Positions 1 to 64,000 of a stretch of 64,000 nucleotides of DNA are shown in pieces. This stretch comes from Planctomyces sp. GTDB taxonomy: Bacteria > Planctomycetota > Planctomycetia > Planctomycetales > Planctomycetaceae. A program made the translations under genes and the position numbers. Within the stretch, counting starts at the first letter, position 1. Each line of letters begins with the position of its first letter. The notes beneath the pieces are model-generated. The model was not told the origin of the DNA. It was given only the letters and a program-made list of their open reading frames with translations, and did no database searches. The stretch is from positions 62,001 through 126,000 of the forward strand of contig JAHBXW010000006.1 of NCBI GenBank assembly GCA_019636235.1, read 5' to 3'.

Positions 1-775
1 CCCGGCTGCGCCCCACACGGATCGAATACGTGCTTTCGACGCCGCGGCAGCACCAGCCCCAGTTCACAAACTGATAGAACCAGCCGTCCCGCTCGACGAT
101 GGCCGGGGCTTCGATCTGCGGCTTGTTCGCGATCGCATGCACCGGGGAATCGGGGGCGATTCGCAGCCCCGTCACGGGGTCGAGCTGGATCAGCTTCAGC
201 CCGGACCAGAATGATCCCAGGGACATCCACAGGTCACCGCCCGATGTGCGGATCAGTCCCGGATCGATGGCGTTGAAGTCGCTGCGTTCGTCGGTCTGGA
301 TGACGATGCCGTGATCGGTCCAGCCGTAGTCGGGCGAAGCGGGGTCCAGCGACTTCGACGAGGCCAGCGCGATGGCGGATGTCTGTTTGCCGAAGGTCGA
401 GACGGAGTAATAGAGCAGGAAACGCCCGTCGTGTTCGATGACATCTGGCGCCCAGAAGTGCCCGCGCTGGTTGGGGATGACGTCGGTGATCCAGGCCGGC
501 GGCTCGGGGAAGACCGGCGGGCCGGGCTTCCAGTCGATGAGATCCGGAGAGCGCCACGACGAGACGCCCATGCCGGTGGCGAACATCCAGAATTCCTCGC
601 CGCAGCGGACGATCGTCGAGGGATCGTGAATCCGCGGCTGGCGGTTGCGGCGGGTTGTCTCCGGGGGATTGGGGGTCGGCGCCTGCGGCGGTTGAGCGAC
701 AGCGACCGCGGCGCAAACCGTTCCGAAGGAGACGACGGCGGACAGGCTTCGAAAAGGCCGGAGACGGGACAGCAT
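1..775 (-). CDS. GH43 family arabinanase/arabinosidase, exported (3' end beyond window)
   Basis: The visible 258 residues start at ATG 775 and run off the left edge. They begin with a signal-peptide-like stretch (hydrophobic about residues 9-27, ending AVAQ). The five-bladed propeller enzymes of GH43 use an Asp base, an Asp pKa modulator and a Glu acid. All three are visible in the expected contexts: HDPS (D51), AIDP (D171) and IEAP (E222), with HFWAPD at 106-111 as in endo-1,5-alpha-L-arabinanases. The predicted role is hydrolysis of arabinan side chains of plant or algal pectin outside the cytoplasm. The C-terminal end is missing, so accessory domains cannot be judged. The next gene rightward, glgC, is on the same strand and unrelated. 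Family assignment is confident; substrate is inferred. Confidence 0.85.
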   Translation of the reverse strand, partial: MLSRLRPFRSLSAVVSFGTVCAAVAVAQPPQAPTPNPPETTRRNRQPRIHDPSTIVRCGEEFWMFATGMGVSSWRSPDLIDWKPGPPVFPEPPAWITDVIPNQRGHFWAPDVIEHDGRFLLYYSVSTFGKQTSAIALASSKSLDPASPDYGWTDHGIVIQTDERSDFNAIDPGLIRTSGGDLWMSLGSFWSGLKLIQLDPVTGLRIAPDSPVHAIANKPQIEAPAIVERDGWFYQFVNWGWCCRGVESTYSIRVGRSR

Positions 776-836
776 CACGGGCGACCTTCCGGGTTCAGGG
801 GGACGCGAAGCGACGCCGGCGGCGGTCGGCCGCTGG

Positions 837-2093
837 TCAGAAAGTCCAGCCGTCCGGCAGGACGGTGCCTTTGGGCACGACAATGACGCCGTCGCGGACC
901 ATCACGGGTCCGCGTTCGCCGTTCTCCGGGAAACCCTTGGGCATGCGGAGGGTGACGCGGTCGCCGATCCGGCAGTTTTTGTCGACAATGGCGCGTTCGA
1001 TGACGGCCCCTTTGCCGATCCCCGCGCCCCCCGGCCCGATCTCGTGCGAATCGGCGCCCATCAGCACCGAGTCCTGAATGGTGGCGTCCGAGCCAATGAA
1101 GCAGCGCAGGCCGATGAGGCTGTTCTTGACGACGGCGCCCTGTTCGATGCGGCAGCCGTCGGCGACGAGGCTGGCGATGATCGAGGCCCCGTCGATGCGG
1201 GTAGGAGGCAGGTAGCGGGCGTGGGTGTAGATCGGGGCGTCGGGGAGATCGAGCCGGAAGGGAGGCTCCGGGGCCGCGAGGGCCAGGTTGGCCTCGAAGA
1301 AGGAATCGATGGTGCCGATGTCCTCCCAGTAGCCGTCGAACAGGTGCAGTTGCACCTTGCGGGCGCGGATGGCGGCGGGAAAGACCTCCTTGCCGAAGTC
1401 CTGGTAGTTCGTTTTTTCGAGGAGTTCCAGGAGCGTATTCCGGTTGAACAGGTAGATGCCCATGCTGGCCAGGCAGTCGCGGCCCTGGCTGGGAATGCCG
1501 CGGGCGTCGATCCAGTCGGGGCTGGTGCGGACGAGGTCGAGTTCGGGCTTGGTTTTGGGCTTTTCGAGGAAGCCCTCGACGCGGAACTCATCGTTGACGC
1601 GCATGATGCCGAACGAGGCGGCCTTCCGCGCATCGACGGGCAGGGCGGCGATGGTGACGTCGGCCCTGGCCTCCTGGTGTGTCTTCAGCATGTCCCGGAA
1701 ATCCATCCGGTAGAGCTGGTCGCCGGAGAGGATCAGGACGTAATCGATGCCGGGCTGCTGGAGGTAGCGGAGCTGTTTGCGGACGGCGTCGGCCGTGCCC
1801 TGGTACCACATCTCGCCTTCGTTGGTCTGCTGGGCGGCGAGGATTTCAACAAAGCCGTTGGAGAAGTGGTCGAAGTTGTAAGTCTGGCGAATATGCCGGT
1901 GCAGGCTGACGGAGTTGAACTGGGTCAGCAGGTAGATCCGCCGGATGCCGCTGTTGATGCAGTTGGAAATCGGGATATCGATGATTCGATATTTCCCGGC
2001 GAGGGGGACGGCGGGCTTTGATCGCTCAGCAGTCAGGGGGAGCAGTCGCGTGCCCTTGCCGCCACCCAAAACGATGCACGCAATGTTGTTCAT
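837..2093 (-). CDS. glgC: glucose-1-phosphate adenylyltransferase
   Basis: This 418-residue enzyme makes ADP-glucose from ATP and glucose 1-phosphate, the committed step of glycogen synthesis in the cytoplasm. The nucleotide-binding GGGKGTR sits at residues 10-16, followed by SKPAVPLAGKYR and SNCINSGIRR typical of the plant/cyanobacterial-like subgroup. SGDQLYRMD marks the sugar-phosphate site, and the C-terminal third is a left-handed beta-helix domain. The open frame extends 31 codons upstream, but ATG 2093 gives the family-typical N-terminus (MNNIACIVLGGG). No other glycogen gene is adjacent. Confidence 0.95.
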   Translation of the reverse strand: MNNIACIVLGGGKGTRLLPLTAERSKPAVPLAGKYRIIDIPISNCINSGIRRIYLLTQFNSVSLHRHIRQTYNFDHFSNGFVEILAAQQTNEGEMWYQGTADAVRKQLRYLQQPGIDYVLILSGDQLYRMDFRDMLKTHQEARADVTIAALPVDARKAASFGIMRVNDEFRVEGFLEKPKTKPELDLVRTSPDWIDARGIPSQGRDCLASMGIYLFNRNTLLELLEKTNYQDFGKEVFPAAIRARKVQLHLFDGYWEDIGTIDSFFEANLALAAPEPPFRLDLPDAPIYTHARYLPPTRIDGASIIASLVADGCRIEQGAVVKNSLIGLRCFIGSDATIQDSVLMGADSHEIGPGGAGIGKGAVIERAIVDKNCRIGDRVTLRMPKGFPENGERGPVMVRDGVIVVPKGTVLPDGWTF

Positions 2094-2221
2094 GGCCGGG
2101 ACGTCGTGGGGCAATGGGACGGAGTTGAGGCGGTTCCGGACGGGACCGTCGCCGGGGAATGGCGACGTCACCGCCCATCGAACCACAGCGTTCTCCAGAA
2201 TGCAAGGGGCATACCAGAACG

Positions 2222-2250
2222 CAGGCCCGGAGAGGCTGTCCCCGGGCCTG
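2222..2250 (-). terminator. hairpin downstream of ahcY
   Basis: A perfect 9-bp inverted repeat (CAGGCCCGG at 2222-2230 and CCGGGCCTG at 2242-2250) with an 11-nt loop lies 29 bp beyond the ahcY stop and before the glgC start. The T-run on the ahcY-sense side is weak (GCGTTCTGG), so it could be a weak intrinsic terminator or only a stabilising hairpin. Confidence 0.5.
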
Positions 2251-2279
2251 GCGATCGGGCTGCGGTCCGCTACGGCGGC

Positions 2280-3611
2280 TCAGTAGCGGTAGTGCTCCGG
2301 CTTGAACGGGCCGGTCGCCGGCACGCCGAGGTAATCGGACTGCTTCTGGGTGAGTTTCGTCAGCTTGACGCCCAGCTTGTCGAGATGCAGACGGGCGACC
2401 TCTTCATCGAGATGCTTGGGCAGCACGTGGACGCCGACGTCCCAGGCGTCGGAGTTGGTCCACAGCTCGATCTGGGCGACGACCTGGTTCGTGAAGCTGT
2501 TGGACATCACGAAGGCCGGGTGGCCCTTGGCGCAGCCGAGGTTCACGAGCCGGCCCTCGGCGAGGACGATGATGGCCTTGCCGTCCGGGTAGACGTACTT
2601 GTGGACCGGGCCCCCCTCGTCGGAGTCCTGCTTGACGGTGACCTTCTTCAGGTCCTTGCGCGTATTGAGGTAGGCCATGTCGATTTCGATGTCGAAGTGG
2701 CCGATGTTGCAGACCAGCGCGTGGTCCTTCATGCGGTCGAGGTGCTCGCCGCGGATGATGTCGCAGCAGCCGGTGGTTGTCACGAAGATGTCGGCCGTGT
2801 CGCAGACCTCCTCGAGCGTCGTGACCTGGTAGCCTTCCATCGCGGCCTGCAGGGCGCAGATCGGATCGATCTCGGTGACGATCACGCGGGCGCCCAGGCC
2901 CCGCATCGCGTCGGCGCAGCCCTTGCCCACGTCGCCGAAGCCGCAGACCACCACGACCTTGCCGGCCACCATCACCCCCGTGGCCCGCTTGATGCCGTCG
3001 CCCAGCGACTCGCGGCAACCGTACAGGTTGTCGAACTTGCTCTTCGTGACCGAGTCGTTGACGTTGATCGCCGGCACGCCCAGTTTGCCCTGCGCGTGCA
3101 TCTGATACAGGCGGTGCACGCCCGTCGTTGTCTCTTCGGAGATGCCCTTGATGCCCTTGAGCAACTCGGGGAACTTCTCGTGAACCATGACGGTCAGGTC
3201 GCCGCCGTCGTCCAGGATCATGTTCAGCGGCTGGCCGTCGTCCCAGTGCAGCGTCTGCTCGATGCACCAGTCGAATTCCTCGGCCGTCTCACCCTTCCAG
3301 GCGAAAACGGGAATGCCGGCGGCGGCGACGGCGGCGGCGGCGTCGTCCTGGGTCGAAAAGATGTTGCAGCTCGACCAGCGGACGGTCGCGCCCAGCTCGG
3401 TGAGCGTCTCGATGAGGACGGCCGTTTCGGTCGTCATGTGCAGGCAGCCGGCGATGCGGGCGCCCTTCAGCGGCTTCGATTGGCCGTACTTCTCGCGGAG
3501 AGCCATCAGCCCGGGCATCTCTTTCTCCGCCAGTTCAATCTGGCGACGGCCGAGGTCGGCCAGCTTGATGTCCTTGACCTTATAGGGCAGCGGTTTGGCG
3601 GCAACGGCCAT
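2280..3611 (-). CDS. ahcY: adenosylhomocysteinase
   Basis: This 443-residue enzyme reversibly splits S-adenosylhomocysteine into adenosine and homocysteine and so clears the product of methyltransferases. Visible signatures are LHMTTETA at 57-64, [13 protein letters not shown] near 183-195 and the NAD-binding GFGDVGKG at 224-231. The C-terminus PEHYRY carries the Lys/Tyr tail of the family. Full length. It lies between glgC (186 bp downstream) and a divergently transcribed acyl-CoA ligase gene. The upstream 237 bp shows no convincing SAH-riboswitch core. Confidence 0.97.
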
Positions 3612-3848
3612 CGAACAGAACCTCGTCGTGAAATGTCATGCGATTCGCAGGCGCGGTGCGGGAACGTTCCCGCGGGCGGCGGCGTCCGGTCCTCAAGCGC
3701 GTTCGGGCGGCGCCCGCCCGCACGGCCCATCGTCCGGTCGCAGGAGAAGATAGGTCGCCCCGGGAGCGTCGACAAGGCCCCCTCCGGCCGCGACGATAGC
3801 GTGCGCCGCTGTACGATCCCGCTCACCGCTTTCGGAACCCGCCTGCGT

Positions 3849-5090
3849 ATGACTTCGACCGGCCTCGCGCGCCTGTCCGACATGCTCCGGGAAGTGCTGC
3901 CGACGAACGCCTTCTGGAAGGCCCGGCTCGCCGGCTGCAACACCCGCGTGAGCACGCCTGAAGACCTGCAGCAGCTCCCGTTTGTGACGAAGGCCGAGCT
4001 GGTCGCCGACCAGGCGGCGCATCCTCCCTATGGTTCGAACCTGACGTTTCCCCGGTCGGCGTATTGCCGGCTGCATCAGACATCGGGCACCACCGGTCGC
4101 CCGCTGCGGTGGCTGGACACGCCGGACAGCTGGCGGTGGATCCTGGGGTGCTGGGAGACGATTTACAGCGACATCGGGATCCGCGAGGAGGACGTGTTCG
4201 CGTTCCCGTTTTCGTTCGGCCCGTTTCTGGGGTTCTGGGCGGCGTTCGAGGGGGCCTGCCGGCTGGGTCGGCTGTCGCTGGCGGGGGGCGGGCTGTCGAC
4301 CGAGGCCCGGCTGGCGATGATCGCGGAGAATTCTGCGACCGTGGTCTGCTGCACGCCGACGTACGCGCTGCGTCTGGCGGAGACGGCGGAGCGGCTGGGC
4401 TTGGATCTGGCATCAGGCGGCGTGCGAACGATCGTTGTGGCGGGGGAGCCCGGCGGAAATGTTCCGCCGGTGCGGGAGCGGATCGAGCGGGCCTGGGGCG
4501 CGCGGGTCTTCGACCACTGGGGGATGACGGAACTGGGGCCGCTGGCGATCGAACCCGAGGGGGAGCGGGGCGGACTGCGGATGCTTGACTCCGCCTGCCT
4601 GTCGGAAGTCATCGATCCGGCCAGCGGGCAGCCGGCGGCGGCGGGAGCGCTGGGCGAGCTGGTGGTGACCAACCTGGGCCGGGTGGGCCAGCCGTTGATC
4701 CGCTACCGGACGGGCGATCTGGTGCGGGCTCGCGAGAGGGGGGACGACTGCGTGTTTCTCGACGGGGGCGTGCTGGGCCGCACCGACGACATGTTCATCG
4801 TCCGGGGAAACAATGTGTTCCCGTCCAGCATTGAAGCGGTGGTGCGGGAGTTTCCGGAGGTGGTGGAGTTCCGGATGACGCTCCGCGAGGAGCGGTCGAT
4901 GCCGCACCTGGAGCTGGAGATTGAGGCGCGCGAGGATTTCGTCGCCGGGATGGAGGAGCTGGCGGAGCGGGTGCGTCAACGGGTGAAGGACCGGCTGAAT
5001 TTCCAGCCGGAGGTGACGGCGGCCCCGCCGGGGAGCCTGCCGCGGTACGAACTGAAGGGTCGCCGGTTCCGCCGCGCGGCGCCGCCCTGA
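3849..5090 (+). CDS. phenylacetate-CoA ligase (PaaK)-like adenylate-forming enzyme
   Basis: This 413-residue ANL-superfamily protein is of PaaK length. The phosphate-binding TSGTTGRP is at residues 78-85, followed by HWGMTELG and YRTGDLVR, and a C-terminal small domain with GRTDDMFIVRGNNVFPS. Such enzymes activate an aryl or other carboxylate with ATP and load it on CoA. The frame is open far upstream through ahcY antisense, but ATG 3849 fits the family N-terminus and avoids overlap. No phenylacetate catabolism genes are nearby, so the substrate is unknown. Confidence 0.85.
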   Translation: MTSTGLARLSDMLREVLPTNAFWKARLAGCNTRVSTPEDLQQLPFVTKAELVADQAAHPPYGSNLTFPRSAYCRLHQTSGTTGRPLRWLDTPDSWRWILGCWETIYSDIGIREEDVFAFPFSFGPFLGFWAAFEGACRLGRLSLAGGGLSTEARLAMIAENSATVVCCTPTYALRLAETAERLGLDLASGGVRTIVVAGEPGGNVPPVRERIERAWGARVFDHWGMTELGPLAIEPEGERGGLRMLDSACLSEVIDPASGQPAAAGALGELVVTNLGRVGQPLIRYRTGDLVRARERGDDCVFLDGGVLGRTDDMFIVRGNNVFPSSIEAVVREFPEVVEFRMTLREERSMPHLELEIEAREDFVAGMEELAERVRQRVKDRLNFQPEVTAAPPGSLPRYELKGRRFRRAAPP

Positions 5091-5124
5091 GGGTCGGCGC
5101 GTGCCGGGGCTCCTGGTCAGCCGA

Positions 5125-5343
5125 TCAGATGACGCCGCCGTGGGTGCGGTAAGGCGTAGCGAGGTCGGGCATGTCGAGGCCCCAGATGCGGTCCCAGATT
5201 TCGGGGATCTGGCGATAACCTTCCGAGGTGTAGATGAGCTGCCGAACCCGCTCATCGGGCGAAGCGTGCCAGATGGGGACGACGCATCCCGACTGGACGG
5301 CCGACGTGGCGGCGATGAGGGTGAGCAGGAACAGCTTACGCAT
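5125..5343 (-). CDS. small planctomycete-type lipoprotein, unknown function
   Basis: A 72-residue protein with a short positively charged N-terminus, a hydrophobic stretch and Cys at 20 in the context AVQSGC, a weak but plausible lipobox. The mature part is short and acidic/aromatic, with EIWDRIWGLDMPD and a tail reading TPYRTHGGVI. I associate this tail with small secreted planctomycete proteins, although I could not run a search. It ends 34 bp from the end of the convergent acyl-CoA ligase gene. Function unknown. Confidence 0.65.
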   Translation of the reverse strand: MRKLFLLTLIAATSAVQSGCVVPIWHASPDERVRQLIYTSEGYRQIPEIWDRIWGLDMPDLATPYRTHGGVI

Positions 5344-5567
5344 CGGACTCCTCCATGAGTCCGCGACCGCCGTGGAGGCGCGCGGAGGGGGTCATCTGCT
5401 CGCGGGCGGGCCGCGAGAGGATACCGCAACTCGATTTGTCGACAGGATTTGCCTGACGTGCGGCAGGACGCCGTCGTCATGCGACGCGAAGTGGGGACGT
5501 GACGGATTGTTCCGGTGGGCCGCCGGGAGCCAGTCGGCTTCCCGGGGAGGCGGCGGATCCGGCGGGA

Positions 5568-5954
5568 TCAAAAGTCGGCCGACGTGGGTTCGGCGGCCGG
5601 TTGTTCATCGTTGGAGTGTTCAATGGGCGGGGAGTAGGCGGGGAGTCCCTGGGCGGCGCGGGCGGCCTCTTCCTGCTCGAGCCGCAGGACTCGTTCCTCC
5701 ATCTCCTTGCCGGGCTTGAACGTTACGACGTATTTCTCGGCCACATCGACGCGTTCGCCAGTGCGGGGGTTCCGCGCCTTGCGCGCCGCTCGCTTCTTCA
5801 CTTCGAAGACGCCGAAGTTCCGCAACTCGATGCGGCGTTCTTCGACGAGCGTATCGATGATCGCCTCGAAGGTGCTTTGAACGATCTCTTTGGTCTTCAG
5901 CTGGGTCAGCTGATGCTTGTCGGAGATCGTTTTGACAATCTCTTTTTTCGTCAC
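5568..5954 (-). CDS. HU/IHF family DNA-binding protein
   Basis: A 128-residue nucleoid-associated protein. It has an N-terminal helical dimerisation half ([13 protein letters not shown]) and then the beta-arm region [23 protein letters not shown], where the NPRTGE Pro at the arm tip intercalates DNA in this family. The usual family length is about 90-100. Here about 30 extra C-terminal residues (Glu/Ala/Pro-rich, ending [10 protein letters not shown]) form an acidic tail that could modulate DNA binding. It is monocistronic as far as can be seen. Confidence 0.93.
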
Positions 5955-6415
5955 GTCAGAAATCTCCCGGGGACGCGTGCCGGAGTGCGGCGAGCGAGGT
6001 CGATGACCGACGAAACTTTATTGCCTTTCAGAAGTTAGTGTCAAGCGGCCGCCGCCGATCCCGCTGCATTCGCGGTTTTGGACGTCTCCGGCGGGCAGTT
6101 TCGGCCGGAGCTGCGTTCGTTTGACGTAAAACATCCCGAGTTGGCTGGTTACGGTTGCGAAACACCGGCCTTGTCGATTGGACGAGGTTTCGGCGCTCGA
6201 TGTTTCGTATCGGCGGGCCGTGGGGCGGACATTCAGCAAATCCGGAGCAATCGGAAAAATCGGCCTCAAGCGCCCCGGGCGCAAACCGCCGCGGACGGCG
6301 TCTCCGGCGTTGACGCGTCCTGCCCCGGGGCATACATTTCTTTCGAACAGACACATGGCTATAGAGTTACGACGAACCAAGGCCAATTCGGGCGAGATCA
6401 GGAGAGTTTCCAATC
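5955..6415. other. 461-bp divergent intergenic region
   Basis: The region separates the HU-like gene (leftward) and the helicase gene (rightward). Frames through it have no family-like sequence. It must hold promoters for both genes and is noticeably less GC-rich around 6010-6020 and 6335-6365. No repeat or structured RNA was recognised. Confidence 0.6.
6337..6365 (+). promoter_or_regulatory. possible sigma70-type promoter for the helicase gene
   Basis: TTTCTT (6337-6342) and TATAGA (6360-6365) are separated by 17 bp, 50 bp upstream of the start codon. The -35 element is a poor match, so this is a weak call based on the good -10 and the spacing. Confidence 0.25.
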
Positions 6416-7669
6416 GTGGAATCCAGTGATGGAACGCCTCGGTCGTTCCAGTTGATGGGACTCAGCGAACGTATGCTGCGGGCCCTGGACGGCGTGAAGT
6501 ACCAAAACCCGACCCCCATTCAGGCAGCTTTCATCCCGCGGGCATTGACGGGTCGGGACTGCATCGGACAGGCGCGGACTGGCACCGGGAAGACGTGTGC
6601 GTTCGTCATTCCGCTGCTCGAACAGATCGATCATTCGCTGCCGAAGGTTCAGGCGCTGGTGCTGTGTCCGACCCGGGAGCTGGGCGAACAGGTGGCTCAG
6701 GAAGCGGGGCGGCTGGCGGCGGAGCATAACTGCGACCCGGCGCTGCTGGTCGGCGGCCGACCACTGGGATCGCAGATCCGGGCGCTGGAAAAGTTTCCGT
6801 CCATCGTGATCGGAACTCCGGGTCGCGTGATCGACCTGCTGCAGCGCAAGAAGCTGGACCTCTCAGGACTGCGGGTCGCCGTGCTGGACGAGGCCGACCG
6901 GATGCTGGACATCGGGTTCCGGCCGGACATCGAGCGGATTCTCCGGCAGTGTCCGACGCAGCGGCAGACGTTGTTGCTGTCGGCGACGATGCCGCCGCCG
7001 GTGGAGCGTCTGGCGCAGCGCTACATGAAGAACCCGGACAAAGTCGACCTGTCGGGCGACAGCGTGGCGGCGGACCTGGTCGAGCAGTTTTACTGCACGG
7101 TCGATCACGACAAGAAGTTCGGCATGCTGGTGAATCTGCTGCGGATGGAACGGCCGCACCAGGCGATCGTGTTCGTGCGGACCAAGCGGGGCGCGGACGA
7201 CTTGCACCGTCGGCTGAAGCAGCGGCTGTCGGACGTCGCCGCGATCCACGGAGACCTGCAGCAGTCGGAGCGGGACCGCGTGATGCGGCACCTGCGCAGC
7301 GGGCAGTTGCGGCTGCTGATCGCGACCGACGTGGTCGGCCGCGGCATCGACATCAGCAGCATCTCGCACATCGTAAACTACGACATTCCGGAGTATTCGG
7401 ACGACTACGTGCACCGCGTGGGCCGGACGGGCCGGATCTCGTCGGAGCGACGGGGGCGGGCGTTCACGTTCGTCACCAAAGAAGAAGGCGAGGAGCTGAC
7501 GCGGATTGAGATCCGCATCAACCGGATGCTTTCGGAGTACAAGGTCGACGGGTATCAGCCTTACACTCCGCGGGCCGTCCGGACGCTGGAGGATGCGTCA
7601 AGTCCTCACGCCGGAGGGACATCGTTCCCGGTCAATGAAGACGACTGGTGCGAGTTCCACGTCGCGTGA
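6416..7669 (+). CDS. DEAD-box RNA helicase
   Basis: A 417-residue ATP-dependent RNA-unwinding protein. All core motifs are visible: the Q-motif (NPTPIQ), ARTGTGKT, PTRELG, TPGR, LDEADRM, SAT, the IVFVRTKRGAD strand, RGIDI and HRVGRTGR. The C-terminal extension past the helicase core is short, so it is closer to a minimal RhlE-like enzyme than to DeaD/CsdA. The start codon is GTG 6416, preceded by GGAGAG at 6401-6406 (9-nt spacing). It probably acts in ribosome assembly or mRNA turnover; the exact RNA target cannot be read from sequence. Confidence 0.93.
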   Translation: MESSDGTPRSFQLMGLSERMLRALDGVKYQNPTPIQAAFIPRALTGRDCIGQARTGTGKTCAFVIPLLEQIDHSLPKVQALVLCPTRELGEQVAQEAGRLAAEHNCDPALLVGGRPLGSQIRALEKFPSIVIGTPGRVIDLLQRKKLDLSGLRVAVLDEADRMLDIGFRPDIERILRQCPTQRQTLLLSATMPPPVERLAQRYMKNPDKVDLSGDSVAADLVEQFYCTVDHDKKFGMLVNLLRMERPHQAIVFVRTKRGADDLHRRLKQRLSDVAAIHGDLQQSERDRVMRHLRSGQLRLLIATDVVGRGIDISSISHIVNYDIPEYSDDYVHRVGRTGRISSERRGRAFTFVTKEEGEELTRIEIRINRMLSEYKVDGYQPYTPRAVRTLEDASSPHAGGTSFPVNEDDWCEFHVA

Positions 7670-7755
7670 CGCGGGTTTGAATCGAGAGCCGGGGGGCGGT
7701 CGCGGTGCTGGCCGGCGGCCCGGGCCGGCGCGGATCGTGCCGGCGGGCAGTCGGC

Positions 7756-10083
7756 ATGAACGGCATCCGTCGATTCCTGGAATGGCATCTGGAGCTGCCG
7801 CGGGCGGACGCCGGCGAAGGCAGCCAGTGGCGGCTGCAGTTGGATTCTCCGTTCGCCGCGGCGGGCGTGTCGGGCTGGGTCATGCTGCTGCTGTTGTGCG
7901 GTCTGGGCCTGGCGCTGCACTGGCGGGGGCTGTCGGGTGTGCGGGGCTCGCGGAAAGTCTGGCTGTCCGTGCTGCGGCTGGCGACGCTTGTCGCGGTGTT
8001 GTCCTGTCTGATGCGTTTGACGCTGGTCGTCGACCGGACGAGTCTGCCGGCGCTGGCGATTCTGATCGACCGTTCGGCGAGCATGGCGCGGGCCGATGTG
8101 ATGGCGGTGGGCGGAGACCGGACGCTGGGGCGGCTGCCGGCCGTCCAGGACTGGCTGTGCCAGACAGGGGGGAGCCCTCTGGAGGCGCTGGGGCGGACGT
8201 ATCGCGTTCGGCTGTTTGAATTCGCGACCGAGTTGCAGGAGCTGTCGGGGCCGGCGGAGGGGGATTGGGAATCCGTCCGCGAGCGCGTGCGGGACCTGCG
8301 CGCGGACGGCGGCTCGACGCGCCTGGCGTCGGCGCTGGAATCGGTGTTGGAAGAGTTTCGCGGCGCTCCCCCGGCGGCAGTGATTGTGCTGAGCGACGGC
8401 GTGTCCAGCGAAGGTCCGCTGCAGTCGTTGTCCGCGGCGGCGGGAGGGGCGCGGGACATGGCGGCGCCGGTGTGGACGGTGGGCGTGGGCAGCGCGCAGG
8501 CGTCGCCGGACCTGGAACTCGCGGATGTCCGTTTCGATCGCGTGGCCCTCGTGGGGGACGCCGTGATGTTCGATGTGCGTCTGGAGACGTCGGGGACGAC
8601 CGGGGGGACGGCCGACGTGCGACTGCTGGCGGCCGACGGCGAGGTTCTGGACGGCCAGATCGCGTCGCTGCCGGCGAACGGCGGTTCGGCGTCGTCGACG
8701 TTGCGGCATCAACCGGACGAAGAGGGGCGCATCGAATACATCCTCGAGGCGCTGCCGCTGCCGGGCGAAATCAACGTCGACAACAACCGCCGGCGAGTGT
8801 CCGTGGACGTGCGGGGGAAGAAGCTGCGGGTGCTGTACGTGGAGCGCCTGCCGCGGTGGGAGTTCCGGCATTTGAAGGCGGTGCTGGAGCGGGACGAGTC
8901 ACTGGACCTGCAGACGGTGCTGCTGGACTCGGACCTGGAGTACACGCGGGAGGATCGGACGGCGCTGCCGCAGCCGCCGGCGTCGGCGGCGGATGTGCTG
9001 AGCTATGACGTCGTGATCCTGGGGGACGTAACGCCGTCTCAGTTGCCGCGCGGGTTTCTGGAATCGGTCGTGTCGCTGGTCGGCGAAGGTGCGGGTGGGC
9101 TGATTGTGATCGCGGGGGATGGCGCGCCGGCGGCGGCGATGGCTGGGAGTCCGCTGGAGCGGCTGCTGCCGGTGTCCGGAACCGCGTCGGAGGCGGATTT
9201 CGAATGGTCCTCATGGCCCGTGACGGTGTTGCCGGCGGGACGGGTGCATCCGCTGTTGCGACTGGAGGCATCGGGCGCGGCGTCGGAGGGCGCGGATCTT
9301 CCGCCGCTGACCTGGGCGGCGGCCGTCGCAGGGGTGAAGCCGGGGGCCAGCGTGCTGGCCGAGGTCGGGGTATCGGGCGAGCCTCCGCTGCCGGTGCTGG
9401 TGACGCAGCGGTTCGGCCGGGGCCAGGTGTTATGGCATGGGACGGACGAGTTGTGGAAATGGCGACGACTGCGGGAGGATGCGCTCTACGGCCGGTACTG
9501 GTCTCAGGCGGTGCGCTGGGTGAGCCGGGGGCGGCTGGCGGGGCCGCCGGGCGTCGAGCTGCGCACCGATCGCCGTGTGTACGGACCGGCGGATCCAATT
9601 CGGCTGCGACTGTCGCTGGGGGAAGAGCGGATTGGCTCGGGAGGGGGCGCGCCGGAACTGGAGATCATGAGTCCGATCGGCGAACGGCGGTTGGTCGTGA
9701 TGTCGGAATCGGCGGAGCAAGCGGGCGACTACGTGGCGCAGATGACAAGTCCCGGCATTGGAGGCTTCGTCGCCGAGTGGCGCAACCCGCCGCATCCGGA
9801 CTGGGCGGTGGAGACGGAGTTCCGGGTGGAGGCGTCCGCGGGGGAATCGCCCAACGCGGGGATCGATGAGGCCGACCTGCGTCGGACGGCGGAAATGACG
9901 CGCGGCCGCTACCGGCCGTGGTCAGAGGCGGCCTCGCTGCCGGATGAGTTGCCGCCCGGGCGTCCGGCCGTGTCGGGGCGAACGGCCTCGGCGCCGTTGT
10001 GGAGCCGGTGGGAGGCGGCGGCCCTTGTCTGCGGATTGATGTGCCTGGAATGGTTCGTACGTCGGCGGAGCCGACTCGTATAA
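7756..10083 (+). CDS. membrane-anchored VWA-domain protein (BatA/B-like large planctomycete type)
   Basis: A 775-residue protein. Two N-terminal membrane segments (about residues 37-53 and 65-85) precede a von Willebrand A domain whose metal-ion site DxSxS is visible as DRSAS at 105-109. The middle resembles the class-I-glutamine-amidotransferase-like domain often fused to these proteins, with no catalytic triad evident. A last membrane segment lies near the C-terminus (ALVCGLMCLEWF). ATG 7756 is chosen because it places the first membrane segment normally. It is the first gene of a three-gene run with the next two. In related planctomycete loci a MoxR ATPase and a DUF58 protein precede it, but here a helicase does. 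A role in envelope stress or protein-complex assembly is inferred from the family only. Confidence 0.75.
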   Translation: MNGIRRFLEWHLELPRADAGEGSQWRLQLDSPFAAAGVSGWVMLLLLCGLGLALHWRGLSGVRGSRKVWLSVLRLATLVAVLSCLMRLTLVVDRTSLPALAILIDRSASMARADVMAVGGDRTLGRLPAVQDWLCQTGGSPLEALGRTYRVRLFEFATELQELSGPAEGDWESVRERVRDLRADGGSTRLASALESVLEEFRGAPPAAVIVLSDGVSSEGPLQSLSAAAGGARDMAAPVWTVGVGSAQASPDLELADVRFDRVALVGDAVMFDVRLETSGTTGGTADVRLLAADGEVLDGQIASLPANGGSASSTLRHQPDEEGRIEYILEALPLPGEINVDNNRRRVSVDVRGKKLRVLYVERLPRWEFRHLKAVLERDESLDLQTVLLDSDLEYTREDRTALPQPPASAADVLSYDVVILGDVTPSQLPRGFLESVVSLVGEGAGGLIVIAGDGAPAAAMAGSPLERLLPVSGTASEADFEWSSWPVTVLPAGRVHPLLRLEASGAASEGADLPPLTWAAAVAGVKPGASVLAEVGVSGEPPLPVLVTQRFGRGQVLWHGTDELWKWRRLREDALYGRYWSQAVRWVSRGRLAGPPGVELRTDRRVYGPADPIRLRLSLGEERIGSGGGAPELEIMSPIGERRLVVMSESAEQAGDYVAQMTSPGIGGFVAEWRNPPHPDWAVETEFRVEASAGESPNAGIDEADLRRTAEMTRGRYRPWSEAASLPDELPPGRPAVSGRTASAPLWSRWEAAALVCGLMCLEWFVRRRSRLV

Positions 10084-10084
10084 T
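10079..10084 (+). promoter_or_regulatory. possible internal -10 element (TATAAT)
   Basis: A perfect TATAAT overlaps the stop codon of the VWA gene, 38 bp before the next start codon. No good -35 box lies 16-18 bp upstream, so a secondary promoter is only possible. Confidence 0.2.
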
Positions 10085-10121
10085 CGCGGGGAGGCGCTGA
10101 CAGCCCACTCGCGGGGAAGCG

Positions 10122-13100
10122 ATGCCGATGGATCCCGTACTTGCAGGCCTGTCCGATCTCCGCGCCCGGCAACGCCGGGTGACGGCGACTGCGGCGCTGG
10201 CGACGGGGCTCGCGGCGCTTTTGGCGACGCTGAGCGTCAGCGGGTTCGTCGACTGGCTGGCGCCGATTGATTCGCCCTGGACCCGGGCGGCGCTGCTGGG
10301 CCTGGCGGCTGCGGGAACGCTCGGGCTGGCGCGGAGTCGGTATGTTCGGCTGCGGCGCCGGGAGCCGACGCTGACGGCGTGGGGCCTCAGAATCGAGGAC
10401 CGGCAAGCGACTCGCGGAACAGGATCGATCGCGGCGGCGGCGGACTTTCTTCAGCACGGAGCGCCTCCGGAAGGGGCGTCGCCATCGCTGGCGGCCTCGA
10501 CGGCATCGACAGCCGCTGAGGAGTTCTCGCGAATGCCGGCGTCGGACCTGAAAGGTCTGGTGAACCGCCGGCCGGCGCGGAACGCGCTGTGGGCGTGCGG
10601 CGCCGTGGCGGCCTGCCTGACGATCATTGGATTCGGGTGGCCGCGGGAGTCCGCGTTTGCAGCGCAGCGCTGGTTGAGGCCGTTTGCGACGGGGGACTGG
10701 CCGCGGCGGACAACCTTGCGCTGGCTGGATGAAGACCTGCAGCCGCTGGAGGACGCTGCGCTCGAGCGGCCGGCCGCGGCCGGGGAACTGTTGACGGCGT
10801 ATCTCGACGAGCAGGACGGGCGGCTTCCGGGGGACCTGCAGATTCGACATGCGGGGCCGTCGGGATCGACGTCGCTGCTGCCGCTGCGGGAAACGGTGCT
10901 GCAGGACGGGTCTGCTCGGGGGCGCCGCGTGGCGGTGGCGTCTTTCACGCCTGGTCCGGGAACGCATGTGTTGACGGCGCGCGGGGGCGATGACGACCGG
11001 TTGCCGGCGCTGACGCTGACGGCCGAGACGCCGCCCGCCGCTTCCGGTTATGAAATCGAGGTGCGTCCGCCGGCTTACGCACGGCTGCCCGCGTCCCGTT
11101 CCGAGGGGACGGTCGCGCATGTGCGGGGCCTGGCGGGGTCGGACGTCGAGATTGTCGGTCGCAGCACGGGGCGGCTGGGCGCCGCGCGGCTGGTGATGGA
11201 ATCCGGCGTGGCGACCGAGTTGCCGCTGCTCGACGACGGGATGAGGTTCCGCGCGTCGTTTCCGATCGCGGCGGCGGGGACGCATCGGTTCTGGTTCGAG
11301 CTGGCGGATGAACGGGGCTTGAGGCACCCGCGGCCGCCGCGGTTTGACCTGACGGGCGATGAGGATCGGCCGCCAACGGCGACGCTGACGCGGCCGGGGG
11401 AGGACCTGCTGGTGACGGCGGACGCGGACCTGGCGTTCGAGATGGGCGCGCGGGACGACGTCGGGCTGGCGACCGCGGGGCTGGAGTTGCGTCGCGTCGC
11501 GCCGGCTTCCGATCCGGCGGTCGTGCATCGGCATCCGCTGGACCTGCCGGACGAACGCGCCGCGACGGGGGACTGGAACGGACGCTGGCCGCTGGCGGGG
11601 CTGGGGCTGCAGCCGGGCGAGCAGTATGAGCTGCAGGGAATCGTGGCCGATGCAAAGCCGGCGGAGACGAATGTCGAGCGGGAGGGGCGAACGGCGATTC
11701 GACGGGTGACGGTGGCCTCAGCGGCGGACGTGCAACGTCGGCTGGCCGCGGAGGAGCGGTCGCTCGCGGAGGAATTGACGCAAACCCGGGACGTCGTGCG
11801 ACGGGAGCTGCAGTCGTTGCGGGAACTGCGGGCCGGATGGCGGGAATCGCGTCAGCTGGACGACCGGGATCGCACGACGCTGGAGCGTTCGGCATCGGGC
11901 GCGGACGGCATCGTGCGGCGGATGTCGTCCGAGTCTTCCTGGCGGCGGCGGCTGGACCGGCTGGCCGAGGCGCGCGAACTCAACCGGATCGCGTCCCCGC
12001 AGGATCGCGAACGGCTCGAAGCCGTGCAGGAGCAGGCGGCGCGTGTCAGCGAGCAATTGCAGCCGGGAGCGGCCGAGTCGTTGCGCAGCGCGTCCCGGAA
12101 CGCGGATTCGGCGAAGGGCCGCAGCGAGACGGCGTCGGCGCTGACTTCCGAACAGGCGGGAGCTGTCGATTCCGCGCTGGCGGCGGCCGAGGCGCTGCAG
12201 CGGCAGTCGCTCGAAGCGTTGGACGCGGCAACCGAACAGCTGGCCGCCAGCGGGGCGCAACAGGATCGTCAGCAACGGCTGGAGCAGATTGCGGCGGACC
12301 AGTCGGCGCTGCGGAGCGAGGTCGCGGAATCGGGCGCCCGGTTCCTGTCGCAGGGCATCGGGGAGACGGGCGCGCAAGAGCGCGGCAATCTGTCCCGGCA
12401 GGCGGAGCGACAACGGCAGATTTCCGAAGCCTTCGATACGCTCCGCGCGGCGGCAACCCGGTCGGATGATCGCTCCGACAGCCCGCCGACCGATCCGGCC
12501 TGGGTGGCTGCGAGTTCCGTCTCGGACGCGATGCGCGAAGCGGCCGGCGCGTTGGACGCGTTCAACGTCGGCCAGGCGATGCAGACACAACAGCGGATCG
12601 AGGAGCTGCTGAACGAGCTGCGCGGCGGGTTGAGGCAGCCGGAGGCGAATCCTGAAGGGCTGGCGGAATTCCTGTCTGAAGCGGAGCAGCTGGTCAAACG
12701 ACTGGAGGCGGCGCAAGCGGAGTGGATGGAGGAGGTCGGTTCGCTGGGGGAGAAGGGTTCGAACGATTCAGCAGACCGCGAGTTGCGGCACGGACTCAGG
12801 GCGCGGCAGGCGGAGGCGGCCGCTCAGGCGGCGGACCTGGCGAAGCGCCTGCGCAAGCAGGGGCTGTCCGCCGCCGATTCGACGCTGGCCGCGGCGGAGC
12901 ACATGCAGCGTGCCGAAGAGCTGCTGGAGGACGCCGACCGCGGCGGCTCGCTGAGCGCCGCGGGAGAGGCGCGCGAGCGGCTGGAGGACGCCGCACGGGA
13001 ACTGCAGCGGACGCAGCGGGACATCGCGGCCCGGCAGCAGATGGCGGCCTATGAGCAGACGCGGCACGGCGCGCAGTCGCTGGCCGATCGGCAGGCGTCG

Positions 13101-13718
13101 CTGCAGGCGGAAACGGAACGTCTGGACGAACTGGCCCGGGAAACGGGACGCCTGTCGCGTTCGCAGACCCGGACGCTGCTGCAGTTGGCCGACGACCAGT
13201 TGGCGCTGGCGAGCGATGTGCAGTCACTGGGGGAGTCCGCGCCCGACGGTGTTTCGCGGTGGGCGCTGGAGAGCGCGCTGGCGGCGGCGCGGCGGGCGGG
13301 GGAACGTCTCGCGCAGCGGGAGACGGGCGACGAGACCCGCCGTCCGCAGACCGAAGCCGAGACGAAGCTGCGGCTTGTCGCGGAGTCTCTGTCCATGACT
13401 CCGCCGGAGGGCGGGGACTCGCCGGCCGGGCCGGCCGACAATGAGGAGCCGGCGGATGAGGACGATGCGGCCGGAGCGCCTGTCTGGCTGGCCCCGCAGA
13501 TCGAACTGCTCCGTCAGCTGCAGTTGAACCTGATCGAGCGGACGCAGCGGCTGGCGGAGGCGGGCGACGTCGTTTCGGGGGATGAGATGCAGTCGCTGGC
13601 GGCCGAGCAGCAGCAGCTTGTGGACCTTGCGGCGACCCTGCTGGGCGCTGTGACGGAGTCGGACCCGGAACCCAGCCCCCCCGAGCGAAACGATGATCCG
13701 TTTGACCTGTCTCCCTGA
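10122..13718 (+). CDS. DUF4175-like large membrane protein with coiled-coil C-terminal half
   Basis: This 1198-residue protein has two N-terminal membrane helices (about residues 22-45 and 55-68) and a third near 150-170. Beta-rich, Ig-like extracytoplasmic repeats follow (PPAYARLP at 316-323), and then about 600 residues of Ala/Glu/Arg/Gln heptad-like sequence (about 540-1150). The C-terminus is acidic and Pro-rich. The architecture matches the DUF4175/TIGR02302-type family and parallels the protein at 52766-57211. It starts 38 bp after the VWA gene, preceded by GGGGAAG, and overlaps the next gene by 26 bp, so the three are probably cotranscribed. Function unknown; a structural envelope role is inferred. 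Confidence 0.7.
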   Translation: MPMDPVLAGLSDLRARQRRVTATAALATGLAALLATLSVSGFVDWLAPIDSPWTRAALLGLAAAGTLGLARSRYVRLRRREPTLTAWGLRIEDRQATRGTGSIAAAADFLQHGAPPEGASPSLAASTASTAAEEFSRMPASDLKGLVNRRPARNALWACGAVAACLTIIGFGWPRESAFAAQRWLRPFATGDWPRRTTLRWLDEDLQPLEDAALERPAAAGELLTAYLDEQDGRLPGDLQIRHAGPSGSTSLLPLRETVLQDGSARGRRVAVASFTPGPGTHVLTARGGDDDRLPALTLTAETPPAASGYEIEVRPPAYARLPASRSEGTVAHVRGLAGSDVEIVGRSTGRLGAARLVMESGVATELPLLDDGMRFRASFPIAAAGTHRFWFELADERGLRHPRPPRFDLTGDEDRPPTATLTRPGEDLLVTADADLAFEMGARDDVGLATAGLELRRVAPASDPAVVHRHPLDLPDERAATGDWNGRWPLAGLGLQPGEQYELQGIVADAKPAETNVEREGRTAIRRVTVASAADVQRRLAAEERSLAEELTQTRDVVRRELQSLRELRAGWRESRQLDDRDRTTLERSASGADGIVRRMSSESSWRRRLDRLAEARELNRIASPQDRERLEAVQEQAARVSEQLQPGAAESLRSASRNADSAKGRSETASALTSEQAGAVDSALAAAEALQRQSLEALDAATEQLAASGAQQDRQQRLEQIAADQSALRSEVAESGARFLSQGIGETGAQERGNLSRQAERQRQISEAFDTLRAAATRSDDRSDSPPTDPAWVAASSVSDAMREAAGALDAFNVGQAMQTQQRIEELLNELRGGLRQPEANPEGLAEFLSEAEQLVKRLEAAQAEWMEEVGSLGEKGSNDSADRELRHGLRARQAEAAAQAADLAKRLRKQGLSAADSTLAAAEHMQRAEELLEDADRGGSLSAAGEARERLEDAARELQRTQRDIAARQQMAAYEQTRHGAQSLADRQASLQAETERLDELARETGRLSRSQTRTLLQLADDQLALASDVQSLGESAPDGVSRWALESALAAARRAGERLAQRETGDETRRPQTEAETKLRLVAESLSMTPPEGGDSPAGPADNEEPADEDDAAGAPVWLAPQIELLRQLQLNLIERTQRLAEAGDVVSGDEMQSLAAEQQQLVDLAATLLGAVTESDPEPSPPERNDDPFDLSP

Positions 13719-14445
13719 CGTCATCGAGCGCGGAGCGGCGGCGCGGCGCTGGAGCGCCGTGCGGCTGGCGGTCGCGTTGTGCGCCGTTGCGCTGGGCGGG
13801 TCGGCCTGGGGGCAGCCGGACGCGACGCCCCCTGCCGCAGCGGAACCGGAGACGGGTTCCGAGCCGGAAGCGGAGACGGCCGACGCGCCAGCGGTTCCCG
13901 GGAACGAGGACGCATCGGAGCCTGATGAAGCCGCTCCCCCGGCGGCGCCGGAATCCGGCCTGCGGACCGAGGACCTCGCTGCACGGGCCCTGGCCTCGCT
14001 GGCCGAAGCCGCGCAGCGACTGCAGGCGGGGAACGCCGATGCGGCGACGGTGACCGTGCAGCAGCAGGCGGCCCGCGATCTCGAAGAGCTGCTGAAACAA
14101 CTGCAGGACGCCGCTCAGGGTCAGCAGAGTGCGGATTCAGAATCCGGGGCGTCGGAGGGGGCGCAGAGCCGCAGCGGCCGTGCGGAGGGATCGCAGACGA
14201 ATCAGCGGAATGCGAACCGCGACGCCGCGCAGTCCCGCGAGGACGCGGACGGTGGCGCGGCATCGGCGGCGGCGGAACTGGTCCGGCGTCGGGACCTGGC
14301 GCAGTCGGTGTGGGGACATCTGCCTCCGCGGATGCAGGATGAGCTGCGGCGTTCGTTCAGCGAGCGGTTCGCTCCGAAGTACGACGCGATGATCCGGCGG
14401 TATTACGAGGCGCTGGCGGAGCAGCCGGCGCGGCCGAACCGCTGA
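13693..14445 (+). CDS. exported low-complexity protein, third gene of the VWA/DUF4175 run
   Basis: A 250-residue protein with a signal peptide (hydrophobic about 24-38, cleavage likely after SAWG). A Pro/Glu/Ala-rich linker follows, then a helical region and a Ser/Gly/Gln/Asn-rich patch. The conserved-looking end is WGHLPPRMQDELRRSF, followed by FAPKYDAMIRRYYEAL, a terminal module I associate with this planctomycete gene cluster. The 26-bp overlap with the preceding gene supports translational coupling. No enzymatic motif. Confidence 0.7.
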   Translation: MIRLTCLPDVIERGAAARRWSAVRLAVALCAVALGGSAWGQPDATPPAAAEPETGSEPEAETADAPAVPGNEDASEPDEAAPPAAPESGLRTEDLAARALASLAEAAQRLQAGNADAATVTVQQQAARDLEELLKQLQDAAQGQQSADSESGASEGAQSRSGRAEGSQTNQRNANRDAAQSREDADGGAASAAAELVRRRDLAQSVWGHLPPRMQDELRRSFSERFAPKYDAMIRRYYEALAEQPARPNR

Positions 14446-14621
14446 GGGGCTGCGCGAGATTTCGCGATCGGGCGGGATTTCGCCGCGAACCGGGGCGCGG
14501 TTCTCAATCTCCAATCCGGGCGATACTCTGGATGGTTTCCGCGAAACCCGGAGGCGCAGGGCGCGCCGGCCGGCGTGCCGCGTCGCGGTCCGGCAGCCGA
14601 ACGGCCGGCGTCACTGAACAT

Positions 14622-17600
14622 ATGGCTATTGAACTTCCGAAGCAGTACGACCCTCAGGCGGCACAGGCCCGCTGGCAGCCCTTCTGGGAGCAGCGCGGCG
14701 ACTTCAACGCCGACCCTCCGCAGACGCCGGCCGTCGACCCGGACGTGCATGCGGCGGCGACGGGTGAGACCGCCCGGCCGCCCCACACGATCATGATTCC
14801 CCTGCCGAATGTGACCGGGGCGCTGCACATGGGGCACGCGCTCAACGGGACGGTGCAGGACGTCATCACCCGCTGGCGGCGGATGCAGGGCTACGAGGCG
14901 CTGTGGATGCCCGGGACCGACCATGCCGGCATCGCCACGCAGTCGGTGGTCGAGCGGCGGCTGCTGGAAGAAGAAGGCAAAACCCGCCACGACATCGGCC
15001 GCGAGGCGCTCGTCGAGCGGATCTGGAAGTGGAAGGAAGTCTACGAGGCCCGGATCCTGGGGCAGCTCAAGCAGCTCGGAGCGAGCTGCGACTGGCGGCG
15101 GACGCGGTTCACGCTGGACGAGGTGTGTTCCCGCGCCGTGCGGAAGACGTTCTTCCGGATGTTCAAGGACGGCCTGATCTTCCGGGGCAAGCGGCTGGTC
15201 AACTGGGACACGTTCCTGCAGACGGCGGTCGCCGACGACGAAGTGTACGACGAGGAGATTGAAGGGCACTTCTGGACGTTCCGTTACCCGGTGGTCGACG
15301 CCGGGGGGACGCCCACCGGCGAGCAGATTCATTTCTCGACGACCCGCCCGGAGACGATGCTGGGCGACACGGCCGTCTGCGTGCATCCGACGGACGAGCG
15401 GTACACGCATCTCGTGGGCCGCAAGGTGCGGATCCCATTGAACGGGCGGCTGATCCCGGTCATCTCCGATGCGTTGCTGGCGGACAAAACGCTGGGCACG
15501 GGCTGCGTCAAGGTGACGCCCGCCCACGATCCGAACGACTACGCGTGCTATCAGCGGAACCCGGAGATCGGGATCATCAACATCCTGAATCCGGATGGCA
15601 CGTTGAATTCGGCGGCGGCCGAAGGGGACGGTGCGCCGGCCGTCGATCCGACGCGGTACGTGGGCCTGGACCGCTACAAGGCGCGGGAACTGGTCGTCGC
15701 CGACATGCAGGCGCTGGGGGCCCTCGAGAAGATCGAGGACCGCCGGATTCCGCTGAAGCACAGCGACCGCTCGAAGACGCCCATCGAACCGTACCTCTCA
15801 GAGCAGTGGTTCGTCCGGATGGGGGATTCCGAGGACGGGCAGCCCGGACTGGCTCAACTGGCGATGGACGCCGTCGCCGATGGCCGCGTGCGGTTCTTCC
15901 CGTCCCGGTACACCAAGACCTACATGGACTGGCTGGGCGAGAAGCGCGACTGGTGCATCAGCCGCCAGTTGTGGTGGGGGCACCGGATTCCGATCTGGTC
16001 GAAGACGGAGGACGTCGGCGACCGGGACCGCAGCCCCGACGCGCGGCTCGACGGGCTGATCGATCTGGCGCAGCGGTTTGCCGCGCACGGCGTGCGCGCG
16101 GAGGATGGGCGACTGCTGGTGTGCGTTGACGAAGGGCATCCCGAAGTGGAGCGCGCGCTCGAGGCCGCCGGGTTCCAGCAGGATCCGGACGTGCTGGACA
16201 CGTGGTTCTCCTCGGCGCTGTGGCCGCACGCGACACTGGGCTGGCCGGATCTGGATCACAACCCGCCGCTGGACGAACAGGTCGTGGCGGCCCAGACCCA
16301 GCGGGCCGGCGGCGCGGGGGATCCGTCGGCCGGCATCGGCAACCAGGTGCTGAACTACTTCTACCCGGGCAGCGTGCTGGTGACGTCGCGGGACATCATC
16401 ACGTTGTGGGTGGCGCGGATGGTGCTGACTGGTCTCTACAACATGGGAGATGTGCCGTTCCGGCATGTGTGCGTGCATCCCAAGATTCTCGACGGCTTCG
16501 GGCAGGGGATGTCGAAGACGAAGGGGAACGGCGTCGATCCGCTGGAGCTGACGGCGCGGTATGGCTGCGACGGGACGCGGTTCACGATCGCGTCGTTCGC
16601 CGGGGAGACGCAGGACGTGCGGCTGCCGGTTTCGTACGAGTGCCCGCACTGCCAGGCGTCGATCCCGCAGACGCTGGAGCATCTGAAGTTCAAGCCCGGC
16701 AAGCCGACGATCCGCTGCGCGAAGTGCAAGAAGGATGCGCAGTACGCGTCCCCCTGGTACGACCCGGAGCCGGGGGCGCCCGTGGCGCGGATCGTCATCG
16801 AGCGGTTCGAGTACGGTCGGAACTTCTGCAACAAGCTGTGGAACGCGGCGCGGTTCGCGATTCTGAACCTCGAGGGGTATAAGCCGGCGGAGGTGACGCC
16901 GGAGCAACTGGCGCTCGAGGACCGCTGGATTCTCAGCCGGCTGTCGAGCGTGATGCAGGACGTGAATCAGTCGCTGGGACGCTACCAGCTGGACGTGGCG
17001 ACGCGGGCTCTGCGGGAGTTCGTGTGGAACGAATTCTGCGACTGGTATCTGGAGATGATCAAGCCGCGGCTGCGTGCCGACGAGGGGGCGGCGCCCGAGG
17101 TGCGGGCCGTGGCCCAGCGCGTGCTGCTGGCGGTGCTGGATTCGATCGTCCGCATCCTGCAGCCGATGACGCCGTTCATCTGCGAGGAGTTGTGGCAGCG
17201 GCTGAACGAGCTGGCGCCGGTTCGGGCGCTGCCGGCGGCTGCGGTCGGCGAAGAGGGCGCGGCAGCGGCGCTGGCGCCGCGGGAGGCGGAAGGGGCGGCG
17301 ATCATCGCACGCTGGCCAGAGATTCCCGCGTCCTGGCAGGACCCGTCGCTGGAGAAGCGGCTGTCGCGGCTGCAGGAGACGATCGTCGCGGTGCGGAACG
17401 TGCGGGCGATCTACAGCATTCCGCCGGGCACGCCGATCGAGCTGCACATGCGTTCGAGCGATGAAGTGGCGGGGGATCTGCAGGACGTGGCCGGCCAGTT
17501 CGACACGCTGGCGAAGGCCGTGCTGGCCGCGGCCGGAGCGAACGTCGTGCGGCCGCCGGCGTCGGCCAGTTTTTCACTGGGCGATGCGGACGGCTATATC

Positions 17601-17819
17601 CCGCTGGAGGGGCTCATCGACCGGGATGCGGAACGGGCCCGGCAGCAGAAGGTCGCCGAGCAGCTTCGCAAACACATCGCGGGGCACGAAGGGGCGCTGT
17701 CGAATGCGAACTTCGTCTCCAGGGCCGCGCCCGAAGTCGTCGAGGCGCGGCGCGAAACGCTGGCCGGACTGAAGAAGCAGCTGGAAAGCGTGGAATCGGT
17801 GCTGCGCGACCTGGGGTAG
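14622..17819 (+). CDS. valS: valyl-tRNA synthetase
   Basis: A 1065-residue class I synthetase that charges tRNA-Val in the cytoplasm. The HIGH motif is HMGH at residues 69-72. The KMSKS loop reads GMSKTKGN (MSKTK at 630-634), keeping the second Lys. The editing CP1 domain is present (TTRPETMLGDTAVCVHP), as are the anticodon-binding domain and a C-terminal coiled coil (LEKRLSRLQETIVAVRNVRA, later RQQKVAEQLRKHI). Odd feature: between the KMSKS region and RNFCNKLWNA an insertion of about 55 residues carries CPHC (674-677) and CAKC (699-702), a likely zinc ribbon. ATG 14622 is preferred over an upstream in-frame ATG because it gives the normal MAIELPKQYDP start. Confidence 0.96.
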   Translation: MAIELPKQYDPQAAQARWQPFWEQRGDFNADPPQTPAVDPDVHAAATGETARPPHTIMIPLPNVTGALHMGHALNGTVQDVITRWRRMQGYEALWMPGTDHAGIATQSVVERRLLEEEGKTRHDIGREALVERIWKWKEVYEARILGQLKQLGASCDWRRTRFTLDEVCSRAVRKTFFRMFKDGLIFRGKRLVNWDTFLQTAVADDEVYDEEIEGHFWTFRYPVVDAGGTPTGEQIHFSTTRPETMLGDTAVCVHPTDERYTHLVGRKVRIPLNGRLIPVISDALLADKTLGTGCVKVTPAHDPNDYACYQRNPEIGIINILNPDGTLNSAAAEGDGAPAVDPTRYVGLDRYKARELVVADMQALGALEKIEDRRIPLKHSDRSKTPIEPYLSEQWFVRMGDSEDGQPGLAQLAMDAVADGRVRFFPSRYTKTYMDWLGEKRDWCISRQLWWGHRIPIWSKTEDVGDRDRSPDARLDGLIDLAQRFAAHGVRAEDGRLLVCVDEGHPEVERALEAAGFQQDPDVLDTWFSSALWPHATLGWPDLDHNPPLDEQVVAAQTQRAGGAGDPSAGIGNQVLNYFYPGSVLVTSRDIITLWVARMVLTGLYNMGDVPFRHVCVHPKILDGFGQGMSKTKGNGVDPLELTARYGCDGTRFTIASFAGETQDVRLPVSYECPHCQASIPQTLEHLKFKPGKPTIRCAKCKKDAQYASPWYDPEPGAPVARIVIERFEYGRNFCNKLWNAARFAILNLEGYKPAEVTPEQLALEDRWILSRLSSVMQDVNQSLGRYQLDVATRALREFVWNEFCDWYLEMIKPRLRADEGAAPEVRAVAQRVLLAVLDSIVRILQPMTPFICEELWQRLNELAPVRALPAAAVGEEGAAAALAPREAEGAAIIARWPEIPASWQDPSLEKRLSRLQETIVAVRNVRAIYSIPPGTPIELHMRSSDEVAGDLQDVAGQFDTLAKAVLAAAGANVVRPPASASFSLGDADGYIPLEGLIDRDAERARQQKVAEQLRKHIAGHEGALSNANFVSRAAPEVVEARRETLAGLKKQLESVESVLRDLG

Positions 17820-17821
17820 GC

Positions 17822-18520
17822 CTACGCCGTCGCGCCGGTCCGGACCATCAGGCCAGCGAGATAGCCGGCCTTGAATCCGGCGTCGATGTTCACGACGGCC
17901 ACGTTCGCGGCACAACTGTTGAGCATGCCCAACAGCGCGGTCAGCCCCTGAAACGACGTCCCGTATCCGACGCTGGTCGGCACGGCGATGACCGGGCAGG
18001 CGACCCAGCCGCCGACGACGGACGGCAGCGCTCCCTCCATGCCGGCGACGACGATGACCGCCGCGGCCTCTCGCAGCCGGGGCACGTGCTGCAGCAGCCG
18101 TTCGGGCCCGGCGACGCCGACGTCCGTGATGAGTTCCGCGGGCGATTCCATCCAGGTCAGTGTTTCGAGCGCCTCTTCGGCGACAGGCCGATCGCTGCTG
18201 CCGGCGGTGACGACCAGGACCGTGCCGCGCGCGGCCGGTCCGGCGCTTCTGCCGGCGGCTTCGCGGGAGGCGGGCCGGGACAACCGAATGGTCCGGGCGA
18301 CGGCGTTGTGTACGGCCGCGGGAAAGGCGGCGAGAACGGCTTCCGCCTGCACGGGAGACACGCGCGTGGCGAGGCAGGCCTGCCCGGCGGCCTGCTGGGC
18401 CTGGAAGATGTCGACGATCGTTTCAGGGGGCTTGCCCTCGCCGAAGACGACTTCGGGAAACCCGCAGCGGCGTGCGCGGTCGAGGTCGAGGGTCACGCCA
18501 GGGACGCGGGGAGTCGTCAT
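17822..18520 (-). CDS. larB: nickel pincer cofactor biosynthesis protein LarB
   Basis: A 232-residue protein with the AIR-carboxylase-like fold of LarB. Visible are the N-terminal [25 protein letters not shown], the [11 protein letters not shown] segment, [15 protein letters not shown] and PTSVGYG, and a C-terminus ending in [12 protein letters not shown]. LarB carboxylates and hydrolyses nicotinic acid adenine dinucleotide in the first step of the Ni-SCS pincer cofactor used by lactate racemase-type enzymes. It ends 2 bp from the convergent valS stop. larC is 33 kb away; larE and larA are not in the window. Confidence 0.93.
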
Positions 18521-18568
18521 CGAAAGGGATGGTCGGGATGCGTGGGGCGGGGTCGCTGGTCGAGGGCG

Positions 18569-18802
18569 TCATTGTCCGAACGCGCCGAACCAGCACGCAA
18601 TCGCCAGCATGCAGGTTACGACGGCGATGCAGAAAAAGAGGACCGAAACGACGCCGCTGAACACGCAGCCGCCAATGATTCCCACGATGCCGATGATTCC
18701 GAAGGTCTTCGCGGCCGTGCGGATGCTCGGAGCCTCGTCGCCTTCCGTGAGGCCGGCGAGGCGCAGCATCCCGGCCAGCAGATGGGCGAGCAGATCATCC
18801 AT
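18569..18802 (-). CDS. small two-helix membrane protein upstream of larB
   Basis: A 77-residue protein from ATG 18802. A short amphipathic N-terminus (MDDLLAHLLAGMLRLAGL) is followed by a linker and two hydrophobic segments covering about residues 32-75, rich in Ile/Val/Gly/Cys. It lies 48 bp upstream of larB on the same strand and may be cotranscribed with it. An upstream in-frame ATG at 18886 exists but would add a non-family-like segment. No recognised family; a role linked to nickel cofactor synthesis is only guilt by position. Confidence 0.5.
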   Translation of the reverse strand: MDDLLAHLLAGMLRLAGLTEGDEAPSIRTAAKTFGIIGIVGIIGGCVFSGVVSVLFFCIAVVTCMLAIACWFGAFGQ

Positions 18803-18945
18803 CGTTCGGGCCCGCGGCGGGGGGGTATGGCAGGGAACCTGAGATTCGTTTCGCAACGTCGTCGCACACGTCATCATGCGATGCATGGCTGACCCGCGGC
18901 AAGCGCGCCACGCGCTGCCCAGTTCCTCCCCGGAGTTCCCCGCAG

Positions 18946-19938
18946 ATGTCCCGCCCGCTGGTTGTCGTCACGGATTTCATTGCCGAGCCCATGGATCACG
19001 AGCGCCGGATCCTGGGGGATCTCGCCGACCTGCGCGCGGCCGGCGCGATGCATGAAGAGGAACTCGTCGGGCAGGTGGAAGAGGCCGACGCGCTGATGCT
19101 GTACCACTTCCTGTCGCTGACCCGCCGCACCATCGAGCGACTGAAGAAGTGCAAGCTGATCGTCCGCTGCGGCGTGGGATTCGACAACATCGACCACCGG
19201 TTCGCCCGGGAGCGGGGGATCGACGTCGCGAACGTCCCCGACTACGGCACGGAGGAGGTCGCGGATTCCGCGATCGGCATGATGCTGACGCTGGTGCGGG
19301 GCATTCACTACATGAACGACCGGGGCCAGCAGCGACAGGGGGAATGGATCTACACGCAGGTTCAGCCGATCCACCGGCTGCGGACGCAGACGGTCGGCCT
19401 GATCGGGCTGGGGCGGATCGGCACGGCGACGGCCCTGCGGGCGAAGGCGCTCGGGATGAACGTGCTGTTTTATGATCCGTACGTTCCGGACGGGCGGGAC
19501 AAGTCGCTGGGGATCACGCGGGTCGAGACGCTGGGCGAGCTGCTGTCGCGTGCGGACGTTGTGAGTCTGCATTGCCCGCGGACGCCCGAGACGACGCACA
19601 TCATCAATCGCGATGCGATCTCGCAGATGAAGCCGCAGTCGTATCTGGTGAACACGGCCCGGGGAGGCTGCGTCGATGCGAACGCGGTGCTGTGGGGGAT
19701 CGAGTCGGGACATCTCCGCGGCGCGGCGCTGGACGTGCTGGAAGTGGAACCGCCGCTGGAGACGGAGCCGCTGCTGACGGCGTGGCGGGACCCCGCGCAT
19801 CCGGCGCACAGCCGGGTGATCATCAATCCGCACTCGGCCTTCTACTCGGAGGAGGGGCTGGACGACATGCGGATCAAAGGCAGCCAGAACTGCCGCCGGG
19901 TGATCCTGGGCCAGGCGGCGCGGAACGTCGTGAACTGA
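18946..19938 (+). CDS. NAD-dependent D-2-hydroxyacid dehydrogenase, CtBP-like
   Basis: A 330-residue protein of the D-isomer-specific 2-hydroxyacid dehydrogenase family. The Rossmann GLGRIGTA is near residues 148-155, followed by a DPY acidic strand end. NTARGGCVD and the catalytic Glu in DVLEVEPP (with Arg in NTARG) precede NPHSAFYSEEG, whose His completes the triad. The sequence resembles the C-terminal-binding-protein subgroup. It would interconvert a 2-keto acid and a D-2-hydroxy acid with NAD(H). Substrate not predictable. Likely a single gene; the next is 162 bp away. Confidence 0.88.
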   Translation: MSRPLVVVTDFIAEPMDHERRILGDLADLRAAGAMHEEELVGQVEEADALMLYHFLSLTRRTIERLKKCKLIVRCGVGFDNIDHRFARERGIDVANVPDYGTEEVADSAIGMMLTLVRGIHYMNDRGQQRQGEWIYTQVQPIHRLRTQTVGLIGLGRIGTATALRAKALGMNVLFYDPYVPDGRDKSLGITRVETLGELLSRADVVSLHCPRTPETTHIINRDAISQMKPQSYLVNTARGGCVDANAVLWGIESGHLRGAALDVLEVEPPLETEPLLTAWRDPAHPAHSRVIINPHSAFYSEEGLDDMRIKGSQNCRRVILGQAARNVVN

Positions 19939-20100
19939 GTTTTCCCGCGGGGCGGACGTTGAACGAGGCGGCGGCTTCGGCGGGGCGCCGCGCGGAAGAT
20001 TGCAAACCGCGCGGCGAAGGGTGAAGCTCAACGCGGGACTCGCCATTCCGAAGCCGGGTCCGACCGGGGAATTCCGTTGCACCTGACCGGAGCGCTCGCG

Positions 20101-21300
20101 ATGCATCGCCGCCAGTTCCTGCAGACCGCCGCCGGCGTGGCCGCCGCCGGTTACCCCGCGACGTCCCGCGGCTACTTCGCCAACGAAACGATTCGCGTTG
20201 GCGTGCTGGGCTGCGGCGGGCGGGCGCGGCATCTGCTGGGCTCGTTGACGACGCTGCCGGGCGTGAAAGTGACGGCGGTGTGCGACGTGTGGGCGCCGCA
20301 TCGGGAGGAGGGGCGGAAGCTGGTCGATCCGGCCGCGACGCTGCACGTCGACTACCGCGAAGTGCTGGACGATCCGAACATCGACGCGGTGCTGATCGCT
20401 TCGCCGGATCACTGGCATGTGCCGATGACGGTGGATGCCTGTGCGGCGGGGAAGGATGTGTACGTTGAAAAGCCGCTGACGCACGACCTCGAAGAGGGCG
20501 CGCGGGTCATCGCGGCGCAGAACGATCATCAGCGGATCGTGCAGGTGGGGATGCAGCAGCGGAGCATGCCGCATCTGCAGGAGGCCTACGAGATCGTCAA
20601 GTCCGGAGCGCTGGGTGAGATTCACAAGGTGCATCTCACCTGGAACCGGAACACGCCGCGCTGGAAGCGGAACCCGCTGGGCGTGGACCCGTCGAGCGTC
20701 GACTGGCCGAAGTTCGTCGGGAACGCGCCCGAGCAGCCGTTCGATGAGTACCGGTTCCGGAACTGGAGGTGGTTCTGGGACTTTGGCGGGGGAATCTTCA
20801 CCGACCTGATGGTGCACTGGATCGACGTCGTGCACTGGTTCCTGGGTCTCGATCATCCGCAGGAGGCGGTCAGCATCGGCGACTGGTTCCAGGCGGAGGG
20901 GGTCTGGGAGACGCCCGACACCGTGCAGACGCTGCTCCGCTATCCCGAGCAGCAGGTGCAGGCGTACTTCGAGGGGACGTTCTTCAACGCGAGGAACGCG
21001 TCGATGTGCGAGTTCATGGGGACGCAGGCGACGCTGTACATCGACCGCGGCCGGTACGAGGTGCATCCGGAACGGAACAGCAAGACGCCGGCCAAGGAGC
21101 TGATCCTCGGACAGGGCCCGCGGGGCGCGGATTTCTACGACAACCCCAACGGCGAACTGGTGCACCTGGCGAACTGGGCGGAATGCATTCGCACCCGCGC
21201 GCGGCCGACGGCTCCGGCGGAAGCGGGCGTCAGCGCGGCCTCGGCGGCGCACCTGGCGAACCTCGCGCTCCGCAGCGGCGAGACGGCGCGCTGGAAGTGA
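20101..21300 (+). CDS. Gfo/Idh/MocA family oxidoreductase, Tat-exported
   Basis: A 399-residue protein from ATG 20101. The N-terminus RRQFLQTAAG is a twin-arginine signal, so the enzyme is probably folded with its cofactor and exported. GVLGCGGRARHL is the dinucleotide-binding loop, and EKPLTHDLEEG carries the family's Lys/Pro signature. The C-terminal beta-sheet domain is intact, with several substrate-facing His/Trp residues. Planctomycetes carry many such paralogues, thought to act on sugars from complex polysaccharides; this substrate is unknown. An in-frame ATG 8 codons upstream would push the RR motif inward and is less likely. Confidence 0.88.
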   Translation: MHRRQFLQTAAGVAAAGYPATSRGYFANETIRVGVLGCGGRARHLLGSLTTLPGVKVTAVCDVWAPHREEGRKLVDPAATLHVDYREVLDDPNIDAVLIASPDHWHVPMTVDACAAGKDVYVEKPLTHDLEEGARVIAAQNDHQRIVQVGMQQRSMPHLQEAYEIVKSGALGEIHKVHLTWNRNTPRWKRNPLGVDPSSVDWPKFVGNAPEQPFDEYRFRNWRWFWDFGGGIFTDLMVHWIDVVHWFLGLDHPQEAVSIGDWFQAEGVWETPDTVQTLLRYPEQQVQAYFEGTFFNARNASMCEFMGTQATLYIDRGRYEVHPERNSKTPAKELILGQGPRGADFYDNPNGELVHLANWAECIRTRARPTAPAEAGVSAASAAHLANLALRSGETARWK

Positions 21301-21392
21301 GCGGCCCCCCCGTTCCGGCGGCCGACATTGAGGCCGCCGCACGCGCGCGGCGGGTCGTCATGGGAAACTCCTGAAACCGATCGAATCATCGC

Positions 21393-23135
21393 ATGGACCC
21401 GATGTTCCGCGCGGCCGCGCGCCGCGGACTGTCTTCCTGGCTGATCGTGCTGGTCGCCGCGGCGTTCGCACCCCGTTTCGCCGGGGGGCATGACCCGACG
21501 GAACGGAACGTCGGCTTCCAGTGCGACATCGCGGACGTCGCGGGCACGCTGGTGATTCCCGAGGCCGATCACGTCGCCCCCGCGGCGATCGAGGGCCGGC
21601 CGCCCTGCGCGGTGCTGATCGGAGGGACGCTGTCGCAGACGCGCGACGGACGACTGATGCGGGAGGGCGCGCCGCCGAGAGAAGCGCTCCAGCGGCTGGC
21701 GGGGGCGCTGGCGGAGGCGGGGTACGCGAGCCTGAGGTTTGATCGAGTGGGATACGGCGAGTCCCGGCCCCGGGATGGATGGTCGGGGACGTACGCCGAT
21801 GAGGCCCGCGTCGCCGCGGCGGCGATCCGGTTCGTGCGCGACAGCGGCGAGTTCGGCCCGATCGTGGCGATCGGCGAGAGTGCGGGGGGCTATCTGGCCT
21901 GCCTAGCGGCGCAGGCCGGAATGTCCGCGGACGCCTACGTGTTTCTGGGAGCCCACTGCGGTCCGGGCGAAGCGATCTATGAGTACAACTTCCAGCCCCT
22001 CGCGGAGGCGGCTGAGTCCGATCCGGAACTGCGGACGTGGATTGAACGCGACTTGCGGTTCGAATTGGCGCTGGGTCGACAGTTCCGGGAGATGTTCGCC
22101 GCGGCGGAGCGGGGCGAGACGGACTACGAACTCGTCGACGGCGACTTCCGCAGCCGACTGAACCTGGCGCGGCGCCGCGAGGAACTCCAGCATCCCCCCG
22201 ACGAAATGTTCCGGGCGATCGCGGCCCCGGCGCTGGCGATCGCGGGAGGAAGCGATCGCAATGTGCCCCCCGACCACGCCGCGAAGATCGTCTCCAGGCT
22301 GCGGCAGGCCGGCAATCATGCGTCGACCTGCCTGGTGCTGGCCGGCGCGGATCACAGTTTTCAGCTCGTGCCGGACGATCCCGACCTGCAGTTTCGCGAA
22401 CGGCACACGCTGGACAGCTTCCGCCGCGAGTACGATCCGCGGCTGTACCGCGAGTTGACGCGCTGGCTGGACCGGACGCTGAAGCCCGACATGGCCTCAG
22501 CGGCGCCCGCGCGTCCGCGGACGATCCCCGAGCCGTTCGCGTCCCGGGGCGCGGCGGGCGTGGAGCTCACCGAGCCGACCGAGTTCGAGCCAGCGCGCGT
22601 GTTTCTCGCGCCGGGCGTGCAGCTTGTCGAGGAAATCACGAACGCGGAGCGCACGGCGGGCGTGACGACGCTGGAAGGCCGGATCGGGCCGCTGCTGCTG
22701 GCCGAGGGCTGCCAGGCGCACTTCATCGACATGCCGGGGGGCATGTATTGCGAGGAGCATCCGCACAGCAGTGAAAGCATCATCTACACGGTGCGCGGCC
22801 GGTGGGTGCTGTGCAGCGGGGGCCGACGCTGGCTGATGAAGCCGGGGACTTTGTTTCACTTCGCGGCCAACACCCCGACGGGCTATGAGGTGCCGTTCGA
22901 GGAGAGCGCGTATCTGCTGATCTTCAAGGGGCGGCGGACGATCGGCGAGGAGCGGGAGTTCATCGAGTATCTGCAGGGTCTGGCGGAGCGGCTGGAGCGC
23001 GAGCAATCGGCGGGCGTGCCCTGGCTGCTCAAGGACCTTCCGGACGGACATTCGGCATTGGAGTTTGGGCGGAGCGTCAATCCATCGTATGATCCCAAGG
23101 CTGCGGCGTCAGGGACGGACCAGCCGGCGCCGTGA
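21393..23135 (+). CDS. exported alpha/beta hydrolase fused to a cupin domain
   Basis: A 580-residue protein. An N-terminal signal segment (LSSWLIVLVAAAFA) leads into an alpha/beta hydrolase with nucleophile elbow GESAGG, acid in GGSDRNVP and His in GADHSF, so the catalytic Ser-Asp-His triad is complete. After a Pro/Ala linker (about 366-385) comes a single-domain cupin containing EEHPHSSESIIYTVRG and KPGTLFHFAANTP; the His residues could bind metal. Separate proteins of both types are common, but the fusion is unusual. It is 92 bp after the oxidoreductase gene on the same strand, so it may be in the same unit. Substrate unknown. Confidence 0.8.
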   Translation: MDPMFRAAARRGLSSWLIVLVAAAFAPRFAGGHDPTERNVGFQCDIADVAGTLVIPEADHVAPAAIEGRPPCAVLIGGTLSQTRDGRLMREGAPPREALQRLAGALAEAGYASLRFDRVGYGESRPRDGWSGTYADEARVAAAAIRFVRDSGEFGPIVAIGESAGGYLACLAAQAGMSADAYVFLGAHCGPGEAIYEYNFQPLAEAAESDPELRTWIERDLRFELALGRQFREMFAAAERGETDYELVDGDFRSRLNLARRREELQHPPDEMFRAIAAPALAIAGGSDRNVPPDHAAKIVSRLRQAGNHASTCLVLAGADHSFQLVPDDPDLQFRERHTLDSFRREYDPRLYRELTRWLDRTLKPDMASAAPARPRTIPEPFASRGAAGVELTEPTEFEPARVFLAPGVQLVEEITNAERTAGVTTLEGRIGPLLLAEGCQAHFIDMPGGMYCEEHPHSSESIIYTVRGRWVLCSGGRRWLMKPGTLFHFAANTPTGYEVPFEESAYLLIFKGRRTIGEEREFIEYLQGLAERLEREQSAGVPWLLKDLPDGHSALEFGRSVNPSYDPKAAASGTDQPAP

Positions 23136-23169
23136 ATTCCGAGTTCCTCGAAACCAGGGAGACTTCCGG

Positions 23170-23901
23170 ATGCGACATGCCACACGATTCGGACTGGCGG
23201 CCTGCGTGCTGATGGTGGGCGCGGCAGCGGCGACGGCCGACGAGCGGGAGGCGCTGCGTGACAAGCTGCAGGCCATCCAGCAGGAGGTCGCCGAACTGGC
23301 GAAACAGGGGCGGCTCGACGCCGCGGCGGAGGTCAAGCAAAAGGCTGCCGGACTGATGGACGAGATCGCCCGCCTGGAGAAAGAGGAGGGGGCGAAGATC
23401 AAGGAGGCGGCGCAGGGCGAGGCGGCGAAGCTCAAAGCCCGGTTGAAGGAACTGGCCGTCCAGGAAAAGAAGCTGGCGTCTGAATCAGGACACGAGCGCG
23501 AAATGGAAGAGATCCGCGCGCTGCAGGCCAAGATCGAAAAGGAGCTGTCCGGAAACGTCTACTCATCCGCAGCGATTGGGAAGATCGAACGCGACCAGCT
23601 GGAGTTCCGGCACAAGCTGGAGCGCGGAGGCAAGCGAGTCGAGAACATGCGCATCGCCGCCAGGCATCTCAAGGAAGCCGAGATGCATGACCTCGCCGTC
23701 ATGATCGACGAGCAGGCCGCACGCCAGGACAAGGAACTTCGAGAGGCGTATGAGCAGGTCCAGGCGGAAATGCGCAAGCGAAAGGAACAACAGGTGAAGA
23801 AGGCGGAACACGAAACTTCCGAAGTTGAGGCGCTGCGCAAGGAGAATGCGGCCCTGCGGGCAGAGCTCGAAAAACTGCGTGAGCGCAAAGAGGGCATCTG
23901 A
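23170..23901 (+). CDS. exported coiled-coil protein
   Basis: A 243-residue protein from ATG 23170, with a signal peptide ending near AAATADE. The rest is almost entirely charged heptad repeats, with Lys/Glu/Leu/Gln-rich stretches such as KLQAIQQEVAELAKQ and EALRKENAALRAELEKLRER. No catalytic domain. The upstream ATG at 23065 overlaps the preceding gene and lacks a signal peptide, so it is rejected. It probably acts as a periplasmic structural or adaptor protein. Planctomycete genomes carry several such proteins of unknown role. Confidence 0.75.
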   Translation: MRHATRFGLAACVLMVGAAAATADEREALRDKLQAIQQEVAELAKQGRLDAAAEVKQKAAGLMDEIARLEKEEGAKIKEAAQGEAAKLKARLKELAVQEKKLASESGHEREMEEIRALQAKIEKELSGNVYSSAAIGKIERDQLEFRHKLERGGKRVENMRIAARHLKEAEMHDLAVMIDEQAARQDKELREAYEQVQAEMRKRKEQQVKKAEHETSEVEALRKENAALRAELEKLRERKEGI

Positions 23902-23934
23902 CGGCCTGCTGAAGATCGCGGGGATGGGGAGCGC

Positions 23935-24330
23935 ATGGACTGGATGACGTGGTACAACGGCCTCGAGAAGCCATCCTGGACTCCCTCCCCCGCAACGATC
24001 GGGCTGATCTGGCGGATCCTGTATCCGATCATCGTGGCGACGTTCGGCTACGTGTTCCTGCAGGCCTTCCGCGGGCGGATTCCGAAGCGGGTCGCGGTTC
24101 CGTTCGCAATCAACCTGGCCGCGAACCTGGCGTTCACGCCGATCCAGTTCGGGCTGCGGAACCTGCCGCTGGCGGCGGCGGACATCCTCGTCGTGTGGGG
24201 GACAATTCCCTGGATGATGGCGGCGGTCTGGCCGCATGCCCGCTGGGTCGCCGCGGCGCAGCTCCCGTATTTCACCTGGGTCACGCTGGCGACGATCCTG
24301 CAGTTGTCGATCACCTGGAACAATCGCTGA
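23935..24330 (+). CDS. tspO: TspO/MBR family protein
   Basis: A 131-residue membrane protein with four to five hydrophobic helices. Family signatures are LEKPSWTPSPATIGLIWRIL near the N-terminus, NLAANLAFTPIQFGL (N in the middle) and QLPYFTWVTLATILQLSITW at the end. TspO proteins bind tetrapyrroles and cholesterol-like ligands and are linked to stress and tetrapyrrole handling. GGGGAG precedes the ATG at good spacing. It sits between the coiled-coil gene (33 bp) and tag (24 bp), so the three may be cotranscribed without an obvious functional link. It has fewer Trp residues than typical. Confidence 0.82.
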   Translation: MDWMTWYNGLEKPSWTPSPATIGLIWRILYPIIVATFGYVFLQAFRGRIPKRVAVPFAINLAANLAFTPIQFGLRNLPLAAADILVVWGTIPWMMAAVWPHARWVAAAQLPYFTWVTLATILQLSITWNNR

Positions 24331-24354
24331 CCGCGCCGCGCGGATGAGGACACG

Positions 24355-24966
24355 ATGACGTCGGGCCCCCGTCGAGTTGCAGAGACCCGCTGCCCGTGGG
24401 CGAAGGGGGAGCTGGACGCGGCCTATCACGACCTGGAGTGGGGCGTCCCGGTCCACGATGACCGGCTGCTGTTCGAGTTCCTGATTCTGGAGGGCGCTCA
24501 GGCCGGATTGAGCTGGTCGACGATCCTCAAGAAGCGGGAGAACTACCGGCGGGCGTTCGATGGCTTCGACGTCCGGAAGATCGCGCGGTATGGGCCGCGC
24601 GATGAAGAACGGCTTCTGGCCGATCCGGGGATCGTCCGGAACCGGCTGAAGATCTCGTCGTCGATTTCGAACGCGCGGGCCTGCCTGGAAGTGCAGCGGG
24701 AGTTCGGTTCGCTGGATGCGTGCCTGTGGCGGTTCGTCGAGGGCCGTCCCCTGCAGAACGCGCGGCGCTCAATGGCGGACGTTCCCGCGCGGACGCCCGA
24801 ATCGGACGCCATGAGCAAGGACCTCAAACGCCGCGGGTTCCGGTTCGTCGGCAGCACGATCTGTTATGCATTCATGCAGGCGACCGGGATGGTCAACGAT
24901 CATCTCGTGAGCTGCTTCCGGCATGCGGAAGTTCAGCGGCCGTCGCCATCGAAGCGTCGCGGCTGA
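24355..24966 (+). CDS. tag: DNA-3-methyladenine glycosylase I
   Basis: A 203-residue base-excision repair enzyme that removes 3-methyladenine. The zinc ligands of Tag are visible: Cys in RCPWA, His in AYHDLEWG, and the C-terminal His and Cys in NDHLVSCFRH. The catalytic-pocket segment FEFLILEGAQAGLSWSTILKKR is complete. Its 3' end overlaps the convergent membrane-protein gene by 74 bp. Full length for the family, so the overlap is not due to a truncated neighbour. Confidence 0.95.
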   Translation: MTSGPRRVAETRCPWAKGELDAAYHDLEWGVPVHDDRLLFEFLILEGAQAGLSWSTILKKRENYRRAFDGFDVRKIARYGPRDEERLLADPGIVRNRLKISSSISNARACLEVQREFGSLDACLWRFVEGRPLQNARRSMADVPARTPESDAMSKDLKRRGFRFVGSTICYAFMQATGMVNDHLVSCFRHAEVQRPSPSKRRG

Positions 24967-26053
24967 GCCTGCTTGCAAAACCCTCGTCCGGAGCGGCGAA
25001 TTCGTCGTTGAACCGGCGGTTCGTCCGCCGCTTCCACAGAAATCCATCCAGGATGTAATGGGTGAGCTGCGGCACTCCGAGGAGCGGCGCCAGGACGCCC
25101 CCCGGATTTCCGACCGCCTGCCGAGTGAACAGGTGCTCGCGTTCCCGCCACACGCCCCGGTCCCACAGCAGTTCCTCGACGTAGGCCAGCAGCCACACGG
25201 TGCTGAGGAAGATGATGGCCGACGACCACACGGAACGCCCCTGGCCGGACGTCGACCGGGTCCAGTACAGGTACAGCAGGACCAGATACGGGATGCCGTG
25301 GATCAGGACGTTCGTGACCGTGAAGGCGAAGTCCGAGTTCAGGACGACGATGCCCAGGTACCACAACAGCGCCGTCGTCGCGACAACCAGATCCTTCCCC
25401 GGATTCCAGAACCGGAACCGGACGCCCCGGACGAGCGATCGGAGGAAGTACGCCGGCAGCAACCCGGCCCACAGCACGTCCGTGACGTCCGCCGCCCAGG
25501 CCGGCAGCGCGGCGAAATCCCCCGCGATGAGCCAGTCGAACCGCCGCGGCAGACTCGCATGCCAGCACGCCAGGGGATGCAGCGTCGCGATGTAGATCGT
25601 CGCCGCATCCAGCCGCCGACCCCATGTGTCCGTCTCCCCCGCGCGGGCGCGGTACAGCATCACCCAGCCGTACTGCTGGCGAATGAAGTGCAGCACCGCG
25701 AGGTACGCCAACAGCCGCCAGTACATCGCGGGGGATTCCGAATGCACGGCCCAGCCCAGGCCAAACGCCGCCAGCGGCACGCCGTAGTACAGGCCGGGGC
25801 GACGTCGAAGCTCGTCCCGGTCGAAGTAGACACGGAACCCGGTCGCGTACACATGCGCGACATCGACCAGCAGCACGCAGGCGATCCAGGTCCACTCGGG
25901 CGAGTCGCTGTGCAGAATGCCCAGTCGCCAGCCGATCGCCAACAACAGCAGCGACAGCGCCGCGCTGCCGCCAAACGTCCACAGGTCGATCGTCCGGGAA
26001 AACAGCCACGGACCGGCGGGCGCGGGGATCGCAGCGGGGGAGGACGCGGTCAT
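24893..26053 (-). CDS. polytopic membrane protein, last gene of the speD/DUF350 operon
   Basis: A 386-residue protein with about eight or nine hydrophobic helices, for example ALSLLLLAIGWRLG, LLVDVAHVYATGF and TALLWYLGIVVLN. Conserved-looking charged positions within or next to helices include DLWTFGG, FDRDEL, HFIRQQYGW, HGIPYLVLLYLYW and LTHYILDGFLWK. It overlaps the upstream FAD-enzyme gene by 4 bp (ATGA-type), indicating translational coupling. The 3' end overlaps tag on the opposite strand. No named family is recognised. The His/Asp/Tyr pattern could mean a membrane enzyme rather than a simple transporter, which is inference. Confidence 0.7.
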   Translation of the reverse strand: MTASSPAAIPAPAGPWLFSRTIDLWTFGGSAALSLLLLAIGWRLGILHSDSPEWTWIACVLLVDVAHVYATGFRVYFDRDELRRRPGLYYGVPLAAFGLGWAVHSESPAMYWRLLAYLAVLHFIRQQYGWVMLYRARAGETDTWGRRLDAATIYIATLHPLACWHASLPRRFDWLIAGDFAALPAWAADVTDVLWAGLLPAYFLRSLVRGVRFRFWNPGKDLVVATTALLWYLGIVVLNSDFAFTVTNVLIHGIPYLVLLYLYWTRSTSGQGRSVWSSAIIFLSTVWLLAYVEELLWDRGVWREREHLFTRQAVGNPGGVLAPLLGVPQLTHYILDGFLWKRRTNRRFNDEFAAPDEGFASRLSRDASMATAAELPHAGSSSRDDR

Positions 26054-27702
26054 CGCGCGGGCATCCCCAGCGAGGCAAGCACTTCCTCCGCCGCCCGAAC
26101 GCCGTGAAACTGCGCCTCCTCGAAGAGCGGAATGCCGCTGAGATCAGTTCCGGCGAAGTGGACGCCGCGCCAGGGCCGGGCCGCGAGCTCCCGGGCGGCG
26201 CCTGTCAGGAACCCGGGGCGGGCGCGGATCATCGCATGACCCCAGCGCATCACGTCCAGCCGCGAAATCCTCCCAGCCAGTCCGGGATGCGCGGGCGCCA
26301 GGTCCTCCAGCACGCGCTGCGCCGCCGCTTCCCAGGTCAGTTCCATCAGCCACTGCCGCGCGGCGTGCGGACGTTCATCGCAGAGCGGCTGATACCAGGT
26401 CCAGACCGTCGGACCGTGATCGCGGCCGGACTGATGCGTCGCGACCACATAGCCCAGCGATCGGCTGTCGTACAGGACGTTGTCCCAGGCGGCTTCGAAG
26501 CCCTTCGACGGCGGGCGATCTTTCAAATGAATGTTCGCGACGAGCCACGACCCGTACTCGAACTCGGCGCACGCGGCCTTCCGGTCCTCGGGCAGTTCGG
26601 CCAACAGCCGCGGCACGAGGAACTGCGGCGTCGCGAGAATCACGGACCGCGCGGCGAACCTCAGCGGCGTGCCGTCCGCCGCGGACAACGCCGTCACGGA
26701 AATCGGCCCCGCGGAATCCTCCGGCCCGGGATTGACGCGCATCACAGCGACCCCCGTTCGCAACCGATCTCCCAGTTCGCCCGCCACGTGCCGCACAATC
26801 CGGCCCAGCCCCTCCGGCCATGTCAGCAGCGGCTGCGAATCCTGACCCGCCTCGCGAACCCGCGCGGCGAAATAGAAGCAGCCCGCCCAGGCGCTGGTCT
26901 GCTCCAGCGCGGACCCGTAGTCGTCCCGGCAACTGTAGTCGACCAGCCAGCGCAACCGCGGCGAGGTGAAGCCCCGCTGATCCATCCACTCGGCCATCGA
27001 GATGCGGTCCAGGTCGCGGACGGCGGGATCCTCGGACGACCGGGACGTCGGCACGGCGAACGCCGGACGGCCCGCGGAATCCCGCAAGGCGACCCAGCGT
27101 TCGATCTCAGTTCGAAACGCCGCGAGCTGGCGGAGGTCCTCCACCGACGCGCCCTCCTCGGGATACAGGCCGGAATGCCATTCGCCGCCCAGATACAGGC
27201 GTTCCTCCGGTTCGCGGCAGAGATGCTGTTCGGCGAAGACCGGCGTGCCGTCGGGCCCGACCGATTCGATCGCGCCGATCTCCGCCAGCAGCTCGATGAG
27301 GTCGTGGTTTTCGGGGAACGGCGTGGGCACGTAATGCGCGCCCCACGGGTAGGCCGTGACGGAGGATTCGCCGAACGTGGCCGTGCCGCCCGGGCGGGGC
27401 TCCAGCTCAAGGACGAGAATCCGCTCGACGCCGCGTCGCAGCAACCGCCAGGCGGCCGACAGTCCGGCCAGCCCGCCGCCCACGATCAGGACATCCGTCT
27501 CGGTCACATCCGCAGGAGGGGTGCTCAACGACGACGGCGACCGCAGGCGATGGCCCAGCTCCAGCGACGCGCCGACGATCTCCCCCTCGAACGGCAACGG
27601 CCGCTGGCAGCCCGCGAGCGCCCCGGCCAGCGGCGCCGCCGCCAGCGACTGCAGCCAGCGTCTGCGGCTGAGGCCGGTTCGAGGATCGTGATCGCCGGGC
27701 AT
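26050..27702 (-). CDS. FAD-dependent amine-oxidase-like enzyme, Tat lipoprotein
   Basis: A 550-residue protein. The N-terminus has a twin-arginine motif (SRRRWLQSL) and a lipobox (LAGALAGC), suggesting export of a folded, FAD-loaded lipoprotein. The dinucleotide-binding GGGLAGLSAAWRL lies near residue 73, with the acidic strand end VLELEPRPGG. The C-terminal FAD motif (HFAGTDLSGIPLFEEAQ) is also present. The fold is that of amine oxidases/phytoene-desaturase-type flavoenzymes. Given its neighbours, an amine or polyamine-like substrate is plausible. It lies 6 bp downstream of the spermidine-synthase-like gene and overlaps the next gene by 4 bp. Confidence 0.83.
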   Translation of the reverse strand: MPGDHDPRTGLSRRRWLQSLAAAPLAGALAGCQRPLPFEGEIVGASLELGHRLRSPSSLSTPPADVTETDVLIVGGGLAGLSAAWRLLRRGVERILVLELEPRPGGTATFGESSVTAYPWGAHYVPTPFPENHDLIELLAEIGAIESVGPDGTPVFAEQHLCREPEERLYLGGEWHSGLYPEEGASVEDLRQLAAFRTEIERWVALRDSAGRPAFAVPTSRSSEDPAVRDLDRISMAEWMDQRGFTSPRLRWLVDYSCRDDYGSALEQTSAWAGCFYFAARVREAGQDSQPLLTWPEGLGRIVRHVAGELGDRLRTGVAVMRVNPGPEDSAGPISVTALSAADGTPLRFAARSVILATPQFLVPRLLAELPEDRKAACAEFEYGSWLVANIHLKDRPPSKGFEAAWDNVLYDSRSLGYVVATHQSGRDHGPTVWTWYQPLCDERPHAARQWLMELTWEAAAQRVLEDLAPAHPGLAGRISRLDVMRWGHAMIRARPGFLTGAARELAARPWRGVHFAGTDLSGIPLFEEAQFHGVRAAEEVLASLGMPAR

Positions 27703-27708
27703 GACCGT

Positions 27709-29256
27709 TCAGTTCCAGCGCTTCCATTCGGCTTCGTAGTAGCGCACCAGCGCCTGACTGTCGAGCCGGTTGATGTCGACGGTTTGCGGCGCCAGGTCGA
27801 CAGGCAATGCGAACAGGTCGCGCAGCGCCCCGTCGTTCAAGAACCGCAGTTGCGGCGCGACTTCGGCGGGAACGACGCCAGGAGGATCGCGCGGCTCCCG
27901 TGAAGCCAGCGCGTAGCCCCACACGCCGAACGACGGCACCGCCGCCTGATAGGGAGCGACATGCAGCCCCGTGCTCTCCAAGGTTCGGATGATGCACCAG
28001 TATGACTGCGGGGCGGTCAGCGGCGACGTGCATTGAATGGCCACGACCGCGCCGGGCGCCATCCGCTTCTGCAGCAGGTGGTAGAACCGCGAGGTGTAGA
28101 GCTTGCCCAGCGAGTAGCTGTTGGGATCGGGGAAATCGATGAGGATGACGTCGAACTCGTCGCGGGCGGCGGCTGCGCCCGAATGCTGCTGGGGGTCGAC
28201 CCACAGGAAGGCGTCCGCGTTGAACACCGTCACGCGGGGGTCGCGAAGGCTGCCGCCGTTCAGCTCCCGGAGCGGCTCGAAGTTCTCGGCCAGCCCCGTC
28301 ATGGCCGGGTCGAGATCGACCAGCGTGACGGCCTCCACGTCCGAGTAGCGGAGAACCTCGCGGAGCGCGAGGCCGTCCCCGCCCCCCAGGATCAGCACCC
28401 GCCGGGCCGCGCCATGGGCGGCGAACGCCGGATGCGCCAGGGCCTCGTGATAGCGGTACTCGTCCGCCGAATTGAACTGCAGATGTCCGTTCAGATAGAG
28501 CTGGAAATGGTTCGTGCTGCGGGTCACGACGATCCGCTGATAAGAGGTCGTTTCGGCATAGACGACCGGGTGCGGGAAGAGTTCGTCCTCGGCGAGCGAC
28601 GTCAGCGAGTCGGCTTTGATGAGGCCGATCGTCAACAGCACAACGGCCGCCGCGCCGCGCAGCCGCAGCCCCGCCAGTCCGCGCTCGCGGAGCAGCGGCC
28701 GCAGCAGCCACGTCCCCCACAACCCCACCGCCGCGTTCAGCAGGCCGAACGTCAACGACGTGCGCACCAGCCCCAGCCGCGGCACGAACAGCATCGGGAA
28801 CAGCAGCGCTGCGAGGAGCGCGCCGATGTAGTCGAACGCCAGCACTCGCGAAACCAGTTCCTCAAAGTCCAGGTGCTCTTTGAGAATCCGCATCAGCAGC
28901 GGCAGCTCCAGGCCGACCAGCACGCCGATCAGAAACACGACCAGAAACAGGATCGCCCGGAAGGCCGCCAGGTGCGCGAAGCTCAGAAACAGCAGCGGCG
29001 CGGAGAAGCCCCCCAGAATCGCGACGGCGAACTCGACCTCAATGAAGCTGCGGGCCAGAGCGTCCGTCACGAACCGCGACAGCCAGGCTCCGACCCCCAG
29101 CGCGAACAGGTACACGCCGATGATCAGCGAGAACTGCGTCACTGAATCGCCGAGCACATAACTGGCCAGCGTGCCGGCCAGCAGTTCGTAGATCAGTCCG
29201 CAGGTCGCGATGACCAGCACGTTGAGGAACAGCAGCCACAGCGGCGTGCGGTGCAT
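27709..29256 (-). CDS. membrane-anchored spermidine-synthase-like protein
   Basis: A 515-residue protein from ATG 29256. The N-terminal half has about seven membrane helices. The C-terminal half (about 215-440) is a class I methyltransferase-fold aminopropyltransferase-like domain: [28 protein letters not shown] (SAM-type loop), the acidic DLDPAM, and [15 protein letters not shown] where true spermidine synthases have a D-x-x-DP motif. The active-site acids are largely preserved, so it could transfer an aminopropyl group from decarboxylated SAM. Fusion to membrane helices is known in a subset of this family. It is in the same unit as speD, DUF4178 and DUF350. Confidence 0.88.
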
Positions 29257-29310
29257 GGCGATGGAGCCGGCGGCCGGCTGACGACGCAAACGAAACGCGA
29301 ACGGCGAGAC

Positions 29311-29571
29311 TCAGCCGAGGATCGCCGCGGCGATGATGATCGCCACGCCCAGCAGCACCGAGCCCATGACGATCGCCACCGCCGTGTTGTGATCCTCCTC
29401 GATCTCATGATGCACGGAAAACGGCGCGAAGCGGACCATCAGCCACAGCGTCAGCAGCAGCACGATGATCCCCACCGCGGAGAACACCAGCGCCGCCACC
29501 AGGTGATCCAGGAACACATTGCGGGCCACGGCCGGCTCGGCCGCCTGAAAGGCCAGAATCGCGGAATGCAC
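29311..29571 (-). CDS. DUF350 family small membrane protein
   Basis: An 86-residue protein with two clear membrane helices, LVAALVFSAVGIIVLLLTLWLMV and TAVAIVMGSVLLGVAIIIAAAILG, separated by a charged loop (HHEIEEDHN). Its GTG start at 29571 shares a base with the TAG stop of the upstream 52-residue gene and is preceded by GGAGGAGG on the minus strand at suitable spacing. It lies 54 bp upstream of the spermidine-synthase-like gene. DUF350 proteins lack a known function; the tight coupling here argues for a shared membrane complex. Confidence 0.85.
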   Translation of the reverse strand: MHSAILAFQAAEPAVARNVFLDHLVAALVFSAVGIIVLLLTLWLMVRFAPFSVHHEIEEDHNTAVAIVMGSVLLGVAIIIAAAILG

Positions 29572-29729
29572 TATTTGCCTCCTCCCCAGGATCCGCCGGA
29601 ACTGCGCAGGCTGCCGAACGCCGCCGCCGCGCCGATGTCCGGCGCCTTCCACCCGAACACGCAGGCCAGCAGGTATCCGGAACAGATGGCGCTCCCCAGC
29701 GCCAGATAAAACTTCCGCATCAAGTTCAT
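29571..29729 (-). CDS. 52-residue membrane peptide with glycine-rich C-terminus
   Basis: ATG 29729 to TAG 29571-29573, with AGGAGA upstream at about 5-nt spacing. The N-terminus MNLMRKFYLAL is basic. One hydrophobic helix (about residues 9-26, ALGSAICSGYLLACVFGW) follows. The C-terminal part is small-residue-rich and ends SSGGSWGGGK. It overlaps the DUF350 start by one base, so translation is coupled. Too short for most gene callers. The glycine-rich end with a terminal Lys could be a target or structural element of the surrounding enzymes; that is speculation. I know no named family for it. Confidence 0.7.
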   Translation of the reverse strand: MNLMRKFYLALGSAICSGYLLACVFGWKAPDIGAAAAFGSLRSSGGSWGGGK

Positions 29730-29784
29730 CGATGTCTCCTCAAACGGGTCGGCCGCGCCGTGCCGCGGACGGCGATGGATCTCG

Positions 29785-31404
29785 TCACTGGTGGGCGGGA
29801 TACGGGGAATAGTCGCTGTTCGACCAGCGCTGCACCTCGAAGCTCGATCGATGCAGCAGCGCCCCGATCGGGATCAGCGACACGCCCAGGAATGCGTACA
29901 ACAGCAGCCAGCCGTCCGGCGGACTGCGGAACAGACCCGTCAGGGCGACGCCGTAAATCCCCGCCAGCGTCGCCCCGAACCACAGCCAGTGCAACAGCAT
30001 CCGGCCGATCTCCGGCGGCGGCTGATTCGGCGCGATCGACCAGGGCCGCGGGAGTTCCTTGATCCGGAACGCCTGCTCGAGTTCCTCGTGCCGGACGTAG
30101 CGGCCCAGGGAGACGTTCAACTCCTCCGACGAGCCCGTCGAGGAGCGCTCGAACGACAGCATCAGCGGGGGCCGGACGTAGTCGCTGGTCTCGACTTTCT
30201 CGCCGATTTCCACCTTCCAGTAGAACTCGCCGACGACGTAGCTGACGTAGGCCGTCCCCTTCTGAAACAGGGCGAATTCCTCGTGGCCGTAGTCCGCCGT
30301 CATGCCCCGGGATTTCGCCTCGCCCGGAGACAGCGGCGTCACGAAGCTCCAGTGCCCCTCGCTGTTCACCAGCCAGCGAAACCCGCGGTCGCGGTTGTAC
30401 AACAGGTACTCCGTCCAGCGGTATTTCGTCCCTTCGTGAACGACGTACCGCTCCATGAAGCCGATGATCGTCCAGGACAACTCGCCGAACGTCCCCGTCG
30501 ACCCCAGCGGAATCATCGGCCGGACGTGTTTGCCCTTGAGCGTCAGCAGATACTTCAGCGCCCCGTGATCGCAATCCAGAAGGGCCTTGCAACTGGGGCA
30601 GGCCACGCGCTCGGTGACGTCCGGCGCGACGAGCGTCAGCGGTCCGCCGCACTGCGGGCAATTCACCCGCGTCGTCGTCGTCCGCGGAACGGCGATCTCC
30701 TCGGCGTTCGGGAGCGTGATCTCCAGCTCGGACGGGGTCGTCTCGCGCCCCAGCGACACGCCCGTCGCCGCCGAGGAACTCACCGTCGCCACGTTTCCGC
30801 CGCTGTCGAGTTCCAGCGGCCGGCCTGTGGCCCGTCGTCCGGCATCGAATTCAATTGTGCCGAACAGGCCCCGCGCGCCGGTGATGTCCGCGAAGCGATG
30901 CGGCGCGCCGGGCTCGAACCGCCACGGGATTTCCCCTTCCGCCGAGGCGGCCGTGGCGACCCCCTTTTCGGTGACCGTCGCCGTCCCCAGCTGGCGGCCC
31001 AGGTCGAACTCAGCGCCCATCTGCAGCGAGTCAAAGTCGACGTCCCGGCCGAGAATCTTTGCCGGCCTGGAGAACAGCAGGTAGAAGCGGCCCTGCGCTT
31101 CGGCCAGCCAGCCCACGCGATCGGAAAAGGCGAGATACCACTCGTCCCACACGCCGCCCGCCGGATGCCGGTACTGGACGCGGCCGACGATCTCGAACTT
31201 CCGCCCCTTGAACTTTCCGGTCAGGCCGAGCTGCAGCCCGGATCGCGTCGCGAGGAGGTCGGCCACGCGGCCGACTTCGGAGATCTGCTTGTTCGTGCGG
31301 GCGACGGCCGTCCGACAGAACTCGCAGACGGTGACCAGCGAGTCGCTTGAGCGGAACTCGACGGGGCCGCCGCAGGACGGGCAGTTCGCGGCGAACGTCT
31401 TCAT
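29785..31404 (-). CDS. DUF4178 protein with two zinc ribbons and membrane anchor
   Basis: A 539-residue protein from ATG 31404, overlapping the speD stop by 4 bp. Two CxxC...CxxC zinc ribbons are visible: C8/C11/C27/C30 and C249/C252/C269/C272. Each is followed by a beta-rich DUF4178 unit (GRVQYRH...DEWYLAFSD and FMERYVVHEG...WTEYLLYNRD), so the domain is duplicated. The C-terminus has two membrane helices (about 470-490 and 499-518). DUF4178 is known to occur beside AdoMet decarboxylase, spermidine synthase-like and DUF350 genes in many bacteria. Biochemical role unknown. Confidence 0.85.
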   Translation of the reverse strand: MKTFAANCPSCGGPVEFRSSDSLVTVCEFCRTAVARTNKQISEVGRVADLLATRSGLQLGLTGKFKGRKFEIVGRVQYRHPAGGVWDEWYLAFSDRVGWLAEAQGRFYLLFSRPAKILGRDVDFDSLQMGAEFDLGRQLGTATVTEKGVATAASAEGEIPWRFEPGAPHRFADITGARGLFGTIEFDAGRRATGRPLELDSGGNVATVSSSAATGVSLGRETTPSELEITLPNAEEIAVPRTTTTRVNCPQCGGPLTLVAPDVTERVACPSCKALLDCDHGALKYLLTLKGKHVRPMIPLGSTGTFGELSWTIIGFMERYVVHEGTKYRWTEYLLYNRDRGFRWLVNSEGHWSFVTPLSPGEAKSRGMTADYGHEEFALFQKGTAYVSYVVGEFYWKVEIGEKVETSDYVRPPLMLSFERSSTGSSEELNVSLGRYVRHEELEQAFRIKELPRPWSIAPNQPPPEIGRMLLHWLWFGATLAGIYGVALTGLFRSPPDGWLLLYAFLGVSLIPIGALLHRSSFEVQRWSNSDYSPYPAHQ

Positions 31405-31802
31405 GGCCGGGCCTCCAGCGTGCGGAGGGCCCGTTCCGACAACTCCAGAGCCCGCCGGCCGCGCGGCAGTTCCCGCACCGCGATCTCCGTTGCGCCGAAC
31501 GCCGCGCCCAGCATATCCAGCCAGTCGGGCGGCGTATGCGGCCGACAGCAGTACACGTTCAGCGCGACCAGCCCGTATTCCGGAAACGTGTGGACCGAAA
31601 GGTGCGATTCGCTGAGCAGATACAGCGCCGTGACCCCTCCGGGTGCAGGAAACGCCCGGAATTGCGGATGCCCGACGACATGCAGGCCCATGGCGCGGAT
31701 GATGGCCTCGCAGCAGTCTTCGATGGGCGCAGGATCGGACAGCCGGGCGGGGTCGCAACCGGCGGCGTCGACAATCCATTCGGCGCCGGAGTCGGGAATC
31801 AT
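31401..31802 (-). CDS. speD: S-adenosylmethionine decarboxylase (prokaryotic class)
   Basis: A 133-residue pyruvoyl enzyme that decarboxylates SAM to give the aminopropyl donor for polyamine synthesis. The self-cleavage motif is SESHLSVHTFPE: Ser66 would become the pyruvoyl group. His71 (five residues on) and Cys86 (twenty on) correspond in spacing to the catalytic His and Cys of the bacterial/archaeal enzyme. The short N-terminal region is normal for the family. It is the first gene of the minus-strand operon and overlaps DUF4178 by 4 bp. The 224-bp region to the next, divergent gene should hold its promoter. Confidence 0.9.
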   Translation of the reverse strand: MIPDSGAEWIVDAAGCDPARLSDPAPIEDCCEAIIRAMGLHVVGHPQFRAFPAPGGVTALYLLSESHLSVHTFPEYGLVALNVYCCRPHTPPDWLDMLGAAFGATEIAVRELPRGRRALELSERALRTLEARP

Positions 31803-32026
31803 CAGGGTGCTGGGCGTTCTGCCGGTATCGATTCGGACGGAGTATGTGCGGGGGGTGTCGACGAGGCAATCCCGCGGAGGAACTGCCGGGGCGAATGCCG
31901 CCGAGGCGGGAACGCAGCCGGTGCGGAGCGCGGATCAGCGGAATGCCGCTGCGCGTCGAAGATTCCCCGCAGACTCCGGGTCAGCTTGTGAACCCGTCGC
32001 CGGATGCGGGTGTCCGACGATGCGCC

Positions 32027-32407
32027 ATGAAGACCGCTTCGCTGACAACCTCCGAGTCCTCGCTGGCGAAGCCGATCGCCGCGGAGGATTTGTGCGCCGG
32101 GCAGGACGTCGCCGTGCTGCATGAATTGCACGAGGTGCCGTCGTTTTTCTGGTGTCAGATGGAGACGCTGCCGCCGGACGAGCTGGTGCGGCTCCGCGCG
32201 TTGCCGCGGGATTCCGGTTTGCCTTTGAAAGTGCGATCGGTGTGCCTGCCGTTCGTCCTGGTGGACACTCCCACAGAGGGCTCGCGGCTGCTGGACACAC
32301 GACGTCTGCAGCTGGTGCGGCTGGACCGGGAATTCGCGCGGCAGGTGCGGAAGAAGCTCCGCGACCGGAAGTCGCCGGTTCCCTCGCTGGTCGACCAGAT
32401 TTCCTGA
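32027..32407 (+). CDS. conserved planctomycete-type protein, unknown function
   Basis: A 126-residue protein from ATG 32027. The sequence has EDLCAGQDVAVLHELHEVPSFFWCQ, then a Pro/Leu-rich part and VCLPFVLVDTPTEGSRLLDTRR. I associate this layout (Trp/Cys pair, CLPFVLV core, LD-R segment) with a short protein family restricted to planctomycetes, without a known function. No signal peptide or membrane helix. It is transcribed away from speD. An upstream in-frame ATG at 31844 would run into low-quality sequence and is not preferred. Confidence 0.6.
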   Translation: MKTASLTTSESSLAKPIAAEDLCAGQDVAVLHELHEVPSFFWCQMETLPPDELVRLRALPRDSGLPLKVRSVCLPFVLVDTPTEGSRLLDTRRLQLVRLDREFARQVRKKLRDRKSPVPSLVDQIS

Positions 32408-32534
32408 GAAAGCCGTGGCTGCGCGGCGGGGGAGTGCTGACCGTCGCCGCCGGATTCCGCCGCGGCGACGGCAGGAGATTCGCGCGGAAATGCGTTGACC
32501 GGCTTCGGGGTTCGGCTAAGATGCCGTTTCGGAC

Positions 32535-32608
<74 letters not shown>

Positions 32609-32621
32609 CTTGTCCAGAATT

Positions 32622-32657
32622 CGCCCGGCCAGCCGTTATGGTTCGCCGGGCGTTTTT
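32622..32657 (+). terminator. intrinsic terminator of tRNA-Asp
   Basis: An 8-bp perfect inverted repeat (CGCCCGGC at 32622-32629, GCCGGGCG at 32645-32652) is followed by TTTTT at 32653-32657, 14 bp after the tRNA. Confidence 0.9.
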
Positions 32658-32747
32658 CTTGATGCGCCAGGCAGTTGCGTCGCAGTCGCCGCATTGGGAT
32701 CGACCAGAACAACTGGAGGTCCGGCCCCATCGGCAGGGAGACGACCG

Positions 32748-34547
32748 ATGGGATGGGAAGCGTGGTTTGTGATCGGCGTTGTGCTGGTCATGCTGTACGC
32801 CCTCGCCCGTGAACTCGCCCCCCCCGACCTGCTCGTGCTGGTCGCACTGCTGACGATCGTCTGCGTCGCCGAGATCGTGCGCGTCCGCACAGGCCAGCCG
32901 GTTAAGCTCCCCGGTCCGAACGCCGCCATCGCCGAGTTCGGCAACAGCGGACTCGTAACGGTCGGAGCCCTGTTCGTCGTCGTGGCCGGACTCGTCCAGA
33001 CCGGGGCCACCACCATGCTCACCGAGCCGCTTCTCGGCCGCCCCCGGTCGCTGCTCAGCGCGCAGCTCCGCCTGTTCTTCCCCGTGGCCGGCGCCAGCGC
33101 CTTTCTCAACAACACCCCCATTGTCGCGATGTTCATGCCCGTGGTCACGGACATCTGCAAACGCGCCAACCTCAGTCCGTCCAAACTCTTCATGCCGATG
33201 GCCTTCAGCGCCACCATCGGCGGCGTGTGCACGATCATCGGCACCAGTACGAACATCATTGTCAACGATCGGCTCCCCCCCGAGCAGAAGTTCGGGCTGT
33301 TCGAGATCGGCCGCGTGGGCCTGCCCTGCGCCATCGCCGGGCTGCTGTATCTGATGTTCATCGGGCGCCGCCTGCTGCCCGACCGCCGCCCGGCCATCAG
33401 CCTGACCGACGACCCCCGGCAGTACACGGTGGAGATGATCGTCCAGCCCGGGGGGCCGCTGGTCGGCCGCACCGTCGAAGAGGCCGGATTGCGGCACCTG
33501 CCCGGCCTGTACCTCGTTGAGATCGAACGAGGCGCGGACATCATGGCGGCCGTCGGCCCGCACGTGCGCCTGCAGTCGGACGATCATCTGGTGTTCGTCG
33601 GGATCGTCGAATCGGTCGTCGACCTGCGAAAGACGCGGGGGCTGATCCCTGCGACCGATCAGGTGTTCAAGCTGGACGCTCCGGCCGGCAACCGGCGACT
33701 GATCGAGGCCGTCGTCTCGAACCGCTGTCCGCTGGTCGGCAAGTCGATCCGCGAGGGGCGGTTCCGCTCGACCTACAACGCGGCGGTGCTGGCCGTCGCC
33801 CGCGATGGACAGCGGATTCCCGGCAAGATCGGCGACATCGTCCTCGAGCCGGGGGACACGCTGCTGCTGGAAGCACACACCGATTTCGTCCAACAGCAGC
33901 GCAATTCCAACGATTTCTTCCTGGTCAGCCATGTCGAGAATTCGACGCCTCCGCGGCATGATCGGGTGCGGATCGCCATCGCGGCGCTGATCGGCATGGT
34001 GGCCGTCGCGGCCCTGGGTGACGGGCAGTACACGCTGCCGGCGGCCCTGACTGCGGCCGTGGTGATGGTGCTGTTCAAGTGCTGCACAACGGCGGAGGCG
34101 CGGGAGAGCATCGATCTGTCGGTGCTGCTGACGATCGCGGCCTCGCTGGGGGTGGGCCGGGCGCTGGAAATGAGCGGCGCGGCAGTGGCGATTTCGGAGA
34201 GCCTGATCGAACTCTGCGGAGACAGCGCCTGGATTCAATTGTGCATCATTTATGTGCTGACGCTCGTGCTGACCGAACTCGTCACCAACAACACGGCGGC
34301 GGTGCTGATGCTGCCGCTGGCGCTGGCGACGGTCGAGCGGCTGGGGGTCAGCTACAAGCCGTTCGTGGCGGTGGTGATGATCGCGGCGTCCTGCGGGTTC
34401 GCAACGCCGTTCGGCTACCAGACGAGCCTGATGGTGTACGGTCCGGGCGGCTACCGGTTCATGGATTTCGTCCGCGTCGGCGTGCCGCTGGACCTGGTCA
34501 TCATGGTCGTCTGTCTGGCGATGATGCCGTTCGCGTTCCCGTTCTGA
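32748..34547 (+). CDS. SLC13-type (ArsB/NhaD superfamily) permease with two TrkA-C domains
   Basis: A 599-residue integral membrane protein. The N- and C-terminal halves are hydrophobic, with the conserved helix-hairpin motifs LNNTPIVAMFMP and IGTSTNIIVND, and in the second half VTNNTAAVLMLPL and GFATPFGYQTSLMVYGPGGY. Between them, two TrkA-C (RCK-C)-like soluble domains (about residues 225-310 and 315-400; GGPLVGRTVEEAGLRHLPGL and RCPLVGKSIREGRFRS) probably regulate transport by ligand binding. This is the architecture of bacterial anion or dicarboxylate/sulfate carriers; the substrate is not certain. ATG 32748 follows AGGGAG and gives a normal N-terminus; a longer frame would overlap the tRNA. 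Confidence 0.87.
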   Translation: MGWEAWFVIGVVLVMLYALARELAPPDLLVLVALLTIVCVAEIVRVRTGQPVKLPGPNAAIAEFGNSGLVTVGALFVVVAGLVQTGATTMLTEPLLGRPRSLLSAQLRLFFPVAGASAFLNNTPIVAMFMPVVTDICKRANLSPSKLFMPMAFSATIGGVCTIIGTSTNIIVNDRLPPEQKFGLFEIGRVGLPCAIAGLLYLMFIGRRLLPDRRPAISLTDDPRQYTVEMIVQPGGPLVGRTVEEAGLRHLPGLYLVEIERGADIMAAVGPHVRLQSDDHLVFVGIVESVVDLRKTRGLIPATDQVFKLDAPAGNRRLIEAVVSNRCPLVGKSIREGRFRSTYNAAVLAVARDGQRIPGKIGDIVLEPGDTLLLEAHTDFVQQQRNSNDFFLVSHVENSTPPRHDRVRIAIAALIGMVAVAALGDGQYTLPAALTAAVVMVLFKCCTTAEARESIDLSVLLTIAASLGVGRALEMSGAAVAISESLIELCGDSAWIQLCIIYVLTLVLTELVTNNTAAVLMLPLALATVERLGVSYKPFVAVVMIAASCGFATPFGYQTSLMVYGPGGYRFMDFVRVGVPLDLVIMVVCLAMMPFAFPF

Positions 34548-34659
34548 CGGGGACGGGACGGTGTGCGGCTCCGCATGCGTCGCAACGCCCGCGCCGCGCT
34601 CGGTCCGGCCTCGGCCTCGCGCAGGCCTGCGGTGAAGTCGCCAGGGGACGCATCGACCG

Positions 34660-35406
34660 TTACGTCGTCGGCGCCTGCTCCGGGCGGCGCCACACCGGCG
34701 GCTCGTCGTCCTCGACGTAACGTTCCAGAATCTCGTGCGGGCCGTAGTCGGCCTTGTAGGCCATCGACGGGCACTCTCGAATGCAGTAACCCAGATACAG
34801 ATAATCGATCCCGGCCTGCTGGCAGATCTCGACTTCTTTCAGGATCGAGAAGACGCCCGGGGCCGCCGGCCGCAATTCGGGATCGTAGTAGAAGTACACG
34901 CTCGACAGCGCGCACCGCGCGACATCGACCAGGCTGACGGCGACCAGCCGGCCCTCCAGCCGGTATTGCATTTCCATCGCCCCCGGATAATCGCCGGCCA
35001 GAAACGATGTGGCGTACTCGAGTTCCGCGGTGGACTGAGGGGACCAGCCGCGGCGGGCATGCCGCTCGACATGCCAGGCGTTGTACAGCCGGACATGGTC
35101 GGCGGTGACATGCGCGGGGCCCAGTTCGACCGTCAGGCCCGCGTTCCGACGGAGCGTCCGCCGCTGCGATTTCGTGGGCGCGAACTCAGCGACGGGAATC
35201 CGCAGGCTCTGACAGGCGACGCAGTTCGCACAGGCGGGTCGAAACAGCAGGCCCCCATGCCGACGCCAGCCCCGAGCAAGCAGGTGCCCATATTGCTGCG
35301 AGGTCAGCCCGCGGACGACGCGGTATTCCAGCGAGGCGGTTTCTCGAGACAGGTACGAACATTGGCGCGGCGTCTCCACCAGTCGCAGCTGGCTGGGGAT
35401 CCGCAT
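34660..35406 (-). CDS. bpt: aspartate/glutamate leucyltransferase (arginyltransferase family)
   Basis: This roughly 248-residue protein transfers an amino acid (Leu in the Bpt branch, Arg in the ATE branch) from tRNA to N-terminal acidic residues, tagging proteins for ClpS/ClpAP degradation. Signatures: ETPRQCSYL near the N-terminus, the clustered cysteines CANCVACQSLRIP, YNAWHVERHARRGW, and the C-terminal YLGYCIRECPSMAYKADYGP. ATG 35406 gives the usual few residues before ETPRQCSYL; ATG 35436 is an alternative. The first codons lie in a 219-bp block duplicated near fur. Confidence 0.9.
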   Translation of the reverse strand: MRIPSQLRLVETPRQCSYLSRETASLEYRVVRGLTSQQYGHLLARGWRRHGGLLFRPACANCVACQSLRIPVAEFAPTKSQRRTLRRNAGLTVELGPAHVTADHVRLYNAWHVERHARRGWSPQSTAELEYATSFLAGDYPGAMEMQYRLEGRLVAVSLVDVARCALSSVYFYYDPELRPAAPGVFSILKEVEICQQAGIDYLYLGYCIRECPSMAYKADYGPHEILERYVEDDEPPVWRRPEQAPTT

Positions 35407-35612
35407 GCCGGAATCGTCTCCGCCGTGAAGGGACATCGAGCGGTCCGCAGGGCTTCAGCGTCCAATCCAGACTGGAAAAGGAAGAGGACTCGTCTCGGGA
35501 GCCGCAGGGGTGCCCGGGCTGACTACAGCAGGTTGAGTTTCTTCGGTCGGGATTGCGGAGGCCGGGAGCAGGCCGCGCACAATCCGTACACCTCCATGCG
35601 ATGCCGTTCGAC
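35394..35612 (+). repeat. direct repeat copy A (fur tail + intergenic + bpt start)
   Basis: It matches 37763-37980 in the same orientation, nearly identical in the outer ~65 and ~90 bp and diverged in the middle (35466-35520). This copy carries the intact bpt start and only the last 29 codons of fur. The two copies are 2,369 bp apart and bracket the DUF1559 cassette. Confidence 0.9.
35523..35612 (-). pseudogene. C-terminal fragment of fur
   Basis: It reads in frame as the last 29 residues of the Fur protein at 37891-38445 (ending PPQSRPKKLNLL) followed by a stop, with only about five base changes in 90. There is no start codon or DNA-binding domain, so it is a duplicated remnant created when the block was copied. 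Its high identity suggests a recent event or gene conversion. Confidence 0.9.
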
Positions 35613-35622
35613 CGCTTGATGC

Positions 35623-36177
35623 TCATTCTGGCGCTACCGGGGCGTCCCGGGCAACGATCAGCACCGCACGGACGACCGGATACGCCGCGGGCGTCTTTGG
35701 AGTCGGCAGGATCCGCGGGCAGAGGGAGGCGCGGAGTTCGTATCGGCCGAGAGCCTGTGGAGCGGTCAAGGTTCCTTCCGCCGTGCCGCCGAGACGCGCC
35801 GTGTGCGTCGCCGGCAAAATCGCCGTGGCGACGACACGTTCGGAATCGTCGCCGGACGCCTCCAGCACTTCGACGATCATCGAGCAGATGTCGCGGTTCT
35901 CCACCGCGCCCTGCGCCAGCGTCTTCCGCTCCCAGGTCAGGTCGTAACTGAGGACGATCTGCAACGGTTGGCCCGGCGCGCAGGTCAACTCGTCACTGAC
36001 CCTGGCGTTGTCCACCAGAAGTTCGATGCGCTCGACGACTCCCGTCGCCAACGGCGGCGGATTCACAGGCGGCGACGGAACGGCGCTGCCACAACCCAGC
36101 GCCAGCGCAGACAGCAGGAAACAGGCGATCCGCCCGATCCGCAACCGGCAATCGTCAGAAATGCGTGTCCGATTCAT
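35623..36177 (-). CDS. exported lipoprotein, unknown function
   Basis: A 184-residue protein from ATG 36177. The N-terminus is basic ([15 protein letters not shown]), with a hydrophobic segment and the lipobox LSALALGC. The mature part is beta-rich without recognised motifs ([38 protein letters not shown]). It overlaps the end of the upstream DUF1559 gene by 23 bp and is probably cotranslated with it. Perhaps a surface partner of the pilin-like protein; only position supports this. Confidence 0.6.
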
Positions 36178-37138
36178 TGCCGTTCCGTGACCCCAGTCCC
36201 CGCCAGATGCGGCGGTCAATCCCACTGCCTACGAAATGCACCGAGGCATCCCCCGCCAGGCAGTTGACTCCCCCGGGATGCAGGCTGTTCGCGGTGACGG
36301 CCGAATAGTCCAGCACGCCGAGCTCCAACGGGTTGCCGTTGAGACAGCTTGCACGGTTGGGCGGCAGCACATGATTGTACCACTGCTGTCCGCGGAGGTT
36401 GGAATTGAAGTGGCTGAACATCTGCGGGTCCCAGACGGAGCGGCGTTCGCACTGGTCCGCGAAAATGTCGAGTTGACCGGGCTGCCGCATTCCCGGGATG
36501 ACGAGCGCCGCATGCGAGAGCCGCGTCACCGGGTCGTCCGGAACGGGCGCAGCATGACCGCGCAGGTCGAAAACTGTCCGCTCGGCGAACATGGCCGTGT
36601 TCGACAGGCCGTCGGTGATGTCCGCCGCCCGCACGCAGTCGAATATATCGATTTGAAACGAAGGGACGCCGGGCAGCGGCTCCAGGGAATGCGTGAAAAA
36701 CCCGTTCCAGCCGGTTGCTTTCCCCCACACGCCGCCATTCATCGCGTAACTTGGGGCCTGTCCGCCCAGCGCGCCCGCCACGGCATCGGCGGGACAAGCG
36801 AACTGCGGGAATCGCACTTGTCGCTGTTCATCGTCGGTCAGTTGCGACAGATCGGGGCCTTCCAGTCCCGGCAGCAACTGGGCGAGCGGCTCCAGCGCGC
36901 CCGGGAAACAGCGATGCAGCGACTCATAGTTCTGCGCGGCCAGACCGAGTTGCCGCAACTGATTGCCGCACGCCAGCCGCCGTGAGGAGCTGCGGCTGCT
37001 TTGCACCGCAGGGATCGCGATCGCCGCAATCAACCCGATGATGCCGATAGCGACCAACGACTCGACAAGAGTCATGCCCCGACGGCCCAAATACCCCGAC
37101 AACATCGACTTGGTCGACTGCGCGGGTTTTGCGAGCAT
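36155..37138 (-). CDS. DUF1559 prepilin-like protein
   Basis: The start may be ATG 37138 (GAAGG three bases upstream) or TTG 37165. A type IV prepilin/type II secretion pseudopilin N-terminus is visible: [27 protein letters not shown]. The G before M is the expected peptidase cleavage point and E at +5 is present. The rest is the DUF1559 domain: [15 protein letters not shown], a FPGAL-like segment, [20 protein letters not shown], and the C-terminal [25 protein letters not shown]1559 proteins are greatly expanded in planctomycetes; their function is not established but implies assembly at the cell surface. Confidence 0.85.
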
Positions 37139-37260
37139 CGACCTTCGCGGCAATGCCGTTGCCAACCTTCACCTCCCATCACCACGGCCGCAGCAATAGC
37201 CCTGGCGCAGCTTGCAGGCGCCCCCAGTTTTGCAATCCAACGACACTGGACATTTTAGCA

Positions 37261-37611
37261 CTATTGAATTTGTATTGCCCTCCTTGTCATCCGACCCAAT
37301 CCGTCGATGGCTGTGATATCAAGAATTCCCGCACCAAACGTGCCAACATCCACGCTCCACGCGCCGTTTGCGTTCGCCTTGGCAAACGAAGGTCCACCCA
37401 TGACTGGCGCGCCTCCACCCGCTGGACGGAACTCATAATAGACAGAAACGGTGACATTCGGAACTCCGGTTCCCGTGACGACAACGGGCGATCCAGCGAC
37501 CCCAGCACCCGGCCCGGTAATCACCAATGGCGCAAACTGAGCTTGCGCGGTGGACTCGCACATGACAGAGACCAAAAAGACTGACGCCACAGTCAATGCC
37601 TGAATCGACAA
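37261..37611 (-). CDS. small exported Ig-like protein, TTG start
   Basis: A 116-residue protein. A signal peptide (MSIQALTVASVFLVSVMCESTAQAQ) is followed by a Gly/Val/Thr-rich stretch with FAPLVITGPGAGVAGSPVVVTGTGVPNVTVSVYYEF, typical of a bacterial Ig-like domain, and GAWSVDVGTFGAGILDITAID. The only sensible start is TTG 37611; an ATG two codons upstream is immediately followed by a stop, so a start-codon mutation or a non-ATG start must be assumed. GC content is clearly lower than in neighbours. Probable surface protein; function unknown. Confidence 0.5.
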   Translation of the reverse strand: MSIQALTVASVFLVSVMCESTAQAQFAPLVITGPGAGVAGSPVVVTGTGVPNVTVSVYYEFRPAGGGAPVMGGPSFAKANANGAWSVDVGTFGAGILDITAIDGLGRMTRRAIQIQ

Positions 37612-37762
37612 TCACATTGCGCCTACCCCCTCTAAAAGAGCCAACCTCGGCCTGCAGCTTAGCTAGTAGAATGTAGCGGACCCGGCAATGATATTGCGAA
37701 ATGACTTCTGGCTTGTCAATTGCAGACTGATCCAAATCCACAATTCGTTCCAGAACGACGGA

Positions 37763-37980
37763 TGGGGATCCGCATGCCGGAATCGTCTCCGCCGGGAAGG
37801 GACATCGAGCGGTCCGCAGGGCTTCAGCGTCCAATCCGGAATCGAATCGGGGAGGCCTCGTCGCGGGGCCATGAGGGCGCCCGGGGCTGACTACAGCAGG
37901 TTGAGCTTTTTCGGTCGGGATTGCGGGGGCCGCGAACAGGCCGCGCACAATCCGTACACCTCCATGCGATGCCGTTCGAC
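37763..37980 (+). repeat. direct repeat copy B
   Basis: The 218-bp partner of 35394-35612. This copy carries the intact fur end and, at 37763-37805, only the first ~14 codons of bpt before the match stops, so bpt is truncated here (an ATG at 37805 reads MSLPGGDDSGMRIP and then diverges). Confidence 0.9.
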
Positions 37981-38445
37981 GCGGAACCCGTGCTCGCGGG
38001 AGATCTCCTCCACCAGTTCGCGCACGGGGGAATTCCGAAACTCGATGAGCTTTTTGCACTTCTGGCAGATCATGTGATCGTGCCGGGGGTAGCCGTAGTC
38101 GTGCTCGTAGACGTCCCGGCCATCCTGCCGCGCGACCTTCCGAAGCATCCCCGCCTCTTCGAGGAGGGACAGCGCCCGGTAAATCGTGGACTTGCTGACG
38201 CGGCGGCCGTCGGTCCGGTGGGCCAGCCGCTGGATGAGCTGGTCGGCGTCGAAGTGCTCGTGGTCGGAAAAGACTTCTTCGACGAGGATCGAGCGTTCAC
38301 GCGTCATGCGGAAGCCGCGCGTGGCGAGGAATTCGCGGCACTTTTCGACGGGCGAGGCAGTGGCGTCGAGCGTGCCGACGTCTTCCGCCGCCTTCTTTTC
38401 GTGGCTGGCGACCGATTCGGGCGAGTTGTACGTCGCTGTGGACAT
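37891..38445 (-). CDS. fur: Fur family metal-dependent repressor
   Basis: A 184-residue regulator from ATG 38445. It has the N-terminal winged-helix domain (FRMTRERSILVEEVF, VSKSTIYRALSLLEEAGML) and a metal-sensing C-terminal domain with YPRHDHMICQKC and VYGLCAACSRP. The His-rich site and two CxxC pairs (structural zinc) are all present, so it should be a functional metalloregulator. Which metal it senses is not evident. The C-terminus (KKLNLL) extends beyond many homologues. It is divergent from aguB (238 bp). Confidence 0.93.
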   Translation of the reverse strand: MSTATYNSPESVASHEKKAAEDVGTLDATASPVEKCREFLATRGFRMTRERSILVEEVFSDHEHFDADQLIQRLAHRTDGRRVSKSTIYRALSLLEEAGMLRKVARQDGRDVYEHDYGYPRHDHMICQKCKKLIEFRNSPVRELVEEISREHGFRVERHRMEVYGLCAACSRPPQSRPKKLNLL

Positions 38446-38683
38446 GGGGATCGAGATCGGTGGCCCGGGAACGCGCCGGGCGGTCGCAGGGAGTTGTTCC
38501 ATTGGATTCGGGCGGCCCCCCGCGGGCGGGACATGAGGCGACTGTTCGCCGGTTTCTGGAAAACCGGGGTCGCGGGGGGGTATTCAATCGGGAATTCCAC
38601 GCCGATTATATGCGGACGCGCCGGGGATTTCAGCCAGCGGGCGCGGCATTCCCGGAGACCAGGCGACGGAGACCTTCAGGCGG

Positions 38684-39577
38684 ATGGCTGCCAACGAGAA
38701 CCACGTGCGGGTGGGACTGATCCAGAAACGGGCGTCGGCCGAGCCGGAAACGAACCGCCGGGCGACGGCGGAGGCGATTCGCGCCGCGGCGAAGCGCGGC
38801 GCGCAGATCATCTGCACCCAGGAGCTGTTCTGCTCCGAATACTTCTGCCAGACCGAGGATCACGCGAAGTTCGCACTTGCGGAGCCGATTCCCGGCCCGA
38901 GCACTGAAATGCTGACGGCCTGCGCCCGCGAGCTGGGCGTGGTGCTGATCGGCTCGCTGTTCGAGCGTCGGGCGCCCGGGCTATACCACAACACGGCGGT
39001 CGTGATCGACGCCGACGGATCGCTGCTGGGGATGTACCGGAAGATGCACATTCCGGACGATCCGCTGTTCTACGAGAAGTTTTATTTCACGCCGGGGGAC
39101 CTGGGTTTCCGCGCATTCGATACGCGGTTCGGGCGAATCGGCGTGCTCGTGTGCTGGGACCAGTGGTACCCCGAGGGGGCCCGGCTGACAGCCCTGGCCG
39201 GCGCCCAGATCCTGTTCTACCCGACCGCCATCGGCTGGCATCCGGCCGAAAAGGCTGAATTCGGCGAGGCGCAGCACGACGCCTGGCAGACGATTCAGCG
39301 CAGCCACGCGATTGCGAACGGCGTGTACGTCGCCGTTCCGAACCGCATCGGGCATGAAGGGGCCGCCGACGGCGGCATCGAGTTCTGGGGGCAGAGCTTC
39401 GTCGCCGACCCGGGAGGACGGGTCCTCGCCAAGGCCAGCACCGATCAGGAAGAGACGCTGATCGTCGAATGCGACCTGTCGCGGCTGGACGTGCAGCGGA
39501 CGCACTGGCCGTTCCTCAGGGATCGTCGCGTCGACGCCTATGGCGACCTGACGGAACGCTACCTGGATCGGCGGTGA
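38684..39577 (+). CDS. aguB: N-carbamoylputrescine amidase
   Basis: A 297-residue nitrilase-superfamily enzyme. It hydrolyses N-carbamoylputrescine to putrescine in the agmatine route to polyamines. The catalytic Glu-Lys-Cys triad is visible: E47 in TQELF, K120 in YRKMHIP and C157 in LVCWDQWYPE. Downstream features typical of AguB are YPTAIGWHP and QRSHAIANGVYVAVPNR. Full length. It lies next to fur and a P-type ATPase rather than with arginine decarboxylase or agmatine deiminase, which are not in the window. Confidence 0.93.
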   Translation: MAANENHVRVGLIQKRASAEPETNRRATAEAIRAAAKRGAQIICTQELFCSEYFCQTEDHAKFALAEPIPGPSTEMLTACARELGVVLIGSLFERRAPGLYHNTAVVIDADGSLLGMYRKMHIPDDPLFYEKFYFTPGDLGFRAFDTRFGRIGVLVCWDQWYPEGARLTALAGAQILFYPTAIGWHPAEKAEFGEAQHDAWQTIQRSHAIANGVYVAVPNRIGHEGAADGGIEFWGQSFVADPGGRVLAKASTDQEETLIVECDLSRLDVQRTHWPFLRDRRVDAYGDLTERYLDRR

Positions 39578-39633
39578 GGCGGACGTCGCGTCAAGGATTT
39601 CGGGCGCGGACGTCGCCACGTTAAAGTGGCCGC

Positions 39634-41508
39634 ATGAGCGCGGAGCCGGAACGTCTCGCGACCCGTCTGTGGCGATATCGGCAGACGGCGATCGCCCTCG
39701 CCACTGTCGTGCTGATCGCCGTGCACCTGATCCTGCGGTACGGAACAGGGGCGAGCGAGTCGATTCGGGACCTGCCGCTGTGGATCGTGCTGATCGGCGG
39801 CGGCGGTCCGCTGGTTCTGGAACTGGCGGGGCGGGCGCTGAAGCGGGAGTTCGGATCGGACCTGCTGGCCGGGATCTCGATCGTGACGGCGATCCTGCTG
39901 GGGGAATACCTGGCGGGGGCGCTGGTGGTGCTGATGCTGTCCGGCGGCGAGGCGCTGGAGGCGTACGCTGTTCGGAACGCGTCGGCCGTGCTGCTCGCGC
40001 TGAGCCGGCGGATGCCGTCGGCGGCGCATCGGCGGACGGATTCGACGCTGGAGGACGTCCCTTTGGATGCGGTCCGGGTGGGGGACGTGCTGGCGGTGTT
40101 TCCGCACGAGATCTGCCCGGTGGACGGGGTCGTGCTGGAGGGCCGCGGGACGATGGACGAATCGTACCTGACCGGCGAGCCGTACCTGATGTCCAAGACG
40201 CCGGGCTCGGAGGTGCTGTCGGGCGCGGTCAACGGCGAGACGTCGCTGACGATCCGCGCCGAGAAGCTGGCCGTCGATTCCCGCTACGCGCGGATCATGA
40301 AGGTGATGCAGGAGTCGGAGCAGCAGCGGCCGCGGATTCGGCGTCTGGGCGATCAACTGGGCGCGTTCTATACGCCGCTGGCGGTGGCGATCGCGGTCAT
40401 CGCGTGGATGGCGTCGGGGGAGGCGCTGCGGTTTCTGGCGGTGCTGGTGGTGGCCACTCCCTGCCCGCTGCTGATCGCGATTCCGGTGTCGATCATCGGA
40501 TCGATTTCGCTGGCGGCCAGCCGGGCCATCATCATTCGGGACCCATCGGCGCTGGAGACGGCGGACCGGTGTCGGACGTTGATCTTCGACAAGACGGGGA
40601 CGCTGACCTACGGCCGGCCGACGCTGACGGACGTGGTGTGCGGACCGGAGTTCGACGCCGCGGAAGTGCTGTCGCTGGTGGGCAGCCTGGAACGGTACTC
40701 GAAGCATCCGCTGTCCGGGGCGATCATCGAGGCGGCCGATGCGCGGCGGGCCGTCGTGCATGACGTCGAGGAGATCAGCGAGCGGCCGGGCGAAGGGCTG
40801 CGGGGCCGTGTCGCTGGTCGGCGGGTCCAGGTGACCAGCCGCAAACAGCTCTCGCATTCGGATCCCCAGGCGGCCGCCGCGCTGCCGCCGCTGGCCGGGG
40901 GACTGGAGTGCGTGATCGTCATCGACGGTCGGTATGCCGCGACGCTGCGGTTCCGGGACGCGCCGCGCCCGGACGGCCGGCTGTTCATCGGTCATCTGCC
41001 GGAGCGGCATGGCATCCGCCGCACGCTGCTCGTCTCCGGGGACCGCGCGAGCGAAGTGCAGTACCTCGCCGAGCAGGTGGGCATCGAGAACGTGTTCTTC
41101 GACCAGTCCCCGGAGCAGAAGCTGGACATCGTGCGGGAGGAGACGGAGCAGGCCCGCACGATCTTCGTGGGGGACGGCATCAACGACGCCCCGGCGCTGA
41201 TGGCGGCGACGATCGGCATCGCCTTCGGGCAGAACAGCGACGTGACGACCGAAGCGGCCGACGTCGTCGTGCTCGACAGCTCGCTGCGGAAGGTCGACGA
41301 GTTCCTGCACATCAGCCGGCGGATGCGGCGGATCGCCCTGCAAAGCGCCGTGGGAGGCATGACCGTCAGCGTGCTGGCGATGTTCGTCGCGGCGGCCGGC
41401 TATCTGCCGCCTGTGGCGGGGGCCATCACGCAGGAGGTGATCGACGTCGTCGCTGTCCTGAACGCGCTGCGCGTGTCGATCCGGCCGCGGTCGCTGACGG
41501 ACTTCTGA
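39634..41508 (+). CDS. P1B-type heavy-metal ATPase without metal-binding domain
   Basis: A 624-residue membrane ATPase. It contains the actuator TGEP at 180-183, the phosphorylation site DKTGTLT (D319), KHPLSGAI (the HP motif of P1B enzymes) and [13 protein letters not shown]. The transmembrane metal motif reads TPCPL (275-279), with a single Cys, rather than the CPC of Cu/Cd/Zn pumps. There is no N-terminal HMA domain, and the N-terminal membrane region is short (two or three helices before the actuator). It may transport Co, Fe or another metal by the motif class; specificity is not decided. It starts 56 bp after aguB. Confidence 0.88.
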
Positions 41509-41532
41509 GGTTCCGCCCGGAATCCAATGGGA

Positions 41533-43398
41533 TCAGCGGTCGAGATCGATCCATTGCCAGCTGCCGGGCCGGAACAACCAGGCGCGGCGATCGGGGAACA
41601 GGCGCCGCGCGGCGTCGACATCAGTGCGATCCGGAATCGCCCGGGCGACGAGCACCGGGCCGTCGAGGGACGGCGGATTGGTCACGTAGTCCATGTGCCG
41701 GTCCGCGGGATCGGGCTCGACGAACACAATGATCGGCCCCTCCGCGGCAAGTTCGGCCGCCTTTCGCCGGAACTGCGCGTACCGCGCGCGGGCGAACATC
41801 GCTTCCACCCGCGCCGTGTCCACGCGCGAGCGCCACAACGGCTCGATCGAGACGAGGTTCACCGCCAGCGCCGTGGCCAGCAGCCCCCCGCCCCACCAGC
41901 GCATCCCCGGCGCCTCCCAGCTCCAGACGGCCGACATCCGCCGCGCCGCCTCCGCGAACAGCAGCAGCCACATCGGCGCCGATTCGAAGACGTAATGCCA
42001 GCCTTCGATCCCCGCGAACCAGTACGGAACGTGTGCGGCATGCAGACTGACGATCGACGCGATCACCAGCCGCCAGCCCCGCGACCAGCGCCGCCAATCG
42101 ATCAACACGACCGCCGCGGCCAGCCCCAGCGGGATCACGCCCAGCGACCAGCGGAGGCTCGAGATCAGCCGTTCCCCCACATTGCGTGCGGCCAGTTTCG
42201 GGGTGAGGTTCTCGGCCCAGCGGTCGTAATTGTCCAGCGTCTTGGGGCCCAGCCGTTTTGCGCCGCGCACCACATTGTTGAAGCCGAATGTGTGCCGCGG
42301 CGTGTAGGTGTCAGTGTAGACCTGGTATGGCGATCGCCAGGGACTGCCGGTGATGGCGGCGTTGCAGACGAGCATCAGCCCGCCGGCGGCGACCAGCGGC
42401 GCGCCGAGGGCCAACGTCTGCGACCAGCGCGGGCGAACCCCGGCGGGCGCGGACGGGTCCGCGCTCCCCCGCTCCAGGCGGATCAGCCACTCCACGCCCC
42501 AGGGCAATGCGACCCCCGCGGCCGTCATCGGACGACAAAGCATCGCGAACGCCAGCGCAGTGCCGGCCAACAGTCCCCAGCCCGCGGACGGGCTCCGCCG
42601 ACAGCGCAGCATCGCCCACAGAAAGACGACCAGCGCCAGCAGCGTCGGCTGATGCGCGAGCAGCCGGTTGCTGTAGACGATCAGCCCCGGGGACCCCGCG
42701 CACAGCAGCCCCGCGATCGCTCCCGTACGGAGTCCGCTCAGCTCGCGGCCGATCCAGACGACCATGCCCGCGATCAGCGCATTCGCCGTCCACTGTCCCA
42801 GCCAGGGGTTCCCCAGCGCGACAAACGGGGCCAGCCACAGGCCCGTCCCGGGAAAGTACCGGCTCGCAAACCGGCCTTCGTTGAGGACGTGAACCTGATC
42901 GAACAGTTCCGGCAGGGGCGCGAACGAGGGGAACGACAGCCGTCCGGCGAGGAACGTCTGAGCCTGGAACAGATAGCTGAACTCATCGTGAATCGCGGGG
43001 GGCATCCCGGCGAAGGGCCGCGCGAACAGCAGGCTGGCGGAGAAGGCCAGCCCGGCTGTGAGGACGGACCAGACGAGGGTCGCACTCGTGGAGGCCGGAG
43101 CAGCGGGCGGCTCGTCGGGAAAGGGAGCAGCCGCGCCGCGCCGTGATCCGGCCCAGAAGATCGGCGCCGCGAGCAGGATCGGCAGGAACGGGCCGTAGTC
43201 CTCGGCGCCGTCGAACAAGCGTCCTTCGAGCGCCGCGGTCCGCCGCTCAGGGTCGGTCCAGCGGCGCGCCTCGAGCGCGATCACCGCCAGCGTGCAGAGT
43301 CCCCACACCGCGGCCTGCATCCGCCAGCCGGCCAGCCGAAACCCCGCTGGGCCGGAGGCGCGCGACGCAGGGGGCAGGTCCTGGCGGCTCACGGCCAA
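41533..43398 (-). CDS. GT-C family membrane glycosyltransferase-like protein
   Basis: A 621-residue polytopic protein with about ten hydrophobic helices. The first luminal loop contains HDEFSYLFQAQTFLAGR, an acidic motif typical of GT-C (ArnT/PMT-like) glycosyltransferases that use lipid-linked sugars, and GRFASRYFPGTGLW follows. The C-terminal region is soluble (VARAIPDRTDVDAARRLFPDR). It probably transfers a sugar to a lipid or protein on the outer face of the membrane; donor and acceptor unknown. It lies 25 bp from the convergent P-type ATPase end. Confidence 0.75.
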   Translation of the reverse strand: MAVSRQDLPPASRASGPAGFRLAGWRMQAAVWGLCTLAVIALEARRWTDPERRTAALEGRLFDGAEDYGPFLPILLAAPIFWAGSRRGAAAPFPDEPPAAPASTSATLVWSVLTAGLAFSASLLFARPFAGMPPAIHDEFSYLFQAQTFLAGRLSFPSFAPLPELFDQVHVLNEGRFASRYFPGTGLWLAPFVALGNPWLGQWTANALIAGMVVWIGRELSGLRTGAIAGLLCAGSPGLIVYSNRLLAHQPTLLALVVFLWAMLRCRRSPSAGWGLLAGTALAFAMLCRPMTAAGVALPWGVEWLIRLERGSADPSAPAGVRPRWSQTLALGAPLVAAGGLMLVCNAAITGSPWRSPYQVYTDTYTPRHTFGFNNVVRGAKRLGPKTLDNYDRWAENLTPKLAARNVGERLISSLRWSLGVIPLGLAAAVVLIDWRRWSRGWRLVIASIVSLHAAHVPYWFAGIEGWHYVFESAPMWLLLFAEAARRMSAVWSWEAPGMRWWGGGLLATALAVNLVSIEPLWRSRVDTARVEAMFARARYAQFRRKAAELAAEGPIIVFVEPDPADRHMDYVTNPPSLDGPVLVARAIPDRTDVDAARRLFPDRRAWLFRPGSWQWIDLDR

Positions 43399-43428
43399 TG
43401 GGACGCCTGTCGAAGGGGACGCGAGGAA

Positions 43429-44028
43429 TCAGCGGCGGAGTGCCTCGACCGCCTTAAGCACCGCCTCGCTGTCCTCCGCGGCGTTCACGTTCTCGTCGCG
43501 GTAGGCGATCTGCTGATCCTCATCGACGATGAACGTCCAGCGATTCGTGGTGACCTTGCGCGTCAGCACTTCTTCCTTGCCGTCGATTGTCGCCGTCACG
43601 GACTTCTCTTCGCGGGTGAGCGGCACGCCGAACTTCTCAGCGACCTTGCCGTCCTCATCGGCGAGCAGCGTGAAATTCAGATCGTGCGCCTGCTTGAACA
43701 ACTGATGGTTGCGGACGGAATCGCCGCTGACTCCCACGACTTCCACCCCCTTGTCCTTGAGCTTCTGGATGTTGTCGCGGAACCCACAGGCCTGCTTCGT
43801 GCAGCCGCCCGTCATGTCGGCGGGATAGAAGTAAACGACGACCAGCTTCTTGCCGAAGTGCTCGGACGACTTCCAGTCCTTGTCGGCATCGTCCTTGACG
43901 GTGAATTCCGGAGCTGCGTCGCCGACCTTGAGCGGCTTGGGGGCATCCTCGCCGGCCAGCGGTCCAGCGACGGCCAGGCAGGCCAGGAGGGGCAGCAGAA
44001 GCAGTGTGCGGCGGGTGTGCAGCGGCAT
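43429..44028 (-). CDS. exported peroxiredoxin (BCP/AhpC-TSA family)
   Basis: A 199-residue thiol peroxidase with an N-terminal signal peptide (TLLLLPLLACLAVAG). The active site reads YFYPADMTGGCTKQACGFRD, with peroxidatic and resolving Cys five residues apart as in bacterioferritin-comigratory proteins, and W/R in the usual place. Export to the periplasm is uncommon for BCP-type enzymes but occurs in planctomycetes. It would reduce peroxides using thioredoxin-like donors. Located 30 bp upstream of the GT-C gene, same strand. Confidence 0.88.
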   Translation of the reverse strand: MPLHTRRTLLLLPLLACLAVAGPLAGEDAPKPLKVGDAAPEFTVKDDADKDWKSSEHFGKKLVVVYFYPADMTGGCTKQACGFRDNIQKLKDKGVEVVGVSGDSVRNHQLFKQAHDLNFTLLADEDGKVAEKFGVPLTREEKSVTATIDGKEEVLTRKVTTNRWTFIVDEDQQIAYRDENVNAAEDSEAVLKAVEALRR

Positions 44029-44208
44029 GGTCGGAATCCTGACAGGAACGGGCCGTTCGCGGAAAGTGGCGCGCGGCGCACCGCGAGCCGGCCGCGTGGG
44101 CCTCGGCGGAAGCCCGCGATTTGAGCATCGCCGATGGGCGCGGCGGGGGCAACCGTCGCCCGCGCGTTCGCGAAAGATTGGACATTGTCATCGCAGACAG
44201 GTCATTTG

Positions 44209-44321
44209 TCATTGAATGACACGGATCCCAGCCGATGGCTGTGCCGTCGGACGTGTCGGCCGAACGTCGCGAACCGGCGTCCCCATTCGGCATCGCGATC
44301 CCGAGGGGATCAACCCCTCGG
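44209..44321 (+). repeat. dispersed hairpin-rich repeat, copy 1
   Basis: About 90% identical to 46737-46849 in the same orientation. It contains GTCATT-G-AATGAC, an imperfect hairpin CCGATGGC-TGT-GCCGTCGG and a perfect hairpin CCGAGGGG/CCCCTCGG, so it folds strongly. No coding potential. Resembles REP- or MITE-type non-autonomous repeats. Confidence 0.85.
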
Positions 44322-44395
44322 CTCGGGTCCGGTCAACAATCGACCGTGACGTCCCCCGGAAGCCTATCCCCGCACTTGAAACGCCGATGCAGAGC

Positions 44396-44466
44396 GGGCT
44401 GGAAGGCGCTCGAATCCTTGTCTCCTGGTCTTCAGCCAGGCGCTGTACCGTCTCAGCTACCAGCCC
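44396..44466 (-). tRNA. tRNA-Phe-like (GAA), possibly degenerate
   Basis: A 71-nt cloverleaf on the minus strand. The acceptor GGGCTGG/CCAGCCC is perfect, T8 and A9 are present, and the D-arm is GCTG-AGACGGTA-CAGC. The anticodon stem CCTGG/CCAGG holds loop CTGAAGA (anticodon GAA), and the T-loop TTCGAGC is intact. The usual G53-C61 pair is replaced by A-G, the D-loop is short, the next base is G rather than the A expected as discriminator of tRNA-Phe, and no CCA follows. It could be a supernumerary tRNA or a decaying one. Confidence 0.5.
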
Positions 44467-45048
44467 ATGCTTGTGGAGGCTCTCCCGACGGGCATGAAGA
44501 AAGCCCGGCGACCGCTGCATGACGCCGAGCCGTGCCCGCCAGGGACACGCACCCGATTCACGCACCCGGAAATCCCCGGAACGTCTGCCGCCGCAGCCCC
44601 GGCCGACGCCCGGCGCGAGGAGCTGGGGGACGGGTCACAGGGCGCGCGGATTCCGGTTCGGATCGCCCCGTCGTGGAGGCGTACTCCCGCGCGCCGCCGG
44701 TGCGGGTTGTCAACGTGAGTCGTGACGGAGACATGGGCCGATCGAGATGAGAATGCGTGCAGCTCTGACAGCTTCCAGCGATGACGTGTCGCCGCCGGCC
44801 ATCGCACATCAAGACGCGCGGTTGGAGCTAGAAGTTCGCGAGAAACCGGAAAATTGAGCCTCGCCTTTCATGACGAGCACGTCTGGTCGAAAGCGTGCGG
44901 CGGATCGTCGGCATGCGTCAGTTTCCGAGCGACTTGGCGCCCGGCAGCGTGCGGGTGCTGGACGTCCTCGACGGTCGAATCGAACCGCTGTCGAACCTGC
45001 CCGAGGCACAGGGCGACGCGGCGGCATTCGCCCACTCTTGCCCGCCTC

Positions 45049-46437
45049 TTACTTCACCTTCGTGAAGATTCTCTCCCCGCGACGCCGCTTGACGGTCAAC
45101 CGGCCGTTCGCGGAGTCGAATGTGAAGACCGCCACTCCCTCAATCTGAAATTGATCGTCAGAGGTGGCTTCGAGTGCGACCGAGGTCGACTCGCCCGGGG
45201 GTTGAAAGAACAGTGTCGAGCCGTCTCTCGAGATGATCGCTTTCGCGGTCACGTCAGCGACGGAATAGGCTCCGACATACTTGTCCAGGATTTCCGGGCT
45301 GACGACGATCGATTCCAGGGCGGGAATCTCGAAAGGCCTGTTGCAGCAGATGTCGACCACGCCGCTGATAATACTGGCGACCGGGTACACCTTTGCGTTC
45401 GTCGTGTAGGCGACCGCCAGCTTTTCCTCCGGCTCATATGCCAACCACGATCCGTAGTTGTCGCCGCCGCCGGTGTTCCCGTAGAACGTCTTCCCGGCGA
45501 ACGTGAACGTCACAATTCCGAGCCCTTCGCCGTCCCGGATCGTTTTCATCTGGTCCAGGCTCTGTTGAGAAATCAATCTCAGTTCGAACAGCGCTTTGAC
45601 GAACTCGGCCATGTCGCCAGGCGTCGAGACAATCTCGAAGACGCTTGGCTGCGATTCCCGGCCCGGTTGCCACTCGCCGCCGATGTTCCAATAGGTAAGA
45701 CATTCGTTCCTGCTGACATCGATGCTGCTGGTTGCGAAGTACGTGTCCTTGAGGCCGATCTTTGACGTGATTCGCTCCTCCAGAGCCTCCGCGTAGGATT
45801 TTCCAGTCGCCTGTTCAAGGATCAGGCCCAGCACGAAGTAGCCGGCGTTGCTGTAGGCTTGCCTTGAGTCCGGTTCGAAATCCGGCGTGTCTTTGACGAT
45901 CTGTGCAAGCATTTCATCCCTGGCGACAGGCGCTCCAGGTTGCCAGGTTGCCTGATCCCGCCGCACGTCAGGAATCCCGCTGCGATGCGCGAGCAGCTGC
46001 CCGATGGTGATTCGCTGAGCGTTGGGAATCTGCGGAAAGAATCTGTCCAGGGGATCCGTCAGCTTCAGCTTTCCCTCTTCGACAAGCTGCAGGATCATTA
46101 CGGCGGTGTACGTTTTCGTGATCGACGCGATTCGAAACCTGCTCGCCGGCGTCAACGGCTTCCGCTCGACGCCGTCGATCTGACCGAAGCCGATGACGCG
46201 GGTGTAGAGAACGTCGCCGTCTTTGGCGATGACGAGGCTGCCCATTGCCTTATTCTTCTCAGCGAGCCGGTCAAAGAACTGGTCGAGTTTGGCTTTGTCC
46301 AGCGACTGAGAGTCGTCCGCAAGCCTGGCAATTGCGCTTCTGCCTGCAACGGGCAGCTCCCAGAGCATGATCGCGAGAAAGCCAATGCCGATCAGCACAA
46401 TCGCCATCTGAGCGGGGCGGGGTAGACGACTTTTCAT
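45049..46437 (-). CDS. serine hydrolase (class C beta-lactamase-like), low GC
   Basis: A 462-residue protein with an N-terminal membrane segment (MAIVLIGIGFLAIMLWEL). The penicillin-binding fold signatures are visible: SITK (SxxK nucleophile and general base), YSNAG (YxN) and YGNTGGG in place of the K/H-x-G motif. The C-terminal ~100 residues form a small beta domain, as in many serine hydrolases of this family. It may be a peptidase/esterase rather than an antibiotic lactamase. GC content is well below its neighbours and it sits between two repeat copies, consistent with horizontal acquisition. Confidence 0.87.
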   Translation of the reverse strand: MKSRLPRPAQMAIVLIGIGFLAIMLWELPVAGRSAIARLADDSQSLDKAKLDQFFDRLAEKNKAMGSLVIAKDGDVLYTRVIGFGQIDGVERKPLTPASRFRIASITKTYTAVMILQLVEEGKLKLTDPLDRFFPQIPNAQRITIGQLLAHRSGIPDVRRDQATWQPGAPVARDEMLAQIVKDTPDFEPDSRQAYSNAGYFVLGLILEQATGKSYAEALEERITSKIGLKDTYFATSSIDVSRNECLTYWNIGGEWQPGRESQPSVFEIVSTPGDMAEFVKALFELRLISQQSLDQMKTIRDGEGLGIVTFTFAGKTFYGNTGGGDNYGSWLAYEPEEKLAVAYTTNAKVYPVASIISGVVDICCNRPFEIPALESIVVSPEILDKYVGAYSVADVTAKAIISRDGSTLFFQPPGESTSVALEATSDDQFQIEGVAVFTFDSANGRLTVKRRRGERIFTKVK

Positions 46438-46569
46438 GGCTGCTCCAATGCCGTCGTTCGAAATCTGGAGGCCTTCGCCGATTGAGCCGTGTTGGCCAGG
46501 ATTTCGAGATGCTCAAACAGTCGGGGAAACTTGGCCCAACGTGGCTACGGTGCGTCCACTGTAGCCTCG

Positions 46570-46620
46570 TATTATCGCTTATCGATAAAATTATGGCGTT
46601 TTGAGGTAATTTTTTAACGA
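46570..46620 (-). promoter_or_regulatory. AT-rich promoter zone for serine hydrolase
   Basis: An AT-rich stretch in GC-rich surroundings, 130-180 bp upstream of the start codon, with GATAAT and CATAAT hexamers on the minus strand. Exact boxes cannot be assigned. Confidence 0.35.
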
Positions 46621-46736
46621 ATAGAGGGCATAAGCCAATCTCGCAGGCCGAGCCTTGGACCGGCGAGCCGTCGTGCGGCCGGGGGTTGGAGGGCGTAGCC
46701 CGAAACCCCGGGCGTCGTGAAGAAGTTGGTCGATGG

Positions 46737-46849
46737 TCATTGAATGACACGGGTCCCAGCCGACGGCTTTGCCGTCGGACGTGTCGGCCGTACGTCGCGA
46801 ACCGGCGTCCCCATTCGGCATCGCGATCCCGAGGGGATGAACCCCTCGG
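46737..46849 (+). repeat. dispersed hairpin-rich repeat, copy 2
   Basis: Partner of 44209-44321. Here both internal hairpins are perfect: CCGACGGC (46760-46767)/GCCGTCGG (46771-46778) and CCGAGGGG (46829-46836)/CCCCTCGG (46842-46849). In addition GGTCATTG (46735-46742) and CAATGACC (46853-46860) form an 8-bp terminal inverted repeat, giving a MITE-like unit of 126 bp. Confidence 0.85.
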
Positions 46850-47200
46850 ATGCAATGACCAATCCTGACTTCCAGACCACGTCCATCGCTGCGCTCTGGG
46901 GCGGGCCGCCCAACCGATCCGGCACGGCCGGACAAAGCCGGCCATGGCGCCTGACACACACACCGAAGCGCTGGGCACTCACGGTCGGACGAGCCGAGCA
47001 TGTCGGCCCGCCAGCCGCAGCCTCGGCCGCACACGTTTCCGCCTCATGAAGGCAATGCGCCCCGTGCGTTCTGGAATTCTCGCGTGCGCTGCGCGGCGGC
47101 CTCTGTCGGGGCACGAGAACCATTGCTAAGTTGGAAGGTCCGCCCGCTGGTCGACGCACGGCCCGCGGGCGCAGCATCGCGCCCGTCCCCTCCGAGAACC

Positions 47201-47959
47201 ATGGAAATCATCCCCGCGATCGACCTCCGCGGCGGCCGCTGCGTGCGGCTGCGGCAGGGAGACTACAGCCAGGAAACTGTCTTCGACGACGATCCCCCCG
47301 CCGTCGCGCAGCGGTTCGCCGACCAAGGCGCCACGCGGCTGCATCTCGTCGATCTCGACGGCGCCAAGGCCGGCCGACCCGTCAACGCCGACGTCGTCCG
47401 CCGCATCGTCGATGCCGTCGACCTCCCCTGCCAGCTCGGCGGAGGCATCCGCGACGATGAGTCGATTCGCCAGCTCCTTGAAGACGTCGGCGTTGATCGC
47501 GTCATCATCGGCACGCAGGCGCTCAAGCAGCCCGAATGGTTCCGCAAAACGCTCGACCGGTTCCCCTCGCAGGTCGTGCTGGGCATCGATGCGCGGGACG
47601 GCCTCGTGGCGACCGCCGGCTGGCTGGACGTCTCAGAGGTCCGGGCGCTGGACCTCCCCCGCCAGTTTCGGGATTCCAACCTGGCGGCCATCATCTATAC
47701 GAACATCGCCAACGACGGGATGCTGCAGGGAATCGATGAGGGGACCCTGGCCGACCTGGCGGAGTTCGCGCAACTGGGCGTGGACGTGATCGCCTCGGGA
47801 GGCGTGACGTCGATCGCCGACATCCAGCGACTGTGCGTCATCGAACGGGACCATCCCCGACTGATCGGGGCGATCGTGGGCCGGGCGCTGTACGAGGGCC
47901 AGTTGTCGCTGGAGGAGGCGATCGCGGCGACGGGGCCTCCGGGAGAATCGGCGGGATGA
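47201..47959 (+). CDS. hisA: 1-(5-phosphoribosyl)-5-[(5-phosphoribosylamino)methylideneamino]imidazole-4-carboxamide isomerase
   Basis: A 252-residue TIM-barrel isomerase of histidine biosynthesis. It contains MEIIPAIDLRGGRCVRLRQGD (catalytic D8), QLGGGIRD, a second active-site Asp in IANDGM and the phosphate-binding ASGGVTS. ATG 47201 gives the exact family N-terminus; the frame is open upstream but without family sequence. Other his genes are not in the window. Directly followed by truD (49-bp gap). Confidence 0.96.
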   Translation: MEIIPAIDLRGGRCVRLRQGDYSQETVFDDDPPAVAQRFADQGATRLHLVDLDGAKAGRPVNADVVRRIVDAVDLPCQLGGGIRDDESIRQLLEDVGVDRVIIGTQALKQPEWFRKTLDRFPSQVVLGIDARDGLVATAGWLDVSEVRALDLPRQFRDSNLAAIIYTNIANDGMLQGIDEGTLADLAEFAQLGVDVIASGGVTSIADIQRLCVIERDHPRLIGAIVGRALYEGQLSLEEAIAATGPPGESAG

Positions 47960-48008
47960 GAACGAAATCGTCGATCGACCCGCCGTCCTGTCGCGACGCG
48001 GTGCGCCT

Positions 48009-49226
48009 GTGAAGCTGCGACGCCTGCCCGAAGATTTCGGCGTCGAAGAACTGGCCGATTTTCCGATCGGCGAGTCCGGCGCCTTCGCGGCCTACCGGCT
48101 CCGCAAGCAGAGTCTCGGCACGCTGGAAGCCGTCGACGCCATTCAGCGCCGCTGGGGCATCGAGCGCCGCCGGATGTCCTGGGGGGGACTCAAGGACAAG
48201 CATGCCGTTACGGTTCAGCACCTGACCATCCTCAACGGTCCGCGTCGGGACCTGTCGCAGTCGCATCTCGAGCTGGAATACCTCGGCCAGTCGGACCGCG
48301 CCTTCACGGCGGCGGACATTCGCGCCAATCGTTTCTCGATCGTGATCCGCAGCCTGACGGAGGCGGAGACCCAGACGGCGCTGGCCGCGCTGCAGTCGAT
48401 TCCCGGCGACGGCATCCCCAATTACTTCGACGACCAGCGGTTCGGCTCGCTGACGGCATCTGGCGAGTTCATCGCCCGGCCCTGGATCGCCGGGGATTAT
48501 GAACGCACGCTGTGGCTGGCGCTGGCCGAGGCGCATCCGTTCGACCGCACGGAGGAGAAAGAGCAGAAGCGGTTGCTGCGCGAGCATTGGGGCCGCTGGA
48601 CCGAGTGCAAGGCGGCGCTGGACCGCTCGCATCGGCGCAGCGTGGTGACGTTTCTCGCCGACCGGCCGGGAGATTTTCGCGGCGCCTGGGCGCGGCTGAA
48701 GGTCGACTTGCGCAGCCTGTATCTCGCGGCGTTTCAGTCCTGGTTGTGGAACCGGATGGCGGCCACGTTTCTGCGGGAGACCTGCCCGGCGGACATTCTG
48801 TTCGACGTCCCCCTGAAAGGGGGCGCGGTCCCGTTTTTTCAGGCCCTGCCGGACGACTGCCGCCGGCCGCTGCAGACGACGTCGCTGCCGCTGCCCTCGG
48901 CGCGGTTGAAGCTCGAGCCCGGACCGACGCTGGAACTCGCGACGCGCGTGCTGGCCGCGGAAAACCTGGAACTGCGGCAGATTCGGGTGAAGTATCCGCG
49001 GGACAGTTTCTTCTCCAAGGGCTGGCGAAAGGTGGTCGCCCCCGTGCAGGGGCTCGAGCATCGGCTGGATGACGATGAACTCGATGCGGGCCGCAGGCGG
49101 CTGTCGCTGGCGTTCACTCTTCCCCGCGGCTCCTACGCGACCATTCTGGTGAAACGAATCACGGCGATGGGCGCGGGGGCGGCGCCCTTCCTCGACGAGG
49201 CTCCGGGCGAAGACGACCTCGAGTAG
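48009..49226 (+). CDS. truD: tRNA pseudouridine(13) synthase
   Basis: A 405-residue enzyme that converts U13 of tRNA-Glu to pseudouridine. The catalytic loop is GLKDKHAVT (D63), and the family box NYFDDQRFG follows the TruD insertion region. The start codon is GTG 48009 (KLRRLPEDFGVEE continues as in homologues). It is longer than Escherichia coli TruD, with a distinct C-terminal tail. Same strand as hisA; likely cotranscribed. Confidence 0.95.
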   Translation: MKLRRLPEDFGVEELADFPIGESGAFAAYRLRKQSLGTLEAVDAIQRRWGIERRRMSWGGLKDKHAVTVQHLTILNGPRRDLSQSHLELEYLGQSDRAFTAADIRANRFSIVIRSLTEAETQTALAALQSIPGDGIPNYFDDQRFGSLTASGEFIARPWIAGDYERTLWLALAEAHPFDRTEEKEQKRLLREHWGRWTECKAALDRSHRRSVVTFLADRPGDFRGAWARLKVDLRSLYLAAFQSWLWNRMAATFLRETCPADILFDVPLKGGAVPFFQALPDDCRRPLQTTSLPLPSARLKLEPGPTLELATRVLAAENLELRQIRVKYPRDSFFSKGWRKVVAPVQGLEHRLDDDELDAGRRRLSLAFTLPRGSYATILVKRITAMGAGAAPFLDEAPGEDDLE

Positions 49227-49264
49227 CGAGGGCGGGCGTGTGCTTGATTCAATTCGCCCGGCGG

Positions 49265-49282
49265 GGCGGAAATCGTTCCGCC
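49265..49282 (+). terminator. hairpin downstream of truD
   Basis: GGCGGAA (49265-49271) and TTCCGCC (49276-49282) form a perfect 7-bp stem with a 4-nt loop, 38 bp after the truD stop. No T-run follows, so termination is weak or not its role. A second small hairpin, GTCCGG/CCGGAC, is at 49349-49365. Confidence 0.35.
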
Positions 49283-49490
49283 AGACGCGGTCCCGCGCAA
49301 TCCAGATTCTCCACTTTGACTGACCGGCATCATCGCCACGATGGAAACGTCCGGTTGAACCGGACATCTGCAGTCCGGGGCGGTTGCTGGTCGAACAATC
49401 TGTTGTCGCTGCGTCACGCCCGCGGCAGGCATGCGGTCGGCGGCGTGGCGGCGAAGTGATAACGGAAGTTCTGCAGGGAGGCGGCGATTC

Positions 49491-50480
49491 ATGAGTCAGG
49501 TTCCCGGGTTCGATCCGAAGCGGAGACTGGGGCGGGGGTTGTCGGCGCTGCTTGGCGGAAGCGCCCCGGCGTCCGAAGAGGCGCAGCCCCACGCCGATCC
49601 CGGCGAGCTGCGGCACATCCCCATCGATCGGCTGACCCGCAACCCCTATCAGCCCCGCAAAGAGTTCGACGCGGAATCGCTGGGAGAGCTGTCGGGCAGC
49701 ATCCGCGAGCACGGCATCCTGCAGCCGCTTCTCGTCCGCGAAGTGGAGGGGGGCTTTCAGGTCATCGCCGGCGAACGCCGCTGGCAGGCATCCGTCCGGG
49801 CCGGGCTGGCCAGTGTGCCCTGCCGCGTCGTCGACGTCATCGATAAAACGGCCTGCGAATACGCGCTGGAAGAGAACCTCAAACGCAAGGATCTCGGCGA
49901 CCTCGAAAAAGCCCAGGCCTTCCGCGACTACCTGACCAACTTCGGCGGCACGATTGAGGAGCTGTCCAAACAGCTCAGCATGAACCGCTCGACGGTCAGC
50001 AACTTTCTGCGGCTGCTGGATCTGGCGGAGCCGGTTCGGCTGGCGCTGTCGTCGGGACGGATCAGCGCGGGTCACGCCCGGGCGCTGCTGCCGCTGGAGA
50101 CGGCGGCCCAGATGGAGTTGTGCGGCCGGATTCAGTCGGAATCACTGTCCGTCCGGCAGACGGAATCGGCCGTCCGGAAACTCTTGGGCCGGTCCGAGCC
50201 CGCCGCGGCGGCGCGTGCGGCGGAGGCCGCGAACGGAGAACCCGGCGCGGGGGAGGGAGAGGCGGGGCCGCAGACGATTTCTCTGGCTGACGCCGCCGCC
50301 GAGCAGGAGCAGCTGCGGACGAATCACATTGCTTCGCTGGAGGAGCAGCTGCGCCAGTTGCTGGGCGCGAAAGTCGAGATCCGCCTGAAGAAGAAGGACG
50401 TCGGGACGGTCCTGATTCCGTTCGCGTCGAACGACGAGTTTGAGAACATTGTGCGGCAGATCCGGCGCGCGGCGGCATAA
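49491..50480 (+). CDS. parB: ParB/Spo0J chromosome partition protein
   Basis: A 329-residue DNA-binding CTPase of the ParB family. NPYQPRKEFD, the GERRWQA box at 94-100 (CTP-binding arginines) and a helix-turn-helix (TIEELSKQLSMNRSTVSNFLRLL) are present. The C-terminus is a dimerisation domain ending near VGTVLIPFASNDEFENIVRQI. ATG 49491 follows GGGAGG. There is no parA in the window and no parS site was recognised; the near neighbours are truD and tRNA-Leu. Confidence 0.93.
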   Translation: MSQVPGFDPKRRLGRGLSALLGGSAPASEEAQPHADPGELRHIPIDRLTRNPYQPRKEFDAESLGELSGSIREHGILQPLLVREVEGGFQVIAGERRWQASVRAGLASVPCRVVDVIDKTACEYALEENLKRKDLGDLEKAQAFRDYLTNFGGTIEELSKQLSMNRSTVSNFLRLLDLAEPVRLALSSGRISAGHARALLPLETAAQMELCGRIQSESLSVRQTESAVRKLLGRSEPAAAARAAEAANGEPGAGEGEAGPQTISLADAAAEQEQLRTNHIASLEEQLRQLLGAKVEIRLKKKDVGTVLIPFASNDEFENIVRQIRRAAA

Positions 50481-50829
50481 CCCGGGCGCAAATCCGAGAG
50501 ACAACTGGGCGTGCGGCCGACAGGGACCGCTACGTCCGACGCGGCCGGGTTCCGGCGGCGTGCAGCGACGGCATGGGCGCGAAAACGCTCGTCGGGACGA
50601 CCCGGGACCGACGAGCGTTTTCCATTTTTCGCGGCCGATCTCGGCATGCGGATCGCGCCGTGGCCCGTTCTCGGGGCACAGCCTGCGACGCTTTCGACCG
50701 GAATGACCGCGAACCCTCGGGCCGCGCGGGCGTGTCGATCCTCCGCCGGCGCCAGGCCAGCCTGCCGGGCGGGAATTTGCCGGCTCGACCGTTGCGGGGA
50801 TGGCTGTATCCTCTTACGGTGCAAGCCTT
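50481..50829. other. 349-bp intergenic with terminator
   Basis: Between parB and tRNA-Leu. It contains one strong hairpin terminator (50581-50622) and nothing else that I recognise. Confidence 0.6.
50581..50622. terminator. bidirectional intrinsic terminator downstream of parB
   Basis: A 15-bp perfect inverted repeat, GAAAACGCTCGTCGG and CCGACGAGCGTTTTC, with a 12-nt loop. T-rich ends exist on both strands, so it can terminate from either side. Lies 100 bp after parB. Confidence 0.88.
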
Positions 50830-50915
50830 GCCGAAGTGGCGGAACTGGCAGACGCGCTGGATTCAAAATCCAGTTTCCCTCAAAGGAAGTGTGGGTTCGA
50901 GTCCCACCTTCGGCA
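50830..50915 (+). tRNA. tRNA-Leu (CAA)
   Basis: An 86-nt class II tRNA. The acceptor GCCGAAG pairs with CTTCGGC, anticodon stem CTGGA/TCCAG holds loop TTCAAAA (anticodon CAA), and the long variable arm lies between TTTCCC and GGAAGT. The T-arm is GTGGG-TTCGAGT-CCCAC, with discriminator A. CCA is not encoded. Confidence 0.97.
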
Positions 50916-50961
50916 CTTGTCTCCAACTGAGTTTGCATCGATTCTGCATGCGTTGCTGAGA

Positions 50962-50993
50962 CCCGGGGCCGGCCTTCCGCCGTCCGGGGTTTT
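50962..50993 (+). terminator. probable terminator of tRNA-Leu
   Basis: CCCGG...CCGGG stem around 50962-50990 with a GC-rich loop, followed by TTTT at 50990-50993. Confidence 0.65.
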
Positions 50994-51120
50994 CGATCGC
51001 GAGGGCTGACGCGATGTGCGGTCAGGCAGGGCGCCAGCCAGAATCTCCCGCTCGCGTCGACGCTCCGACTTGGGCAGATCAGGAAGTCTTGTCATGGCCA
51101 TGTGAAGCGACGGGTCCGTG

Positions 51121-52452
51121 CTAACGCCGGTGCCCGTGGTCATGCGAGTGCCCGTGGTCATGCGAGTGCCCATGGTCATGTGAGTGCCCGTGGTCATGGG
51201 AATGGTCGTGCGAGTGCGAATGGTCGCGGGGGGCAGCGGGGGCGGCAGCGGCCGTTGTTTCGAATCCGCTATCCCAGTCGAGCGGCGCCGCCGCGTAGGC
51301 CAGGTCCGCAGCACGCATGACGTCCCGCAGCGGAACGTTGGCCGCGCGGGCGATCCGCGCGCAGTCCTCGTATTCCGGTGAGAACCCCGTCACGCGCCCG
51401 CCCTGGGCCGAGACCTTTCCCGCCACCGTCCCCCAGGGCGTCTCGACCCGATGCGCCCGCCGCTGCTGCTTCGCCCGCTCGACGCTCATCCGCCGAATGC
51501 CCAGCGTGCCGGTTTCGCGAAACAGAATGTCCTCCAGGGCCGGCCGCAACGCCGGTTCGCAAAGGACGCTGAGCAGCACGCCCGGCCGCCCCTTCTTCAT
51601 GCGGATCGCCGTCGTCGACACATCCAGCGCCCCGGCCTGCAGCAGACGTTCGCACGCGTAGCCGACGACCTCTCCGGCAACGTCGTCGAGATTCGTTTCC
51701 AACAGGCAGACGACGTCGTCGGCCGCTTCCTCGCGGGCCGTCCCCAGGAACAGTCGCAGGATGTTCGGCCGGTCCGGGAAATCCTTCGTCCCCGCGCCGC
51801 AGCCGACGTGGTCGATGGTCATCGCCGGGCGCGGGCCGAACTGCGCGGCCAGCGTCTTCACGATCGCCGCCCCGGTGGGCGTCGTGAGTTCGAAGTCGAC
51901 AGGCAGATCAACGAGCGGCACGCCCTTCAGCAGTTCGGCCGTCGCGGGGGTCGGCACGCTGCACACGCCATGATCGATCCGCACGCTGCCCCGGCCCGTG
52001 GGAATCGGCGCGCACACAATGCGGTCCGCCTCCAGCAGGTCGAAGCCGATCGCCGTCCCGACGAGGTCGACGATCGAATCGATCGCCCCGACTTCGTGAA
52101 AATGGACCTGCTCCAGCGGCATGCCATGCACGCGGGCTTCCGCTTCGGCGATCGCCAGGAACAGCCGGTGCGCGAGCGCCTTCTGGGAGGCCGTGAGCGC
52201 TCCGGCGCGGTCGATCAGTTCCCGAATGTCGCTGTAGTGCCGGTGCGCGTGCTGCTCGGGATGTTCGACGATGAGCTTCAGCGCCCGAAAACCGCAGCGG
52301 TGGACTTCATCGAGCCGCAGGGCAACGCCGGGGAGTCCCAGGGACTCGATGCCGGCGCGGATGCGGTCCCAGGGGACGCCCGCGTCGACCAGCGCGGCGA
52401 GCGTCATGTCGCCGGCAATGCCTGTCGCACACTCGAGATACGCGATCTTCAT
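51121..52452 (-). CDS. larC: nickel pincer cofactor biosynthesis protein LarC with His-rich tail
   Basis: This 443-residue protein inserts nickel into the pincer cofactor (CTP-dependent cyclometallase). Visible: N-terminal MKIAYLECATGIAGDMTLAAL, FHEVGAIDSIVDLVG, PVPTGRGSVRID-like segments, ETNLDDVAGEVVGYA and the RMKKGRPG box. ATG 52452 gives the exact family start. After residue ~405 comes a tail of repeated His-Ser-His-Asp-His-Gly units (16 His in about 36 residues), coded by 18-bp tandem repeats, likely for nickel binding or storage. It lies divergent to the giant DUF4175-like gene. larB is at 17822-18520. Confidence 0.93.
   Translation of the reverse strand: MKIAYLECATGIAGDMTLAALVDAGVPWDRIRAGIESLGLPGVALRLDEVHRCGFRALKLIVEHPEQHAHRHYSDIRELIDRAGALTASQKALAHRLFLAIAEAEARVHGMPLEQVHFHEVGAIDSIVDLVGTAIGFDLLEADRIVCAPIPTGRGSVRIDHGVCSVPTPATAELLKGVPLVDLPVDFELTTPTGAAIVKTLAAQFGPRPAMTIDHVGCGAGTKDFPDRPNILRLFLGTAREEAADDVVCLLETNLDDVAGEVVGYACERLLQAGALDVSTTAIRMKKGRPGVLLSVLCEPALRPALEDILFRETGTLGIRRMSVERAKQQRRAHRVETPWGTVAGKVSAQGGRVTGFSPEYEDCARIARAANVPLRDVMRAADLAYAAAPLDWDSGFETTAAAAPAAPRDHSHSHDHSHDHGHSHDHGHSHDHGHSHDHGHRR
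51131..51202 (+). repeat. 18-bp tandem repeat inside larC (His-tail)
   Basis: Four consecutive 18-bp units (consensus TGCCCGTGGTCATGCGAG on the plus strand), at 51131, 51149, 51167 and 51185, with few mismatches, followed by partial units to about 51230. Each unit encodes six residues (HSHDHG), so the His tail can grow or shrink in frame. Confidence 0.9.
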
Positions 52453-52765
52453 TCCGGCTGCCTTCTGGATTTTTCGGCGTCTGGCCCGCCTGCGGGCCGC
52501 CCGGGGCATCCTGTCAGATCGGCCGGCATTTTCCCACGCCGCAGTCGGCAGGGCCCGCAACGCCGCCGCAACTTCCGCAAACTCGACATCCGGATGAGAA
52601 ACCCGGACGATTGTTCCGAAGATTTGGAACATCCCCGCCCGCAGACACGTCGACTATAATTCGGCGGAGGAATTGCGCGCGTCGCGCCGGTCTTGCCGTC
52701 GTCCCTGGCCGCAACGGTCTTCGGGACGCCGGAAGGGAAGACGTCGCCGGATTGTGAGGGACTGC
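52453..52765. other. 313-bp divergent intergenic with -10 element
   Basis: Between larC and the DUF4175-like gene. A -10 element lies at 52655-52660; the remainder shows no recognised feature. Confidence 0.55.
52655..52660 (+). promoter_or_regulatory. -10 element (TATAAT) for the DUF4175-like gene
   Basis: A perfect TATAAT in GC-rich sequence, 106 bp upstream of the start codon. The -35 side is not well conserved (TTGGAA at 52624-52629 is too far). Confidence 0.4.
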
Positions 52766-55700
52766 ATGACCACCAGCGTCGGCGAGCCGGAATCGGCCGC
52801 TAGTCGATTCGTCGAGTTCGACGAGTTCATCGACTACCAGCTCACGAAGACGACGCACGGCATCCGGATGACGGACGTGCTGACGGGCGCCGTCGGCGCC
52901 GCGCTCGGCATCTGCCTGTACGTCCTGCTGTTCACGCTGTTCGATCACTGGATCATCCCCGGCGGTTTCGGGTTCGGGCTGCGGATGACGTTGTGGCTGG
53001 CGGGGATTGCGGGGCTCTTGTCCTGGTTGATGCTGCGGCTGGTGCGTCCCTATCGCCGGCGGGTGAACAGCCTGTACGCGGCCCGGCGGATCGAGAAGGC
53101 GCATCCGGACCTGAAGAGCAGTCTGCTGACGCTGGTGAATCTGCGCGGGGCCGGTCGGCCGATGTCGGCGCGGATCCGGGGGTCGCTGGAGAAGCGGGCT
53201 GCGGTGGGCCTGTCGCATGCGGACATCGACCATGCGATTGATCGGCAGACGCTGATGCAGTGTTCGTACGCCCTGCTGGGGGTGCTGGCCGTCATCGGCG
53301 GGTACGCCCTGTTCTCGCCCAAGAGCATCGCGCAGTCGGCCTGGCGGGCCGTCGTGCCGTTCACCGGGGCCGCGGCCGTCACGCGGACGCGCATCGACCG
53401 CATCGCTCCCGGCGACATCGAAGTGGCGGCTCTGTCCCAGGTGGACGTGGAAGTCGAGCTGTCGGGCGTCGTGCCCCCCGAGGTCACGCTGCTGTACACG
53501 ACGGCCGACCGCCGCTACGTCGACGAGCCTGTGGCGCTGCGGGACACCGGCGAGGGATTGCGGCGCTACCGCGGGACGCTGCTTGGCGAGGACGCCCGCG
53601 GGTTGCGACAGAGCCTGAGCTACCGCGTCCGCGCCGGCGACGCGCTGTCGGAATCGTACGCGGTCCGGGTGGTTCAGCCGCCGACGGCCATCGTCGACGA
53701 AATCCGCCTCGACTATCCGCCTTACACGGGCCTGGCCTCGCACACCGAGTCCGGCGGCGCGATCGACGCCTGGGAAGGGACGCGCGTCACCCTCCAGGCC
53801 CGCACGAACATGCCCGTTTCGACGGCCATGTTGCTGTTCTCGGATTCCGAAGACACGACGATCAAGGCGGAAGAACTGCCCGTGCAGATCGCAGAGGGGA
53901 CGCGGCTGACGGCGACGTGGCAGCTCGCCTTCCGGACCGATGGGACGTTCCCGAAGTTCTACCGCATCGCGGTGCGGAATGATGCTGGCCATTTCGATCC
54001 CCAGCCGGCGCTGCATCCGATCCGGATCCGGCCGGACCTGCCCCCCAAGCTGGAACTCGTCTCGCCCCGCGGCGATGTTCACGCTCCGGCGAACGGCGTC
54101 GTGGCAATCGCCTACCGCGCCGCGGATCCCGACTTTCGGCTGCGATCCGTCGTGCTGCACGTCGAGCGCGAAGGGCAGGCGCTGCCCAACGCGCCGCGGC
54201 TGTTTTCCGGTCCGCCGGATCAGGCGGCCGTTGAAGGCGTGCACCGCCTCCAGCTCAGCGACTTCAATCCCGCTCCGGGCAGCCGTCTGACCTGGTGGCT
54301 GGAAGCCCGCGACAATCTCGAACCGTTCGGCTCGCGCGGCGTGAACCGCACCGTCACGCCCAAGATGAACATCCAGATCCTCGACCCGCAGCCGCCTCAG
54401 GAGGCGGAGCAGCAGGCCGCCGCCGAAGAACAGAAGGCCCAGGACGCGCTGGACCGCGCGAACCAGACCACGCAGGGAGACTCCGAAACCGAGACCGACG
54501 ATCCGCGTGATGCAGGCGCCGATCGCGATTCCTCAACCGATGGCGACGACGACGACGATCCGGCTCGCCCCGGCGACGAACGCATGCCCTCGGACGACGG
54601 CGAACAGTCGGGCGCGGCGGCCGCCGATCCGTCCAGCCCTGATGCCCCGGAGCGCGGGGAGGATCGCCAGGCCGCTGAGGAAGGCGACGATGCCCAGGAT
54701 GCAGCCGAGCAGAATCCCCGTGAGGCTGGGGAAAAGGGCGGAACCACGGATTCCGAGAACGGCCAGGCCGGCGAAGGTCAGAAGACCCGCCCCGGGCAGA
54801 ACGCCGATCCCAACGGGGACCAGGCCGTTCGCCAGCCATCGAATCGGAATGGACAAACCGGCGGGCAGCAGCGGGCCTCCCGGCCCTCGGGGGGCGATCC
54901 CGCGAACCGTGACCGCACGCCCGATGACAAAGCCCTCCAGCGGCTGATTGACTGGGAACGGCGGCAGCGCGAGAACGATCCCGGCGATCCCTCTGAGAAT
55001 GGCGAGGGGCCTCGGGACGAGACGCAGCGGCCGACGCCGTCCGCGGGTGAACGGCGTCCAGGGGACAACCGCGCCGCTGATGATCCGGGACGCGAGAACA
55101 CGGAGGGCGACGACGCAGGTCAGGACAGAACCAACGGCGGCGAACGATCGCCCCGGCAGGACTCCCAACGTCCGGGCGAGCGTTCGACCGGCGAACGTTC
55201 GACGGATCGGCAGGACGAGAACCGGAACGGGACGGGCGCTGAGCCCTCGGAGCCGGGGGGCGATCCGTCCGCGAGCGATGCTGAGAGCAAAGGCGGAGAG
55301 AGCTCCGAACGCGAGGCCGGCACGCGGCCTGAAGAAGCGCCCCGCGAACGCGGTCGAAACGAGGAGCCCCGAAATGGGGATGCGGACCGCGCCGATTCGC
55401 CGTCCCGCGGATCCGATCCGTCAGCCGATCGCGGCGAGTCCATGCCACCCGGCGACACGCCGACGACCGGCGACGCGGAGCGACCGGATGCCGGCGCTCC
55501 CCGACCGGGCGCTCGCGGCGACGATGAACGCCCCGGGGATCCGATGACGCAGCCCCCCGGCGAGGCGGCCTCCCGTCCGGACGGCGAGGGAACTTCTCCC
55601 CCGACAACCGATGGGACGCCCGGCGACCAACGGGACTCCGGGGGCGATGGCATGCCCCCGGGCGGTGATCGTGAGACGCCGACCGGCGAGACCGGCGCTC

Positions 55701-57211
55701 CGCCCAGCGGCGAGCAGGAAAACTCGACCGCCAGCGGCCAGCCAGCGGATGGCGGGGCCTCCCGCGATCCGATGACGTCGGACAACGCGTCCGCCGGACG
55801 CGGCGAACAACCCGCGAACGATCAGCAACCTCAGCCGAACGATCGCGGCCAGCCTCCGGCGCAGCCCCCCGGCGGCGGCGATCGCACGACCAGTCCCGAC
55901 TCGACGTCTTCCAACTCCGGAGACAGCCGCGAGTCGTCGCAGGGCGAAGCGACCTCGGGGCAGTCCACCGGCCGCAACCAGTCGCCCAATCAGTCTTCTC
56001 GCACCAATGAGAACCGCGGGACCGGCTCGCAGCAGCCGACCGGCCAGGCGGATGAAGGCGCGCGCTCCGGCGGCGAAGGCAACCCCGGCTCGTCGACGGC
56101 CGCGGAATCGGGCGATCAAACCACTCCGGGCGAGGGAGAGGCCGGCCCGGGAGAATCCTCGTCATCCGGCCAGAAGACCGGATCGCAAAGCCAGTCGGGC
56201 GGATCGCAGACCGGCTCCAACGCAAAGGGCGGCGCTCAGGGCGAAGGGGGCGCATCCCCCAGCGGCGATCAGGATTCCGCGGCCTCGGAATCCGGTGCGA
56301 CGGCTGATCGCGATTCGTCCGCGACTCCAGGGCCGATGCCGGGCCGCGAGGGCGAGCCCGAGCGATCGAACGATCGGCAGGGTGCGGGGGGCGAGAATGC
56401 CTCTCAAGGCGGCGGCGGCGCCCCGAAGAACGCTGGCGAATCGTCCGCTCCCGGCCAGAACGCCCCGGGGGAATCCCCCTCGGGCGACTCCCCGTCCTCC
56501 GACTCAGCGAGCGGCGAATCCGACAGCGGCGACTCAGCGAACGCAGACAGCCCGAACGGCGGGCAGTCGTCCAGCGGCGGAGAGATTTCGCCCGAAGGCT
56601 CCGGGCAGTCGGGCGGCGGCGGTGAAGGGGGTCAGGAAGGCGAGAGCGGCGCCGGCTCCTCCGACGGCGGGGGCGGCAGCGAGTCGAAGGCCGGAAGCGG
56701 CGGCGAGGGTTCGGCCGGCACGAACGGCGCGGGCGGCATGACGCGCGGCGGCGCGTCCAACCGCGGCGAAGGAGGCCCGGGACGCAACGCCGCCGCGGCC
56801 GACGCGCCGGGAGGCTCGGACCCCGTCAACCTGGAACACAAGAAACGCGCCGCGGACCTCGCCCTCAAACGGCTCCAGGAAACGCTCAAGCGCGGACAGC
56901 TCGACCCCGAACTGCAGCAGGAACTCGGATTCACCGACGACGAACTCGCCGACTTCATGCAGCGGCTGGAGGATCGGCTGCAGGACTCGGGCGACGATCA
57001 GTCGATCGAGGCCCGCACGCGCCGGCGGCAGTTCGACACGCTGCTCGAGGCGCTGCGGATTGATTCCTCGGGCGAGTCTCGCGGCGGCGGCGACGGCACG
57101 GGACCGGCCGCTTCGGGGTTCAGCGCGCCGCAGCGCCCCGCGCCACCCGAGCTGCGGGCTGCGGAAACCAAGTATCGGCAGCGCCTGTCGCAGCCGCGGC
57201 CATCGCGCTGA
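52766..57211 (+). CDS. giant DUF4175-like membrane protein with ~800-residue disordered region
   Basis: A 1481-residue protein from ATG 52766. Two membrane helices (about residues 37-60 and 68-90) and a third (about 175-190) are followed by beta-rich extracytoplasmic units (LDYPPYTGL at 315-323; RRDV-like SPRGDVHAPANG near 430). A coiled coil (EAEQQAAAEEQKAQDALDRA) leads to about 800 residues (545-1351) composed almost only of Gly, Ser, Asp, Glu, Pro, Arg, Gln, Asn and Thr without hydrophobic clusters. It ends with a compact helical module (LQETLKRGQLDPELQQELGFTDDELADFMQRL). The start has an RBS-like GAGGG. Function unknown; probably a surface- or envelope-spanning structural protein. Confidence 0.78.
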   Translation: MTTSVGEPESAASRFVEFDEFIDYQLTKTTHGIRMTDVLTGAVGAALGICLYVLLFTLFDHWIIPGGFGFGLRMTLWLAGIAGLLSWLMLRLVRPYRRRVNSLYAARRIEKAHPDLKSSLLTLVNLRGAGRPMSARIRGSLEKRAAVGLSHADIDHAIDRQTLMQCSYALLGVLAVIGGYALFSPKSIAQSAWRAVVPFTGAAAVTRTRIDRIAPGDIEVAALSQVDVEVELSGVVPPEVTLLYTTADRRYVDEPVALRDTGEGLRRYRGTLLGEDARGLRQSLSYRVRAGDALSESYAVRVVQPPTAIVDEIRLDYPPYTGLASHTESGGAIDAWEGTRVTLQARTNMPVSTAMLLFSDSEDTTIKAEELPVQIAEGTRLTATWQLAFRTDGTFPKFYRIAVRNDAGHFDPQPALHPIRIRPDLPPKLELVSPRGDVHAPANGVVAIAYRAADPDFRLRSVVLHVEREGQALPNAPRLFSGPPDQAAVEGVHRLQLSDFNPAPGSRLTWWLEARDNLEPFGSRGVNRTVTPKMNIQILDPQPPQEAEQQAAAEEQKAQDALDRANQTTQGDSETETDDPRDAGADRDSSTDGDDDDDPARPGDERMPSDDGEQSGAAAADPSSPDAPERGEDRQAAEEGDDAQDAAEQNPREAGEKGGTTDSENGQAGEGQKTRPGQNADPNGDQAVRQPSNRNGQTGGQQRASRPSGGDPANRDRTPDDKALQRLIDWERRQRENDPGDPSENGEGPRDETQRPTPSAGERRPGDNRAADDPGRENTEGDDAGQDRTNGGERSPRQDSQRPGERSTGERSTDRQDENRNGTGAEPSEPGGDPSASDAESKGGESSEREAGTRPEEAPRERGRNEEPRNGDADRADSPSRGSDPSADRGESMPPGDTPTTGDAERPDAGAPRPGARGDDERPGDPMTQPPGEAASRPDGEGTSPPTTDGTPGDQRDSGGDGMPPGGDRETPTGETGAPPSGEQENSTASGQPADGGASRDPMTSDNASAGRGEQPANDQQPQPNDRGQPPAQPPGGGDRTTSPDSTSSNSGDSRESSQGEATSGQSTGRNQSPNQSSRTNENRGTGSQQPTGQADEGARSGGEGNPGSSTAAESGDQTTPGEGEAGPGESSSSGQKTGSQSQSGGSQTGSNAKGGAQGEGGASPSGDQDSAASESGATADRDSSATPGPMPGREGEPERSNDRQGAGGENASQGGGGAPKNAGESSAPGQNAPGESPSGDSPSSDSASGESDSGDSANADSPNGGQSSSGGEISPEGSGQSGGGGEGGQEGESGAGSSDGGGGSESKAGSGGEGSAGTNGAGGMTRGGASNRGEGGPGRNAAAADAPGGSDPVNLEHKKRAADLALKRLQETLKRGQLDPELQQELGFTDDELADFMQRLEDRLQDSGDDQSIEARTRRRQFDTLLEALRIDSSGESRGGGDGTGPAASGFSAPQRPAPPELRAAETKYRQRLSQPRPSR

Positions 57212-57214
57212 GCC

Positions 57215-58156
57215 TCACGCCTTCTCGGGCGCGGCTCGCAGCGTGAACAGCGTCATCTCCGGACGCACGCAGAAGCGGATTTTCCACAGGTAACCCAGGC
57301 CCCGGTTGATGTACAGCCGTCGCCCCTTGCCGACATCAAACTCGCCGGACGTGTAACGCTTGTTGGTCACGGGCAGCAGCGGCGGTTTGCCGAACGGCGG
57401 CCGACATTGGCCGCCATGCGTATGGCCGGAGAGAATCCAGCCCTGGAACCGCCCCCAGATGCTCATGTCGCAGGCGTCCGGGTTGTGGCACAGCACAATT
57501 GCCGGCGCCGACTGCGGGATCGATTCGTCGGCCAGCGGACGCTCCCACTGGCTGCCCCACAGGTCGTCGAGCCCGGCGATGGCCAGCCCTTCGACGTCCC
57601 GCACGCCCGGCCGCAGAATCTCCACGCCGGACGCCTCAAGCCGCTCGGTCACGGCGTCGGCCACATCCGGCTGCACCCATCCCCTGCCGTAGTCGTGGTT
57701 CCCCAGGCAACCCAGCGTCGCGAGCCGCCCGCGGGGCACGTGCGCGTAGACCCGTTCGACCAGGGGCCAGAAGTCCGCATCGTCGCTGTGCGTGATGAAG
57801 TCCCCCGTCAACGCGACGATGTCGGCGTTCAACCGCTGCGCCGCGCGAAACGCCCGCACCAGGTAGCGCTCGCTGACGACCTCGCCGACATGAATGTCGC
57901 TGAGCTGCAGCAGCGTGCGGCCCTCCAGTGCGGCCGGCAGCCCGGCGATCGGCAGGTCTCGACAAACAATCTCGTACCAGTGCGGCTCGATCCAGCGGAC
58001 ATAGCCGCCGGTCCCCAGCACGGCTGCGGCCGTCCCCCATTTCGCCCATTGGAGAAACCGGCGGCGGCCGTGATGGGGGTCATCGAGGGGCAACGGGGCG
58101 GCGTCCGGGGCAGGCTCGTGCATGACGTCGGACGGTCTCAGGGGCAGATCGGCCAC
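57215..58156 (-). CDS. Tat-exported metallophosphoesterase
   Basis: A 313-residue protein. The N-terminus holds a twin-arginine motif (GRRRFLQWAKWG). The calcineurin-like active site is complete: SDIHVG, GDFITH, GNHDYG, CHNPD and GHTHGGQ. The metal-dependent phosphoesterase (YkuE-like) would act at the outer face of the membrane. It ends 3 bp from the convergent DUF4175-like gene. Substrate not predictable. Confidence 0.9.
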   Translation of the reverse strand: MADLPLRPSDVMHEPAPDAAPLPLDDPHHGRRRFLQWAKWGTAAAVLGTGGYVRWIEPHWYEIVCRDLPIAGLPAALEGRTLLQLSDIHVGEVVSERYLVRAFRAAQRLNADIVALTGDFITHSDDADFWPLVERVYAHVPRGRLATLGCLGNHDYGRGWVQPDVADAVTERLEASGVEILRPGVRDVEGLAIAGLDDLWGSQWERPLADESIPQSAPAIVLCHNPDACDMSIWGRFQGWILSGHTHGGQCRPPFGKPPLLPVTNKRYTSGEFDVGKGRRLYINRGLGYLWKIRFCVRPEMTLFTLRAAPEKA

Positions 58157-58480
58157 AGCAGCATTCTAGCAGATGGATTGGCAGGCGCGGGACGGACGGG
58201 GCGCGACCTGGCGGTGTCCGAAAGCGTGCGATGGGTCGCAGTTCCTGCCGGACTGCCGTCGAGACCGCGCAATCGCCGGCCGTCGCGAGGCGCTGTACGC
58301 GGAGGCTGGCGCCGGAAAGCGGCGCACTGTCCCGCCTGTTCCGTGGACGACGCCCCAATGGCGTTTCCCGCGCCCGTTTTCCTCCCGGAGTTCGCTACAC
58401 TGGAGGGCGTGGAGTTTCGTCGTCCGGGCCGTGCTGCAGGCGGAGCGTCTGCGGGCTGCCGTGCCGTTGTGCGCTGAATC
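58157..58480. other. 324-bp divergent intergenic, yifB promoter side
   Basis: Between the metallophosphoesterase and yifB. TACACT at 58396-58401 may be a -10 for yifB, but with no clear -35. Nothing else recognised. Confidence 0.4.
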
Positions 58481-60019
58481 ATGCTCGCCAAGCTGCACAC
58501 TTACGCGTTGTTCGGCATCGATGCCCGGGCCGTCGAAGCGGAGGTCGACATCTCCCCCGCGGCCATGCCCCGCACGGTGATCGTCGGCATGGCCGACTCC
58601 GCCGTCAAAGAAAGCATCCACCGGATCGAACGGGCGCTGGTCAACAGCGGCTACACCCGCCCCTGCGACCGGATCGTGATCAATCTCTCGCCGGCCGACT
58701 TTCCCAAGGAGGCCCCGTCGTTCGATCTGCCGATCGCGCTCGGCATGCTGGCCGCCAGCGGGCAACTGCAGTCGGACCGCTTCGCGGATTGCGCCGTCAC
58801 GGGAGAACTCGCCCTGGACGGCAGCGTCCGGACGACGAAGGGGACGCTGTCGATGGCGCTGCAGGCGAAGGCGGACGGCCGCCGCGCCTTCGTCGTGCCG
58901 GTCGACAACACCCGCGAAGCGTCCGTCGTCGAGGGGCTGGACGTGATCCCCGTCGGCTCGCTCGCGGAGGCGGTCGGATTCTTCACTGGCCAGTTGTCGA
59001 TCGACCCGGCGCCGTTCAGTTGGGATGAGGCTGTCGCGACGCACGCCGGCTACAACGTCGACTATTCGGACGTGAAGGGGCAGGAATCGGCGAAGCGGGC
59101 CGTCACCGTGGCCGCCGCAGGCCGGCATCACCTGCTGATGATCGGCAGCCCGGGGACCGGCAAGACGCTGCTCGCGCAGCGGCTGGCGACGATCCTGCCC
59201 GACCTGGCGCCCGAGGAAAGCCTGCAGACGACCCGCATTTACAGCGCGGTCGGCCGGCTGTCCCCCGGCACGTCCCTGGTCCTCACCCGCCCGTTCCGCA
59301 ATCCGCACCACACCATCAGCGAAGCGGGGCTCGTCGGCGGCGGCAGCACGCCCACCCCCGGCGAAATCAGCCTCGCCCACCACGGCGTCCTGTTCCTCGA
59401 CGAGCTGCCGGAGTTCAACCGCAGCACGCTGGAAGTCCTCCGCCAGCCGCTCGAGGATCAGTGCGTGACGATCTCCCGCGCGATGGGCAGCATGACGTTC
59501 CCGGCGAACCTGATGCTCGTCGCCGCGATGAATCCCTGCCCCTGCGGATTCCGGGGCGATCCCAAGCGGCACTGCACCTGCAACCCGATGCAGGTCGAAA
59601 AGTACCTGACGCGGATCAGCGGCCCGCTGCTGGACCGGATCGACATCCACATTGAAGTGCCCCCCGTGCCGTTTCGCGAGCTCTCCAACGATCGCCCGGG
59701 CACGAGCAGCGCCGACATCCGCGAACGCGTCGTGCAGGCCCGCGAAGTCCAGCACCGCCGGTTCGACGGCAACCCGCTGGGATTCAACGGCCGGATGACG
59801 CCGCGGCAGATCCGCAAGCACTGCCGGCTGGACGCGGCCGCGGAATCGCTGCTCAAGTCGGCGATGGAGGAAATGGGGCTCAGCGCCCGCGCGCACGACA
59901 AGATCCTGCGCGTCAGCCGGACGATCGCGGACCTCGACGGCGCCGAGTCGATATCGGCCGTGCACCTCAGCGAGGCGATCAACTACCGGACGCTGGACCG
60001 GACGTACTGGCGGAGCTGA
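58481..60019 (+). CDS. comM: YifB/ComM Mg-chelatase-like AAA ATPase
   Basis: A 512-residue protein with an N-terminal Lon-protease-like/ChlI-type domain (AMPRTVIVGMADSAVKES) and an AAA module. Walker A is GSPGTGKT at 222-229, followed by HHTISEAGLVGGG, Walker B FLDELPEF and the NPCPCG motif. The C-terminal lid domain contains MTPRQIRKHCRLD. In competent bacteria ComM drives branch migration during recombination of imported DNA; in others the role is less clear. Full length, no neighbours of the same pathway. Confidence 0.95.
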   Translation: MLAKLHTYALFGIDARAVEAEVDISPAAMPRTVIVGMADSAVKESIHRIERALVNSGYTRPCDRIVINLSPADFPKEAPSFDLPIALGMLAASGQLQSDRFADCAVTGELALDGSVRTTKGTLSMALQAKADGRRAFVVPVDNTREASVVEGLDVIPVGSLAEAVGFFTGQLSIDPAPFSWDEAVATHAGYNVDYSDVKGQESAKRAVTVAAAGRHHLLMIGSPGTGKTLLAQRLATILPDLAPEESLQTTRIYSAVGRLSPGTSLVLTRPFRNPHHTISEAGLVGGGSTPTPGEISLAHHGVLFLDELPEFNRSTLEVLRQPLEDQCVTISRAMGSMTFPANLMLVAAMNPCPCGFRGDPKRHCTCNPMQVEKYLTRISGPLLDRIDIHIEVPPVPFRELSNDRPGTSSADIRERVVQAREVQHRRFDGNPLGFNGRMTPRQIRKHCRLDAAAESLLKSAMEEMGLSARAHDKILRVSRTIADLDGAESISAVHLSEAINYRTLDRTYWRS

Positions 60020-60022
60020 GCG

Positions 60023-60664
60023 TCAGGCCGGATCGTCTTCGAGAGCCTGGGCTTCCCCGGCCGGGGCGTCGTCGGCCGCCGCTTCGCCGTCCGCAGGCGC
60101 TTCCTGCGCAGCCGGTTCGGCCGCCGCGGAGTCGTCCAGTTCGGGTCGGCCGTTCGCTCTGGCGGCGGGGCCGTCGTCCCCCGCGGGAGGCCCGCCGCGC
60201 CCCGGACGCGGATCCAGTTCCCCTTCCAGAACGATCTCGTACACATTCCTGGAAGGATCCGCGAACACTTCGATTTCCAGCGGCGTCGTCCGGAAGTCCA
60301 CGTATTTGGTGGGCACGCGCGGCGGAGGCGGGAGGCCCCCGTCTTCGTACGACGCCACGATCAGCTTGTGCCGGCCGACCGCCGCGCCCGGATCGCCATT
60401 CGTGTCCAGCACGAACTTTCCGTCCGAATCAAACGCGCCCAGCGTCGCCTGCATCGGGTCGTCGACGTGCTGAGTCATCACGGCGCCGACTGTCACCGGA
60501 TTTCCCTTCCACGTCACGCGGCCGCGGGCCTCGACGAGCCGCGGCCCCGAGGACGCCCGGTTCTCGTACATGTACACGGCGCCGCCGATCAGCAGCGCCA
60601 GGACTGACACCGTCAGGACAACGCGGATGAGATTGAAACTCGCTCCGCCGGGAGGATCGCTCAT
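60023..60664 (-). CDS. anchored exported protein with carboxypeptidase-regulatory-like domain
   Basis: A 213-residue protein from ATG 60664 (a TTG at 60673 is also possible). A membrane anchor (VVLTVSVLALLIGGAVYMY) is followed by an extracytoplasmic beta-sandwich (ARGRVTWKGNPVTVGAV and TKYVDFRTTPLEIEV), typical of short planctomycete exported proteins with a carboxypeptidase-regulatory-like fold. The tail is acidic and Ala/Pro/Glu-rich. It lies 3 bp from the convergent yifB stop. No enzyme function; likely cell-surface. Confidence 0.65.
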   Translation of the reverse strand: MSDPPGGASFNLIRVVLTVSVLALLIGGAVYMYENRASSGPRLVEARGRVTWKGNPVTVGAVMTQHVDDPMQATLGAFDSDGKFVLDTNGDPGAAVGRHKLIVASYEDGGLPPPPRVPTKYVDFRTTPLEIEVFADPSRNVYEIVLEGELDPRPGRGGPPAGDDGPAARANGRPELDDSAAAEPAAQEAPADGEAAADDAPAGEAQALEDDPA

Positions 60665-60760
60665 GGACGACAACCTGAGTCAGGACTCTGAGATGGAAAA
60701 CATTGCGGATGGGCCGCGCCGCAACCGGCCTAGGGACGACAGGATTGTTCCCGGTTTCCC

Positions 60761-62566
60761 TTACGGTCCGGCGAGCACCCTGCATTCCGCGCCGCCCGGC
60801 GCGGGCTCGATTATGCGGTAGCGACCCGGCCCCGACAACAATGTCGCCCGCGTTTCACGCCCACCCGGCCAGCGCACCGACAGCGTCACGGGACCGGCGC
60901 CGGGATCCTCCAGCGGAACCAGGAGCACTGCACGATCGCTGGCACTGAGGTAGCTGCCGCCGCCGAGCACCTGCTCGACGATGCGCCGCCCGGACTGCTC
61001 CAGGGCGACGACCGTCCCGACGGCGTCGCGATTCGATTCCAGGCCGATCAGAGTCAGCCAGCAGGCAGGGCGTCGGGAAGTCGCCGGACTTTCGTTGGAC
61101 AACAGTTCCGGCGCGGCGTCCTGATGGCCGGCGACCGCGTCCAGGTCTCCGTCCCCATCCAGATCGGCGACCGCCAGCGCCCGCGCCGGATGCTTGCCGG
61201 CGAAGTGGGGTCCCGCGTCCTTCACGACCTGGAACCGCCCCTCAAGGTTCCGCCACACGAGCGGCGGCTGTCGGAATTCCCCCTCCCGTCCCATCTCGGC
61301 CAGGTTGTCGTCAGTGTGGCCGTTCACGACCAGCACGTCCGGCCAGCCATCGATGTCGAAATCGCCCAGCCACGTTCCCCAGCCGACCCACGGAATGCTC
61401 TGTGCCGCCAGGCCGCGGGCATGGCTGACGTCTTGGTACATGCCCAGCCCGTCGTTTTCGTAATACGTGTTGTGCTCGCCCTCGTAGTTCGTCACGAACA
61501 GGTCGAATGCGCCGTCCCGGTTCGCGTCGGCGGCCGTCACGCCCATGCCGGCCTGCATCTTGCCGACCCGGTCATACGCCGAGCCGGACGCCTCCCCTTC
61601 ATCCCGAAATGTGCCGTCCTTCTGATTCAGCAGCAGCCCGTTGGGGTTGAGGTCGTTCCCCAGGTACAGGTCGTTGAACCCGTCGCCGTTGAAATCGCCG
61701 ACCAGCACTCCCTGCGTCCGAGCGGGTTTGGCGTTGATGCCGGTCGCTTCGGAGATCTCCTCGAACGTCCCGTCCCCCAGGTTCCGATACAGCCCATCCA
61801 ACTCGGGGTGCACCGTCGGCGGGCCGCAGAACATGCGGATGCCACGTTCCCGGTCTCCGCAGAACTGGTTCGTCTCCAGCGACCAGATCGCATAGTTGCC
61901 GACATACAGGTCGGGCAGACCGTTCCCGTCGATGTCGACGAATGCCGCGCTGGTCCCCCAGCGCTCGTCCGCCACCCCCGACGCATCCGAAACGTCCTCG
62001 AACGTTCCGTCTCCCAGATTCTGCAGCAGCACGTTCCGGCCGTAGCAGTTCAGGTACAGGTCCGGAAAGCCGTCGGAGTTGTAGTCGCCGACCGCCAGGC
62101 CCGCCGTATAGCCCCGATGCCCGGTCCCCGATGCGGACGTCGTCTCCGAGAACTTCCAGTCGCCGGTGCTGCGGTACAGCCGGTTCGAGGCGTTCTCGGG
62201 CCGGAGTTCGACCGGGAAGTCGTTGCCGGTGGCAAAGTACAGATCCGGCCGGCCGTCGAGGTCGTAGTCCCAGGCCGCGATGCCGCTGCCGTTGGCGGCG
62301 GGGAACGGCTTCTCCGAGGAGTCGCCCGTGCGGTGGACGAAGTCGATGCCCGACCGTTCCCGCATGGAGGCGAAACGGATCTCACCCACCGGGCCGTTGG
62401 CGCCGGCTGTGGACGTCGCGCCCTGTGACGAATCGGTCGTGGCCCCGGCGTCCCCTCCCGGGAGGGAAACATTCGAGGGCGCCGTGGCTGTCTCCCGACA
62501 ACCTCCGAGCAGCGCGACGGCGCCGGCCACCAGCCAGTTCAGCACGCGCTCGTTCATCCGCGGCAT
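60761..62566 (-). CDS. CRTAC1-like FG-GAP/ASPIC lipoprotein
   Basis: A 601-residue exported lipoprotein (lipobox ALLGGC at about 17-22). It has repeated FG-GAP/VCBS calcium-binding propeller units with D-x-D-x-D-G loops (DYDLDGRPD, DYNSDGFPD, DIDGNGLPD, DFNGDGFND, DANRDGAFD, DFDIDGWPD and DLDGDGDLD: at least seven). The C-terminal ASPIC/UnbV module (DAVGTVVAL, GGSYLSASD, VRWPGGRE) completes the CRTAC1 type. Such proteins are common in planctomycetes and accompany cytochromes and tetratricopeptide proteins; function unknown. It starts immediately after the cytochrome gene stop. Confidence 0.87.
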   Translation of the reverse strand: MPRMNERVLNWLVAGAVALLGGCRETATAPSNVSLPGGDAGATTDSSQGATSTAGANGPVGEIRFASMRERSGIDFVHRTGDSSEKPFPAANGSGIAAWDYDLDGRPDLYFATGNDFPVELRPENASNRLYRSTGDWKFSETTSASGTGHRGYTAGLAVGDYNSDGFPDLYLNCYGRNVLLQNLGDGTFEDVSDASGVADERWGTSAAFVDIDGNGLPDLYVGNYAIWSLETNQFCGDRERGIRMFCGPPTVHPELDGLYRNLGDGTFEEISEATGINAKPARTQGVLVGDFNGDGFNDLYLGNDLNPNGLLLNQKDGTFRDEGEASGSAYDRVGKMQAGMGVTAADANRDGAFDLFVTNYEGEHNTYYENDGLGMYQDVSHARGLAAQSIPWVGWGTWLGDFDIDGWPDVLVVNGHTDDNLAEMGREGEFRQPPLVWRNLEGRFQVVKDAGPHFAGKHPARALAVADLDGDGDLDAVAGHQDAAPELLSNESPATSRRPACWLTLIGLESNRDAVGTVVALEQSGRRIVEQVLGGGSYLSASDRAVLLVPLEDPGAGPVTLSVRWPGGRETRATLLSGPGRYRIIEPAPGGAECRVLAGP

Positions 62567-64000
62567 TCAGGGAGACGGGGAAGGGGGGGTCGCGGACGGG
62601 TTCGCGAGGATGTCGGCCTCGATCCGCTCGCTGGCTTCAGGCCACTTGCCGATCAAATGGTCCCGCAGCAGCGGCAGCAGGTCGCCCTCGCTGTCCTGCG
62701 CCGTCACCTCCGCGTCGCGTCGCGACGGCATGTGGCATTCTACGCAGCGCCCATCAATGCCGGAACCAAGCCTCGCCCGCGCGCCGCAGTCGTCGACCGC
62801 ATGGCAGTTCGCGCACCGCGCCGAAAACGACTCCCGCTGCCCCCGCTCGTGGTGATGCGGGTCATGACAGGTCGTGCAGCGCAGGTCGTCGCTCTCCTGG
62901 TAGCAACGGCTTCGCATCAGCCGGCCCAACTGGTTCGCGCTGTGCGGGTCGTCGTTCTGTTCCCCCTCCCCGGTCAGGTCGATGTCCAGATGCGACTGCA
63001 GCGGGTCGCCCGGCACATACGTGAAGGCCGGCTGCAGGAGTTCGCCGGCGCCCGAGTGGCATTGGGCGCAGGCCTCGTTCGCGCGGTCCCGGCTTAGCGC
63101 GGCGGGATTGATGATGTCCCGCCCCGTCGAATCCTCCGGATGGCTGCGATGGTGCGCCACGTGCCGATCCGCCGGACCATGGCAGCGCACGCACGTCACC
63201 CCCAGAATCCAGCCGCTGCGGACGTACCGGTTGACGGTGCGGGGTATGTGGCTGAACCAGGTGCTGTGGCAGTCGAGGCAGCGATCAGTGACGGGTCGGG
63301 CGAAGTCCGCCGTGCCGTCGCGGGCGATGCCGGGATTGTTCGTCCAGCGGTCGAATTCGGAGAAGTAGCTGACCGGCAGCTGGCAGAGCATCCCGTCGGC
63401 CCAATGCAGATAGCTTTGACCGTGGTTGCCGCTGCCGACGACGAAGGCGATCGGCACGTCGGCGCGGTAGGTCCGCCGGCCGCGACGGACGTCGAGCCCT
63501 ACCAGGAATTCGCCGTCGCGTTCGAACATCTCGAATTCCAGACCCTCGACGGCGGTGGGGAGGCGGTTGTCCGGAGGCGTGAGCGCTCCCAGAATCGTGT
63601 CTCGGCTGGGCAGCGTCATCGTCCGCGCGTGAGCCGTCTCGAAGTACGATTCCACGATCTCGCGATGGCAGTCGACGCATGCCGATGGCTCCAACCATCC
63701 CGGGCCGGGTTCCGGGGCCCGGCTGTCGGATCGTCGCCCCTGGCGCTCGCCCGGAAGCGCCACCCACCCGACCCCTTCCGGCGGGTTCAGAAACGCGAAC
63801 TCCACCCAGTCCTCCGCGGGAATCCGCAGCACTCCGGGCAGAGTTTCGATCGGCAGCGGTCCCTGCGGACGCAGCTGCCAGGCCGCGAAAGCGGCCATGC
63901 ACAACCCCAGCACGCACCACCCGGCAACGATCCTTCTCTTTCGGCCGCGTTCCACGCCAGGCGCGGGCGCCGGGGCCGGCTGCACGCTGTCGGAGTGGTC
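62567..64000 (-). CDS. seven-haem cytochrome c (5' end may lie beyond window)
   Basis: An exported protein of at least 472 residues. A membrane anchor (VAGWCVLGLCMAAFAAW) is followed by seven CxxCH motifs: CVDCH, CLDCH, CVRCH, CAQCH, CTTCH, CANCH and CVECH, with many distal His residues. The family is DmsE/NrfA-like multihaem cytochromes of the type paired with CRTAC1 proteins in planctomycetes; electron donors and acceptors unknown. A GTG at 63985 could start it, but the frame stays open to the window edge, so the true start may lie further out. It directly precedes the CRTAC1-like gene. Confidence 0.85.
   Translation of the reverse strand, partial: DHSDSVQPAPAPAPGVERGRKRRIVAGWCVLGLCMAAFAAWQLRPQGPLPIETLPGVLRIPAEDWVEFAFLNPPEGVGWVALPGERQGRRSDSRAPEPGPGWLEPSACVDCHREIVESYFETAHARTMTLPSRDTILGALTPPDNRLPTAVEGLEFEMFERDGEFLVGLDVRRGRRTYRADVPIAFVVGSGNHGQSYLHWADGMLCQLPVSYFSEFDRWTNNPGIARDGTADFARPVTDRCLDCHSTWFSHIPRTVNRYVRSGWILGVTCVRCHGPADRHVAHHRSHPEDSTGRDIINPAALSRDRANEACAQCHSGAGELLQPAFTYVPGDPLQSHLDIDLTGEGEQNDDPHSANQLGRLMRSRCYQESDDLRCTTCHDPHHHERGQRESFSARCANCHAVDDCGARARLGSGIDGRCVECHMPSRRDAEVTAQDSEGDLLPLLRDHLIGKWPEASERIEADILANPSATPPSPSP

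Follow-up and report, generated by a model that had tools for sequence, protein, structure and literature searches.

The window analysed here, a 64,000-nucleotide stretch of a Planctomyces sp. genome, carries on its minus strand an operon in which speD, a DUF4178 gene, a short open reading frame (ORF) that we call the tail gene, a DUF350 gene, a seven-transmembrane (7-TM) SpeE, an FAD amine oxidase and a hydrophobic protein follow one another (Table 1). The gene for the hydrophobic protein occupies the same place in the related loci L077, L087, L095, L097, L099, L103, L109, L110 and L119. A Pfam search of the operon proteins returned no ATP-grasp ligase of the GSP-synthetase-like type.

Table 1. 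Features of the operon, in order of transcription, with their positions in the window.
Feature	Position	Strand	Evidence
speD, S-adenosylmethionine decarboxylase, cleavage region SESHLSVHTFPE	31401..31802	(-)	PF02675, 7.9e-27
DUF4178 protein, zinc ribbons and two C-terminal hydrophobic helices	29785..31404	(-)	PF13785, 2e-31
52-aa tail gene (52 codons)	29571..29729	(-)	ORF, Shine-Dalgarno site, same-position homologues, purifying selection in relatives
C-terminal Lys codon AAA of the tail gene	29574..29576	(-)	Lys last in 137/137 SpeE-type loci
DUF350, 2-TM form, GTG start overlapping the tail-gene TAG	29311..29571	(-)	PF03994, 3.6e-14
Membrane-fused aminopropyltransferase (7-TM + SpeE domain)	27709..29256	(-)	Pfam, motifs, structure model
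FAD amine oxidase, Tat signal and lipobox (SRRRWLQSLAAAPLAGALAGC)	26050..27702	(-)	PF01593, 1.4e-21
386-aa hydrophobic protein, final operon gene in relatives	24893..26053	(-)	No Pfam family above cut-off, no NCBIfam family

The tail gene encodes the 52-residue protein MNLMRKFYLALGSAICSGYLLACVFGWKAPDIGAAAAFGSLRSSGGSWGGGK, from an ATG at 29729 to a TAG at 29573-29571 (minus strand). The preliminary description had pointed to a start codon with a good ribosome-binding site, one hydrophobic helix, a Gly-rich end and an overlap with DUF350, all of which were verified in the sequence. The ATG is preceded by TTTGAGGAGACATCG, in which AGGAGA lies at a 5-nt spacing, the single hydrophobic helix follows an RK pair and leads to SSGGSWGGGK at the C-terminus, and the TAG shares a base with the GTG of DUF350 (TAGTG). 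No model of Pfam or NCBIfam, both of which were searched, matches the protein; the DUF1190 model (PF06693) matches neither it nor the small, fused or larger relatives tested, and the DUF4247 Pfam model does not match the 52-aa protein either. The gene had also been regarded as overlooked and as one that most annotation pipelines would discard for its length. It does lack a family model, but a relative in Novosphingobium is already annotated as a 48-aa hypothetical protein (WP_193828724.1), so that the first statement needs qualification and the second is true only in part.

Because the window contains many spurious ORFs of similar size, the length of this reading frame alone does not exceed chance, but its conservation at the equivalent locus does. 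When 170 genomes from the same family were searched in six frames, homologues were found with E-values from 4e-11 to about 0.03, most of them located between DUF4178 and DUF350-SpeE and ending in GK. The wider survey covered more Planctomycetota and 80 loci from Acidobacteria, Myxococcales, Gemmatimonadetes, Proteobacteria, Elusimicrobia, Cytophagales/Chitinophaga and others; the gene order is the same, the small protein in the gap between DUF4178 and DUF350 is very variable and Lys is the last residue. Judged from omega among related small ORFs, mostly 0.1-0.3 and rising to as much as 0.75 in a few pairs, the tail ORF is under purifying selection. Homologues at equivalent loci and a codon change away from neutrality, by which the preliminary description had proposed to judge the gene, are both found. 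A spurious ORF overlapping its neighbour by chance could well be short and devoid of any Pfam or NCBIfam match, as this one is, but the same-place homologues across phyla and the low omega values refute this reading, whose probability we put close to nil. The tail protein is real, conserved and uncharacterised, and its function is strongly suggested by the sequence comparisons below.

The tails of the survey end in GK, in HK or, in Rhodobacterales-type loci, in VK or IK. A Gly-rich C-terminus, which the preliminary description had emphasized, is common but not essential, as illustrated by the Bacteroidota tail SPNGQQQRYHK. In beta-proteobacteria, the separate tail gene is absent, and the DUF4178 protein is instead extended by a hydrophobic helix and a tail, for example RSSGGSYGGYSSGGGHK. 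Where DUF350 is of the 8-TM form, the tail gene is larger or resembles that of a lipoprotein, and its product ends in GK. Fusions of DUF4178 with a C-terminal hydrophobic helix, a Gly/Ser tail and an HK end were observed in L169, L174, L178, L186, L192, L193, L197-L199, L202, L203, L213-L216, L220 and L290. Loci that seemed to be tail-less proved on inspection to carry HK or VK/IK tails, or DUF4178 fusions. A tblastn search for DUF350 in plasmids gave no match.

The only invariant residue of the tail is its terminal Lys. An ORF of membrane or lipoprotein-like character with Lys at its end, in the form of a small gene, a fusion to the DUF4178 C-terminus or a larger lipoprotein, is encoded in 137/137 loci with DUF350 and a membrane-fused SpeE (130 non-redundant by SpeE), a count in which several loci are close relatives and a single inherited change may be counted many times. 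Homology and shared operon descent account for part of this conservation. The script detected 134 of the 137 tails, and those of L206, L287 and L290 were recognized by eye. The same script run on the opposite strand found GK in 0/137, HK in 0/137 and any K in 13/137, and a GK end closes 0.6% of frames in the background. The final Lys is encoded by AAA in 73 cases and by AAG in 61, and all four Gly codons occur at the preceding position; these variable third positions indicate selection on the residue and not on the DNA.

In the window itself, the tail codons GGGGAGGAGGCAAA / GGGGAGGAGGC (29571-29590, minus strand) hold the Shine-Dalgarno sequence of DUF350 (GGAGGAGG precedes its GTG) and the Gly codons do double duty. 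A terminal GK could then be a by-product of this signal, read as GGAGGN AAA codons, and a Shine-Dalgarno-like motif does occur in the last five codons of 52/94 GK tails. However, 42/94 GK tails, 25/27 scored HK tails and all VK/IK tails have no such motif, the Gly codons vary, and tails that are fused or distant from DUF350 still end in K. The by-product explanation is largely refuted and very improbable; it was rejected for the set as a whole and holds as a double use in the window.

The last residue follows the type of enzyme encoded with DUF350. Since loci L124-L203 were chosen by SpeE similarity, the only enzyme-blind sample is that of the Pseudomonadota, in which 80 DUF350 loci were taken regardless of enzyme. 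A Lys-terminated tail is present there in 30/30 SpeE loci versus 0/31 loci with an ATP-grasp ligase (Fisher p=4e-18). Among ATP-grasp ligase-type DUF350 loci, a K end was found in 0/32, and the tails end in Gly or Ser. In two loci (L287 and L290), a DUF350 of the E. coli class with four TM helices is combined with SpeE and the tails end in HK, which indicates that the tail end depends on the enzyme rather than on the type of DUF350. When a K tail has no SpeE nearby (L215, L227, L236, L245 and L292), a long-frame SpeE is encoded elsewhere in the genome; L292 is a Gallionella locus and the SpeE of its genome lies in L184. The tested DUF350 loci that lack a K tail belong to genomes in which SpeE is absent, weak or of soluble size, and genome G641, whose only SpeE is of soluble size (302-aa frame), has a DUF350 locus without a K tail. 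The 52-aa protein belongs to the Lys-tail set: it has a hydrophobic helix, a short linker and Lys as its last residue, its gene lies close to DUF350, and its genome carries a membrane-size SpeE.

The main rival to the lysine as an aminopropyl acceptor is that the small protein has a structural role beside DUF350 and SpeE, the C-terminal Lys being a chemically unmodified binding or sorting signal. The tail gene indeed adjoins DUF350, often with translational overlap, the two nearly always co-occur, and the tail is fused to DUF4178 in beta-proteobacteria. Such an assembly subunit leaves unexplained why Gly/Ser ends accompany ATP-grasp ligases and Lys ends accompany SpeE, including where SpeE is found with an E. 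coli-class DUF350, and we regard it as unlikely, though worth keeping in view.

DUF350 is also found in other settings. In L252-L289, where it accompanies an ATP-grasp ligase, an RGGFG motif and Gly/Ser-rich ends are common to the DUF1190-like proteins, some of which were not caught by the DUF1190 search built in this analysis. Around the DUF350 genes of loci L235, L238, L244, L247-L250 and L293-L296 there is neither SpeE nor an ATP-grasp ligase nor a K tail; DUF350 has other roles as well.

The E. coli counterpart neighbourhood, yjfI-yjfC, encodes the DUF350 protein YjfL, the DUF1190 protein YjfM, which ends in GHWGG and matches PF06693 at 2.9e-17, and YjfC, annotated as peptide--spermidine ligase. 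YgiC and YjfC have peptide-spermidine ligase activity according to the citation of Pederick et al. 2023 in PMC12568646; on the strength of that citation and of the YjfC annotation, C-terminal polyamine attachment is likely in the YjfM/YgiB system. Both this system (YjfM/YgiB, YjfC/YgiC and YjfL) and the operon described here combine DUF350 and a polyamine enzyme with a membrane or lipoprotein-like protein that has a Gly/Ser-rich C-terminal tail. They differ in the tail end, HWGG in YjfM and GGGK here, in the enzyme, an ATP-grasp ligase (YjfC/YgiC) there and SpeD/SpeE here, and in the lack of a DUF1190 match for the 52-aa protein. A likeness also exists with the PspA/CesT-Tir/DUF350 operons containing the Ctha_1186 lipoprotein (PMC11237479), which share with ours the 7-TM SpeE fusion, DUF350, DUF4178 and a lipoprotein neighbour, but no PspA or CesT gene was identified in the operon. 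That paper describes operons with DUF350, DUF4178 and 7-TM SpeE and raises aminopropylation of other substrates as a possibility, none being named; the expressions C-terminal lysine, glycine-rich and small membrane protein are absent from its main text (PMC11237479).

The SpeE of the operon retains the GGGDG, DE, YHE and DFPDP motifs (DxPDP in general form), and its AlphaFold model (pLDDT 90.9) shows roughly seven membrane helices at the N-terminus together with a domain that, among PDB structures, matches aminopropyltransferases best. An altered acceptor loop (VPSFGxWGF versus the classical loop) was dropped as an argument, as thermospermine and Thermus enzymes differ there too. This protein is the sole Spermine_synth match in the genome, which also encodes enzymes of the ornithine/arginine-decarboxylase fold, so that SpeE might make ordinary spermidine. 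With its aminopropyltransferase fold it would then act as a conventional spermidine synthase, and a function of the Lys tail would be to sense or sequester polyamines or anionic lipids. Positive charge alone does not, however, require that the last residue be invariant and its end fixed. Moreover, work by Li et al. 2019 reportedly found that the fused membrane SpeE does not make spermidine or replace a spermidine synthase, and proposed another acceptor, which it is not known to have named. We hold the ordinary-synthase explanation to be improbable. The enzyme of that work is said to be of the same type, with SpeD and DUF350; the acceptor proposed here is the C-terminal Lys of the tail protein.

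The amine oxidase carries a twin-arginine (Tat) signal in 65/68 loci and therefore probably acts outside the membrane. A lipobox, present in the protein of the window, is often found in its relatives. The tail of a single-span protein with its N-terminus inside (N-in) is predicted to lie outside the membrane as well, on the same side as the oxidase. The flanking charges of 98 small tails (52 N-in versus 22 C-in) moderately favour this N-in/C-out topology, and the fusion of tails to DUF4178, a protein predicted to be intracellular (PMC11237479), would agree with it.

These observations make the terminal Lys the leading candidate for the target of the membrane-bound aminopropyltransferase. The preliminary description had suggested that this Lys could be a substrate of the surrounding chemistry; as far as aminopropylation is concerned, the suggestion receives strong comparative support, since the residue is invariant and tracks membrane SpeE as opposed to ATP-grasp ligase. 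We consider it somewhat more probable than an even bet that the Lys is the aminopropyl acceptor of SpeD and membrane SpeE, with the exported oxidase acting later. The 52-aa protein would be a membrane-anchored carrier tail, whose flexibility would allow the terminus to reach the active site of SpeE. SpeD would supply decarboxylated AdoMet (dcAdoMet), from which the 7-TM SpeE would move the aminopropyl group onto the epsilon-amine of the last Lys, with DUF350 as a putative membrane partner and DUF4178 as a putative cytosolic one. Lysine is a carboxylated cadaverine and closely mimics ordinary diamine acceptors. As the tail is predicted to be outside and dcAdoMet is inside, an ordering step has to be assumed: with a predicted N-in/C-out single span, aminopropylation would take place before or during export of the short tail. 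The Tat-exported oxidase could then act on aminopropyl-lysine outside the membrane, for example by forming an aldehyde or removing the mark. That the transfer takes place, when export occurs relative to it and what the oxidase does are all inferred from sequence. In the parallel E. coli-type system, a DUF1190 lipoprotein may serve the same purpose, with spermidine ligated to its C-terminal Gly.

In deoxyhypusine, a polyamine-derived group is also found on a lysine side chain, but the resemblance is one of outcome only: deoxyhypusine synthase transfers an aminobutyl group from spermidine to an internal Lys of the cytosolic protein eIF5A. No report of dcAdoMet-dependent protein aminopropylation was found in the literature searched, which comprised no preprints and few subscription papers. 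The chances are about even that aminopropylation of a C-terminal Lys from dcAdoMet, by SpeD and membrane SpeE on dedicated tails in many phyla and with processing by a Tat-exported oxidase, constitutes a previously undescribed post-translational modification.

The annotation thereby gains a widespread and uncharacterised set of small proteins for which there is no model. A single logic would connect two systems, a Lys end going with an aminopropyltransferase and a Gly end with a peptide-spermidine ligase. The terminal-Lys rule offers a concrete, testable candidate, a single residue, for the acceptor that the common membrane-fused SpeE proteins use in nature, and it applies to organisms from Planctomycetota to Pseudomonadota.
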